A stretch of 50,349 nt of DNA from Alphaproteobacteria bacterium (GTDB taxonomy: Bacteria; Pseudomonadota; Alphaproteobacteria; Micavibrionales; Micavibrionaceae), in NCBI GenBank assembly GCA_021208265.1, contig JAJOJU010000053.1, positions 1 through 50,349 on the forward strand, given 5' to 3'. A program made the position numbers and the translations under genes. Below the pieces are notes generated by a model. That model worked only from the letters and a program-made list of their open reading frames with translations. It did no database searches and was not told the origin of the DNA. The first letter of the stretch is position 1, and each line of letters opens with the position of its first letter. This document shows positions 1-50,349 of this stretch, in pieces.

Positions 1-171
1 CGTTTCGCTACGTCATATTTCATCCGCAAAGACATCTAGTAAGTCTGATCAGATTCACGGCTTTCGGCACTCTACCAAATTCGTGCCCCAAAAACTCAAC
101 ACCTTCGTTTTTCACCGAACCGCGAGATATACATTCCCGGCAGTGAAAGGAATAACGGCAACAGATCCTAT

Positions 172-189
172 CCCCCTCGCGGGGTTTTT
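172..189 (+). terminator. weak terminator-like hairpin
   Basis: A short stem of four C-G pairs (CCCC at 172-175, GGGG at 181-184) is followed directly by five T at 185-189. It points rightward. The stem is short and no gene upstream of it is visible, so this is only suggestive. Confidence 0.2.
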
Positions 190-314
190 CGTGCCAGTTG
201 TTTTCCTCGGTAACAGGACAAACGATACAATATTTTTCGGTGGATGCAATCAGAATAAATGCAAAAAAAGAAAAAAAGCAATAATTTTACAAAGCATTAT
301 TTGAGCAGCACAAA

Positions 315-338
315 TAGGCCAGAGTTTTATTTGGCCTA
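315..338 (-). terminator. probable rpsT terminator
   Basis: A perfect 7-bp inverted repeat (TAGGCCA at 315-321, TGGCCTA at 332-338) encloses a 10-nt loop, about 50 bp after the rpsT stop codon. Read on the minus strand it is followed by TTTGTG, a weak U-tract. The other side is also T-rich, so it may work in both directions. Confidence 0.4.
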
Positions 339-387
339 CTTTATTCATTACTTTAACTTGAAAATAAATGCGCTTTTTATTACTTAA

Positions 388-651
388 TTAAGCAAGCGCT
401 TTTACACGGGCATTTAGACGCGACATTTTACGAGCCGCCGTATTCTTGGGCAGGATGCCTTTGGCAACGCCGCGGAACAGTTCAGGCTGAGCTTCTTTCA
501 AAGCTGTTTCCGCATTTTTACGGTCGCCGGAGGCAATAGCCAGTTCCACCTTTTTCAGGAAGGTGCGAATACGGCTGCGGCGTGCTGTATTAACATCAGC
601 CCGGCGGGTATTACGTTTTACACGTTTAATTGCGGATTCATGATTAGCCAT
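388..651 (-). CDS. rpsT: 30S ribosomal protein S20
   Basis: This 87-residue basic protein binds 16S rRNA and takes part in early assembly of the small ribosomal subunit. The N-terminus [14 protein letters not shown] and the conserved [16 protein letters not shown] segment are diagnostic for bS20, and the length is normal. I chose the ATG at 651 over the one four codons upstream because S20 proteins start with MAN and an AAAGG sequence lies about 12 bases upstream. A hairpin follows the gene. It lies near mutM, as in many alphaproteobacteria, where dnaA is often also close; dnaA itself is not in the window. Confidence 0.95.
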
Positions 652-940
652 GACAAATTTCAACCTTTACAAGTGTTTTCCAATAAAACAGCCAGCCCCT
701 TTAAGGCCTCAGCCGTTTTGATACATTCAGAATTCGAAGAGTAATACGCGCGGGGGGGGGCGGGTTGTCAAGCTTTTGATAAAAAAAATTCAAGTTTCAT
801 GGAATATCAGGTGCTTGCCTTCATGGCTGTCCCGATGCCCTGGTTTTTTTATCACAATTAGGAACAGTTTTTAAATACCAGGTGCATAAGGTGGGGGGTA
901 AGGATTGACGTAAAAATAACATCTTACTACCCTGCGTTCT

Positions 941-2101
941 ATGGGGTTTTTACGTTGTATATTCCGGGGGATTTACTCTGCCGGCGATTCTGCATCTTCA
1001 ATGCCGGATGTCACTGTTCTGGAGGTGGGTTGTGATTCCGCAGACTTACCCGAAGCTGTCGATCATGTTTTGACGAAAGTGCAGGAAGCCTTAGCGGTGG
1101 ATCAAAAAATTATTTTAATGGTGGGCGAGCGGCATGCCCGCATTTTTGATGTGCGTCTGGCGGAAGTGATACGGCGTGGTTTGCAACGCCGCGGCACGCC
1201 CAACCCGGTCATGTTGCTGGAACACAGCCATAATTTCCTGGAAAGTCATTTATCTACCATATATCCGGGGCAGGATTTCAGCTTTTACCAGATGCTGCGG
1301 GATAAACTCGGTCAGATAAAACAAACTAACCCCCCTTATTATAAGTATCTGCAGACGCTGGCGCTGGCCGGCATTGGCTGCCATGACACCCCGGCAACCC
1401 GTCTGGCCAATCTGGTAGGATGGTTGGAAGATTCAGCCGATGTCCGCTTTGTTGATCTGGCGATGGTGGCAACGGAATATCTGGATGTGCTTGATCCTGA
1501 TACGGCTGACATTATCAAGGCGCATCCGGCCCGTAAAAAACCCTGGTTCAGCAATGTCTGGACCCATGCGGTTACGCCGGATGGCATGCGCCTGCGTAAT
1601 GCTTACATGGCGGCGCAGGTCGAAAAAGTGCTGGCCGAAGATGCCAGCCGCATTGTTATCCTCCAGACCGGCAATGCCCATGTGGCGGGGTCTGAGCGGG
1701 ATAAGATAGGTTATGAACATTCTCTCCATGCCTTATTTACACAAGCCGCCGCCCGGAATAAGGATGAACAACCCGTTAAGCTGATGACGGTGATTGCAGA
1801 CAACGATTGGCTGAGGGAAGAGGGTTTCTTTTCCCGTGATGCGCGCCGCGCTCTGAATAACCCGGATAGTATCTTCCTGAAAGACACGCTTCCTGCCTGT
1901 CATCGGAAACGTTGGGACGGACGATATCTGCAGGGGCATCATAATGAGGAGATAAAAGCGCTGGAAACAATAACTCCGGATTTGCTGTTTGATGATTGGG
2001 GCAGTTACGAGCGCACCCGGAATGCCTGTTATTTCCAGCTTATAGACTGTCTTGATCTATTGCAGGATTCACCAAAAGACCCTGTCCCTGAAGTGCTGTA
2101 G
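941..2101 (+). CDS. ChaN/Tiki-superfamily-like protein
   Basis: The 386-residue product resembles the ChaN/EreA/Tiki superfamily, whose members bind haem or act as esterases or metalloproteases. The hints are an early GERH motif (about residue 62, after a hydrophobic strand IILMV), a strand ending MLLEHSHN, a middle GIGCHD, and a late QTGNAHV that matches the superfamily's second conserved Gly-x-x-His block. I see no secretion signal. The start is uncertain: neither the ATG at 941 nor the in-frame ATG at 1001 has a good ribosome binding site, and a G-run just upstream could hide a shift. It stands alone, between rpsT and the mutM operon, and meets the next gene tail to tail with a 3-bp gap. 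Function unproven. Confidence 0.6.
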   Translation: MGFLRCIFRGIYSAGDSASSMPDVTVLEVGCDSADLPEAVDHVLTKVQEALAVDQKIILMVGERHARIFDVRLAEVIRRGLQRRGTPNPVMLLEHSHNFLESHLSTIYPGQDFSFYQMLRDKLGQIKQTNPPYYKYLQTLALAGIGCHDTPATRLANLVGWLEDSADVRFVDLAMVATEYLDVLDPDTADIIKAHPARKKPWFSNVWTHAVTPDGMRLRNAYMAAQVEKVLAEDASRIVILQTGNAHVAGSERDKIGYEHSLHALFTQAAARNKDEQPVKLMTVIADNDWLREEGFFSRDARRALNNPDSIFLKDTLPACHRKRWDGRYLQGHHNEEIKALETITPDLLFDDWGSYERTRNACYFQLIDCLDLLQDSPKDPVPEVL

Positions 2102-2104
2102 CAT

Positions 2105-2479
2105 TTACCGCGGGCTGATCAGTATACGCAGATTAGTTTGGCCGCCATGGGGTATCACCTCAAGACGCAGCTCTTCATTGTCACGTTTGAACAGCAGAGG
2201 GTCGGTTTTAACCAGCTGCCAGCCGAATTGCGGCAGGGATTGCTTATAGTAAACGGTGACGGCTTCAAAAGTGATGTCGGAGCCTGCCGCCGTTACTTCC
2301 GCAATGCGCCCTTCTGGTTTATCGAATAGGGATGATTCAGACGGAAGTTCCGTTAACCCCTCCATCAGCGGGATGTCCGGCAGGCTTTCAAAAAACCGGG
2401 CTGTATTTTGCGCCAGTGCAGGCAGTGCTGACACAAACAAAATAATCGTCAGGGCACAGCAAATAAACGAGCGAATCAT
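2105..2479 (-). CDS. small exported protein of the mutM operon
   Basis: The product has 124 residues. The first ~20 form a signal peptide (MIRSFICCALTIILF... ending ALA), so the mature ~100-residue protein should be periplasmic. The mature part has a DIPLMEGL segment, an EGRIAEV motif and an FGWQL motif. Small proteins of this general form, in which a YYKQSLPQFGW-like segment follows the EGRI motif, are familiar to me from alphaproteobacterial genomes, without a known function. I used the ATG at 2479 because AAAGGAA sits just upstream and the signal peptide begins there; a longer frame upstream overlaps mutM. It is the last gene of a three-gene operon, 19 bp after mutM. Confidence 0.7.
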   Translation of the reverse strand: MIRSFICCALTIILFVSALPALAQNTARFFESLPDIPLMEGLTELPSESSLFDKPEGRIAEVTAAGSDITFEAVTVYYKQSLPQFGWQLVKTDPLLFKRDNEELRLEVIPHGGQTNLRILISPR

Positions 2480-2498
2480 ACCGGTTCCTTTATATCTT

Positions 2499-3344
2499 CT
2501 ATTTTTGTGCCTGCGGGCAGTAAAAGGTTGAGCGACCGGCTTGCACGATACGTGTAATAGTGCAGCTTCCGGCGCAGGCGGGGCAGATTTCCCCTTCCCG
2601 ATCATACACGGAAAAGCGGTGCTGAAAACAGCCTAAACCACCATCCGTATGACGATAGTCACGCAAAGAAGATCCGCCGGCCTCAATCGCGCGGGTCAGA
2701 ACATCACGGATCTGAACGCTCAGATTTTCGATTTGCGTATCTTTTAAGGCATTCGCCGGGCGCAGCGGACTGATGCGCGCCTGCCATAATGCTTCGCAGA
2801 CATATATATTGCCGAGCCCGGCCACGATCTTTTGATCCAGTAGCGCTGTTTTGATGGGGCTTTTGCGCCCCGCAAGCCGTGCAGCCAGTGCCGGGGCGTT
2901 GAAGTCATTGCCCAGCGGTTCCGGCCCCATGGAGGCAAAGGGTTCTTCGTTCTGCCAGCGATCATCCTTATAATGCAGTAGAAAGCCGAAACGGCGCGGG
3001 TCGTTTAATACAACGGTTCCACCATCATTTAAATTAAAAACAGCATGATCATGGGCAAGGGGGGCGTATTCTTCACCGGCCTCAAAAATCCGGATACTGC
3101 CGGACATACCCAAATGCCATATTAGAGCCGCGCCATCATTAAGGCCCAGCGTGATATACTTACCGCGCCGACCAAAGGTGTTTATTTCCCGGCCTGCTAC
3201 AGCGCCCGCCATGCCGGGGGTGAAGGGGTAACGAAGGTCTGCGCGATTTAACGTCAGCGATGTAATGGTTTTCCGCTTTCCGCTGCCGTCCATAGCGCGC
3301 TCCAGCCCGCGTTTAACGATCTCGACTTCCGGCAGTTCAGGCAT
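2499..3344 (-). CDS. mutM: formamidopyrimidine-DNA glycosylase (Fpg/MutM)
   Basis: This is the bifunctional base-excision repair enzyme that removes 8-oxoguanine and other oxidised purines and nicks the abasic site. The 281-residue protein starts with MPELPEVE, which provides the catalytic N-terminal proline and following glutamate. FGRRGKY holds the conserved lysine, and GLGNIYVCEALW and QAGRSTFYCP are the helix-two-turn-helix and zinc-finger signatures. The zinc finger is unusual: it reads CPACAGSC, then YCPQAQK at the end, so the expected last cysteine is alanine (codon 2508-2510) and the first cysteines are spaced differently. The middle gene of a (-) operon: the upstream gene ends 2 bp before its start. 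Confidence 0.93.
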   Translation of the reverse strand: MPELPEVEIVKRGLERAMDGSGKRKTITSLTLNRADLRYPFTPGMAGAVAGREINTFGRRGKYITLGLNDGAALIWHLGMSGSIRIFEAGEEYAPLAHDHAVFNLNDGGTVVLNDPRRFGFLLHYKDDRWQNEEPFASMGPEPLGNDFNAPALAARLAGRKSPIKTALLDQKIVAGLGNIYVCEALWQARISPLRPANALKDTQIENLSVQIRDVLTRAIEAGGSSLRDYRHTDGGLGCFQHRFSVYDREGEICPACAGSCTITRIVQAGRSTFYCPQAQK

Positions 3345-3346
3345 GA

Positions 3347-4027
3347 TTAAGGTGTGCCTTGCGTTTGTGTGGATGCGTCAGATGGGGCGGTGCGGCGTGA
3401 CCAGCCGGTTAAAAGATCCAGAGAGCCTGCGTGAAAGAAGAGCGGGTGGATCTGGTCATAGCTTCCTTCCACAGAAGGGGGCTGTATGAAAAGCCGCCCC
3501 GCATCAGGGTTTACCTTCACCAATAGTTTGTATTCCCGGTAGGTTAGTACATCGTACATAAGCCCCGGCGGTGCTTCCACCTGCGGATTAAAATCAGGTA
3601 TCAGGGTCACAGAGCCCCCTTGCGGATCAAACTGGTATGTTCCCACGGAATAAAGCCGTTTTGGAAGGGTCGGGTCTTCCGCCAGAAGGATTTGATAAGT
3701 ACCGTCCTCAAACCCGACAATGGCACTCGCCCCGCCTGTAAAAGCAGCTTCCCATGCCCCTTGAAAGTCTTCTTCCTGTGGAATGTGGGCGTTCGCTGAG
3801 CCTCTTAAACTGTCTTCCGTTTGGGGCGGCGGCAGGTCGTTATTTTCCCTCATATCACGAGACATAAACGGAATGGCATCCGGCTGCAGCAGGGAATATC
3901 CGAATATTCCTACACCGCCTATGGCTGCCAGCCCCAGCAGTAATACAACCGCGCCCAGTAATTTACCACCGGCAGGTTGGCTGCGTAGGTGGCGTGCGGA
4001 TGAAGTTGCTCCGGAATTTTTATGCAT
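3347..4027 (-). CDS. single-pass membrane protein, function unknown
   Basis: The product has about 226 residues. After a short basic N-terminus (from MHKNSG) a hydrophobic segment at roughly residues 22-45 (GAVVLLLGLAAIGGVGIFGY) should anchor it, leaving about 180 residues outside the cytoplasm. That part contains a region resembling a small beta-rich domain (FQGAWEAAFTGG, then GTYQILLAEDP and GTYQFD). I do not recognise the family. The start at 4027 is favoured over an ATG nine codons upstream because it gives a short, basic N-terminus. It is the first gene of an operon with mutM (2-bp gap). A minus-strand terminator lies only 25-60 bp upstream of the start. Confidence 0.65.
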   Translation of the reverse strand: MHKNSGATSSARHLRSQPAGGKLLGAVVLLLGLAAIGGVGIFGYSLLQPDAIPFMSRDMRENNDLPPPQTEDSLRGSANAHIPQEEDFQGAWEAAFTGGASAIVGFEDGTYQILLAEDPTLPKRLYSVGTYQFDPQGGSVTLIPDFNPQVEAPPGLMYDVLTYREYKLLVKVNPDAGRLFIQPPSVEGSYDQIHPLFFHAGSLDLLTGWSRRTAPSDASTQTQGTP

Positions 4028-4441
4028 GCGGTCACTATACCTGAAACATGCCAAAAAAAAAAGCCGGCTGTTTCCAGCCGGCTTTCAGTCGTGTGTGGGG
4101 ATTCATCAAAGACAATAAATTCTACGGGGAATAACCCTTGTTCAGGATTATGTATAATTTATGACTTTGTATGCATGTTATATTCACATAACAGAAGGGT
4201 GTCAATAAAAAATTATAAAAAATGCACAATTATGTAATTTTTATATATTTCTGGATTTTTTCCTTTACAGTTTTATGAAATATCATTAGTAATACGAAAA
4301 ATAAAAATCATAAAAAGCGTATTCGGATGAATTATTTCTGTCCTGCGGGCAAAATTTATGCATGGATAGAAGGCAACTTGGGTAAAGCAGTAATAAACAC
4401 AGACGATTAACATACGCATGACTACTAGGGAGCTATAATCT
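4028..4441. other. AT-rich gene-free interval
   Basis: About 410 bp without a credible gene, much richer in A and T than the flanks. It separates the divergent mutM operon (-) and the XRE regulator (+), so it should hold promoters for both. Its left end carries a strong minus-strand terminator. AGGGAG at 4428-4433 is a good ribosome binding site for the gene at 4442. A short RNA could be encoded between about 4085 and 4440 on the minus strand. Confidence 0.5.
4051..4084 (-). terminator. intrinsic terminator upstream of the mutM operon
   Basis: A perfect 9-bp inverted repeat (AAGCCGGCT at 4061-4069 and AGCCGGCTT at 4076-4084) with a 6-nt loop is followed on the minus strand by a run of T (complement of the A-run at 4053-4062). 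The plus-strand side has only TTT. It therefore ends minus-strand transcription that starts to its right, although the next minus-strand gene begins only 24 bp further on. It could be an attenuator or the end of a small RNA. Confidence 0.7.
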
Positions 4442-5092
4442 ATGCCTACTTTGGAACAAATCCGTGCTGCCCGCGCACTTCTTGGTTGGAGCCAATCAGA
4501 CCTGGCTGAACGCGCCGGCCTTTCACAAACAGGTATTGCCCGTATTGAAAACGGGACTAATCATCCGAATTCACAGACTCTGTCTAAAATCGAGTCCGCT
4601 TTTGACCTTTGCAACATTGAATTTCTGGGTAGCAGCGGCGTCCGGAAAAGAACCGGGGAAATCAGATTCCTGCGGGGCACTGATGGCTTAAAAGAGCTGT
4701 TAATGGACCTTTATATTGTTGCCAAGGAACAGGGCGGCAATTTCTGTCTGCACAATGCCAAGCCTGATAACTGGACGAAATGGGTCGGCCCCGACTGGTT
4801 CAAGCTTCATTCCGAGCGCATGTCCAGCGTGAAGGACAATATCGATTACCGCATCACCTGCGAAGAAGGCAACACCAACTTCATCAGTAATTCTTTTGCT
4901 GAATATCGCTGGTTCCCAAAAACACTGTTTAACGATCAGTGTATCTATGCGCATGGGAACAAGCTGGCTTTCGTTAACTTCGGCGAAGATGACGTGATGA
5001 TCCGTATTCTGGAGGACCAGTCCTTTGCGGAAGGTTTCAGAGTTTTGTTTAACATTGCATGGGAGCATGTGGCATTGCCTATCAAGCCTTAA
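4442..5092 (+). CDS. XRE-family regulator with C-terminal sensor-like domain
   Basis: The 216-residue protein has an HTH_3 (Cro/C1) DNA-binding domain at about residues 5-60, with the signature ARALLGWSQSDLAERAGLS and then GIARIENG. The remaining ~140 residues contain AEYRWFPKTLF and later GNKLAFVNFGEDDVMI. This resembles the C-terminal half of TrmB-like or phospholipase D-like regulator domains (pattern YRY-P--F, then YGDKVA). The start is supported by AGGGAG upstream. The next gene starts 35 bp after the stop, so the two may be co-transcribed. The ligand is unknown. Confidence 0.8.
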   Translation: MPTLEQIRAARALLGWSQSDLAERAGLSQTGIARIENGTNHPNSQTLSKIESAFDLCNIEFLGSSGVRKRTGEIRFLRGTDGLKELLMDLYIVAKEQGGNFCLHNAKPDNWTKWVGPDWFKLHSERMSSVKDNIDYRITCEEGNTNFISNSFAEYRWFPKTLFNDQCIYAHGNKLAFVNFGEDDVMIRILEDQSFAEGFRVLFNIAWEHVALPIKP

Positions 5093-5127
5093 ACAAGGCT
5101 GACTTGGGTAAATATTTGAGTAACATT

Positions 5128-6302
5128 ATGAGTGATGACAACAAAGGACAGGGTATATTAGCGCGCCTGTGGGAGAATTTTTCTCCCGCCCCGGCGTTGA
5201 ACCCGGACAACAAAAAAGTTGTGTTCCTGGTGGGGCGTAATGCCACCGCCCATCACATTCTGCGTCACGCTGTGCCGGCTTTGGCAGGGCTCGGCATTCA
5301 TGTTGATATTTATCTGACGCGCATGCCCGATAACCCGAAGCTGCAAGAAAAGCTGAATATACCGGAAAACAAGCGGTTCAGTTTTTATGAGCAGTTGCCG
5401 ATCAATATCATATATCCCTGCTGCATAAGAAGCCCACTATCGTGGATGGGTCTGATCTGCGGGCATCATTGCAGTATTCCCCGAAGCAGGTGGCGACCTA
5501 TTGCCAAAAGCTGGGGGTCAAGGTCAACGTTCAGGAGCTTGATGATCCGAATGATCCGGCCTTTGTAAAAAAGATTCAGGACGATCCCGATATCGTGCTC
5601 GGCTATAATATTCGCAGTATGCATATTTTGAAGCAGCCATTGATCAATGCTTTTGAAGCAAAATCTTATGGTGATATTCCTGGCTATATTGCTAATGCAC
5701 ATCCGGGTGAGTTACCGGTTTTGCCGGGTACGCATACGGCCTTCTGGGGGCGCAAAAACAAACGTACATGGATGGAATGGGCGCTTCACGTTATTGATAC
5801 CAATATTGATACAGGCCCCACGCTTGATACGTGCAGCAAGCAGTTATCGCCCAAGAAAACACTTATGCAGGATCTGATGAGCATGAGCGAAGCCGTGGCG
5901 CAAATGCTGGTCAGCAATACGCGTCTTTTCTTCCAGCACAGGCCGCGGCCTGCCTTGCCGCAGAATACACAACTTCGCCCGTCAAAGAATTATACCTATC
6001 CCACTCATAAGGAATGGGATGATTCCTGGATAGAGGGCATACGTCCGGTTAACCCCGATGATTATGCGGAAGCGCTTACTCTGGAATATACGGGATATAA
6101 GGGGACGGAGCTGACATGTTCCAAATTGGCACGTCAGATCCGCAAGGCACTGGATACGGAAATTCAGAAGTTTGAAGTGCAATATGTGCAGGAATACCAG
6201 AAGGTTTACGCTAAAAACCCGCCTGTTTATACACCGCCTCATATGTTGCCCCCACCCGCGGCACCGGACCCGAATGCGCCGCAAGGCCCGTCAACGCCAT
6301 AA
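5128..6302 (+). CDS. formyltransferase-fold protein (frameshifted)
   Basis: Two overlapping frames (5128 to about 5420, and about 5403-6302) make one protein of about 390 residues if one base is corrected near 5395-5420. The core has the Formyl_trans_N fold used by PurN, Fmt and related enzymes: NAHPGELPVLPGTHTAFW supplies the catalytic Asn and His, and IDTNIDTGPTLD the catalytic Asp. It lacks the RNA-binding C-terminal domain pattern of Fmt; instead it has a helical region and a proline-rich tail (residues ~365-390, PPPAAPDPNAPQG). The substrate is therefore uncertain: a sugar-nucleotide or other amine formyltransferase is as likely as a folate-pathway role. It follows an XRE regulator and ends at a strong terminator. 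Confidence 0.7.
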
Positions 6303-6320
6303 AAAATATGCGCCGACAAA

Positions 6321-6348
6321 AAAAGCCGCCTCAAACGAGGCGGCTTTT
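6321..6348. terminator. bidirectional terminator
   Basis: A perfect 12-bp inverted repeat (6321-6332 and 6337-6348, GC-rich core AGCCGCCTC / GAGGCGGCT) with loop AAAC is flanked by A's on the left and T's on the right. It lies between the convergent formyltransferase-like gene and groEL and should end transcription from both sides. The minus-strand U-tract (seven T) is the stronger one. Confidence 0.85.
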
Positions 6349-6437
6349 GAATTTTTAAAAGAAATTAAGCGATAGGGATTTTTCCTGTTCGGGCAGAAAA
6401 CCGCCTGACGAACCCGGCGGGGAAAAGCGCAGAGCTA

Positions 6438-8102
<1,665 letters not shown>

Positions 8103-8120
8103 TCAATTTAGTCGTTTAAA

Positions 8121-8423
8121 TTAAGCCGCGATGATGCCGATAATGTCGGACTCTTTCATCACCATCAGGTCTTCACCGTCGATTTTCACTTCGGTACCGG
8201 CCCATTTGGAAAAAACGATCTTGTCGCCCGCTTTTACATCCAGAGGGCGCTTTTCGCCGTTGTCATTGATATAACCTGTTCCAACAGCGATTACTTCACC
8301 TTCCATCGGCTTTTCCTGCGCCGTATCAGGCAGGATGATACCACCGGCGGTTTTTTCATCATTGGTGGCGCGGCGTACAAGCACGCGGTCATGCAGGGGT
8401 TTGAATTTTACGGATTTTGCCAT
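8121..8423 (-). CDS. groES: co-chaperonin GroES
   Basis: This 100-residue co-chaperonin caps GroEL as a heptameric lid. Typical features are [11 protein letters not shown] at the start, the mobile loop around [18 protein letters not shown], and [21 protein letters not shown] lies about eight bases before the ATG. It is the first gene of the groES-groEL operon. A HrcA-binding CIRCE repeat lies about 95 bp upstream; hrcA itself is not in the window. Confidence 0.97.
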
Positions 8424-8516
8424 TTTGCAACTCCTTCTTCTTTCATAGTTTGGTTGACGTTGCGGGACGTTGACGCTTTTGTATAAGCCGTCTTTCGCCC
8501 TCTCGTAGAAGAGGTA

Positions 8517-8543
8517 TTAGCACTCTCTTCTACTGAGTGCTAA
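8517..8543 (-). promoter_or_regulatory. CIRCE operator (HrcA-binding)
   Basis: The sequence is an exact match to the CIRCE consensus: TTAGCACTC (8517-8525), a 9-bp spacer, and GAGTGCTAA (8535-8543). HrcA binds this repeat and represses groES-groEL until heat shock. It stands about 94 bp upstream of the groES start codon, as expected for the groE promoter. Confidence 0.95.
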
Positions 8544-8665
8544 TTATTTATGAAATCCCGTCCAAAATTTCAAGAGAATTTTGCGAATTTATACCCCCGT
8601 ATGGCATAATGGAGGGAAGAACAAGCTTTCAAAGAAAAGCCGCCCACGGACAGGAGGTTTACTAT

Positions 8666-8947
8666 ATGGCAGATCTGAGCGCGCAGTTTCACAAAAGTTA
8701 CCGTCTTACTACCGCACAAATTATCTATCACTTGCCTGATCATGACTCATTGTTGCAGGAATTCATCTGGCAGAATTATGATCTGGCCCCGCAATTCCCC
8801 GAGCTGAAAAAATTTCTGAAATTTTGGGAAATCTCTATTGAGGGCCGCTTGCATTCCGTTTATGTGGCGCACACCAAATTATTTCATCCAGCGATTACCG
8901 GGCTGCCGACTGGCAAGGCACATTACAGTAACGCTGATTTTCCTTGA
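8666..8947 (+). CDS. usg: Usg family protein
   Basis: The 93-residue product matches the small Usg family of alphaproteobacteria, with the patterns LTTAQIIYHLPDH, WQNYDLAPQFPELKKFL and GRLHSVYVAH. Its biochemical role is unknown; the name derives from genes upstream of trp operons in some species, but there is no trp gene here. AGGAGG lies directly ahead of the ATG at 8666, a very strong ribosome binding site. A metalloprotein gene follows on the same strand. Confidence 0.85.
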   Translation: MADLSAQFHKSYRLTTAQIIYHLPDHDSLLQEFIWQNYDLAPQFPELKKFLKFWEISIEGRLHSVYVAHTKLFHPAITGLPTGKAHYSNADFP

Positions 8948-9095
8948 AAAATAACCCGATTTTTCCTAAGCAATATACAGGACGTGTTGTGCAGGGAAAA
9001 ATGGGCAAAAGACCCCTTCAATAAAATTTCATACCGACCGGGATTTTGAAATTCTGGCCGAACATCATCATCCGATATCCGGCGCCTATCTCAAA

Positions 9096-9719
9096 ATGGC
9101 GGCGCTAAACGAACGCAGCCTGGAAGAAAATCCGAATGCGCGTCCTTATGTCGTATTTTGGGTGGCGCCGTGGCAAAAAACGATCAGCGAATATAAGGCC
9201 TTTGTTACACAGGAAGCGGCAAAGCGCTATTTCTCCCGGCATAAGAAAAAACCGCCACCGGTAACGCCGACACTGCGCCGCGATTTCCAGCAGAATCTGG
9301 TTTATCTGTGGGAGGAAAAATTTATCGATGCCCACAGTCCCAATGATATGACGGAAGAGCAGATGGAGCGCATTGTCCAGCGTGTGTCTGATGATTTCAA
9401 TATGGAGGCACCGGGTATTGCATACAAAAAGCCAAACCCCCGGCATAAATACGCCGCCAGCACGTATGACCCCACGCCCCACGCTATTTTAATGAAACGC
9501 AAAAAACTGACATGGGTATTGCATGAGGTTGGGCATGGGGTTGATCACAAAATAAACGAAAATCAATGGTCGGATCACGGCCCCAGCTTCGTGCGGACAA
9601 TCATTCGCCTTGCTGACCGTTATCAGGTATGGCAGGACCCGGAAAAGTTGGAAGAAGAAGCCAAAAAGATGGGCATTCTGGTGGCGGATGATGATGCCCT
9701 GCCGCCGTTGCCGTCTTAA
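9096..9719 (+). CDS. HExxH zinc metalloprotein, SprT-like
   Basis: At least 207 residues. The catalytic signature is VLHEVGHGVDHK (about residue 145), an HExxH zinc site, followed about 18 residues on by SDHGPSFV, which could give a third zinc ligand. This order resembles SprT/WLM-like minigluzincins; function is otherwise unknown. The true N-terminus is probably upstream: the same frame stays open back to 8970 and codes for a plausible segment (HTDRDFEILAEHHH). A ribosome-binding AGGG precedes an ATG at 9001 in another frame, so a one-base shift near the C-run at 9013-9016 would restore a start there. Not linked by sequence to the Usg gene before it. Confidence 0.65.
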   Translation: MAALNERSLEENPNARPYVVFWVAPWQKTISEYKAFVTQEAAKRYFSRHKKKPPPVTPTLRRDFQQNLVYLWEEKFIDAHSPNDMTEEQMERIVQRVSDDFNMEAPGIAYKKPNPRHKYAASTYDPTPHAILMKRKKLTWVLHEVGHGVDHKINENQWSDHGPSFVRTIIRLADRYQVWQDPEKLEEEAKKMGILVADDDALPPLPS

Positions 9720-9731
9720 ATCATACCGTTT

Positions 9732-10241
9732 TTAATGCAGCGTTTTGCCGGGCTCTTCAAGATGAAGCGAACCGGCAGGGGTATTACGCTTGTAGGCCAG
9801 CGGGGCGTCCCCAATCTTGCGGAGACGTGTGCGGATATTCGGGATCAGTTCCGGGTTTTCATACGCCATAATGGCGAGTTCCAGAAACGCTTTATTGTGA
9901 TCATGCGCGGCCCCTTCGGGTTTGCTTTCAATAGATTCCAGCATGGCCTCCAGCATAGAACCTGCACACCAGAAAGACCTTATCTGGATTTGGTTTTTAC
10001 CGGTATTTTCCTGATAGGCGAACTCAAAATCCCGTTTGTCGTTTTTGGTTTCGTGGATATTGATCAGCTCGATATGCAAATCCGATAAAATATGCTGGAC
10101 CTCAGGCGCATGAGGTTCCTTGCCCTTTCGGTCGTTTTTGTGAGTGACGGGGGCGGGCATGCCGCGCACGTGATCGACTTCCTGTAATATCTGGCTGAGT
10201 GTTTTTACATTACTTAACATAAGTAATATTTTAAGCGTCAT
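9732..10241 (-). CDS. hypothetical protein downstream of ferredoxin
   Basis: The 169-residue product has no signal peptide or membrane segment and I do not recognise it. The middle has a region with EVQHILSDLHIELINIHETK and later AFLELAIMAYENPELIPNIRTRLRKIG, which is probably helical. A second start codon at 10220 is possible and would avoid the 11-bp overlap with the ferredoxin gene; neither has a clear ribosome binding site. Being last in a three-gene operon after a membrane protein and a ferredoxin hints at shared expression only. Confidence 0.6.
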   Translation of the reverse strand: MTLKILLMLSNVKTLSQILQEVDHVRGMPAPVTHKNDRKGKEPHAPEVQHILSDLHIELINIHETKNDKRDFEFAYQENTGKNQIQIRSFWCAGSMLEAMLESIESKPEGAAHDHNKAFLELAIMAYENPELIPNIRTRLRKIGDAPLAYKRNTPAGSLHLEEPGKTLH

Positions 10242-10545
10242 AGACCGCTAATGTCAACTCCAACCCGTTCAGGTCTTCATTCATGATTATTTGGCAGGAC
10301 AGGCGGGAATTGTCCTGCACCTCGAATGCCATATCAAGCATGTCCTGCTCTTCGTCTCGCATGCCGGGGATACGGTCGATCCAGTTTTCTGCCACGTATA
10401 CATGGCAGGTGGCACAGGCACAGGCCCCGCCGCATTCGGCTTTGATAGGCAGGCCGTAATCACGGATGATTTCCATCACGCGCCAGCCTTCAACGGCTTC
10501 CAGTTCATGGCGCGTGCCGCCTTGGTCAGTTACGAATATCTTCAT
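10231..10545 (-). CDS. 2Fe-2S ferredoxin, adrenodoxin type
   Basis: This 104-residue electron carrier has the adrenodoxin-type 2Fe-2S loop ECGGACACATCHVYV (cluster cysteines at about residues 38, 44 and 47) and a fourth cysteine in LSCQI (about 84). In alphaproteobacteria such ferredoxins supply electrons for Fe-S cluster assembly or for P450 and Rieske systems; the partner here is unknown. The start overlaps the stop of the membrane-protein gene upstream by a few bases, which suggests translational coupling. Confidence 0.92.
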   Translation of the reverse strand: MKIFVTDQGGTRHELEAVEGWRVMEIIRDYGLPIKAECGGACACATCHVYVAENWIDRIPGMRDEEQDMLDMAFEVQDNSRLSCQIIMNEDLNGLELTLAVYDA

Positions 10546-11342
10546 GCTAAATCCTTGTTCCGGGGTTTGGGCGCTCCGCCGCTCATAATACTGTGAACGC
10601 CAAAACCGATCGCCAGCGTTGATAATATTACCGCCACCAGCTCCAGCCCGGACTGCATGAAAATAATCAGGAAGCGGTATATATTCGAAGGTGTTTCTTC
10701 GCTATGGCCCAGCATATCGCCCAGTAACCCTGCCACAATAATCAGCAGCAATGCCAGCGGCACAAAGCACAACAGCCACGTGCCGATCATCACGAAAGAT
10801 GTTTTCATCCCCCGGATTCGGTGCAAAAATTCTATCATGCTATAACCCTGCACCAGCGGTATATAAAGCCATACCAGCCGGAACGCCCAGATCGTAAAGC
10901 CCAGTAAAAAGAGCGAGGCAAAGAAGAGCGAGGCAGAACCTTCCGCATTCTCTTCCTGCACCTGCTGATGCATGGCGAATTCCATACCCAGCCCCCCGGC
11001 AAAAGCCTGAGCAAGCTTTATAAGCACATAAAGCAGCGTGGCCGCCATCACCAAACGATTATTGGCGGCGGGCAGCGGGGCAATGGTTTTTCCATTTTTA
11101 CCCGCCATAACCACAAGGCGGCACAGCAGCGCGCCTTCGGCAAAATAAGCGGGCAGGTTCAAAAGCCCCTGTCTTAAGTATGCGGTTTCCAGATCCAGCG
11201 CGAAAATAACAACAAGGCAGGCAACCTTAATCAGCAGCGGAATAAACGCCAGCAGCAGGATAATCCGGCGGTTGCGCCATAAAAACCCGTAAGCTTCCGT
11301 CATGGCGTCAATAAAGTCGAATGGGGGAGTTGATGGCTGCAT
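10542..11342 (-). CDS. multi-pass membrane protein, unknown
   Basis: The 266-residue product has about five hydrophobic segments (roughly residues 28-50, 98-118, 138-165, 185-208 and 230-252) and should lie in the inner membrane. I find no catalytic or transport motif. Short charged loops such as HRIRGMKTS and a basic C-terminus (APKPRNKD) are the only other features. It begins a three-gene minus-strand operon, coupled by a 4-bp overlap to the ferredoxin gene. Confidence 0.75.
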   Translation of the reverse strand: MQPSTPPFDFIDAMTEAYGFLWRNRRIILLLAFIPLLIKVACLVVIFALDLETAYLRQGLLNLPAYFAEGALLCRLVVMAGKNGKTIAPLPAANNRLVMAATLLYVLIKLAQAFAGGLGMEFAMHQQVQEENAEGSASLFFASLFLLGFTIWAFRLVWLYIPLVQGYSMIEFLHRIRGMKTSFVMIGTWLLCFVPLALLLIIVAGLLGDMLGHSEETPSNIYRFLIIFMQSGLELVAVILSTLAIGFGVHSIMSGGAPKPRNKDLA

Positions 11343-11410
11343 GGCTTTAGAGTCGTTTCCGTCACATCCTGTTTATCCTTGTATATCCCGTAGCAAAACT
11401 CTATGGATAG

Positions 11411-11484
11411 TGGAGGCACGGGCCGGAATCGAACCGGCGTACACGGATTTGCAATCCGCTGCATAGCCACTCTGCCACCGCGCC
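11411..11484 (-). tRNA. tRNA-Cys (GCA)
   Basis: Read on the minus strand, the 74-nt sequence folds as a cloverleaf. The acceptor arm pairs GGCGCGG with CCGTGCC (one G-U pair), the anticodon loop is TTGCAAA with anticodon GCA, the T-arm contains GGTTCGAATCC, and the 3' CCA is encoded. GCA reads UGC and UGU cysteine codons. It lies between the two divergent operons. Confidence 0.95.
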
Positions 11485-11539
11485 GATGGGAAGGAATGGA
11501 AGAATTCTATAAAGAGTTTCTGACAAAAGTCCAGATGGT

Positions 11540-12685
11540 TTGCATTTTAAAGTGAAAATCTTTGACCGCTACATTTTGAAAGATTTGATAATCGCCACGG
11601 TGCTGATCGCGGTGACGCTGGCGGGTGTTGTGTTTCTGACCCAATCGCTGAAATTTCTGGAACTGGTGATTGGTTCCGGAGCAGGCGCGGGCAGCTTCTG
11701 GGTGCTGGCGTTTCTGGCGTTGCCCCGGTTTTTTGAGATTATCCTGCCCCTGGCCTTAATGGCCGGGACGGTCTTTGTGTTTCATAGAATGCTGATGGAT
11801 TCTGAGCTGGTGGTCATGCGCGCCGCCGGGTTTTCGCCCTTAAAAATTGCGCGGCCTGCACTGGCTTTGGGCGTATTTATTACGCTGTTTTTATGGGTGA
11901 TGACTTTCTGGCTGGCCCCGGTATCGCTGGCGGGCATGCAAAAAGCGCAGGAAGTGATCCGCGCCCAGTTTTCGAGCTTCCTGTTCCGCGAAGGGGTGTT
12001 TAATTCCTTTGGGTCCGACATCACGTTTTACATCCGCGAGAAAGATCAGGACGGGGCGCTCAAGGGACTGTTGATCCATGACAACCGCGAAAAAGCCGAA
12101 ACGCCTTCGATCATTTTTGCCAAGCGGGGCGAGGTCCTCTCCAGCCCGGACGGGTTTGAAGTGACCGTTTATGATGGTGCGCGCCAGAGCTACGACCGTG
12201 AAAAGAAAATCCTCCAGACCCTTAAATTCCAGCGCTATAATATCCAGATCCCTAATAGCGGTCCGGTGCGCCAGCGTTGGCGTGAGCCGGAAGAACGCAC
12301 GATATGGGAGCTGTTAAAACCCGATTCAAACGTCGAGCGTGATGTAGAATCGCGCCGCGACTTCACGGTGGAGATTAACAAACGCCTGACCTCACCTTTG
12401 TTGGCAATTCTGTTCAGCTTGATTGCCTGTTGCTGCCTCTTGATGGGGCCATCCGGGCGGCGCGGGCAGAGCCGCAAAGTGATGCTCGCCATTATGGCTT
12501 GCGTGGTGATCGAGGGGCTGTATCTGGCGTCCTTCAATATCGCCCGCCAGCATGATATCGGTTTTGTGATGATGTATGGTCTGGTGGTGTTGCCATTACT
12601 TGGCTGCGGGCTTTTAATATCGGGGCGCGGCGAAGCATTGCGCCGTAAAATACTCTATGGCAAGAAGAAGGGAGCGGTATCATAA
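11540..12685 (+). CDS. lptF: LPS export ABC permease LptF
   Basis: LptF and LptG form the inner-membrane permease of the Lpt machine that extracts lipopolysaccharide with LptB ATPase. The 381-residue protein shows the family plan: FDRYILKDL at the start, membrane segments near residues 15-35, 55-80 and 100-120, a periplasmic beta-jellyroll (about 150-270), and three more membrane segments after about residue 280. The first in-frame start is a TTG at 11540; a GTG at 11552 just before KIFDRY is equally possible, and neither has an obvious Shine-Dalgarno sequence. It overlaps lptG by one base. Confidence 0.88.
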   Translation: MHFKVKIFDRYILKDLIIATVLIAVTLAGVVFLTQSLKFLELVIGSGAGAGSFWVLAFLALPRFFEIILPLALMAGTVFVFHRMLMDSELVVMRAAGFSPLKIARPALALGVFITLFLWVMTFWLAPVSLAGMQKAQEVIRAQFSSFLFREGVFNSFGSDITFYIREKDQDGALKGLLIHDNREKAETPSIIFAKRGEVLSSPDGFEVTVYDGARQSYDREKKILQTLKFQRYNIQIPNSGPVRQRWREPEERTIWELLKPDSNVERDVESRRDFTVEINKRLTSPLLAILFSLIACCCLLMGPSGRRGQSRKVMLAIMACVVIEGLYLASFNIARQHDIGFVMMYGLVVLPLLGCGLLISGRGEALRRKILYGKKKGAVS

Positions 12686-13800
12686 TGGGTTTTCGTTCCT
12701 TCAAAATCACCCCAACGCTCAGCCGTTATATCGCCACGAATTACCTGATTAATCTGGCGCTTTTGTTTCTGGCGCTGCTGTTCATCATTTACCTGTTCGA
12801 CATGGTCGAGCTGATCCGGCGTGCCAGCAAGCGCGATGACGTACCTTTCGGCCTTGTCATGCAGATGGGACTTTTGAAACTGCCCGAGGTGGCGCAAGTC
12901 ATCGCGCCCTTCGCCGTGCTGTTTGGCGCTATGTTTACGTTCTGGCAGCTGACGCGGCGCTATGAGCTGATTGTCGTGCGCGCGGCGGGTTTTTCCGTCT
13001 GGCAGTTTTTGGGACCTGTCCTGCTGGTCGCCTTTACCATCGGCGCCTTGCAGGTCACGATGATTAACCCGATGGGGGCGCTGTTGCTTGGCAAATATGA
13101 GCAGCTGGAGAACATACATCTCAAGCGCAACAAGAACGAAATCGCCGTGTTCAAGGAAGGCTTGTGGCTGCGTCAGAGCATGGAAGATGAACCCGGCTAT
13201 ACCGTCATCCATGCCGGGCGGCTGGACCAGAAAAACTGGGCACTGCGTGATGTAACCGTATTACGGTTCAGCGCCGATGACGGACTGGAACAGCGCATCG
13301 ATGCCGATGAAGCCCGGCTTGCCGACCGCAGTTGGCTTATGACGAATGCCGCTTTACAGACGGATGCGCCGGAACCGGAAACGCTGGCGGAATATAAACT
13401 GCCAACCGATCTGACCCCGCAGGATATTGAAGACAGTTTTGGTTCCCCTGACAGTATGTCCTTCTGGCAGTTGCCGGGGCATATTCAAACGCTGGAAGCT
13501 GCAGGATTTGATGCGACGCGCCTGCGCGTTCATTACCATACCTTGCTGGCCCAGCCGCTCTTGTTCGTGGCGATGATCCTGCTGGCGGCCAGTGTTTCCA
13601 TGCGTCCGCCGCGTATGCGGGGTACACTGGTGCTGATTTCGCTCGGCATCGCCATCGGTTTTGCCACGTTTTTCCTTTCCAGCTTCTTGCAGGCGCTGGG
13701 TGTATCGCGCCAGATCCCGGTTTTCTTATCGGCATGGTCACCGGCGTTGATCTGTTTCCTGATGGGGATTACCATGATGCTGAATTTCGAGGATGGATAA
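12685..13800 (+). CDS. lptG: LPS export ABC permease LptG
   Basis: The 371-residue product is the second half of the LptFG permease heterodimer. TLSRYIATNYLINLALLFLALL at the start, VVRAAGFSVWQF in the cytoplasmic coupling region and late membrane helices around residues 285-360 fit the LptF/LptG family. The start codon shares its A with the lptF stop codon, so the two are coupled. ubiA begins 6 bp after its stop. Confidence 0.9.
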   Translation: MGFRSFKITPTLSRYIATNYLINLALLFLALLFIIYLFDMVELIRRASKRDDVPFGLVMQMGLLKLPEVAQVIAPFAVLFGAMFTFWQLTRRYELIVVRAAGFSVWQFLGPVLLVAFTIGALQVTMINPMGALLLGKYEQLENIHLKRNKNEIAVFKEGLWLRQSMEDEPGYTVIHAGRLDQKNWALRDVTVLRFSADDGLEQRIDADEARLADRSWLMTNAALQTDAPEPETLAEYKLPTDLTPQDIEDSFGSPDSMSFWQLPGHIQTLEAAGFDATRLRVHYHTLLAQPLLFVAMILLAASVSMRPPRMRGTLVLISLGIAIGFATFFLSSFLQALGVSRQIPVFLSAWSPALICFLMGITMMLNFEDG

Positions 13801-13806
13801 TTCCGC

Positions 13807-14691
13807 ATGATACCGTCATTGCTCTCTCAAAAACTGGCTCCTATGGCCCCCTATGCATCACTGGCGCGGTTGGATCGGCCCATTGGTTGGTGGCTTTTGT
13901 TGCTGCCCGGCTGGTGGGCGATTGTGCTGGCGGCGGGCGGATTTCAGGGCATGGGTGCGTGGGATTGGTATCTTGCCTTCCTGTTTTTCATCGGCGCGGT
14001 TGTTATGCGCGCTGCGGGCTGCGTGGTGAATGATCTATGGGATAAGGATTTTGACAGCCGCGTTGCCCGCACTAAAACCCGGCCTTTGGCTTCCGGCGAA
14101 CTTGATCAGGCGCAGGCCTTTGGGTTTCTGGGCATACTTCTATTTATCGGTTTTGCGATCCTGATCCAGATGAGCACGCTGACCATTGTTCTGGGTTTTC
14201 TCAGCCTGCCGCTGATTGTGGCGTACCCGCTGATGAAGCGTTATACCTACTGGCCGCAGGCCTTTTTGGGGCTTACGTTTAACTTCGGGGCGCTGATGGG
14301 GTGGAGCGCCGTGACAGGATCGCTCGGCCTTCCGGCGCTTATGCTTTATCTTTCCGGCATATTCTGGACGCTCTGTTACGATACAATCTACGCGCATCAG
14401 GATACGGAAGACGATGCGCTGGTCGGCATTAAATCAACTGCGCTGCTATTCGGCAAGACCAGTAAATACTGGGTGTCGGCCTTTGCTGTTATCTCCTGGC
14501 TGTTGCTGGTGGCGGCGTTTTTCATGGGCGGCGGTACGTTAATCAGCGGCATTGTGCTGCTGGCGGCGCTGGGGCTTTTGAAATTCCAGATCTATCAGTG
14601 GCAGCCCGCTTCCCCCGAAAGCAGCCTGCGTATCTTCAAGGCCGCCCGGAATTACGGGCTGGTGGTACTGCTGGCTGCATTATTTTCATAA
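13807..14691 (+). CDS. ubiA: 4-hydroxybenzoate polyprenyltransferase
   Basis: UbiA attaches the polyprenyl tail to 4-hydroxybenzoate, the first membrane-bound step of ubiquinone synthesis. The 294-residue protein has the two aspartate-rich, Mg-diphosphate-binding motifs: NDLWDKDFD (about residue 77) and YDTIYAHQDTEDD (about residue 192). RPIGWWLLLLPGWW at the start and about eight hydrophobic segments fit the UbiA family. It lies at the end of the lptF-lptG operon and has no visible terminator after it. Confidence 0.95.
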   Translation: MIPSLLSQKLAPMAPYASLARLDRPIGWWLLLLPGWWAIVLAAGGFQGMGAWDWYLAFLFFIGAVVMRAAGCVVNDLWDKDFDSRVARTKTRPLASGELDQAQAFGFLGILLFIGFAILIQMSTLTIVLGFLSLPLIVAYPLMKRYTYWPQAFLGLTFNFGALMGWSAVTGSLGLPALMLYLSGIFWTLCYDTIYAHQDTEDDALVGIKSTALLFGKTSKYWVSAFAVISWLLLVAAFFMGGGTLISGIVLLAALGLLKFQIYQWQPASPESSLRIFKAARNYGLVVLLAALFS

Positions 14692-14697
14692 AAATAA

Positions 14698-14727
14698 TTG
14701 ACAGAGCTATAGATTGTCCTGTTAAAT
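14698..14727 (+). promoter_or_regulatory. candidate sigma70-type promoter
   Basis: A perfect -35 box TTGACA (14698-14703) is followed 17-18 bp later by GTTAAAT, a fair -10 match. It lies about 25 bp before the start of the next gene at 14753, and would separate that gene from the ubiA operon. Confidence 0.4.
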
Positions 14728-14752
14728 CCTAAAAAACAAACAGGGCAATATT

Positions 14753-15316
14753 ATGCGTAACTCACCTATACTCTCTCTTGGCAACACCCGCGAAGTAGCT
14801 GCAATGATTGTGTTGTCGAAATTTCCACCGATGAAAACAGCTTTTGTATCAGGCGCTTCCAGTATTATTACCAGCCTGACACAAGCCCAGCCGTTGATCG
14901 TTCGCAAGTTCTGGTTTGGGTTTGATAATATCCTGTTTGATGATGATCTGGTGAAGCGGGTGCGTGATATGCACGTTTCCGAGGAGGCTGCCGCCAAGCT
15001 TTACGAACAGCTTCAGACAAATCCAGCGGCGGCCATTGCCAAGGCACGTGAAGCGTTTGTTATGCCGGAAGATATTCAGGAAGAAATTAGTAATTCGCCC
15101 GTGCAGGATTTTATCAAGATTGATCTGACGGAAGTAAGGGACGTACAGCAGGCTATCAGACGGCATGTACCTTTCAGTAGGTTGCAGGCTTTACTGCTGC
15201 GTGCCGCCAGTATGACGGATCAGGCTGACAAGGCCGTTATGACGGAAATCCGCATCGCCCATGCGCCGCGTCTTGATAATAAGGAGGCCGCTGTCGATCA
15301 GCTGCTGGCGCTTTAA
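14753..15316 (+). CDS. hypothetical protein
   Basis: The 187-residue product is soluble and mostly helical by appearance. Features are a short hydrophobic strand near the start (AAMIVLSKFPP), FWFGFDNILFDDDLVKRVRDM and, near the end, MTEIRIAHAPRLD. I do not recognise the family. A TTGACA promoter-like site precedes it, and AGGG lies a few bases upstream of the ATG. It meets the glutamate dehydrogenase gene tail to tail with a 3-bp gap. Confidence 0.6.
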   Translation: MRNSPILSLGNTREVAAMIVLSKFPPMKTAFVSGASSIITSLTQAQPLIVRKFWFGFDNILFDDDLVKRVRDMHVSEEAAAKLYEQLQTNPAAAIAKAREAFVMPEDIQEEISNSPVQDFIKIDLTEVRDVQQAIRRHVPFSRLQALLLRAASMTDQADKAVMTEIRIAHAPRLDNKEAAVDQLLAL

Positions 15317-15319
15317 TCA

Positions 15320-18300
15320 TTAGCCGCCATAAAGCTGGCGCAGCCGTTGTTCGGCAATAACCAGCATCGGCAGGTCGAGCGTGCCCGCACGCCGCAAATC
15401 TGCAAATAGCGGATCAAGCTGCGCGGCTTGCTTGGCGTAAGATTCCATCCAGCTGTCAAACGATGTTTTGCCTTTGGCCTTCGATTTGCCAGCATGATTA
15501 AGAATGCTGACTGTCATGCCGGCCTGACAGCTATATAGCTGGTCGATCAGGCCACTGACAGCTTCCGCCTGCCAGTGATCATCGGCGGACAGGAAACGTG
15601 CCTGCTGGCGCAGCCAGCCCATGTGGAAACGTTCGCCCAGCTGGAAGTAGGAACGGGCTGTTTCCATGAGATCCGTTTTGCGTTCCAGAGCGATTTTTAT
15701 AATATCGCAGGCCGAGGCCAGAACCGGCATCAGCGCAATTTGTTCTGCCAGATGTTGCGGCAGGCCATCACGCATCAGGACTTCAATATGCTGCTGGGTA
15801 GATTCTTTCATTTCCGTACTCAGCAGTTCTAACGCACCCTTGCGGAAAGCTTCTACGCCCTTGGCAAAAGCGGCGGTATCACTGGCAATGTCCAGCGGGC
15901 GGCCAAGGCGTGTCAAGAACCAGGTTACGGCATGGCTGGCCAGCGCCGCAATTTCCTTCATGGCTTTCAGCTGTACCAGCGCCGGGGCTTTATTATCCAG
16001 CGCTTCAATATCATCCCAAAGCTTGCGGAGGCCAAAGGCTTCGCGCACCACGATATAGGCGCGGGCGATATCAGCAACATCCGCCCCCGTCTTGGCAACG
16101 CGCGAGCGGATGAATGTCGGCCCCATACGGTTGATGAGGGAGTTCGACATGCTGGTTGCAATAATTTCGCGGTGCAGCTGGTGATCCAGCATGAACTTAC
16201 GGTATTTGCTACGCAAAGCGGGCGGAAAGTAATTAACGGCCCAGTCTTCCATCCCTGGGTTATCTGGAATGTCAGACTTCAAAAGGGCTTTGGTAAACCC
16301 GATCTTGGCGTAGGATATCAAAATACAAAGCTCAGGCCGTGTGAGGCCCTTCCCGGCGCGCAGGCGTGCTTCCACCGTTTCGGTATCCGGCAAGCCTTCA
16401 ATACGGCGGTCGAGACCGATATTGCGCTCCAGATCCTTGATGAAATCTTCCTGCGCTTGCAGCTGTTCACGGGCCTGAATTTCCGCCAGTGAAACGGCCT
16501 GTGCTTGCTGGTAATTATTCCGCAGCACAAGCTGGGAGACATCTTCCGTCATCGATTCCAGCAGCTTGTTCCGGGCAGGGATATCCATGCTGCCCGCTTT
16601 ATCACGCATGATGTCGGTCATCAGGATTTTGATATTCACTTCCACGTCAGATGAATTCACCCCGCCGGAATTATCGACAAAGTCAGTATTCAGCTTGCCG
16701 CCGCGTTCGGCAAATTCAATGCGGCCCAGTTGGGTAACGGCAAGGTTGGCGCCTTCGCCGATCACTTTCGCACGCAGTTCGGGCGCATCGATGCGGATCG
16801 CATCATTAGCCTTGTCACCGGCATCAGCATGGGTTTGTTTGGATGATTTGATATAGGTACCGATACCGCCGAACCACAGCAGGTCCGTCTGAGCTTTAAG
16901 CATGGCTTTCATCAGCTCGTTCGGGGAAACCTTGTCTTTCTCAATCCCGAACCGGACCTTGATTTCAGGCGTCAGCTCCAGAATTTTATCGCTGCGGTTA
17001 TAGATGCGCCCGCCGGGGGACAGGGTTTTTGTATCATACTGATCCCAGCCCTTAACGGCATCAAACAGGCGTTTGCGTTCCTTAAAGCTGATGGCTGTAT
17101 CCGGGTTCGGGTCGCAGAAAATGTGAAGATGGTTAAACGCACCCACAAGCCGGATATGTTCGGATAACAGCATGCCGTTTCCGAAAACATCGCCGCCCAT
17201 ATCGCCAACGCCTATCACATCGAATGGTTTTTGCTGAATGTTATGGCCCAGCGCGCGGAAATGCGCCTTGACGGATTCCCATGCACCGCGGGCGGTGATG
17301 CCCATTTTCTTGTGGTCGTAACCCGCCGATCCGCCGGACGCAAAAGCATCGCCCAGCCAGTGGCTGTATTCGGCGGAAATACCATTCGCGATATCGGAGA
17401 AAGTGGCCGTGCCTTTATCCGCCGCCACCACCAGATAGGGGTCATCCCCATCGCGCCGCACGACATTTTTCGGCGGAATGGTTTTATTCCCTTTACGGTT
17501 ATCGGTGATATCCAAAAGCGCGCGGATGAAGGTTTTGTAGCATTCCACCCCTTCCTTCATGAATTCTTCGCGGGATGATGTGGGCGTTTTGACTACAAAA
17601 CCGCCCTTGGCACCGGTTGGGACGATCACGGCGTTTTTCACCATCTGTGCTTTCATCAGGCCCAGAACTTCGGTCCGGAAATCCTCATGCCGGTCGGACC
17701 AGCGAATACCGCCGCGGGCGATACGGTCGCCGCGCAAATGGATACCCTCCACTTTCGTTGAATAAACAAATATCTCCACGAACGGTTTTGGTTCCGGCAT
17801 ACCTTCAACCCGGCGGCTGTCAATCTTGAACGCCAGATAGGATTTAGCGCTGCCGTCCGGCTCCCGTTGGTAGTAATTGGTGCGCAAGGTCGATTCCACC
17901 AGATTGGTCAGGCTGCGTAAAATTCTATCCTGATCCAGTGACTCAACGGCTTCCAGTGCATGATCAATACTAACCGCACAGCCTGCCGCCAGTGTTTCCG
18001 CATTATCCCCGTTAGCAGGGTCGTGAAACGCCTTGAACAGGGCCACAATCGTTTTAGCGATTTTAGGGAAAGAGGTCAGCGCTTTTTGAATGTACGGGCG
18101 GCTGAAGGGTGAACCGATTTGTTTTAAGTAACGGACATAAGCGCGCAGGATCGTGATTTCATGCCAGTTCAAACCTGCGGAGAGCAGCAGGCGGTTCAAA
18201 CCGTCATTTTCGACTTCCCGTGCCCAGATTTTAGAGAAGGCCCGCTCGAAATTAGCTTTCACATCGGCGACATTCACCACTTCCTTGATCTCAGGAATCT

Positions 18301-20165
18301 CGACAAGGAAGTCATGAATCCAAAGGGATTGAGCGTTTTCTCCTGCGGGGGTTATTTCAAACGGCAGTTCGGAAATGGTGCGGAGGCCAATATTTTCAAG
18401 AATAGGCATCACGTCCGATAATGTGACAGGCTCGCCGGGGTTATAGAGTTTAAGACGCACATGGCGTAGCGAGACATCCTCCGGGCGGTACAATTCCAGT
18501 TGCAGCTGGCCCGTTTGCAGCGCGGTTTCAATCTTTTCGATATCAAATACCGCCTGCTTGGCTTTGTAGCGCGAGGTATAGGACACCGGGAAGGCATCGG
18601 CGTATTTAACCGTCAGGTTTTTGCATTCATCCGGCTCGCGCTCGGTTTTGTATAGCGCGGCAGAGAGGCGTTCCGGCCATGTGCGTCCGGCATCTACCAA
18701 AAGCTGTTCCAGATCATCCACCTTGAATTTCGGCTGGTTTTGCTGGCTGATATGAATGGTGACCGCCACACGCGCGAATACGGAATCATCCATATTGGTG
18801 TAGAAGTTACCGCACGTGCCTTGCAGTTCTTCTTCCAAAATCCCGATCATGGTTTCGCGCAGCTCCGAACTGAACCGGTCGCGCGGGATATAGATCAGGC
18901 AGGAAATATAGCGCCCGAACGGATCCTTACGCAGGAACAGGGCAATGCGCTGTTTTTCCTGAAGCCGCAGGATATTGACGGATGTATTGAAGAGATCCTT
19001 TTCCTCCATCTGGAAAAGCTCATCCCGTGGATAACGTTCCAGAATATGGCGGAGCGCCTTGCGGTCGTGAGATCGTTCCAGAAAGCCGGAATTCTCAATC
19101 ACCGCTTCCACTTTTTCCCGCAAATAAGGGATGCTGGAAACGCTGCGGGCATAAGTAACAGACGTCAAAAGTCCTAAAAACAGCTTCTCACCGATGGCTT
19201 CGCCATCTTTGTTATAGGTTTGATGGCAATCGCATCCATCGGCACGCGGCGGTGGACGGTGGATAAGCGGTTGGTTTTGGAGATAGAAACCGGCGGCAAT
19301 TTGCGGCGCAGTTCCTGCAAATTGCGGGGCAGGCCTTCTTCCGTTTCGCTGATATAGGCGGGTTTGAAGTCGTCCGATAGCAAGCCAAGGCTCGTGCCCT
19401 TTACAGTTTTGCTCTGCAGTTCTCCGTTTTTCTCTTCGAATTTATATTCGCGGTAGGCCAGAAAGGTAAAATTGTTGTCTTCCAGATAATCCAGCAGGTC
19501 GCAAAATTTCTCAATCTCACGCGCCGGGTGGCGGGTCGTGGCATTCGCCAGTTCATCACTGCCTCGGCTATGCGTTTGATCATCTCCGGCCAGTCGCGGT
19601 TGGCGAAATGCACATCGTGCAGGGCGGAAAGCATGCCCTGTTCCAGCGCTTTTAAAACCTCTTCCGGCAGCAGGTCTTTCACCTGAATACAAATATGCGA
19701 CTGCCGCACCGCGCCGGGCGCTTTTGCTTGAGGGCTGTCTTTGGGGTAAATGCCCTTCAGCTTGCCGCCGGAATCATATTCCGCAAACAGGATCGGGTGG
19801 ATCAGGTGATCGATCAGGATGTTATGGCGGTTCACTTCCGCTACGGCAGAATCAACCAGAAACGCCATGTCATTGCTGACGATATCAATTACAGTTCTAT
19901 GGTGGCGCGGGTCGTTCGTGGGCGGGGAATAAATCTTGATAACGGGGTCACCGTGGTGGCGTTCCTTGGCCAGATCCCAATGCGTGCTGGCAATATGCGC
20001 CAGAATATCACCATCAAACAGCGGTACATCATCATCCGGAATTTGTTTAGCCAGCAGCTTCAGAAGATCTTTCATCCCCTCCGATGCTTTGGCGGGCAGG
20101 GCCGCGAGGGCCGCCTTTACAAGTTTTTCAGCTGTTTGGGGGGATGTATCACTTTGTTTTTTCAT
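15320..20165 (-). CDS. gdhZ: NAD-specific glutamate dehydrogenase (frameshifted)
   Basis: Oxidative deamination of glutamate to 2-oxoglutarate with NAD+, by the very large (~180 kDa) enzyme class. Three frames join into one ~1615-residue protein, a normal length for this class. The long C-terminal part (19168-15320) contains RGGIRWSDRHEDFRTEVLGLM and KGGFVV, the glutamate dehydrogenase core signatures, then VGDMGGDVFGNGML and the NAD-binding region ending GEGANL. The shifts lie near 19555-19562 and 19217-19221; at the latter an A is missing from an AAA run, and adding it continues the sequence into TYNKDGEAIGEK. AAGG precedes the ATG at 20165. The name follows Caulobacter usage. Single gene, no operon partner visible. 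Confidence 0.93.
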
Positions 20166-20335
20166 GGTTTTTGACCTTGAAGGACGAACACTCTCTTTGT
20201 TTCCAAGAATGCGCCCTTACCTGCCCTTTGGCAAGGGGAAAACATTGTGCGGGGCGGCATGAAAGGGTTTCAAAAATTGCATAACTTCCCTCTCATCACG
20301 CTTGATTATTCTCTGGCAGGATTTATCTTGAGGGC

Positions 20336-21346
20336 ATGACAAATCTGCCGATCCATCATCCTGTCGTGAAAACTCCGAAAGTTGGGGTTTTACTGCTCAA
20401 TCTGGGTACGCCGGATGCCACGGATTATTGGTCGATGCGGCGGTATTTGAACGAATTCTTAAGTGACCGGCGGGTGATTGATTATTCCCCGCTGCTTTGG
20501 CAGCCGCTTTTGCAAGGCATTATTCTGACCACGCGTCCTTCCCGGTCTGGCCATGCGTATGAGCAGATCTGGAATAAAGACAAGAATGAATCCCCCTTAA
20601 AAACATACACGCGCGCGCAGGCGGAAAAGCTGGCGCAGAAATTGTCAGGCATTGCGGTTTCATGGGGCATGCGCTACGGCAACCCGTCCACCAAGGCCGG
20701 GATTGATGAGTTATTAGAACAAGGCTGCACGAAAATCCTGCTCTTGGCGCTTTATCCGCAATACAGCGCCTGCACTACGGCGACGGCGTATGACAAGGCC
20801 TTTTCCCATTTAAAAACCCTGCGCTGGCAGCCCGCCATCCGCACCGCGCCGCCCTGGCATGATGATCCGGCTTATATTGATCTTTTGGCCGAAGCGTACG
20901 CGTACAGTTCTCACGTACGGGTGAGGCAGAAGCGGTGCTATGCTCCTTCCATGGTCTGCCGAAGCGTTATCTGATGCAGGGTGATCCGTATCACTGCCAC
21001 TGCGTTAAAACATCCCGTCTTGTGCGCGAGAAGCTGGGCTGGTCGGAAGAGCGCTGGATCACAACCTTCCAGTCACGTTTCGGACCGGAAGAATGGCTCC
21101 AGCCTTATACCGATAAAACGGTTGAAGCAATGGCGGAAAAGGGCGTAAAGCATCTGGCCGTTATTTCACCCGCTTTCGTTTCGGAATGCGTGGAGACGCT
21201 GGAAGAAATCAATATCGGGCTGCGCGAGACGTTTTTTGGAAAAGGGCGGGGAGATGTTTACTTATATTCCCTGTTTAAATGCCGAGGATTCCCATATCGA
21301 TTTTCTGGCCGGGCGCATTAAAACCGAGCTCGCGGGTTGGCTATAA
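20336..21346 (+). CDS. hemH: ferrochelatase (frameshifted)
   Basis: HemH inserts Fe2+ into protoporphyrin IX, the last step of protohaem synthesis. Three frames combine into a ~336-residue protein: GVLLLNLGTPD at the start, LALYPQYSACTTAT in the middle, then FHGLPKRYL, the ferrochelatase signature that holds the catalytic His, and SPAFVSECVETLEEI with the second conserved region. One shift is near 20893-20915. The second is near 21240-21252, after which a third frame gives YIPCLNAEDSHIDFL and ends AGWL with TAA at 21344-21346, as normal ferrochelatases do. It is convergent with divL, separated by 6 bp. Confidence 0.92.
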
Positions 21347-21352
21347 AAACCT

Positions 21353-23769
21353 TTATTTTAGTGCAATCTTGACCTTCTTGGTTTCCGTCACCGTTTTTTC
21401 CGGGAAGGGAATAAACAGGCTGACTGTCGTGCCTTTGCCGGGCTCGCTCTGTAAATCTACCGTGCCTTGATGCAGGCTGACGATGTTTTTAACGAGCGAT
21501 AAGCCGAGGCCTGCGCCGCCGACTTGCCCTTTTTCCGCGCTGTGGGCCAGACCCCGCTGGGCGCGCTCAAACGGTTGGAAGATGCGTAAATGATTTTCAC
21601 GTTTGATACCGATCCCGGTATCGGAAACCGTTAGCGTGATACCGTTTGACTGTTTCTTGGCACCGATGGTGATGGACCCGCCGGACGGCGTAAAAGCAAT
21701 CGAGTTACGGATCAGATTGACCAGGGCCTGTTTAACGCGGCGCTCGTCAATTTCGATGCTGCCGATATTGGCGGCACAGGCAATACTGACCTCAATCTTT
21801 TCTTTGCGCGCCCATTCCTGCGTTAGGTCCAGAAGGCTTGCCAGCATATCCTTGATTTTGACAGGGGCTAGGTCGAGGCTCATATACCCGGCTTCAATTG
21901 TCGACAGATCAAGAATATCATTGATCAGCCCCAAAAGGCGGTTGCTGGCGAGCTGTATATCACGCGTATATTCCTTTTGCCGCCCGTTTAGCGGGCCAAA
22001 ATATTCCTGATCCAGAATATCGTTAAAGCCCATAATGGCGGAAAGTGGTGTACGCAGCTGGTAAGATACATTGGCAAGGAAATCCAGCTTCAATTTTTCC
22101 GCTGCTTCCAGCGCTGAATTTTTCTCACGCAGCGCGTTTTCAACACGTACGCTATCTGTCACATCGATGAAGGTGATCAAAACCCCGCCATCGGGCAGCG
22201 GCACGGCGCTGTAATCAACCAGCGTACCGTCATTACGTGATAACCGCCCTTCGCGCATGGAACGGTCCAGCGTCATGGCGATCATATCTTCTTTGGCTTC
22301 ATCCCATTTATCATCATCGAACAGGTTCTTGACCTTTTCAACGATGCGGCTGATATGAGGCTCAGACTCAAGATCTTCCGGGTTCAGGTGCCAAAGCCGC
22401 CCATATGAGGGGTTCCAGAGTTTGAGACGCCCGTCGCCGCCGAACGCTGCCACACCCTCGCCCAGATTATCGAGTGTTTCCTTCTGCACGGCGATCAGCG
22501 TGTTGTAAGATGATTCAAGCTCAAGGCGGCTGGTCACATCTTCAAACGTCATCATAAGGCCCCCGGCGCTTTGTGCCACAACCAGCATGCGAAGCGCGCT
22601 GCCGTCCGGCAAATAGAGCATATCCTCATAGGGGTCGATCAGTCCGGTGAACATATCCAGCCAGCTTTGCTTGAAGCGCGGGAAATCAGCCTGTTCCGGC
22701 AGACGGCGCTCCTCGCGCAGCTTTTCCATCACCTCGCCCAGCTTGGGTTTGGTGTTCAGCCATCCATCCTCCAGCCCCCATAATTGCGCGAAGGCGGAGT
22801 TGTAAAAATCAAGCCGCTGGTCGGCGTTATAAATGCCAATGGCCGTGCGCAGCTGTTCCAGCAATTCATGCGTGGTGGCCTGATAGCGTTTGAGGTCGTT
22901 TTTCCAGTTCTCGCGCCTCGGTCACATCCTCCGCCAGCCCCAGCGTTGTATTGTTTTCTTGCGGGATTTCATGGATACGCATCAGGCGCCGTTTGCCGTT
23001 TACGATCACATGTGCTTCGCTGGTTTGTGCTGTTTTCTTATCCAGCGCGGCATAGGCGAGATCGGGGCCCGGCATGATATCGTTTCTGATATCGTTTTTG
23101 CCGCCCTGTTTTTTACGGGGCGCCCGCGGCAAATTCCTTTTGTTCGGCGATGATGGTTTCGGGTGTGCTGGCTAATTTGTAGGCGTAAGCTTCGTTCACC
23201 CAGATGATTTTCTGGTCGGAATCCCGCTGCCAGGCGGGCCAGGGAAGGGTTTCAAGCGCGCTGGTTGTTTGTGCAGGTTGTTCGGTTTCACTGTTTTGTT
23301 CTTCGATATAATCTTCCTGCGCGGTAATCTGGCTGGTGACATCTTCTACCCACATTACAAGGAAGGCATTGCCCCCGCTCTGGTCCACCCCGCGTGCACC
23401 TGATATTTTCAGATGTTTGTTTTCGGTTTTATCTGCACCATACAGTGTGAAGGGTACGCCATCTTGTTTCAGGCGGCCCCAAAAGCTCTCAAACGCCACG
23501 CCATCGCCAGGTGATAGCGCATTTTGAATATCGGAAAAACTCTGGATGCGGGGCAGGCCCAGACAATCGCAAAATCCTTGGGAATAGGCTACCGATCCAT
23601 CGCGCGCGAAACCGCAATAATGACCGGGAAAAGCAGCTAAAAAAGCCTCCAGCCGCGCGTTTTCAGCCTCCAGCCGGTCGGTGCCGCTGATCGGTGCCAG
23701 TAATTTCGTAAGAAAAGAGGGTTTAGCCTGACTCACGGATTCAATTGTAAAGCCGGGCTTGTGTTTCAT
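21353..23769 (-). CDS. divL: DivL-like PAS tyrosine kinase homologue (frameshifted)
   Basis: About 805 residues after joining three frames at 23117-23120 (one extra C in a CCCC run) and 22899-22903 (one extra A in AAAAA). PAS-like regions precede a HisKA dimerisation helix and an HATPase_c domain. The HisKA motif reads LDFLANVSYQLRTPL: the usual phosphorylated His is a tyrosine (codon 22061-22063), the hallmark of Caulobacter DivL, which binds DivK and controls CckA in the cell-cycle phosphorelay. The ATP site is intact (LVNLIRNSIAF, DTGIGI, GGAGLGLSLV). The ATG at 23769 has AGG just upstream. It starts 24 bp after purU on the same strand, so the two may be co-transcribed. The assignment rests mainly on the tyrosine. 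Confidence 0.8.
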
Positions 23770-23793
23770 CAAGCCTGCATTCGGTTGGCAGGT

Positions 23794-24633
23794 TTACAAA
23801 ATCACCGTTCGGTGACCGTGCAGAAAAATACGGCGTTCGCTGTATAGTTCAATGGCGCGGGCCAGAACGCGGGCTTCGGTATCACGCCCCACGGTTTGCA
23901 GCTTTGTCGGCGTATGGGCATGGGTGATGCGCATGGTGTCCTGTTCGATGATTGGGCCTTCATCAAGATCACTTGTCGCGAAATGCGCGGTGGCGCCGAT
24001 AATTTTCACCCCGCGCTCATAGGCCTGATGATAAGGTTTGGCACCCTTGAAGCCGGGCAGGAAAGAATGGTGGATATTTATTACCCGGCCCGCATAATCG
24101 CGGCAGAAATCTTCCGACATGATCTGCATATAACGGGCTAGCACGATGAGCTCCGCTCCCGTGTGATCGATAAGCGTGCGCAGCTTGATTTCCTGTTCAG
24201 TTTTGGTTTCCGGTGTAATGGGGAAGTGATGGAAGGCAAGGCCCCGGCTTTCCACCTGCGGGCGGCAAGTTGGGTGGTTAGATGCCACACCCACGATATC
24301 AATATTCAAATGGCTGGTACGCCAGCGGTAGAGAATATCATTCAGGCAGTGGTCTTCCTTGGACACCAGAATAAGGGTTTTCAGCGGCGCTTCTGCTAGT
24401 GTAATCGCGGCGTTCGTACCGTACGTTTTTTGTACGCTTTCGAACGTACGGATAAATTTTTCTTGAGATTCCGGTGTTTGCGGGTTGTAAACCACGCGCA
24501 TAAAAAACTGGCCTGACAGGTGATCAAAAAACTGGGCGGATTCCTCAATATTGCAGTCGGACGCCGCTAGCGCGCCGGCCACGGCGGCCACGATTCCGAG
24601 TTTATCTTCACAATTCAGGCGCAGGATATACAT
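23794..24633 (-). CDS. purU: formyltetrahydrofolate deformylase
   Basis: PurU hydrolyses 10-formyl-THF to formate and THF, balancing the one-carbon pool. The 279-residue protein has an N-terminal ACT domain (about residues 2-80, LNCEDKLGIVAAVAGALA) that senses ligand in E. coli PurU, and a C-terminal formyltransferase-fold domain with NIHHSFLPGFKGAKPYHQAYERGVK (the HHSFLP motif) and SDLDEGPIIEQD (catalytic Asp). Length is normal. A 9-bp hairpin lies directly against the start codon (24634-24658). Confidence 0.95.
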   Translation of the reverse strand: MYILRLNCEDKLGIVAAVAGALAASDCNIEESAQFFDHLSGQFFMRVVYNPQTPESQEKFIRTFESVQKTYGTNAAITLAEAPLKTLILVSKEDHCLNDILYRWRTSHLNIDIVGVASNHPTCRPQVESRGLAFHHFPITPETKTEQEIKLRTLIDHTGAELIVLARYMQIMSEDFCRDYAGRVINIHHSFLPGFKGAKPYHQAYERGVKIIGATAHFATSDLDEGPIIEQDTMRITHAHTPTKLQTVGRDTEARVLARAIELYSERRIFLHGHRTVIL

Positions 24634-24658
24634 CAGGCATTCTTATCGGGAATGCCTG
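24634..24658 (-). promoter_or_regulatory. hairpin abutting the purU start codon
   Basis: A perfect 9-bp inverted repeat (CAGGCATTC at 24634-24642, GAATGCCTG at 24650-24658, 7-nt loop) ends at the base before the purU ATG. In the mRNA it would lie where the ribosome binding site should be and the only AGG lies inside the stem, so it could control translation. It could equally be a protein-binding operator shared with the divergent small gene. Its role is inferred. Confidence 0.45.
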
Positions 24659-24697
24659 CTACTGGCAAGTGGGTGCGGGCGGAATATATTAGATGGT

Positions 24698-24952
24698 ATG
24701 ACAACGCAAATTATCTTCAATGAAGCCTTGAGCCGCTATGAGATGGAACTGGAAGGCTACACGGTTTTTGCCAATGTACGGCAAAAAGACGGCACGCTTT
24801 ATATCGATTACGTGGAAGCCCCGCCTGAGCTGCGCGGCAAGGGCGCAGCCTCTGTTTTGATGGAGGGGCTTGTTGCCATCGCCAAGGCTGAAAACCTTGA
24901 GATATTCCCCATATGCGGCTATGCCGCCTCATGGCTAAGGCGGCATAGTTAG
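24698..24952 (+). CDS. YjdJ-type GNAT-like N-acetyltransferase
   Basis: The 84-residue product has the short GNAT-like pattern of the YjdJ family: GTLYIDYVEAPPELRGKGAASVLMEGLV (acetyl-CoA-binding loop RGKGAA) and FPICGYAASWLRRH at the end. The substrate is unknown. I take the ATG at 24698 as start; an upstream extension would overlap the divergent purU gene. An inverted repeat overlaps its 3' end. Confidence 0.75.
   Translation: MTTQIIFNEALSRYEMELEGYTVFANVRQKDGTLYIDYVEAPPELRGKGAASVLMEGLVAIAKAENLEIFPICGYAASWLRRHS
24920..24947 (+). terminator. hairpin at the 3' end of the GNAT-like gene
   Basis: A perfect 10-bp inverted repeat (TATGCCGCCT at 24920-24929, AGGCGGCATA at 24938-24947, 8-nt loop) lies over the last codons of the gene. 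The following sequence GTTAGTTCTCTTCCC is only moderately T-rich, so termination is plausible but not certain. It could also protect the end of the convergent ahcY transcript. Confidence 0.4.
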
Positions 24953-24973
24953 TTCTCTTCCCGCTAATCGCTA

Positions 24974-26284
24974 TTAGTAGCGGTAAGTATCGTTCTTGAA
25001 CGGGCCTTTTTGCGCCACGCCGATATATTCGGCTTGCTCTTTCGAAAGAGTGGAAAGCTTCGCGCCCACTTTTTCAAGATGCAGCATCGCCACTTTTTCA
25101 TCCAGATGTTTGGGCAGAACATAGACTTTGTTGTCGTAAGCGGAGGAGTTATTCCACAGCTCAATCTGCGCCAGTGTCTGGTTGGTGAAGGAAGCACTCA
25201 TCACGAATGATGGGTGGCCGGTGGCGCAGCCCAGGTTCACAAGGCGGCCTTCCGCCAGCAGAACGATTTTCTTGCCGCTCGGGAATTCAATCATATCCAC
25301 CTGCGGCTTAACATTCGTCCATTTCATGTTGCGCAGCGGTTCCACCTGAATTTCATTGTCAAAGTGGCCGATGTTACAAACAATGGCGTAATCTTTCATG
25401 TTGCGCATGTGATCAACGGTGATGATGTCTTTGTTACCGGTTGTGGTCACGAAGATATCGGCCTGCGGCGCGGCATCTTCCATCGTTACCACTTCAAAGC
25501 CTTCCATCGCGGCTTGCAGCGCGCAGATCGGGTCAATTTCAGAAACCATCACGCGGCAGCCCGCCTGACGTAAGCTTTCAGCAGAGCCTTTGCCCACATC
25601 GCCAAAACCCGCCACCATGGCAACTTTACCCGCCATCATAACATCTGTCGCGCGGCGGATCGCATCCACGAGCGATTCACGGCAGCCATATTTGTTGTCG
25701 AATTTCGATTTGGTCACGGAATCGTTCACGTTAATGGCGGGGCACAGAAGCTGGCCTTTCTTCGCCATTTCGTTCAGGCGCAGCACGCCTGTTGTCGTTT
25801 CTTCGGAAATACCTTTGATTTCATCGAAATACTGGGGGTATTTGTCATGCATCATTTTAGTGAGGTCGCCGCCGTCATCCAAAATCATATTGGGCTTCCA
25901 GCCATCGGGGCCGTGGATGGTTTGTTCGATGCACCAGTCATATTCTTCTTCGTTCATGCCTTTCCATGCGAAAACGGGTGTGCCTGTCGCGGCAATCGCG
26001 GCGGCGGCGTGATCTTGGGTGGAGAAGATGTTACAAGAAGACCAGCGTACGGTGGCGCCCAAAGCTTGCAGTGTTTCGATCAGCACGGCTGTTTGAATGG
26101 TCATGTGCAGGCAGCCGACAATGCGCGCGCCTTTTAAGGGCTGGGCAGCGCCATATTCCGCGCGGGTTGCCATCAGGCCCGGCATTTCCACTTCCGCCAG
26201 TTCAATTTCCTTGCGGCCCCATTCGGCGAGGCTGATGTCTTTTACCTTGTAATCGTTGCTAACAGTTTTGGGCTGAGCGGTCAT
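24974..26284 (-). CDS. ahcY: adenosylhomocysteinase
   Basis: AhcY splits S-adenosylhomocysteine, the product of SAM-dependent methylations, into adenosine and homocysteine, using tightly bound NAD+. The 436-residue protein has [36 protein letters not shown], the NAD-binding Rossmann motif [16 protein letters not shown], and a C-terminal end KNDTYRY, which is characteristic of the family. The ATG at 26284 follows AGGAG. A TTGACA sequence lies about 44 bp upstream, inside the tail of the preceding gene, and may be its own promoter. Confidence 0.97.
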
Positions 26285-26648
26285 AATCTGATATCTCCTG
26301 AAAAAATTTGTACCCTGTTTGCTTACCAGACGCAGCCGGGATGTCAACCGCTTCAGGGGCTATAATCAGCGTTTTCCCTGCCTTTGAAAGGGTAAGCGGT
26401 GCTGCTGATTTGGTTGCATGATGGGCATAGGTATGCAAGCCGCTGGCAAATGCCTGATCGATTAAATACTGGGCCTGTTTGAGAAGGCCTGCCTTTGGAC
26501 AGTTTCCCGCCGTTTTCAGACGGTCTAGATTGTTTAAAAACAGCTGGATATCTTCCAATGCTTCGATTTGAACATCGGACAGGTTCTCAGGATAAATTTC
26601 CTGATGGGTGAAAATGGCTTTGAGAGCCGCAATAGAGTTAGTCGTCAT
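26259..26648 (-). CDS. hypothetical protein upstream of ahcY
   Basis: The 129-residue product has a helical N-terminal part ([18 protein letters not shown]) and a C-terminal stretch from about residue 100. I do not recognise it. AAGGAAA precedes the ATG at 26648. Its last 26 bases overlap the start of ahcY, and a -35-like TTGACA lies within its last 25 codons, so the C-terminal part could be affected by a frameshift; a shorter protein is possible. A ~185-nt leader with several hairpins precedes it, and it probably heads the transcription unit that contains ahcY. Confidence 0.55.
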
Positions 26649-26834
26649 AATAGTTTCCTTTTGCGTTTTGGTTAAAAAACGCACCAAGAACATATCGTCA
26701 GGGGAGGGATGGAAAATCGTTCAACCTTGGTTCGTTGCCCTTGTTCCGGCCACATCCTTCTTTCGAAGAAACCACCTTGCCCAAGGAGGCAGGTTGGCAA
26801 GCACCCGGTAACGGGCACTTTCTTGATGCAATAG
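26649..26834 (-). promoter_or_regulatory. structured 5' leader, possible cis-regulatory RNA
   Basis: On the minus strand this ~185-nt region between a good promoter and the gene at 26648 holds several perfect short stems: GGCACT/AGTGCC, CCCG-TTAC-CGGG, CTTGCC/GGCAAG, TTCTTCGAAAGAA and GGATG/CATCC. No reading frame of note fits it. It does not match the SAM, SAH, cobalamin, glycine, TPP, FMN or ZTP consensus as I recall them. The first downstream genes are a hypothetical protein and ahcY, so a link to SAM/SAH is attractive but unproven. Confidence 0.45.
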
Positions 26835-26840
26835 TGCCAC

Positions 26841-26869
26841 CATAAACCATTTTAAAAAAATTTAGTCAA
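26841..26869 (-). promoter_or_regulatory. candidate sigma70 promoter of the ahcY unit
   Basis: On the minus strand TTGACT (complement of 26864-26869) is followed after 17 bp by TTTATG (complement of 26841-26846). Spacing is ideal; the -10 box differs from TATAAT in several places. It would start transcription near 26834, at the beginning of the structured leader. Confidence 0.5.
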
Positions 26870-26931
26870 GCTTTGCCGCTGTTAAGCAAGCGTTAAGAAG
26901 CCTTGGTTATGATAGGGGCAAGGATAAGATT

Positions 26932-27321
26932 ATGGCTATTAACTTTAATGAAAGCACCCAGCAGCAGCGTTTTATCTATAAGCCGCACGAGAGCGAACCT
27001 CATGTGTGGGTGATTTTCGAATACAAGACATATAAGGGCCCCAAGGGTGGTTATGATGCCGTGGGTGATTACAGATTGATTGCGACTGACGAAAACCCGG
27101 AAGTAACCATCAAAAAGCTGGAGGCCATATGCCGTTTGCTGGATGGTAAACAGCCGCTCGAAAATTTCGGAAATTTGACGGAATCCCGGCTTTTATTTAA
27201 TATTAAGAAAAAAGAAGATGTAAACGACCCGACAGTTATGACATTCCGTACGCATGATGGTACGGGGGTCTCACAGGAAAATGCGGTGTTAACAGTAGAG
27301 AAAGGTGTATTGCATGAGTGA
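26932..27321 (+). CDS. hypothetical protein
   Basis: The 129-residue product is soluble and acidic to neutral, with a beta-rich look at its start (FIYKPHESEPHVWVIFEYKTYKG) and a helical middle (TIKKLEAICRLLDGKQPL). I do not recognise the family. AAGGA lies about 10 bases before the ATG. A 52-codon gene starts inside its last codons, so the two are probably translated together. Confidence 0.55.
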   Translation: MAINFNESTQQQRFIYKPHESEPHVWVIFEYKTYKGPKGGYDAVGDYRLIATDENPEVTIKKLEAICRLLDGKQPLENFGNLTESRLLFNIKKKEDVNDPTVMTFRTHDGTGVSQENAVLTVEKGVLHE

Positions 27322-27472
27322 TTTTAGTAAAGGTTTTGGCTCAGAAGCTGTTGGAAATCGGGCAGCAACGAGCATTTCCCAAGTTTGCTACGGTGTCTGC
27401 GCTGCGTCCAGCGCGCCGCAAGCAGATATGACGCTTGATAATAACAATACATTAGGAATCGGACAGCCTTAA
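27314..27472 (+). CDS. small protein, translationally coupled to the gene upstream
   Basis: A 52-codon frame starts with the ATG at 27314, overlapping the end of the preceding gene by 8 bases in an ATGAGTGA arrangement, and ends with TAA at 27470-27472. The product is MSDFSKGFGSEAVGN... with two cysteines in VCYGVCAASSA and a glycine-ended tail (LGIGQP). It overlaps the end of the convergent RapZ-like gene by 4 bp. Nothing shows its role; the tight coupling is the main argument that it is real. Confidence 0.4.
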   Translation: MSDFSKGFGSEAVGNRAATSISQVCYGVCAASSAPQADMTLDNNNTLGIGQP

Positions 27473-27840
27473 TCCAGCTCTCTGTGCTTCACATGCACAG
27501 TCAGGGGCGGCGTATGTGTACGTGCCCATGCGGCGATTTGTTCAACCACGTACACTGACCGGTGACGCCCACCCGTACACCCCACAGCGGTAACCAGCTC
27601 TTCCTTTCCATCTTCCTGATAGCGCGGGATGACAGTTTCCAGCAGCGTTTTGAAATCTCTCATGAAATCAGCGAAGGCCGGATCGGCAGCGATATAAGCT
27701 CCGGCGGCTTTGTCTTTCCCGGTGAGCGGACGCAGCTTCTCCACCCAATAAGGGTTTTGCAGGAAGCGTACATCCATCAGAATGTTTGCTTCAGGGGCGG
27801 GGCCGTTTTTATACCCGAAGGATAGCAGCGTTAGTTTCAT
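27469..27840 (-). CDS. stand-alone RapZ C-terminal domain protein
   Basis: The 123-residue product matches only the C-terminal half of RapZ (YvcJ/YhbJ). The signatures are SFGYKNG at the start, MDVRFLQNPYWVEKLRPLTGKD and AVGCTGGRHRSVYVVEQIA. In E. coli this half binds GlcN6P and the RNA/RNase E partners; the ATP-binding N-terminal half with its P-loop is absent here. The start codon overlaps the chvG stop in ATGA, so it is translated with chvG. Alphaproteobacterial chv clusters commonly continue with hprK and a PTS EIIA gene; neither is present. Confidence 0.8.
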   Translation of the reverse strand: MKLTLLSFGYKNGPAPEANILMDVRFLQNPYWVEKLRPLTGKDKAAGAYIAADPAFADFMRDFKTLLETVIPRYQEDGKEELVTAVGCTGGRHRSVYVVEQIAAWARTHTPPLTVHVKHRELD

Positions 27841-29516
27841 AGCCGCGCCAGCACGATCGTGAAGCGCGCGCCCTTTACCTTGTTTTTATTGTCCTTGATA
27901 TTTTCGGCATAGATATGCCCGCCATGGGCTTCCACAATTTGCTGGCAGATGGCTAGCCCCAGCCCGGAATGATTGCCAAAATCTTCATGAAGCGGGCGTT
28001 CGGAATAGAAGCGTTCGAAGATATTTTCCAGCTTGCCGGGGGGAATGCCGGGGCCTTCATCTTCGATATGCATTGTTAGCTGGCGTTCCTGCGCATGGAG
28101 CGTGATCAGGATAGAGCCTTTCTTGGGTGAAAAAGACAGGGCGTTGGATAGCAAATTGTCCAAAACCTGCATAAGGCGGCTTTCAATACCGGCCACCTTG
28201 TAACTGCCATTCCCGTCAGCGGTATATCTGATAGCAATGCTGCCGGCTTTGACAATACGTCCGGGGGTGCGGGCTTTACCGGTTTTACGCTCCAGCCCTG
28301 GTTCATAACTATCCAGCAGCGTATGGATCAGAAAATTCATATCCACCGGCAGCAACGCTTCGCGCGACAGCTCGGTATCAAGGCGGGACGCGGCGGAGAT
28401 ATCGCTGATAAGCCGCGACATGCGGTCGGCATCGTGCACGATAATGCCGAGCAGTTTTTCAAGATCATCCTTCTTTTTAACGCGTCCGGCAGTTTCCGCC
28501 GCGCTTTTAAGCGATGTCAGCGGGTTTTTTAGTTCATGCGCTACTTCCGCAGCAAAACGCTCGATCCGGTCCATCCGGCTCCACAGCGTTTCGGTCATGT
28601 TACGGAGGACGACCGAAAGTTCGCCGATTTCATCATGGCGTTCGCTGAAATCAGGAATGTCGGAACCGCGGGAATGTCCGGCCCGCATGGAGTCGGCGGC
28701 GCGGGCAAGCTTTCGTAAAGGGGCTGCGATTGTGCCTGATAAATAAATAGACAGCAAAATGGTGATTAACAGCGTACCCAGAAAGACCCGCATAATATCA
28801 ACCCACAGCCTTGTGACTTCCTCCTGAATATCGCGGGCTTCACGGGTCATCAGGATGGCACCCAGAATTTGCCCGTCACGGCGGATGGGGGCGGAGGCCG
28901 ACAGGAACACAATGCCGTTTTCCTGCATCCAGGCGGACAGGCTGATTTTTCCGCTTAAGCCTTCTTCCGCATTGGGATAGTCTGCGGCGATGGCAGTTGC
29001 TTCATCCAACTGCGGATAGGCGGGGAGCGGATCGCCTGATGGCATCAATTTCAAAACAAACTTAGCCATGTTTTTAAGGATACGAATGCTCTCCAACTCC
29101 GGCTTTCGTTCTTCGGGCCAACGCTGTGGCGGTGGGTTCATGCGGGTGGAATCGCTTAAAAATTCACCATCAGCACTGAAAACAACAATCCGTTTTTCCC
29201 CGCCATAGGGGTTCAGGAAGGACCGCGTGGCAAACAAGCTGCGGGTAATGGCTTCCGCTTCCGGGGTTTCCAGTGCGTCATTTTCAAGGGCCCCGGAAAT
29301 GGCGGCGGCAACCAGCTCAGCATCGCTCTGGAAGGCCTCCAGCTTTGCCGTCACAAGGGTTTTTTGATAATCGCCCAGATACATCATGCCGATCGCCAGA
29401 ATGATAAGGGCCACGGCATTGACGCCGATAATCCGCACGGTCAGGCCGCTGATGCGCCGCTCCGGGCCGCTCCAGTAAAGGTCTAATATCTGTTCGCCGG
29501 GGCCGCGCTTACTCAT
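27837..29516 (-). CDS. chvG: sensor histidine kinase, ChvG/ExoS type
   Basis: ChvG senses envelope or acid stress and phosphorylates ChvI, controlling surface polysaccharide, motility and host interaction genes in relatives. The 559-residue protein has a membrane segment near residues 27-47, a periplasmic sensor region, a second membrane segment near residues 235-260, a HAMP domain, a HisKA box with FAAEVAHELKNPL (His intact) and an HATPase domain ending DEGPGIPPGKLENIFERFY and SGLGLAICQQIVEAHGG. Its start overlaps the end of chvI, and its stop overlaps the RapZ-like gene. Confidence 0.88.
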   Translation of the reverse strand: MSKRGPGEQILDLYWSGPERRISGLTVRIIGVNAVALIILAIGMMYLGDYQKTLVTAKLEAFQSDAELVAAAISGALENDALETPEAEAITRSLFATRSFLNPYGGEKRIVVFSADGEFLSDSTRMNPPPQRWPEERKPELESIRILKNMAKFVLKLMPSGDPLPAYPQLDEATAIAADYPNAEEGLSGKISLSAWMQENGIVFLSASAPIRRDGQILGAILMTREARDIQEEVTRLWVDIMRVFLGTLLITILLSIYLSGTIAAPLRKLARAADSMRAGHSRGSDIPDFSERHDEIGELSVVLRNMTETLWSRMDRIERFAAEVAHELKNPLTSLKSAAETAGRVKKKDDLEKLLGIIVHDADRMSRLISDISAASRLDTELSREALLPVDMNFLIHTLLDSYEPGLERKTGKARTPGRIVKAGSIAIRYTADGNGSYKVAGIESRLMQVLDNLLSNALSFSPKKGSILITLHAQERQLTMHIEDEGPGIPPGKLENIFERFYSERPLHEDFGNHSGLGLAICQQIVEAHGGHIYAENIKDNKNKVKGARFTIVLARL

Positions 29517-30223
29517 CGTGATAACGATACCCCGCCCCGTAAACGGTTTCTATGCCGTCAAAGCCGGTATCAACATCCCGGAATTTTTTTGCGCAGGCGC
29601 TTGATGTGGGAATCAATGGCCCGTGCATCGCCCGTATTATCGGTGCCGAAGGCGGCTTCCGCCAGATCTTCGCGGCTTTTTACATGCCCCGGCGGGTTCG
29701 CCAGTGTTTTGATCAGCAGATATTCTGTAACCGTCAGGCTGACCGTCTGCCCCTTCCACAAACATAAATGCCGAGCATCATCAAGGCTTAAGTTGCTGGC
29801 GGGTGTGTCATTCGCCGGGGGTTTTTGATTGGAAGGCTGTGCGGTTTGCGGATGGTGGCGGCGCAGCACAGCGCGGATTCGCTCCAGCAGCAGGCGCTGC
29901 GAAAAAGGTTTGGTGATGTAATCATCCGCCCCCAACCGCAGACCAATCGCCTCATCCACCTCATCATCCTTGGATGTCAGGAAAATAACAGGCGTGTCGG
30001 ATGTATTGCGGAGGCGGGTTAAAACCTCGATCCCGTCCATCCGCGGCATTTTAACATCCAGCACGATTAAATCCGGCGGGGTTTTGAGAACACCTTCCAG
30101 CCCGGCTTCGCCGTCATTATAGATGCGGGTGGTATAGCCCTCGGATTCCAGCGTAATGGAAACGGACGCCGTAATATTCCGGTCATCATCAATCAGGGCA
30201 ATGGTGTGGGCGGTATCAGTCAT
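29509..30223 (-). CDS. chvI: response regulator, ChvI type (frameshifted)
   Basis: This OmpR-family regulator is the partner of ChvG. The receiver domain occupies about residues 8-120, with acidic residues IDDDRN, the phosphoacceptor in LIVLDVKMPRMDG, and KPFSQRLL; the winged-helix DNA-binding domain follows. The frame breaks in a run of seven T at 29584-29590; continuing in the other frame gives FRDVDTGFDGIETVYGAGYRYHDE and a stop at 29509-29511, the normal end for the family. The stop overlaps the start of chvG by 8 bp. Confidence 0.88.
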
Positions 30224-30253
30224 GACCCTGCCATTATGCCTTTTTGCGGCATT

Positions 30254-30970
30254 CTAGAGAAGGATTATCTCGCCGTGCTTGTCGCATGTGGGCAGGCAGA
30301 AGGGAATAATATCCGTTGCCGCTTGTTCCGGCGTTTTTGTTGCGCCCGGAAAGCCGCCGGGGAAAGCCCCTTGCAGCATTTTGGTATCAACTATGCCGGG
30401 GTGAACGGCGTTGATTTTCATGTTGGTTTCTTTGGTTTCTAGTGCGTATGTCTGGGCGAATGTTTCCAGCGCCGCCTTGCTGGCGCAATATGGTCCCCAG
30501 TACGCCATGGGCTTTTGTGCCAGAAGCGATGTTAAAAACACACCGCGCGCGGCCGGGGCCGTACGCATCAGTGGATCAACGGAACGTACGAGACGTACAT
30601 TGCTCATGAAATTGAGCGTCATCACGTTTTCAAATTCTTTAGGGCGGATATGGGTAACGGGGCTTAACGGACCTAACATCCCGGCATTGGCGACCAGAAT
30701 ATCCAGCTTGCCAAATCTTTCTGCCAGAGAGGGGCCGATTTTATCAACTTCATCCAGCTTGCCGAGATCGATGGGCAGTAATGTGGCGCTGCCGCCGATG
30801 GCCTGAATACGGTCATCCAGTTCCTCAAGCCCCCCTTGCGTACGGGCGGCGGCAATGATATGCGCACCCTTTTCCGCCAGCTGGAAGGCGATTTCTGCGC
30901 CGATGCCGCGTGAAGCGCCTGTGACAAGGGCAATCTGACCATCCAGTGGTTTGGCTGAGGACGTATTCAT
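30254..30970 (-). CDS. SDR-family oxidoreductase
   Basis: The 238-residue product is a classical short-chain dehydrogenase/reductase. The NAD(P)-binding motif is TGASRGIG (about residue 18), followed by NAG at about residue 95, a catalytic Ser (FLTSLLA) and YCASK (Tyr and Lys) at about residue 160. The substrate cannot be told from sequence. It lies 9 bp downstream of purF in the same direction, a frequent arrangement in alphaproteobacteria. Confidence 0.9.
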   Translation of the reverse strand: MNTSSAKPLDGQIALVTGASRGIGAEIAFQLAEKGAHIIAAARTQGGLEELDDRIQAIGGSATLLPIDLGKLDEVDKIGPSLAERFGKLDILVANAGMLGPLSPVTHIRPKEFENVMTLNFMSNVRLVRSVDPLMRTAPAARGVFLTSLLAQKPMAYWGPYCASKAALETFAQTYALETKETNMKINAVHPGIVDTKMLQGAFPGGFPGATKTPEQAATDIIPFCLPTCDKHGEIILL

Positions 30971-30979
30971 GGGTGTATA

Positions 30980-32482
30980 TTAACCTTTCGCGCCGCCGGT
31001 TTTGCCGCTGCGTTCCTGCAGGCGTGTGACCTTGATGCCGGTCCAGTTGTTTTCATGGTCTTTCAGATCAACCGGGTAATCACCCGTGAAACAGGCATCG
31101 CAATATTGCGGTTTATCATTGTTACGGCCCGTTTCACCCATAGCGCGGTAAAGGCCATCGGTCGAGATATAGGCCAGTGAATCCGCGCCGATATAGCGGG
31201 CGATTTTTTCGACATTCATCTTATGGGCCAACAATTCCTCGGTCGAAGGCGTGTCAATCCCGTAAAAACAGCTATGCGCAGTTGGCGGTGATGAAATGCG
31301 CATATGCACTTCCCGCGCGCCGGCATTGCGCATCATCTCCACAATCTTGCGGGATGTCGTGCCGCGCACGATGGAATCATCGACCAGAATAATTGATTTT
31401 CCTTCGATAAAGGCGCGGTTGGCATTGTGTTTCAGGCGTACGCCTAAATGGCGGATTTTATCGGACGGTTCAATAAATGTGCGGCCCACATAATGATTGC
31501 GGATGATGCCGAGTTCAAACGGCAAGCCGGATCCTTGCGCGTAACCAATGGCCGAAGGGACGCCGCTGTCGGGGACGGGGATAACAACATCCGCGCCGGG
31601 GCAGGGGGCTTCCTTGGCCAGCTCCACGCCGATATTCTTGCGCATTTCATAAACGGATTTACCTTCCATGCGGCTGTCGGGGCGCGCGAAATACACATAT
31701 TCAAAAATGCAAAAACGGCTTTTGTCGCGAGAGAAAGGGAAATCGCTTTTAATTCCGTCCTTGCCGATTGTAATCATTTCACCGGGCTGTACGTCTCGTA
31801 CGTGTTCGGCGCCGATAATGTCAAACGCGCAAGTCTCTGATGCCAGTGTATAAGCTTCACCAGAAGCCGTTTCCAGCTTGCCCAGCGCCAACGGACGAAT
31901 GCCATAAGGGTCACGTACACCGATCAGCTGGTCTTGCGCGATGGCAACCAATGAATAGGCGCCCTCAATACGGCCCAGCGCATCAATCAGGCGCTCCTGT
32001 ACTGTTTTCTTGGGTGATAGCGCCAGCAGGTGCAAAATGACTTCCGTATCGCTGGTGGACTGAAAAATCGCGCCCTTGCTAACTAATTCGCTACGCAGGA
32101 TATGTGCATTCGTGAGGTTTCCATTATGTGCCACGCTAAACCCGCCGGAGGATAAATCCGCGTAGAAAGGCTGGATGTTACGCATATTGCCTTCACCCGT
32201 GGTGGCGTAACGGTTATGCCCGATAGCGGTATAACCTTTCAGGCGTTCAATAGTGGCGGCATCGCCAAAGGTGCTGTCAACCAGCCCCAGTGCGCGTTTG
32301 GAATAAAAACTATCGCCATCATGCGTCACAATCCCGCAGGCTTCCTGACCCCGGTGCTGAAGGGCATGGAGACCGAGCGCGGTGAGTGCTGCCGCTTCCT
32401 CATGCCCGAACACGCCGAATACGCCGCATTCTTCATGCAGCTTGTCGTCATCAAAATCAGCGCTATTGAGGGGGCGTGTCAT
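30980..32482 (-). CDS. purF: amidophosphoribosyltransferase
   Basis: PurF makes 5-phosphoribosylamine from PRPP and glutamine, the committed step of purine synthesis. The 500-residue protein has the N-terminal nucleophile glutaminase (CGVFGVFG, where Cys is exposed after removal of a short propeptide, MTRPLNSADFDDDKLHEE) and the PRPP-binding loop SIILVDDSIVRGTTSRKIVEMM. I use the ATG at 32482; the frame is open further, but that part overlaps cvpA. The cysteines near the end (YCDACFTGDYPV) fit the Fe-S-type PurF. It overlaps the end of cvpA by 20 bp. Confidence 0.97.
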   Translation of the reverse strand: MTRPLNSADFDDDKLHEECGVFGVFGHEEAAALTALGLHALQHRGQEACGIVTHDGDSFYSKRALGLVDSTFGDAATIERLKGYTAIGHNRYATTGEGNMRNIQPFYADLSSGGFSVAHNGNLTNAHILRSELVSKGAIFQSTSDTEVILHLLALSPKKTVQERLIDALGRIEGAYSLVAIAQDQLIGVRDPYGIRPLALGKLETASGEAYTLASETCAFDIIGAEHVRDVQPGEMITIGKDGIKSDFPFSRDKSRFCIFEYVYFARPDSRMEGKSVYEMRKNIGVELAKEAPCPGADVVIPVPDSGVPSAIGYAQGSGLPFELGIIRNHYVGRTFIEPSDKIRHLGVRLKHNANRAFIEGKSIILVDDSIVRGTTSRKIVEMMRNAGAREVHMRISSPPTAHSCFYGIDTPSTEELLAHKMNVEKIARYIGADSLAYISTDGLYRAMGETGRNNDKPQYCDACFTGDYPVDLKDHENNWTGIKVTRLQERSGKTGGAKG

Positions 32483-33307
32483 GAGGGGCGGTACTTTCGT
32501 TACTTTCAGTGGCGGGAGCAGGAGCTTCTTGTGGTGGTACGGATTCAGGCTGCGGCGGGGTTTTATCCTTGAACAGCTCATCCATTTGCTGACGAAATTC
32601 CTCGGTATACCCCTTTTCCGGTGCGGACGCAGCAGGTGCCTGCGGCAAGGATTTTAATATCTCTTCCGGCTTGATACCGCTTTTGATCGCATCTTCAATT
32701 TTTTTGGCTGTATCGCCGCCCAGCAGCTTCATTTGTTCCAGTTTCTGGCGGGCGTCCGGCTCAGCTGTTTTGCTCTGATCCGGTGTATCGAAGCTGCCTT
32801 CAGGTAGCAGGCCCATCAACCAGCTTGAGCCCATATCCAGATAAATCCGGCTTTTACTGCCGGCAAACCAGTCATCCAGCTTGGTGGGAGAGCAAAGAGT
32901 TTCACGGGGATAAAGGCCAATGAAAGAATAACAAACCCCCGGGCAATACCGAATATCACGCCCAGCGTACGGTCAACGGCGCCAAGGCCGATCTTGCGGG
33001 CCGTTTCTGCCAGAATATGACTGACAATCGAAAGCACAATCAGAACGCCGAGGAATACAGCGCCGTAGGAAAGGACATCCGCCACAATCGTGTAGGGCAC
33101 CATGTCGAACAGCTCCGGCACGGGTTCGCCTTCCTTGACGCCCAGCCAGAGGCGGATCATCGGGCTTAACGCCGGACCCGCATAATAAGCGGCGGCCAGC
33201 GCACCCAGCGTACCAAAAATCGTCAGAATTTCGCGTATAAAGCCGCGTAAGAAAGAGATGAGGGCGGAGACCAAGAGGACAAGCCCCACAAGAATATCAA
33301 TGACCAT
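32463..33307 (-). CDS. cvpA: CvpA family protein (frameshifted)
   Basis: CvpA is an inner-membrane protein named for colicin V production; its function is unclear. Four hydrophobic segments occupy about residues 1-20, 25-50, 60-100 and 110-140, starting MVIDILVGLVLLVSALISFLR. Two frames join near 32885-32887 (CCC on the minus strand), after which LDDWFAGSK and a Pro/Glu-rich cytoplasmic tail follow (EEFRQQMDELFKDK, then APAPATES). The full length would be about 281 residues; the tail is longer than in E. coli CvpA. It is between radA and purF, the usual position. Confidence 0.85.
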
Positions 33308-33374
33308 TTTAGGCGTTTTCCATTTGCTTGACTGTCATCAAGAGATAAGGCGTTTTCCGGTAAAAAGCAAGGGG

Positions 33375-34775
33375 TTAGCCCGTTCCCCCAATATCAGCTG
33401 CCAAATCATAAATGTGGTTCAGGGCGCGGGTTTTAATGCCTTCCACGGCGGGGTTGCCGCCCTTATCCTTCTTTTTAAATTGCGGGACGAAGGCTTCGGT
33501 AAAGCCGAGCTTTGAAGCCTCCTTAAGGCGTAAATCCGGTTGGCTGACCTGCCTGATTTCCCCGGCAAGGCCGATCTCTCCAAAAAACACGGCTTCCGGC
33601 GGCAGGCAGACATTGTTGAGCGCACTGATAAGAGCAGCAGCCACAGCCATGTCAGCAGCGGGTTCGTTAATGCGGATGCCGCCCGCGATGTTGAGGAAGA
33701 TATCATGGCCCGATAAACGCACGCCGCATCGGGCTTCCAATACGGCGGCGATCATGGCAAGGCGGTTGGGGTCCAGCCCCAGTACGGCGCGGCGTGGAGA
33801 GGCCAGTGATGACGGGGCGACCAGCGCTTGTACCTCCACCAGCAAAGGCCGCGTACCCTCCAGCGCTGCTAAAATGGCGCTGCCTGCCACGTTTTGGTGA
33901 CGCTGGGATAAAAAGAGCGCGGACGGGTTTTCGACCTCGACCAGCCCCTGATGCGCCATTTCAAACACGCCGATTTCGTCAGTCGGTCCGAAACGATTTT
34001 TGACGCTGCGCAAGATGCGGAACTGGTGGCTGCGGTCGCCTTCGAAATAAAGGACAGTATCCACCATATGTTCCAGCACGCGGGGGCCTGCTATCTGCCC
34101 GTCTTTCGTCACATGACCCACGAAGATCACGGCAATGCCTAAAGCCTTGGCGGAGCGGATGATTTCCTGAGCCGATGTGCGCACCTGTGTCACCGTACCC
34201 GGCGCGGAATCGATATGATCGATATACATCGTTTGTATGGAATCAACGATTACCAGAGATGGCGGATTAGTACGGTCCTCCATCGAAGCCACGATATCCC
34301 GCACATTAGTGGCTGATGCCAGCAGGGCCGGGGCTTGGCTAAGACCCAGCCGCTCGGCGCGCATACGCACCTGATCCACTGCTTCCTCACCTGAGATATA
34401 AAGGCAGCGCGCGCCACCCGTGGCAAGGGCGCAGACGATCTGAAGCAATAACGTGGATTTTCCGATACCGGGGTCGCCGCCGATCAGCGTGGCAGAACCC
34501 GGCACCAGCCCGCCGCCCAGCGTACGGTCGAATTCCTTCATTTTACTGGCAAGGCGCGGATATATTTTCTTTTCGCCCGATGATAACGGTACGAAGTCAA
34601 TCACGCGGCCCTTGGCCCGGCTGCCGCCGCTTGATAACCCCTTGGGCGGCCCGGTTTCAATTACTTCCTCAGAAAGCGTATTCCACTCCCCGCAGGATTC
34701 GCATTTCCCCGCCCATTTGCTGGTAACCGCGCCGCAGGAATTGCAGACATAGGATTGTCGTTGAGGTTTAGCCAT
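33375..34775 (-). CDS. radA: DNA repair protein RadA
   Basis: RadA helps branch migration of recombination intermediates and repair. The 466-residue protein has an N-terminal zinc finger (CNSCGAVTSKWAGKCESCGEW), a RecA-like ATPase with Walker A GGDPGIGKSTL, the RadA-specific KNRFG motif (VKNRFGPTDEIGVFE) and a C-terminal Lon-protease-like domain. Length is normal. It is upstream of cvpA and purF in the same direction (67-bp gap). Confidence 0.97.
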   Translation of the reverse strand: MAKPQRQSYVCNSCGAVTSKWAGKCESCGEWNTLSEEVIETGPPKGLSSGGSRAKGRVIDFVPLSSGEKKIYPRLASKMKEFDRTLGGGLVPGSATLIGGDPGIGKSTLLLQIVCALATGGARCLYISGEEAVDQVRMRAERLGLSQAPALLASATNVRDIVASMEDRTNPPSLVIVDSIQTMYIDHIDSAPGTVTQVRTSAQEIIRSAKALGIAVIFVGHVTKDGQIAGPRVLEHMVDTVLYFEGDRSHQFRILRSVKNRFGPTDEIGVFEMAHQGLVEVENPSALFLSQRHQNVAGSAILAALEGTRPLLVEVQALVAPSSLASPRRAVLGLDPNRLAMIAAVLEARCGVRLSGHDIFLNIAGGIRINEPAADMAVAAALISALNNVCLPPEAVFFGEIGLAGEIRQVSQPDLRLKEASKLGFTEAFVPQFKKKDKGGNPAVEGIKTRALNHIYDLAADIGGTG

Positions 34776-34850
34776 CTTCTTTATCTGTGCTTATTTAATT
34801 TGAATAATATAGAAATCGGGGGCGTACACCAGAATAAAAAACAAAAAGAA

Positions 34851-35741
34851 TTAGCCGATAACCGGTTCCATTTTATCGAGAAAATCAACGATTTCTGTTT
34901 CAAGGAGCTGCTTTATATCAGGCCGGTCAGTGGGGATATGCTGAAATTGTTTGTATGCAGGGCCAGTATGGTGGCGTAGACATCATATCTCACAGATTTG
35001 CCGCTTTCTTCTTCGTATCCTTGAATTGCATATTCAAGATATTCAGAAGGGACCCCCATAAAATCGGCGTAGATATTTTCAGCATTGCCAGTATGTGCGA
35101 AATCGATAAGGCCCGTTGCTGCGTCTTGTTCTCCCATGATATTTGTTATGGTAAAGTTACCATGCGCAATACCCTTTGCCATGTTTGATTGCAGATATGC
35201 ATTAGCCCGGCGCAGTTTTTCATTTGTTTCGCTCGTCATGGCGTCAACGGGCAAAATTTCGGTGGTGTCGCTTAAATCAATGCCAACAGGTTTTCCCAGA
35301 TCCATATTTTGTGTGCTGCTATGAAAACGAGCCAGCAGGGCCCCTGCGCTTTTGTAGCGATCTTGGTACAAATCTTTGCTCAAATGTTCCGGCTTGATTT
35401 TAGGAAGGCTGGAGCCGCCAACAATTGTCATGGAATATCGTGCCATAAAGTCTTGATGATCAAGTTCTTCAGGCGTTCCTATCAGGGTAGGAACTTCGAT
35501 ATTATCAAGGCCGTGGTCTTGAAAAGATCGCAGCAGAAATACCTCTCTGTGAAACTCTGTAATACGTTTTTTTCTCGGCGTCACTATTTTCCGGCCTAAA
35601 ATAGAACTTGGTCACGATGTCATCGTGAGCTGCCACAATCCCGGCATCACCTATGCCTAAAGCTTTTCCAGAGTTTTCATGAGGGAATTCATCAGGAAAA
35701 GCACTTACAACTTTTGAAAACTCACCGTCAATATTTTTCAT
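34851..35741 (-). CDS. APH-like phosphotransferase family protein (frameshifted)
   Basis: Joining three frames gives about 296 residues. Shifts are in a run of seven A (minus strand, 35567-35573) and near 34945-34955, where adding one A after CATACAAA continues into KQFQHIPTDRP and a stop at 34851-34853. The fold resembles aminoglycoside or choline kinases: MGEQDAATGLIDFAHTG supplies the metal-binding DFG-like motif, and IAHGNFTITNIM the Brenner-type motif. In the latter the catalytic Asp, normally HGD, is Asn (codon 35156-35158). The phosphoacceptor, if any, is unknown. It sits in a (-) block downstream of the heparinase-like gene. Confidence 0.6.
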
Positions 35742-35820
35742 AATATAAATTATGGGAAAATTTATAGAATGATGCAAGGCTTTTATCTGAATTATTTTTA
35801 GATATTGTGGAGGCAGATAA

Positions 35821-37491
35821 TTAAATTCCCTCGCGCTGCAAGGCCCATTTGATCTGGGTAAGGGCTTGGCTTGCTTGTCCGCTCAGCACAATTTGCAGGG
35901 TTTTGCGGGGTTGATTGTCCGGGCCCATGGCAATGGAATCCTCTAAGCTTAAATATCCACCTTCCTGAAAGAAGCGCCAGCCAATGCCGCCCGGCATGCG
36001 CACCAATACTTCCTGCCCATTTTGAATGAGAGAGGCACTGCAGCGCGGGTGCAAATGGAAGCGCAGCGCGAAATCAGCAGATTTCATGGGTTTGCCGATG
36101 CTGCTTTCCAGTGTTTCCTCGCCGCGCAAATCATGGCCTTTATTACCCAGATACAGGCGGCGGGAATGGATGAACCCGTTAAGGCCTTCATACCCGTCAT
36201 GGCTGGATTCCGCGAGCTGGTAATCTTTCCCATCCATACGGCGTGTACCCGCCCGGCGGCTTTTGCGGCCCAGTCCGCCATGAGGTTTGATTTCAAAAGC
36301 GTTACGTCCATCCATGGTGAGCGTGTTATGTGCGGGCGTTGAGCGCAGAACGGCTTGCCAGTCATGGCTGGTCGGGTGCGTACCGCAATTCACGAACACG
36401 GCCTCCCGCCCGTAGAAAAACTCAAAGGCCAGCGGCGCGGCATGGGTAAGCGCATCATGGCCCGGCGGCGGCGCGATACCGGTATCAAATATGACGCATG
36501 ACCGGCCGAGCGACAGGCGCTCATACCCTGTATGCGGCAGGCTGGCATAGGGCTTGGATGGCAGTACAGCCTGCCCCAGAGCCTGATCGATCAGCGCGGG
36601 TTCGGTGCGTTCTGTCTGATGGAAACGGGGGAGCATGCCGCGCCCGGTTCGGAAGAATTTAAGTGCTGTGCCAGCGCGTTCAATCGCATCTTCCAGCGTT
36701 TCCGGCGCTGGATATCCGCCGGAGCTGAGCGCCGTGCGGATATCCAGCAGCAGGCGGAATACCTCGAACAACAGGCCGGGGCTGCGGCTGATATGCCCGC
36801 CGTCTTTTAAGATCTCGGCCTGCATGGTGTGACCCAGCAGCGTTAAGCCTTCCTCGATCCAGTTTTCACGCCCCTCCAGCGCCAACCCGCTATACAGCAG
36901 CCCTTTGATCGCCTGAAAGCCGCAGGCGCCTGATATCCTCGCCGCGCGCGCGCCGCAGAGCGTTTTATGCAGGGTCAGCGCCTGATGTTCCAGCTGGCTG
37001 AAGAAAAGATCGCGAAAAGCTTCATCGCCGCTTTCCGGCAGGAAAATATCGGCATGCGCAATCCAGTTCGCCAGCCTTGTGCCCATCACACCGGGGGCGA
37101 AGGGGGTGAAGTAATCCGGCATGCGGGCGCTGCTTTTCATGACGCGGCACCAGTTATCAATCAATGTGAATCCGGCGCGCACGCTGTCTTCCCCCGCTAC
37201 GGCACGCAAGTCAGCCAGCCACGCGAAGCTGTGCAGATGTGTCAGCCACTCGGCGCTCATGCCGGGCGGCATCCAGATATTATGCTGGAACGGGTCGGGG
37301 AAGGCATATGTCTGACCGTAATGGGTAAAGGCCCCGCGCATCAGGGCCTCGCCCGCCGCCGCATCCCCCGCCCATAGCGGTGAGGGCTTGACCAGCAAGC
37401 GTTCGGGGATGTCGTGCAGCGCCTCCTCCTCCGATCCAGGCCTGAGCGGAAGGGCCTTGCGCCCCCATTGCGTTAAAAATTCCAGACTCAT
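35821..37491 (-). CDS. heparinase II/III-family protein
   Basis: The 556-residue protein belongs to the heparinase II/III-like polysaccharide lyase family, which cleaves acidic polysaccharides by beta-elimination. The helical N-terminal domain (about residues 1-310) includes GTRLANWIAH, and the beta-rich C-terminal domain contains HAAPLAFEFF, NCGTHPTSHDWQ and RSTPAHNTL, typical of the family. It has no signal peptide, so it is probably cytoplasmic. Next to rpe, as in many alphaproteobacteria, which suggests a conserved housekeeping role; the substrate is unknown. Confidence 0.88.
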   Translation of the reverse strand: MSLEFLTQWGRKALPLRPGSEEEALHDIPERLLVKPSPLWAGDAAAGEALMRGAFTHYGQTYAFPDPFQHNIWMPPGMSAEWLTHLHSFAWLADLRAVAGEDSVRAGFTLIDNWCRVMKSSARMPDYFTPFAPGVMGTRLANWIAHADIFLPESGDEAFRDLFFSQLEHQALTLHKTLCGARAARISGACGFQAIKGLLYSGLALEGRENWIEEGLTLLGHTMQAEILKDGGHISRSPGLLFEVFRLLLDIRTALSSGGYPAPETLEDAIERAGTALKFFRTGRGMLPRFHQTERTEPALIDQALGQAVLPSKPYASLPHTGYERLSLGRSCVIFDTGIAPPPGHDALTHAAPLAFEFFYGREAVFVNCGTHPTSHDWQAVLRSTPAHNTLTMDGRNAFEIKPHGGLGRKSRRAGTRRMDGKDYQLAESSHDGYEGLNGFIHSRRLYLGNKGHDLRGEETLESSIGKPMKSADFALRFHLHPRCSASLIQNGQEVLVRMPGGIGWRFFQEGGYLSLEDSIAMGPDNQPRKTLQIVLSGQASQALTQIKWALQREGI

Positions 37492-37526
37492 AAGTCCTCA
37501 AAGTTAAATAAGGCCGTGAGAGGGGG

Positions 37527-38188
37527 TTACCCTCTCAGGTTTTTGATATTGCGTGCGTAATGTTCGGGGCCGTCTTTGAAAACGGCTGTGCCCGCCACCA
37601 ATACATCCGCCCCGGCGGCAATGCATTGTTTGGCGGTATCGGGATTAACCCCGCCGTCAATTTCAAGATCGATTGTCCGGCCCGATGCATCAATCATGGC
37701 GCGGGCTTTTTCGATTTTGCCAAACAGCGGAATAAAGCTTTGACCGCCGAAACCGGGGTTGACGGTCATAATCAGGATCAGATCCAGCATATCCATCACG
37801 TGCTGAATGCTTTCAATCGGTGTGTGCGGGTTGAGCGATACTCCGGCCTTCACGCCGTGGGATTTAATGGTTTGCAAGGTTCTGTGTAAATGCGGCCCGG
37901 CTTCAACATGGGCGGTGATGATATCGGCGCCCGCCTTCACAAAATCTTCAATCAGCGGGTCAACCGGGGCGATCATCAAATGCACATCGAACACTTTTTT
38001 TTGAATGGGGCCGCAGGCATTTTTACGACAGGCGCGCCGAAGGTCAGGTTCGGCACGAAATGTCCGTCCATCACATCGATATGAATATATTCGGCGCCCG
38101 CGCTATCAATGGCACGCACTTCCTCGCCCAGCTTCGAAAAATCAGCCGAGAGGATGGACGGGGCAATGCGGACTTGCTGTTGGGGCAT
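37527..38188 (-). CDS. rpe: ribulose-phosphate 3-epimerase (frameshifted)
   Basis: Rpe interconverts ribulose-5-P and xylulose-5-P in the pentose phosphate pathway. About 220 residues are recovered by joining two frames in a run of eight T at 37995-38002. The parts are [17 protein letters not shown] and [16 protein letters not shown] (metal-binding His and Asp), then [20 protein letters not shown] and LEIDGGVN. All catalytic segments are present, so the break is an indel rather than decay. The ATG at 38188 matches the family's start. The heparinase-like gene lies downstream. Confidence 0.95.
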
Positions 38189-38294
38189 GACAAATAAACT
38201 CAAAATTCACGTGGTTTTCCGATGCGGAATTCACTTTCTTTATAGCAAGAAAGGGCTGCCAGTGTCACGCATTTATGATAGTCTGGAAACTACG

Positions 38295-38768
38295 ATGAAT
38301 ACGACACCTGCCCCGACCGCGCCGCGTGATCCCAATGCCCCGCCCAGCCCGTTCAGTGACCAGCTGAAGGAGTTGCTGGAAGCATTGGAGTGCCTGTACA
38401 TTCGCAATAACACCAGCGGTCGACGCGGGTTTTCCCAAAAATGGCCGCATGCCGCACCCTATGTTTTCGATGAGGAATTGACGGCCTTTGATGCACAAGG
38501 CGTGGAGAGTGATGATCATCGTGCCCGCCGAAAGGAGCTTGAAAAAGAAGCTGAAAAACGCCGGGATGAGCTGATTGAATTTCTGGAAACGCTGGAAGCA
38601 AAGTCCGTTCACGATGGCATGTTACAGGTTGAATTCGTGCGCGATATCATGATGCGTTACCGCCGCGACATGCTGCTTTACCTTTATGCTGTGCATATCG
38701 TTGATAAATTTGTACCGCCGCCGCCTGTGCCTCAGGCTGAGTCAGAAGAAGCCCAGGGCCAGGTCTGA
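38295..38768 (+). CDS. hypothetical protein
   Basis: The 157-residue product is soluble, charged and mostly helical. A Pro-rich start (TPAPTAPRDPNAPPSP) precedes a coiled-coil-like stretch with RKELEKEAEKRRDELIEFLETLEA, and a Pro-rich end (PPPPVPQAES). I do not recognise it. The start at 38295 is chosen because it is the first ATG clear of the divergent rpe gene. Its last 37 bases overlap the end of ctaA. Confidence 0.55.
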   Translation: MNTTPAPTAPRDPNAPPSPFSDQLKELLEALECLYIRNNTSGRRGFSQKWPHAAPYVFDEELTAFDAQGVESDDHRARRKELEKEAEKRRDELIEFLETLEAKSVHDGMLQVEFVRDIMMRYRRDMLLYLYAVHIVDKFVPPPPVPQAESEEAQGQV

Positions 38769-39777
38769 TACAACGTTGCGCTCATCAGGATAACCAGCAA
38801 GGCCGCACCCAGCTGGTGCAAGACCGCGACCGGCAGATATACCGCGCTTAACAGTGTCGCAATGCCCAGCCCCACTTGCAGGAATGTCATCAGGATCAGG
38901 AATTTAAAGCTGGCCTCGCTTCTTTTTTCACGCAATATCGCGCGGCCCGCATAGATGAAAATCAGGATCATAGTCAGGATCGCCAGCCAGCGATGGACAA
39001 ATTGCACAACCGGGATATTCTCAAGATAATTTCGCCATTCAGGGTTTAAAAATCCCATTTCCGGCGGGAAGAAACCGCCGCCCATCAGCGGAAATTCGTT
39101 ATAGACCAGTCCGGCATCCAGCCCCGCCACAAACGCACCCCATGTAATAGTGATGGCCAAAAAACACGAAGGTAAAAGCCCCGTGACGGAACAGGCAGAA
39201 ATGGGGGTTTTTGCGGGAAGCCGGAAAGGCTCATAGCCTCTAAAACCGTCAAGGCCAGCAGCAGGAAGGCCAGTGATAAATGCGCGGCCAAACGGTAATG
39301 GCTGACGGCAGGCTCGGCGATAAGGCCGCTTTCCACCATGTACCAGCCCATCACGCCTTGCAGGGAAAGCAATACAAAAAGCCCGGTGCAGCGCGCCAGA
39401 TGCCTGCCCAACAGGCGGCCCGTAAAGGCAAAGAACAGCAAAGGCAGAAGGTATATAGCGCCGATCAGCTGGCCCCAGAAACGGTGGAACCATTCCCAGA
39501 AGAAAATCTCTTTGAAATCGGCAATCGTCATCCAGCTGTTCTTTAAATGGAACTCCGGGGTCTGAATGTACAGGTCAAACACGCGCTGCCATTCGGCTTC
39601 GCTCAAAGGGGGCAGGATGCCGATCAACGGTTTCCATTCCACCATCGACAAGCCCGATTCGGTCAGGCGCGTAATGGCGCCGATCACAATCATCGCCAGC
39701 ACCGCGCCCACGCAGAAGAACAGCCACAATGCTGTTGCCGGAACGGGTTTCCGTATTTTTGTTGCGCTGCCAGTCAT
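38732..39777 (-). CDS. ctaA: heme A synthase, Cox15 type (frameshifted)
   Basis: Cox15/CtaA oxidises the methyl group of heme O to make heme A for cytochrome c oxidase. About 348 residues are recovered from two frames joined in the run of six A at 39159-39164. Seven to eight membrane segments are visible, with the conserved heme-ligand histidines in EWFHRFWGQ, AAHLS, VHRWLA and LHQLGA. LTESGLSMVEWKP is the N-terminal signature. The ATG at 39777 begins MTGSATKIRKP. It points away from pepA. No ctaB or cox structural genes are nearby. Confidence 0.92.
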
Positions 39778-39849
39778 GTAATTTTGATTTCTAATAAAAT
39801 TCGGAGTATGAATCAAAGGGTAATCTACTTTGTTTGAAAGGTCTTGCAT

Positions 39850-41343
39850 ATGGCGCTTAATATCGAGTTTGTTGAAAAACCCTCTTCTTCTTCCGAAATC
39901 CTGATTGTGCCTGTGGGCAGTGATAAGCAATTTACTCTGCCGGACGGCATGCTGAAGGCGGAAACGATTGAGTCCATCAAATATAATCTGGAGAGCGACC
40001 CTAAATTTAAGGGCAAGCCGGGGGAAACATTCAGCGTGCCCTTGCCCAAGGGGGAAGCATACCGCTCCGTTATTTTCGCGGGCTTTCAAACAGATGCCAA
40101 GGATATCCGCCCGACAGCCGTGATCGCTGCCGAAGCGGGCGGCAAGCTCTATCCCGCTCTGAAAAACGCCTGGGCGAAGGCTGCCACATTCGTGGTGACA
40201 CCTGAATTGCTCAAAAACGAGCAGGACCGCGCCGCCGGGATCGCCCGTATCGGCTTTGGTCTCACCCGCGAAAGCTATGAATTCAAGAAATATAAGGATG
40301 AGCCGAAAGATAAAAAGGACGCACCGGTCAAGCTTGAGACGGTGGAATTTGTCACACCGAAAGCAAAAGATGCCACGGAAGCTTACAAACCTTTGAAAGC
40401 CTTGGCAGGCGGCGTGTTCTTCGCGCGTGATCTGGTCTATACCGCGCCGAATGATCTGTACCCGGAGAGCTTTGCCAAGATTATCAAGGAAGGCGAAAAG
40501 AAGGGCCTGAAGGTTGAGATTTTTGATACCAAAGCCCTCGAAAAAATGGGCGCGAACGGGATTATTTCCGTGGGAAAAGGTTCCGCCAACCCGCCTTACA
40601 TGGCCGTCATGACATGGAAGGGCAAGAACTGTAAGGAGACTGACCCGCTGGTGTTCGTTGGCAAGGGCGTGACATTCGACAGCGGCGGTATTTCCATCAA
40701 GCCCGCCGCGGGCATGGAGGAAATGAGCCGGGATATGGGCGGCGCGGCTGCCGTTACCGGCCTTATGGACACGCTGGCATCCCGCGAAGCCAACGAATAT
40801 GTGGTGGGTATTGTGGGGCTGGCTGAAAATATGCCGTCCGCGAATGCCGTTAAACCGTCCGATGTTTACAAATCACTGGACGGCAAAACGGTCGAAGTGC
40901 TGAATACAGATGCTGAAGGGCGTCTGGTGCTGTCGGACTGCATCACTTACGCCCAGAAGAATTTTAAGCCGCGCCTGATTGTTGATGCCGCGACATTGAC
41001 CGGGGCGTGCATGGTGGCGCTCGGCAACCGTTATGCCGGGATCTTCGTCAATGACGACAAGGTGCTGCAGAAGCTGCAGCAGGCCGGGACCGCCACGGGC
41101 GAAAAAGTTTGGCATTTGCCGCTGGATGATGAATTTGAAGCCGAAGTAAAAGGCAAGAATACCGATCTGAAAAACATGGGTAACGGCCGTTACGGCGGGG
41201 CGTCCACGGCGGCGGCGTTCCTGAAGGCGTTCATCAAGGACGATACGCCCTGGGGCCATGTTGATATGGCGGGGCCGGGCATCGACAAGCCGGGTTACGG
41301 GGTTGAGCTGTTCAATAATTTCGTTGAACAGCATGAACCGTAA
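39850..41343 (+). CDS. pepA: leucyl aminopeptidase
   Basis: This M17 cytosolic aminopeptidase A removes N-terminal residues using two metal ions and also binds DNA in E. coli. The 497-residue protein has KGVTFDSGGISIKPAAGM and the signature NTDAEGRLVLSD, which hold the metal ligands, and a C-terminal catalytic domain ending WGHVDMAGPG. The ATG at 39850 is preferred over a TTG two codons earlier. It is followed 15 bp later by holC, the common pepA-holC order. Confidence 0.97.
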   Translation: MALNIEFVEKPSSSSEILIVPVGSDKQFTLPDGMLKAETIESIKYNLESDPKFKGKPGETFSVPLPKGEAYRSVIFAGFQTDAKDIRPTAVIAAEAGGKLYPALKNAWAKAATFVVTPELLKNEQDRAAGIARIGFGLTRESYEFKKYKDEPKDKKDAPVKLETVEFVTPKAKDATEAYKPLKALAGGVFFARDLVYTAPNDLYPESFAKIIKEGEKKGLKVEIFDTKALEKMGANGIISVGKGSANPPYMAVMTWKGKNCKETDPLVFVGKGVTFDSGGISIKPAAGMEEMSRDMGGAAAVTGLMDTLASREANEYVVGIVGLAENMPSANAVKPSDVYKSLDGKTVEVLNTDAEGRLVLSDCITYAQKNFKPRLIVDAATLTGACMVALGNRYAGIFVNDDKVLQKLQQAGTATGEKVWHLPLDDEFEAEVKGKNTDLKNMGNGRYGGASTAAAFLKAFIKDDTPWGHVDMAGPGIDKPGYGVELFNNFVEQHEP

Positions 41344-41358
41344 GATCGCGTAAGCCTT

Positions 41359-41824
41359 ATGCCTGAAATTCGTTTTTACCATCTGCAAACCATGAACGCG
41401 GAACAAGCCTTGCCGGGGCTTGTTTCCCGCGCTTATGACGGCGGAAAGCGGATTGTGCTGCGCCTGAAAGACGAAGCGCAGGTCAAGCGGGTGGATGATT
41501 TGCTCTGGACCTATAACCCGAACAGCTTTCTGCCGCACGGGGCGGAAGGGGGGGAAGGCTGTATCAGGCAGTGCGCCGGAAGATCATCCCGTTTGGCTGA
41601 CGCTGGCCAATGACAACGCCAATAACGCCGATACGCTGATTACGCTGGATGTATCGGGTGGCGACTGGCCGGACGGGTTTGATCTGATCTGCCTGATGTT
41701 TGAAGGGCGGGACGAGGCGTCCTTGAACGCAGCACGCGCGCTCTGGAAAACCTTGCAGGATAAGGGCGCTGACCTGACATACTGGCAGCAGACCGCGCAA
41801 GGCGGCTGGGAAAAGAAGCAGTAA
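41359..41824 (+). CDS. holC: DNA polymerase III chi subunit (frameshifted)
   Basis: HolC links the clamp loader to SSB at the replication fork. Two frames join in the run of seven G at 41548-41554 and give about 155 residues. MPEIRFYHLQ, LVSRAYDGGKRIVLRLKDE, LLWTYNPNSFLPHG, DHPVWLTLAND and DLICLMFEGRDE are the family pattern. The gene follows pepA and converges on the diguanylate cyclase gene (5-bp gap). Confidence 0.9.
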
Positions 41825-41829
41825 TAATC

Positions 41830-42883
41830 TTATTTCTTGTTTTGAACCTGACCGGGGGCCGGTGCGGCGGCGATCTGGTTACGGCCATTGTGCTTGGCGC
41901 TGTAGAGGGCAGAGTCAGCCCGGCTGATAAGGTTTTCAATGGTTTCCCCCCGGCAGATGCTCTGCCGCCCCGCCGGATAGCGTAATACGGCCCAGCTTTT
42001 CGCCGGTAGCGCGGTTGATAAGATCCTTGTTGGCAACGGCAAGGCGCAGGATATCCCCCACCTTCATGCCGCCGTTCAAATTGGTTTCCGGCAGGACAAT
42101 CGCAAATTCTTCGCCGCCGTAACGCGCGGCAAAGTCACGGCCCTTGATGCCGTCGGTCAAGGTGCGGGCGACGAGGCGCAGAACCTGATCCCCCACCTGA
42201 TGGCCGAAATTGTCGTTAAAGCTTTTGAAATGGTCGATATCCATCATCAACAGGGTAAAGGCCTGCCCGGTGGCGGCTGTTTCAGTGATAATGCGCTCGA
42301 TCTCCACATCAAATGCCTTGCGGTTGCCGAGACCTGTCAGTCCGTCAGTAAAGGCTTCACGCCGGACGATTTCAAGATCGCGGCGGAGTTCGTCCATTAC
42401 CTGACTGGAGCGCGAGAGTTCTTTTTCCAGCTTCTGGTTATGGGCCATCATATCCTGCGTGCCCATCATGATGCTGCTGAGGATGTTTTGCATGTCTTCG
42501 GAATTGACATCACCCTTGGCGATGCGTTCCTTCATGCCTTCCAGCGTGACGTTATAACGGTTGGTGGCTGTCTGCACGCTGGTTACTGTGCCGCTCATGC
42601 CTTTAATGGTTTGCTGGATTTTATCCCCGGCGGTGCGCACGGTTTCATTCTCGCGCGACTGGCTTAAATAACGCTGGTAAATTTCGCGGCAATCTTCCTG
42701 CGTAATGTCGCCCGTCTCTTCCAGTGTTTCCAGCGCGTGGACGACTTCCGGATTGGACTGCGCGTAGTACACGTACCACAACTCATAATTTTCCGGCGTG
42801 GCGGGCAGCTTTTCCTTGCCGAGGCGCTCCAGCACCTCATGAGCTATTTTGTTTGATTTATCCAGAAGGGATTCCAGCGCCAC
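41830..42883 (-). CDS. GGDEF diguanylate cyclase (frameshifted)
   Basis: About 351 residues are recovered by joining two frames in the run of six C at 41946-41951. The N-terminal half is helical, with the GDITQEDCREIYQRYLSQ region and several coiled-coil-like segments; it has no membrane segment. The C-terminal half is the catalytic domain: DGLTGLGNRKAFD, MMDIDHFKSFND and RYGGEEFAIVLP, with intact active-site residues. The inhibitory RxxD site just before GGEEF reads KGRD, so product feedback may be weak. The start is GTG with AGGA upstream. It makes c-di-GMP if active. Confidence 0.9.
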
Positions 42884-42986
42884 AATAAATAATCCTAAAA
42901 AAATTATAGCCAGTCTAACAGGGTTAAGCGATTGATAAAACCGAAAATATACCTAAAGCTTCACAAGCATAATGGCATGGATGACA

Positions 42987-43541
42987 TTAACGAAGTCCTA
43001 AAATGGGTTTGATTTTGTCGAGATTTTCCACAACCTGCCAGAGAGGATGCACGTCACTATTCACAAATTTTTCCGCCATTGTGTAATCCATGAAGCTCAG
43101 CAGATGATCCCAATATCCAAACGTGTTCAAAATGACGATGGGTTTTTCATGATGGCCTAGTTGCTTCCATGTAATGACCTCGAATAATTCCGCCAGCGTA
43201 CCCATGCCGCCCGGCAAGATCAGAAAGGCATCCGAGAGATCCTGCATCATGGCCTGACGTTCATGCATGGTTTCAACAATATGATTGGTGGTAAGCCCAT
43301 TATGAAGGCTTTCGCGTTTCATCAGGAATTCCGGCATGATACCGGTTACTTCGCCGCCGTTTTCCAGCGCGCCATCGGCTACAGCCCCCATCAATCCGTT
43401 ATGCCCGCCGCCATAAACCAGATGTTTGCCGGATGCGGCAATCACGCCCCCCACATCGTGGGCTTCCTGCAAATAACGGGCATCCACCCGGTTGGATGAT
43501 GCACAAAAAACACAAATGGAATGAACAGGCTCGGAATTCAC
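42987..43541 (-). CDS. LOG-family protein (TIGR00730-type)
   Basis: The 184-residue product has the LOG signature LPGGMGTLAELFE and a Rossmann-like start (ICVFCASSNRVD, then GKHLVYGGGHNGLMGAVAD). Members cleave cytokinin-type or other nucleoside 5'-monophosphates to base and ribose 5-phosphate. The reaction here is inferred. The start is a GTG at 43541. It lies between the diguanylate cyclase gene and a large unknown, all on the minus strand. Confidence 0.88.
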   Translation of the reverse strand: MNSEPVHSICVFCASSNRVDARYLQEAHDVGGVIAASGKHLVYGGGHNGLMGAVADGALENGGEVTGIMPEFLMKRESLHNGLTTNHIVETMHERQAMMQDLSDAFLILPGGMGTLAELFEVITWKQLGHHEKPIVILNTFGYWDHLLSFMDYTMAEKFVNSDVHPLWQVVENLDKIKPILGLR

Positions 43542-43584
43542 AAATATATATATATCTTACAAAGCAAGCTTCGGATAGGGGAGT

Positions 43585-44604
43585 CTATGCCGCGATGCGG
43601 AAAGGGTTTAGTTTGGCAAGCGGATCCATCAGCCGTTCCAGCATGGCGGGTTCGGGTTTGGGTTCAGGCTTAGGCGCAGCTTCTGCCAGTTTCTTTTTCA
43701 ATTCCTCAACGCCCTCAAAGGCGGGTATCTCTTCCTCTTTCGGGGTAAGGCCACGGAAGGCCGGCACGGTATCGGCAGCCATTTCGCATTCGGCGGCGCA
43801 TTTTTTAATGTCGACCATTTCGGCTGCCAGCGACTGATCCAGCTCGCTCATCACCTTGTCATACACATCGCCGCTGGAGGTATAATGGGCATCCAGATTG
43901 TCCTGATTACGCTCCATCTCAATCACGGCCTGTTCGGCGGCGGCGATCTGGCGGCCTGTGTTATCGTGTTTCATCGGGTCGGCAATCAGGAAGCGTTGCA
44001 AATCACCCGTATCGAATTTTTGCCAGTCGAAATTCGATTGCGGCGCATTGCCGTCTTTGGACTGACTGGCATCATGAAGCGCGGCCAGAGCCTGGTCGAG
44101 AACCAGAGAAATTTGTTCGTTTGAACATTGCGAGGAAACGTTGCTGACAGTTGTCCAAATTGTACCAATACAGGTGGGGTCGCACGCCAGAACAAAATTA
44201 GTTGCCTCACAGGGTTGCCCGGGAAAGAGCTGTTTTGCCATATGCCAAGGGTTAATGCCGTTGGCTTTGGCAGCGTTCATGATGGCTTCGCCCGCTTCAG
44301 CTTTGGCGGTTTCCATGGTGTCTTTAAACGCAGCTTTGGTCTGGTTGATTTGGCTGCGTACCGAGCTGGTGTTTGTCAGGTCGTTTTGCTGCAGGTTGGC
44401 TGATTTGGAAATATCTACCGTATTTTTATGAACGATGGGTATGGAAACCTGCGGCTTGCCTTCCATCAGGGCTTCGTAGAAATTGTTGCCGATTTTCGAA
44501 GGCTGGAACGATAGCAATGGGCTGGTGAACAGGGACGGCCCCATATCCATGATATTACGGGACGTTACATCGGTCGCCTTATGAAAGCTAACGCCTAATG
44601 CCAC
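43585..44604 (-). CDS. hypothetical protein, cysteine-containing
   Basis: The 339-residue product has no signal peptide or membrane segment and I do not recognise it. The N-terminal third is Ser/Asn-rich (NLQQNDLTNTSSVRSQINQTK), then a helical region; Cys residues cluster in QPCEAT, LACDPTCIG, QCSNEQ and KKCAAECEM. The tail is Pro/Glu-rich (PKPEPKPEP). The start codon is GTG at 44604. The position before a LOG-family gene does not suggest a function. Confidence 0.55.
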   Translation of the reverse strand: MALGVSFHKATDVTSRNIMDMGPSLFTSPLLSFQPSKIGNNFYEALMEGKPQVSIPIVHKNTVDISKSANLQQNDLTNTSSVRSQINQTKAAFKDTMETAKAEAGEAIMNAAKANGINPWHMAKQLFPGQPCEATNFVLACDPTCIGTIWTTVSNVSSQCSNEQISLVLDQALAALHDASQSKDGNAPQSNFDWQKFDTGDLQRFLIADPMKHDNTGRQIAAAEQAVIEMERNQDNLDAHYTSSGDVYDKVMSELDQSLAAEMVDIKKCAAECEMAADTVPAFRGLTPKEEEIPAFEGVEELKKKLAEAAPKPEPKPEPAMLERLMDPLAKLNPFRIAA

Positions 44605-44701
44605 TGTTTATACACACCTTAACTCTATACCCATTACGCCCATCATACTGTGAGCTTGCTTTAAGGATACATTAGGGATGGTTAAGGAATGCCTAATTTA
44701 A

Positions 44702-44729
44702 TTGACATAACATGTAAATTTATTATAGT
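44702..44729 (+). promoter_or_regulatory. sigma70-type promoter
   Basis: TTGACA (44702-44707), a 16-bp spacer and TATAGT (44724-44729) give a near-consensus promoter on the plus strand. Transcription would begin near 44736, about 28 bp before the start codon of the next gene, which has AGAGGA in front of it. Confidence 0.65.
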
Positions 44730-44763
44730 CTTTCAGAACATAATCCGGCAGAGGAAATAAAAC

Positions 44764-45126
44764 ATGTTCTTGAAAAAACAGCGCCCTGAATCGACAGAGG
44801 AATTCATCCGCCGGCTTCGGTCAGAACATGGCAGCTACACAGTGCAGGCTGTCCCTTCCAGCCGGCGGGGTTGGGGCGGCGATGCTGTTAAGATATATCA
44901 TGTCAGCCCCGATGAAAGCGGTAAATTCAAAGCGCAATGGGTTGAAAACATGCCCAAGGGGATGACGATAGAGTCCCTGAGAGAGGCGTTCAGGGACTAC
45001 GCCTCCGCACGGGCCATCAGCCTTCAGGCCGAATTTCCGGGCACAACCGGGCCGGATGTCTGCCGCGTTTACAATCAATCCTACAGTGTTTCCGGCCTTA
45101 ATCAGTTTCAGGTATTTCTGGGCTAA
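44764..45126 (+). CDS. hypothetical protein
   Basis: The 120-residue product is soluble and has no motif I recognise. Its start is basic and polar (KKQRPESTEEFIRRLRSEHG); the middle carries GDAVKIYHVSP and the end FQVFLG. A good promoter and ribosome binding site (AGAGGA) stand in front, so it is likely expressed. It meets the comM gene tail to tail. Confidence 0.55.
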   Translation: MFLKKQRPESTEEFIRRLRSEHGSYTVQAVPSSRRGWGGDAVKIYHVSPDESGKFKAQWVENMPKGMTIESLREAFRDYASARAISLQAEFPGTTGPDVCRVYNQSYSVSGLNQFQVFLG

Positions 45127-45130
45127 ACCC

Positions 45131-46675
45131 TTATTGCAGCCCCACCCGGCGGTAGCTGAACGCTTCGGCGATATGGGTTTTGGTCAGAATTTCCGGCCCT
45201 TGCGCGCTGTTCAGGTCAGACAGATCGGCAATGGTGCGGGCCACCTTCAAAATGCGGAAATAGCCACGTGCTGATAATTTGGCGCTTTCCGCCATTTTGT
45301 TGAGCAGTTCGCGGGCATCTGTTTCTACAGGAATAATTTTTTCCAGCGTATCGCCTTTTAAATGTGCGTTGAGCTGTAGACCATCCAGCCCCAGGGCTTC
45401 AAACCGGGCGGTCTGTATTTCCCGGGCACGGGTGACGCGGGCGCGCACGGTTTCGGATGTTTCGCCCGTACCGGCGAGTCCTAAATCGGCAATGGAAACG
45501 GCAGGAACATCGACCTGCATATCGATCCGGTCAAGCAAGGGGCCTGATAGTTTGGCCTGATAATCCCCCCCGCATCGGGGGGCTTTGGTACATTCCAATG
45601 ACGGATCACCCAGATGCCCGCAGCGGCAGGGGTTCATCGCGGCAATCAACTGAAAACGCGCCGGGAAGCTGACATGCGCGTTGGCGCGGGCAATCACGGC
45701 TTCACCTGTTTCCAACGGCTGGCGCAGGGATTCCAGCGTGGCGCGGGCAAACTCCGGCAGCTCGTCCAAAAACAATATGCCGTTATGAGCAAGGCTGATC
45801 TCGCCCGGTTTTACCTTATGCCCGCCGCCGACCAGCGCAGGCAGGGAGGCGGAGTGATGCGGATCGCGGTAGGGCCGGGCTTTGATCAGCCCCCCTTCCG
45901 GCAGTGTTCCGGCCAGTGAGTGGATCATGGATATTTCCAGCGCCTCGCGCGGGGAGAGAGGCGGCAATACACCCGGCAGGCAGCTCGCCAGCATCGATTT
46001 CCCCGATCCCGGCGGGCCGATCATCATTAAATTATGCCCGCCCGCGGCGGCAATCTCGATCGCGCGTTTGGCGGTTTCCTGTCCCTTTACTTCCGAAAGA
46101 TCAGGCGCTAACCGTTCAGCACTGATACTTTCGGCCTGTGCTTGTTTTGCCGGGCGGCTCAGCAATTGTGTGCCCTTTAAATGGTTGATCAACTGCAACA
46201 GGGTTTGCGGGGCCAGTATTTCAATTTCACCTGCCCATGTGGCTTCTCCACCGCATTCCGCCGGGCAGACAAGGCAGTTATCATTGGCGGAGGCATGCAT
46301 GGCGGCGGGCAAAACGCCCGCCACAGGCCGGATCGATGAATCCAGCCCCAATTCCCCCAGTACCAGCATGTTCGCCAGATCCTCGCGCGGCAGGATTTCC
46401 ATCGCCCCCAGCACGGCCAGCGCAATGGGCAGGTCAAAATGGCTGCCTTCCTTAGCAAGATCCGCCGGGGCCAGATTAACCGTCAAACGCTTGGCAGGCA
46501 GGGATAGGCCCATGGAGTGCAACGCTGCCCGCACTCTCTCGCGGCTTTCCGCCACGGCTTTATCCGGCAGGCCGACGATGGTAAAAGCCACCGTGCCGGA
46601 TGTAATCTGTGCTTCCGCCCAGACAGGTTTGGTTTCCACCCCTTCAAATGCCACCGTGCCAACACGCGCGACCAT
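45131..46675 (-). CDS. comM: YifB/ComM Mg-chelatase-like AAA ATPase
   Basis: The 514-residue product has a Lon-like N-terminal domain (LPDKAVAESRERVRAALHSMGL) and an AAA+ ATPase with Walker A MIGPPGSGKSMLA, Walker B LFLDELPEF, and the family's MNPCRCG and RIDMQVDVP segments. ComM is a branch-migration helicase in natural transformation in some bacteria. Length and sequence are typical. I see no other competence gene in the window. Confidence 0.93.
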   Translation of the reverse strand: MVARVGTVAFEGVETKPVWAEAQITSGTVAFTIVGLPDKAVAESRERVRAALHSMGLSLPAKRLTVNLAPADLAKEGSHFDLPIALAVLGAMEILPREDLANMLVLGELGLDSSIRPVAGVLPAAMHASANDNCLVCPAECGGEATWAGEIEILAPQTLLQLINHLKGTQLLSRPAKQAQAESISAERLAPDLSEVKGQETAKRAIEIAAAGGHNLMMIGPPGSGKSMLASCLPGVLPPLSPREALEISMIHSLAGTLPEGGLIKARPYRDPHHSASLPALVGGGHKVKPGEISLAHNGILFLDELPEFARATLESLRQPLETGEAVIARANAHVSFPARFQLIAAMNPCRCGHLGDPSLECTKAPRCGGDYQAKLSGPLLDRIDMQVDVPAVSIADLGLAGTGETSETVRARVTRAREIQTARFEALGLDGLQLNAHLKGDTLEKIIPVETDARELLNKMAESAKLSARGYFRILKVARTIADLSDLNSAQGPEILTKTHIAEAFSYRRVGLQ

Positions 46676-46871
46676 AATGCTTCCTTCTCAACCTTGGATA
46701 TACGGGTTTTATGGCATGGATTTCCATTTTGGCAAAGGGTGAAATAGCCTCCCGGATAACCTTTTCATGTGTTTTTTGCCAAAGAAACCGGCCTGTTAAT
46801 AATTTATTCACCTTTCCCCGCTAAGGATGATCATAACAATATATAAAAAACCCGTGTGGAGCTTAAAAATC

Positions 46872-47534
46872 ATGAATGACCAATCTCTCGCCCTGTTGAT
46901 CAACCGTTTGGAATTACCTCTGGTGGTGCGCGACCTGATGGAGCAGGAAGGGGTCTTGGCAAGTGACATGGGTTACACTTTACACGTTGTTTTGAGCGAT
47001 ATGCGGCCCGATACGGCTTTGCTGGCGATTGCGGCCACGGCGCAAATGCTGGTGGGCGGCATGAAAAATCCGTCCCCCGGTGATGCGGTTCTGCATGGAT
47101 TATGCGCACGGGTGATCGAAGATTACGCACCGCGCTGGATGGCGACTTACGGCAATGAGGATGCTGTGCAGGATTTCCTGTTAGAGATTTTCGGGCGTGT
47201 GGAAAGCGATCTGCTGAGCCTTCATGATCTGCTGAAAACAGCATCCGCCCTGCAAAAAGATGAAAAAATTGCCAAAATCCTGAACGTGCTGGAAATTCAA
47301 AGCCGCGCGCAGGCCGATGTGGTGTCAGAATTTCTGAATCTGATGGAATGCGAATTCATGCAAGGCGAAACGTTATTCCCCGCTGAAGGCAAGCTGGTGT
47401 TCAGCGATATGGATGATGAAGAATATTCCGATTTCGAAATGGATGTCTGCCGTTATGGTACGCCGGGCCGCTTGAAAGCCTCGGCATCATCAGCCTCAAC
47501 GCGCAATATCATTAACTTCCCGGTTTACTACTAA
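46872..47534 (+). CDS. hypothetical protein
   Basis: The 220-residue product from the ATG at 46872 (GGAG nine bases upstream) has no signal peptide and no recognised domain. It looks helical (LLINRLELPLVVRDLMEQEG, LHDLLKTASALQKDEKIAKIL), with an acidic C-terminal part (SDMDDEEYSDFEMD). Some upstream codons are also open but lack a binding site. It is divergent from comM and convergent with the HIT gene. Confidence 0.55.
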   Translation: MNDQSLALLINRLELPLVVRDLMEQEGVLASDMGYTLHVVLSDMRPDTALLAIAATAQMLVGGMKNPSPGDAVLHGLCARVIEDYAPRWMATYGNEDAVQDFLLEIFGRVESDLLSLHDLLKTASALQKDEKIAKILNVLEIQSRAQADVVSEFLNLMECEFMQGETLFPAEGKLVFSDMDDEEYSDFEMDVCRYGTPGRLKASASSASTRNIINFPVYY

Positions 47535-47537
47535 GCC

Positions 47538-47903
47538 TCAAGCGGCTTTCGCCAGCATAGGTCCCAGCTTTTTGCCGCCTAGAATATGCAGGTGGTAGTG
47601 GGGCACTTCCTGCCCGCCATTAATGCCGGAATTGCTGATGGTGCGGAAACCGTCCAGATTAAGCGCCTGTTCCTCGACAATCTTGGCGACTGCCATGTAA
47701 AACGCTTTAATTTCGCCTGCGCCGGCGTTCAGGCCGAAATCTTCCACCGTTTTATACGCCCCCTTAGGAATCACAAGAATATGCACAGGCGCTTGCGGGG
47801 CGATATCGTTAAACGCCAGTACGTGGTCGTCCTCATAAACCTTCTGGCACGGAATTTCCCCGCGCAGAATTTTGGCAAAAATATTGTTCGGATCATAAGT
47901 CAT
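47538..47903 (-). CDS. HIT-family protein (histidine triad)
   Basis: The 121-residue product has the triad motif PHYHLHILGG (about residue 105), with catalytic His, and the family start DPNNIFAKILRGEIPCQKVYEDD. HIT proteins hydrolyse nucleoside phosphoramidates or related compounds. The ATG at 47903 is chosen because AAGGAA precedes it; an upstream in-frame ATG adds nine residues. Divergent from panD. Confidence 0.92.
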   Translation of the reverse strand: MTYDPNNIFAKILRGEIPCQKVYEDDHVLAFNDIAPQAPVHILVIPKGAYKTVEDFGLNAGAGEIKAFYMAVAKIVEEQALNLDGFRTISNSGINGGQEVPHYHLHILGGKKLGPMLAKAA

Positions 47904-47962
47904 GGCGAGTTTTCCTTGAATTTTTGGCACGTATTTACTAAATACACTTCATGCTTATAACA

Positions 47963-48277
47963 ATGCTGAAGGCAAAAATCCACCGGGCGGTCGTTACGCA
48001 ATGCGATCTGAACTATGAAGGTTCGATCTCGATTGACCGCGACTGGCTGGATGAAGCGGGTATTTTACCGTTTGAACAGGTAGATGTCCTGAACATCAAT
48101 AACGGCGCGCGGTTTACAACTTACGCGATCGAAGCGCCCCGCGGATCAAGAGTGATAGGTATCAACGGCGCTGCGGCGCGCCTCGCGCAGAAAGATGACC
48201 TCGTGATCATCTGCGCTTATGCTACGATGGAAGATACAGAAGCCAAGGCGTTTCAGCCTAAAGTCGTGCTGATGTAG
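47963..48277 (+). CDS. panD: aspartate 1-decarboxylase
   Basis: PanD makes beta-alanine for pantothenate and CoA. The 104-residue proenzyme cleaves itself between Gly and Ser to form a pyruvoyl group; here the site is YEGSIS (residues 23-28). [18 protein letters not shown] is the family start, and [14 protein letters not shown] a conserved loop. The C-terminus (KVVLM) is about 15-20 residues shorter than in most PanD proteins, which usually continue after the VVLV strand. The start at 47963 matches the family; four upstream codons are unneeded. Confidence 0.9.
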
Positions 48278-48281
48278 CTTG

Positions 48282-48710
48282 CTAGCCTTGTATACGGCTG
48301 GCCTTTTCTTCAATGCCGCTTATGCCCATGCGATTTTCAAGAATTTGCAGGACTTCATCGGGTTGTATTTCGTGCTGGCTCAGCATCACCAGCAGGTGAA
48401 AAACGGAGTAGTGCAGAATATAGACCCCGGTCATCGCTTTGCTAACCGTCGCCAGTACCGCCTCCTTCAGTTCGCGGTTCTTTTTTAAACTGCACGGCGT
48501 TAGCGGCGATCACCAGCAGGACGATCAGAATATAAATCTGCGACCCCGTCAGAATGAACGCATTGCGATCGGCTTTAAACAGCGCGAAGAAAAAAGTGGC
48601 GCTCATAAAACCAGGTAAATAAATAGACAAAGGGCAGGGCGATAATCGACCCTTTAATGACCCGCGGGTCGCGTATCCACTCCGTGACTCGCGGATCGTT
48701 AAACAACTGC
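48282..48710 (-). CDS. membrane protein, frameshifted, 5' end unclear
   Basis: Three minus-strand frames, joined at runs of six A (48590-48595) and six T (48481-48486), form one protein. The segments are [18 protein letters not shown] then [32 protein letters not shown]; and [18 protein letters not shown] with HHLL-type helices, ending at a TAG at 48282-48284. At least two membrane segments and a helical tail are visible. No ATG is present at the left end and the sequence becomes very AT-rich beyond 48720, so the gene may be cut by a junction. I do not recognise the family. Confidence 0.5.
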
Positions 48711-48720
48711 CCGGTTAATA

Positions 48721-48880
48721 AAAAAAGAGAAGCTCCTTGTAAAACCTTTCCCTTATTTTAATTAAAGGTATTGTAAAAAACTGACCTTTGCACTGAATTT
48801 TATTTATCCAAAATAAAAAAATTTATTATATTAATATGAAGCCCGTGCTTCATCAAGCATTTTTTCACTAAATTTTTTTA
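48721..48880. other. AT-rich segment, likely boundary
   Basis: About 160 bp of very low GC with several A and T runs. It lies between a minus-strand gene that loses its start here and the transglycosylase gene of different character. A 7-bp stem at 48836-48853 (ATGAAGC / GCTTCAT, loop CCGT) with a T-run at 48860-48865 is terminator-like. I read it as the probable junction of two different sequences. Confidence 0.4.
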
Positions 48881-50021
48881 ATGCATTTCCCATGGACACT
48901 TGTTGCCGTTATGGTAGCCCTGAACCTATCGGCAGCAGACAACACGACCGCGCTACCCCTCAGTTTATCGGATGAGCCTGCGAACAGCTGGGACCCCCCA
49001 TACCGATGGATTAATTGAAGAGCGGCTGGAGCGCATTACGCTTCCTTTTGAAGCGAAATACAACGCTAAGGTGCGTACGTACCTTAAAGACTATTTGGTT
49101 AACGGTTACCGACAGACGGAAGATATTCTCGGACGGACTGTCATGTACTTCCCGATTTTTGAACACTACCTTACGATTTACGGACTTCCAAAAGAGTTAA
49201 TGTACCTTGCCATTGTAGAATCAGCACTGGATCCAACTGCTAAATCGCCGGTGGGTGCTGCCGGTTTGTGGCAATTAATGCCGCACACCGCTCGCCAATA
49301 TGGGCTAAGAGTGGATGGGGCAGTAGATGAGCGTTTTGATCCTTATCGTTCTACCGAAGCTGCCGTGCGCCTGTTGGCTGACCTGTACAAAGATTATCGC
49401 GACTGGCGGTTAGTCAGTGGTGGCTTACAACTGTGGTACCGGTAAGTTGGATCAGGTGATGAACGCGTAGGTTCCAAAGATTATTGGGATTTAGAGAATT
49501 ACCTGCCTGCGCAAACGCGTCACTATGTACCTGCCTTTGTTGCAGCAGCTTATGTGGTACATTATCAAAATCACCACGATTTGAAACCGACCTATCCGGC
49601 ACTTAACTTGCGTGAAACTCGGGTGTTGAAGGTATATCATGCGCTGAGTTTTCAGGAAATTGCTTCGGCATGTGGCTTGGCTCCATCAACGATTGCAACT
49701 TTAAATCCAGGCTATCGCCTGCGGTCAGTGCCAAAGAGTCCGAAAGGTCAGTTTTTAATTTTACCTGCGAGTGCCGTATCCAATTTCAAAGAATATATGG
49801 CTGGTAAGAGTAGTGCCAAAGTAATTGCAGCAACTCCTGCTAATAAGGTTAAAAGTTCCTACGTGGTGGCAAAAGGTGATCGACTGGCAACACTGGCAAC
49901 GCTATTCAAGTGTAGCGTGGAGGATATTATGAAATGGAATGGCTTAACTGAACCGGAAGTCTTTGTGAATCAGGAATTGATTGTGTATTTACCAAGTGAA
50001 GTCTTGAATAAACGAGCATAG
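48881..50021 (+). CDS. mltD: membrane-bound lytic transglycosylase with LysM (frameshifted)
   Basis: Soluble-type lytic transglycosylase with LysM repeats. The start ATG at 48881 opens a signal peptide (MHFPWTLVAVMVALNLSAA). Then: LPKELMYLAIVESALDPTAKS (catalytic Glu in ESALD), GAAGLWQLMPHTARQYGL and AYNCGTGKLDQ. Two LysM modules near the end are LSFQEIASACGLAPSTIATLN and LATLATLFKCSVEDIMKWNGL. At least three breaks: a C-run at 48994-48999, near 49417-49421, and near 49450. The lytic transglycosylase family pattern here is that of Bacteroidota. It ends with a strong terminator. Confidence 0.82.
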
Positions 50022-50041
50022 CATTTTTACACAATAAAACC

Positions 50042-50080
50042 AAACGTCGCGTAAGCATCAGGGGAGCTTGCGCGGCGTTT
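50042..50080 (+). terminator. terminator of the transglycosylase gene
   Basis: A 15-bp stem with two G-U pairs (50042-50056 with 50066-50080, loop of nine) starts about 20 bp after the stop codon and is followed by TTTATATTT. It is a clear rightward intrinsic terminator. Confidence 0.8.
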
Positions 50081-50117
50081 TATATTTAAAATTAAAGGGC
50101 TTTAGTGGATAATAAAA

Positions 50118-50144
50118 AGCCTTCGACTCCAAAAGCCGAAGGCT
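50118..50144 (-). terminator. minus-strand terminator of an unidentified transcript
   Basis: An 8-bp perfect inverted repeat (AGCCTTCG at 50118-50125, CGAAGGCT at 50137-50144) is followed on the minus strand by TTTTTATT. It ends a leftward transcript that must start to the right of 50144, where no gene is visible. Confidence 0.65.
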
Positions 50145-50260
50145 GCGTTACACCCATAAAGAGCACGGCTGTTGTAGCCGTAACTCCCCCTTGTGCCCAG
50201 TAAAACTTTTAATTGCTGAAAGGTCAGCAACTTTTTATTTGAGTTTAAATGTTTGCCTTC
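50145..50260 (-). ncRNA. candidate structured small RNA
   Basis: The region before the minus-strand terminator has no reading frame but contains hairpins (CGGCT-ACAAC-AGCCG and TTGCTGACCTTTCAGCAA). The terminator at its 3' end supports a short RNA of roughly 100-140 nt. I cannot match it to 6S, SRP, tmRNA or RNase P RNA from memory. Identity unknown. Confidence 0.3.
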
Positions 50261-50349
50261 GCATTATTTGAAATTGGAGATCAACACCATTTTCCATATT
50301 TTTAGTTACGAGATGTCTGCCTCAGTTGGTTTAAAATAATTGCTTTACT

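Follow-up and report, generated by a model that had tools for sequence, protein, structure and literature searches.

A pseudoknot that joins the loop of P3 to a strand 3' of P1 is a class feature of SAM-I/IV riboswitches. The class (RF01725) was described by Weinberg et al. in 2010 as the 'SAM-I-IV-variant', is represented in several phyla and in marine sequences, and has a P2 without the internal loop found in SAM-I and SAM-IV (PMC2864571). The gene ahcY is known as a core target of the SAH riboswitch, which precedes it in beta- and gammaproteobacteria (PMC4239095), and the SAM-Chlorobi motif (RF01724) precedes metK-ahcY operons (PMC2864571). A 2014 survey of methionine regulation in proteobacteria treats only SAH, SAM-SAH and SAM-II riboswitches (PMC4239095).

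Here we analyse an ahcY leader in a stretch of 50,349 nucleotides from an alphaproteobacterial genome, referred to as the window. A preliminary description had recognised a structured 5' leader upstream of the ahcY unit as a putative cis-regulatory element, had proposed an Rfam search, and had left two readings side by side, a new cis-regulatory RNA or an unrecognised known class.

Results

The Rfam search decided between these readings in favour of a known class. RF01725, the SAM-I/IV riboswitch, was matched on the minus strand with 53.5 bits, above the curated cut-off of 41.1, over the full length of the model (positions 1-99). At gathering thresholds the whole window gave two matches, a tRNA and this riboswitch, and a permissive search of 26600-26930 (E up to 1) returned no other credible match and no other SAM or SAH class. 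We found one copy of RF01725 in the genome (assembly of 1.8 Mb in 53 contigs, 79% complete); the nearest AhcY proteins come from Micavibrio-like alphaproteobacteria, with 86% identity to a Micavibrio sp. assembly. Judged by its sequence, the ahcY leader is a member of the known SAM-I/IV class and not a new class of RNA, and we infer that SAM is the ligand of its aptamer.

Conserved pairing in relatives, the lack of which would have counted against such a leader, is present and covaries. P1, P2, P3 and P5 covary: across the 10 aptamers of the order, 98.3% of cells are paired, and changes on both sides occur in 9 of 23 pairs, against a mean of 4.2 in shuffled data (1 of 500 shuffles was as high); sliding the partner strand lowers pairing to 35-48%. 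The pseudoknot between P3 loop and tail also covaries, with 28 different sequence pairs among 39 aptamers and a mean match to the own partner of 5.1 versus 4.1 when partners are permuted (p <= 0.0005). Furthermore, the conserved core CAUCAAGA / CCAACCUGC / GCAAGGUGG fits the SAM-I/IV consensus. The folding energy of the leader lies within the range of shuffled sequences (z = -1.41; 19 of 200 fold equally well), and we dropped it as evidence because it is not significant against shuffles. The above-chance evidence for the leader consists of the Rfam match, the covariation and the conserved switching helix described below. All five short hairpins of the preliminary description are present on the minus strand, from 26820 to 26653 (P2, P3, the hairpin at 26758-26770, P5 and the SD hairpin; Table 1).

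Table 1 Features of the leader and of the ahcY unit, with positions in the window.
Feature	Position	Strand	Remarks
Putative promoter	26839-26869	-	weak consensus; similar position in most relatives
SAM-I/IV aptamer (RF01725)	26721-26834	-	covariance-model match; covariation in 10 sequences
P1 5' strand GCAUC	26825-26829	-	pairs with GAUGU 26752-26756 in the bound form
Aptamer 5' strand GCAUCAAGAA (P1 5' strand and J1/2)	26820-26829	-	possible alternative partner of the anti-SD strand
P2, 9 contiguous base pairs, no internal loop	26799-26820	-	
P3, conserved core CCAACCUGCC / GGCAAGGUGGU	26771-26798	-	
Pseudoknot strand 1, P3 loop CCUUGG	26781-26786	-	partner CCAAGG 26725-26730
Hairpin between P3 and P1	26758-26770	-	
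P5	26737-26751	-	
Pseudoknot strand 2, 3' tail CCAAGG	26725-26730	-	
SD-sequestering hairpin	26653-26696	-	AAGGAAAC at 26653-26660; kept in 8/8 members of the window's family
Anti-SD strand UUCUUGGUGC	26681-26690	-	ON: helix with 26820-26829; OFF: 5' arm of the SD hairpin
First gene, orphan 129-aa protein	26259-26648	-	coding-like codon use
ahcY, S-adenosylhomocysteine hydrolase	24974-26284	-	TIGR00936, 632 bits; start lies within the 3' end of the first gene

The promoter proposed earlier, a -35/-10 pair with a spacing of 17 bp, is plausible but weak. Its -35 candidate TTGACT (26864-26869, minus strand) agrees with the consensus at 5 of 6 positions and its -10 candidate TTTATG (26841-26846, minus strand) at 3 of 6; a consensus promoter scan did not list the pair, TTTATG lying below the scan threshold. 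An alternative -10, TATGGT (26839-26844, minus strand), reaches 4 of 6 with a spacing of 19 bp. A comparable -35/-10-like pair is found just 5' of P1 in most relatives.

The operon downstream encodes an orphan protein and AhcY. The former, 129 amino acids long, had no credible relative in phages, plasmids, Pfam, NCBIfam or PHROGs; a marginal match, at 24% and interrupted by stops, came from one alphaproteobacterial genome. As ahcY, found as a single copy in the genome, is the second gene of the unit, the leader precedes a gene of the methionine/SAM cycle. That the leader holds no reading frame was nearly right: no gene runs through the segment, but if the first gene began at the in-frame ATG at 26693 it would reach back into the SD hairpin; this added stretch carries no coding signal. 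The good ribosome-binding site is there as an SD-type AAGGA 5' of the ATG at 26648 (minus strand), but in the ligand-bound form a hairpin is predicted to sequester it.

This arrangement is conserved: all eight members examined in the window's family have the ribosome-binding site inside a hairpin just before the start codon, and the 5' arm of this hairpin is complementary to the aptamer 5' strand (P1 5' strand and J1/2, in most members also the P2 5' strand). The resulting competing helix has 13-14 pairs in each of the eight, with p-values of 0.001-0.003 against dinucleotide shuffles of the leader which, because the sequences are related, are not independent tests; in the window it has 13 pairs in all (p = 0.002). 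The strand from the window pairs best with its own partner (-15.0, versus -6.6 to -13.1 with the partners of other members). Part of the complementarity is due to the SD-like aptamer sequence AAGAAAAGA, whereas the P1 part (GCAU/AUGC, GCAUC/GGUGC) is not SD-like.

Because both the aptamer and the competing helix need the same aptamer 5' strand (P1), the two folds are mutually exclusive. With the aptamer forced, the window leader folds at -58.1 kcal/mol with an SD pairing of 0.95; with the 13-bp competing helix forced, these values are -52.0 kcal/mol and 0.48, and the 10-bp core of that helix gives -56.2 kcal/mol. For the other seven family members the corresponding SD pairing values are 0.75-1.00 (aptamer forced) and 0.14-0.62 (competing helix forced). 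The SD of the window is still about half paired in the ON model, via a weak G-U helix, which is a weakness of the switch model. The alternative pairing GCAUCAAGAA:UUCUUGGUGC is well supported as a candidate switching helix and, together with the SD hairpin, predicts a translational OFF switch; the leader is built as expected for a ligand-OFF translational switch.

Other candidate pairings were rejected. In the window, pairing of the tail with the SD hairpin did not exceed chance (p 0.15-0.37) and was replaced as the switch by the helix with the 5' strand, and pairing of P2 with the downstream region of the window was no better than swapped controls. SD hairpins of this kind were few in the genome outside riboswitch loci, and not clearly above a reversed-pattern control.

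In two members of another family (L002 and L097) the likely ribosome-binding site, GGAAUA, lies within the pseudoknot strand itself. In many other alphaproteobacterial SAM-I/IV leaders (L130-L158) the sequence just 3' of the aptamer includes a strand complementary to the P2 5' strand and J1/2, for example AGGGCUGACG with GUCAGCCCU, and adjoining a CCUCC:GGAGG hairpin that precedes the start codon. As far as these complementarities indicate, a similar switching scheme may be general across Alphaproteobacteria.

RF01725 was found in 10 of 142 genomes of the order, most relatives having no riboswitch, and in 35 of 385 sampled alphaproteobacterial genomes, where it is fairly common. The genes 3' of the leaders of the order and family vary and include an ArgE-like deacetylase, an alpha/beta hydrolase, an N-formylglutamate-amidohydrolase-like protein and small unknown proteins, and MetA and MetF could be recognised in the set of 29 class loci read. 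When these are taken together with the 10 loci of the order, ahcY lies downstream only in the window, within the flanks examined. Two related 41-aa ORFs ending in CPN directly follow the leader in L093 and L098, and the hydrolase behind the ORF of L098 appears broken. Four SAM-I/IV loci of the family (L094, L096, L098 and L099), but not that of the window, appear to be situated close to the 3' end of groEL.

The flank of the ahcY unit could be compared between relatives. A divergent 129-aa gene on the plus strand, orf26932 (26932-27321), has no family match and is kept beside ahcY in several relatives with 24-44% identity. In L005, L006, L008, L009 and L010 its homologue is divergent from ahcY across a gap of about 94-157 nt, with purU downstream in several of them, and no riboswitch was found near ahcY in the close relatives searched, these five included. 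In the window the gap measures 648 nt and contains the riboswitch together with the 129-aa gene; both look inserted because the gap of the relatives is short and no riboswitch was found there. Insertion of both before ahcY would be the simplest reading of this gene order, and loss from the relatives a less economical one. No DNA relatives were found on plasmids.

Discussion

Taken together, family membership, the covarying aptamer and pseudoknot, the conserved SD hairpin with its competing helix, and gene order provide computational support for a SAM-I/IV riboswitch with a translational OFF platform, which most likely acts on the first gene of the unit and reaches ahcY probably through transcription and coupling or polarity. 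When SAM is high, the aptamer would form P1, P2, P3 and the pseudoknot between P3 loop and tail, so that the anti-SD strand (around 26681-26696) remains available for pairing and occludes the ribosome-binding site of the 129-aa gene. At low SAM, GCAUCAAGAA (P1 5' strand and J1/2) would instead pair with UUCUUGGUGC, so that the SD hairpin opens and translation starts. Control of ahcY would probably be exerted through transcription from this promoter together with translational coupling or polarity. The gene is probably controlled from this leader because it begins within the 3' end of the first gene and is preceded by no further SAM or SAH riboswitch. We infer both the sign of control and the effect on ahcY; most likely, plentiful SAM shuts off the orphan gene and ahcY together.

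Control of ahcY by the translational switch would be indirect because the gene has its own SD-like AGGAG, directly 5' of its start. This raises the alternative that the riboswitch controls only the 129-aa gene while ahcY is expressed from its own signals, and the same leader does precede unrelated genes elsewhere in the family, and the ahcY genes of relatives have no detectable riboswitch nearby. We consider such independence unlikely, although it deserves to be kept in mind: the end of the 129-aa gene overlaps ahcY on the same strand, which leads one to expect co-transcription and coupling, and the promoter scan listed no minus-strand promoter-like site wholly within the 129-aa gene.

That the riboswitch acts by transcription termination and not at the ribosome-binding site is improbable for the window, where no minus-strand terminator was found in the leader and the SD hairpin is followed by AAAAGGAAAC with no U run. 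The idea comes from three other loci (L093, L094 and L098), which carry an intrinsic terminator, GCGAUCC...GGGUCGC followed by U7, between aptamer and gene, and in which the pseudoknot strand UGGGUC can serve as antiterminator. These three loci combine the terminator with an SD hairpin between the aptamer and the first gene, and one riboswitch may therefore act on both transcription and translation. Least credible of all is a drift of the aptamer to SAH sensing that would, in the manner of SAH riboswitches, turn ahcY ON upon accumulation of SAH. Although ahcY is the usual target of SAH riboswitches (PMC4239095) and no SAM-I/IV locus examined other than that of the window precedes ahcY, the core CAUCAAGA / CCAACCUGC / GCAAGGUGG fits the SAM-I/IV consensus and varies little or not at all in the relatives whose leaders precede other genes, no SAH riboswitch family is matched, and the architecture predicts a ligand-OFF switch.

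The analysis resolves a seemingly unknown leader into a known riboswitch class, and adds a case in which ahcY, whose usual known sensors respond to SAH, is placed behind a SAM sensor. It also offers a concrete proposal for the expression platform of SAM-I/IV riboswitches, of which the published description in searchable papers covers the aptamer and not the switch. In the literature searched, which lacks most subscription papers, we found no publication on the switching mechanism of the class or on its occurrence before ahcY, and the helix between aptamer 5' strand and anti-SD strand seems undescribed in searchable papers. The sensor class itself is known; what seems new here is ahcY as a target and the switching helix. 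Moreover, RF01725 is fairly common in the alphaproteobacteria sampled, whereas the 2014 survey covered other SAM and SAH types (PMC4239095). A speculative extension, which we hold to be doubtful, is that a compact SAM-sensing cassette of riboswitch, SD hairpin and variable first gene moves between sites in Micavibrio-like genomes and has landed before ahcY, bringing SAH recycling under SAM-OFF control via a widespread, undescribed switching helix.

Among described systems, the SAH riboswitch (RF01057) shares the position before ahcY, but it has another fold, turns genes on in response to SAH, and has no match in 26600-26930 (E up to 1). The SAM-Chlorobi motif (RF01724) also precedes ahcY, but it is unmatched here, and in preliminary probing it reportedly bound neither SAM nor SAH. 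SAM-II and SAM-SAH riboswitches are SAM-sensing leaders of Alphaproteobacteria too (PMC4239095), with different folds that are likewise unmatched. With SAM-I/IV riboswitches the leader shares a full-length match, the conserved core, a P2 without internal loop and the pseudoknot between P3 loop and tail. Unlike those described, it has a separate SD hairpin 3' of the tail that can pair alternatively with the 5' strand of the aptamer and, unlike the other loci of the class examined, where metA and metF were seen, its putative target is an ahcY operon.
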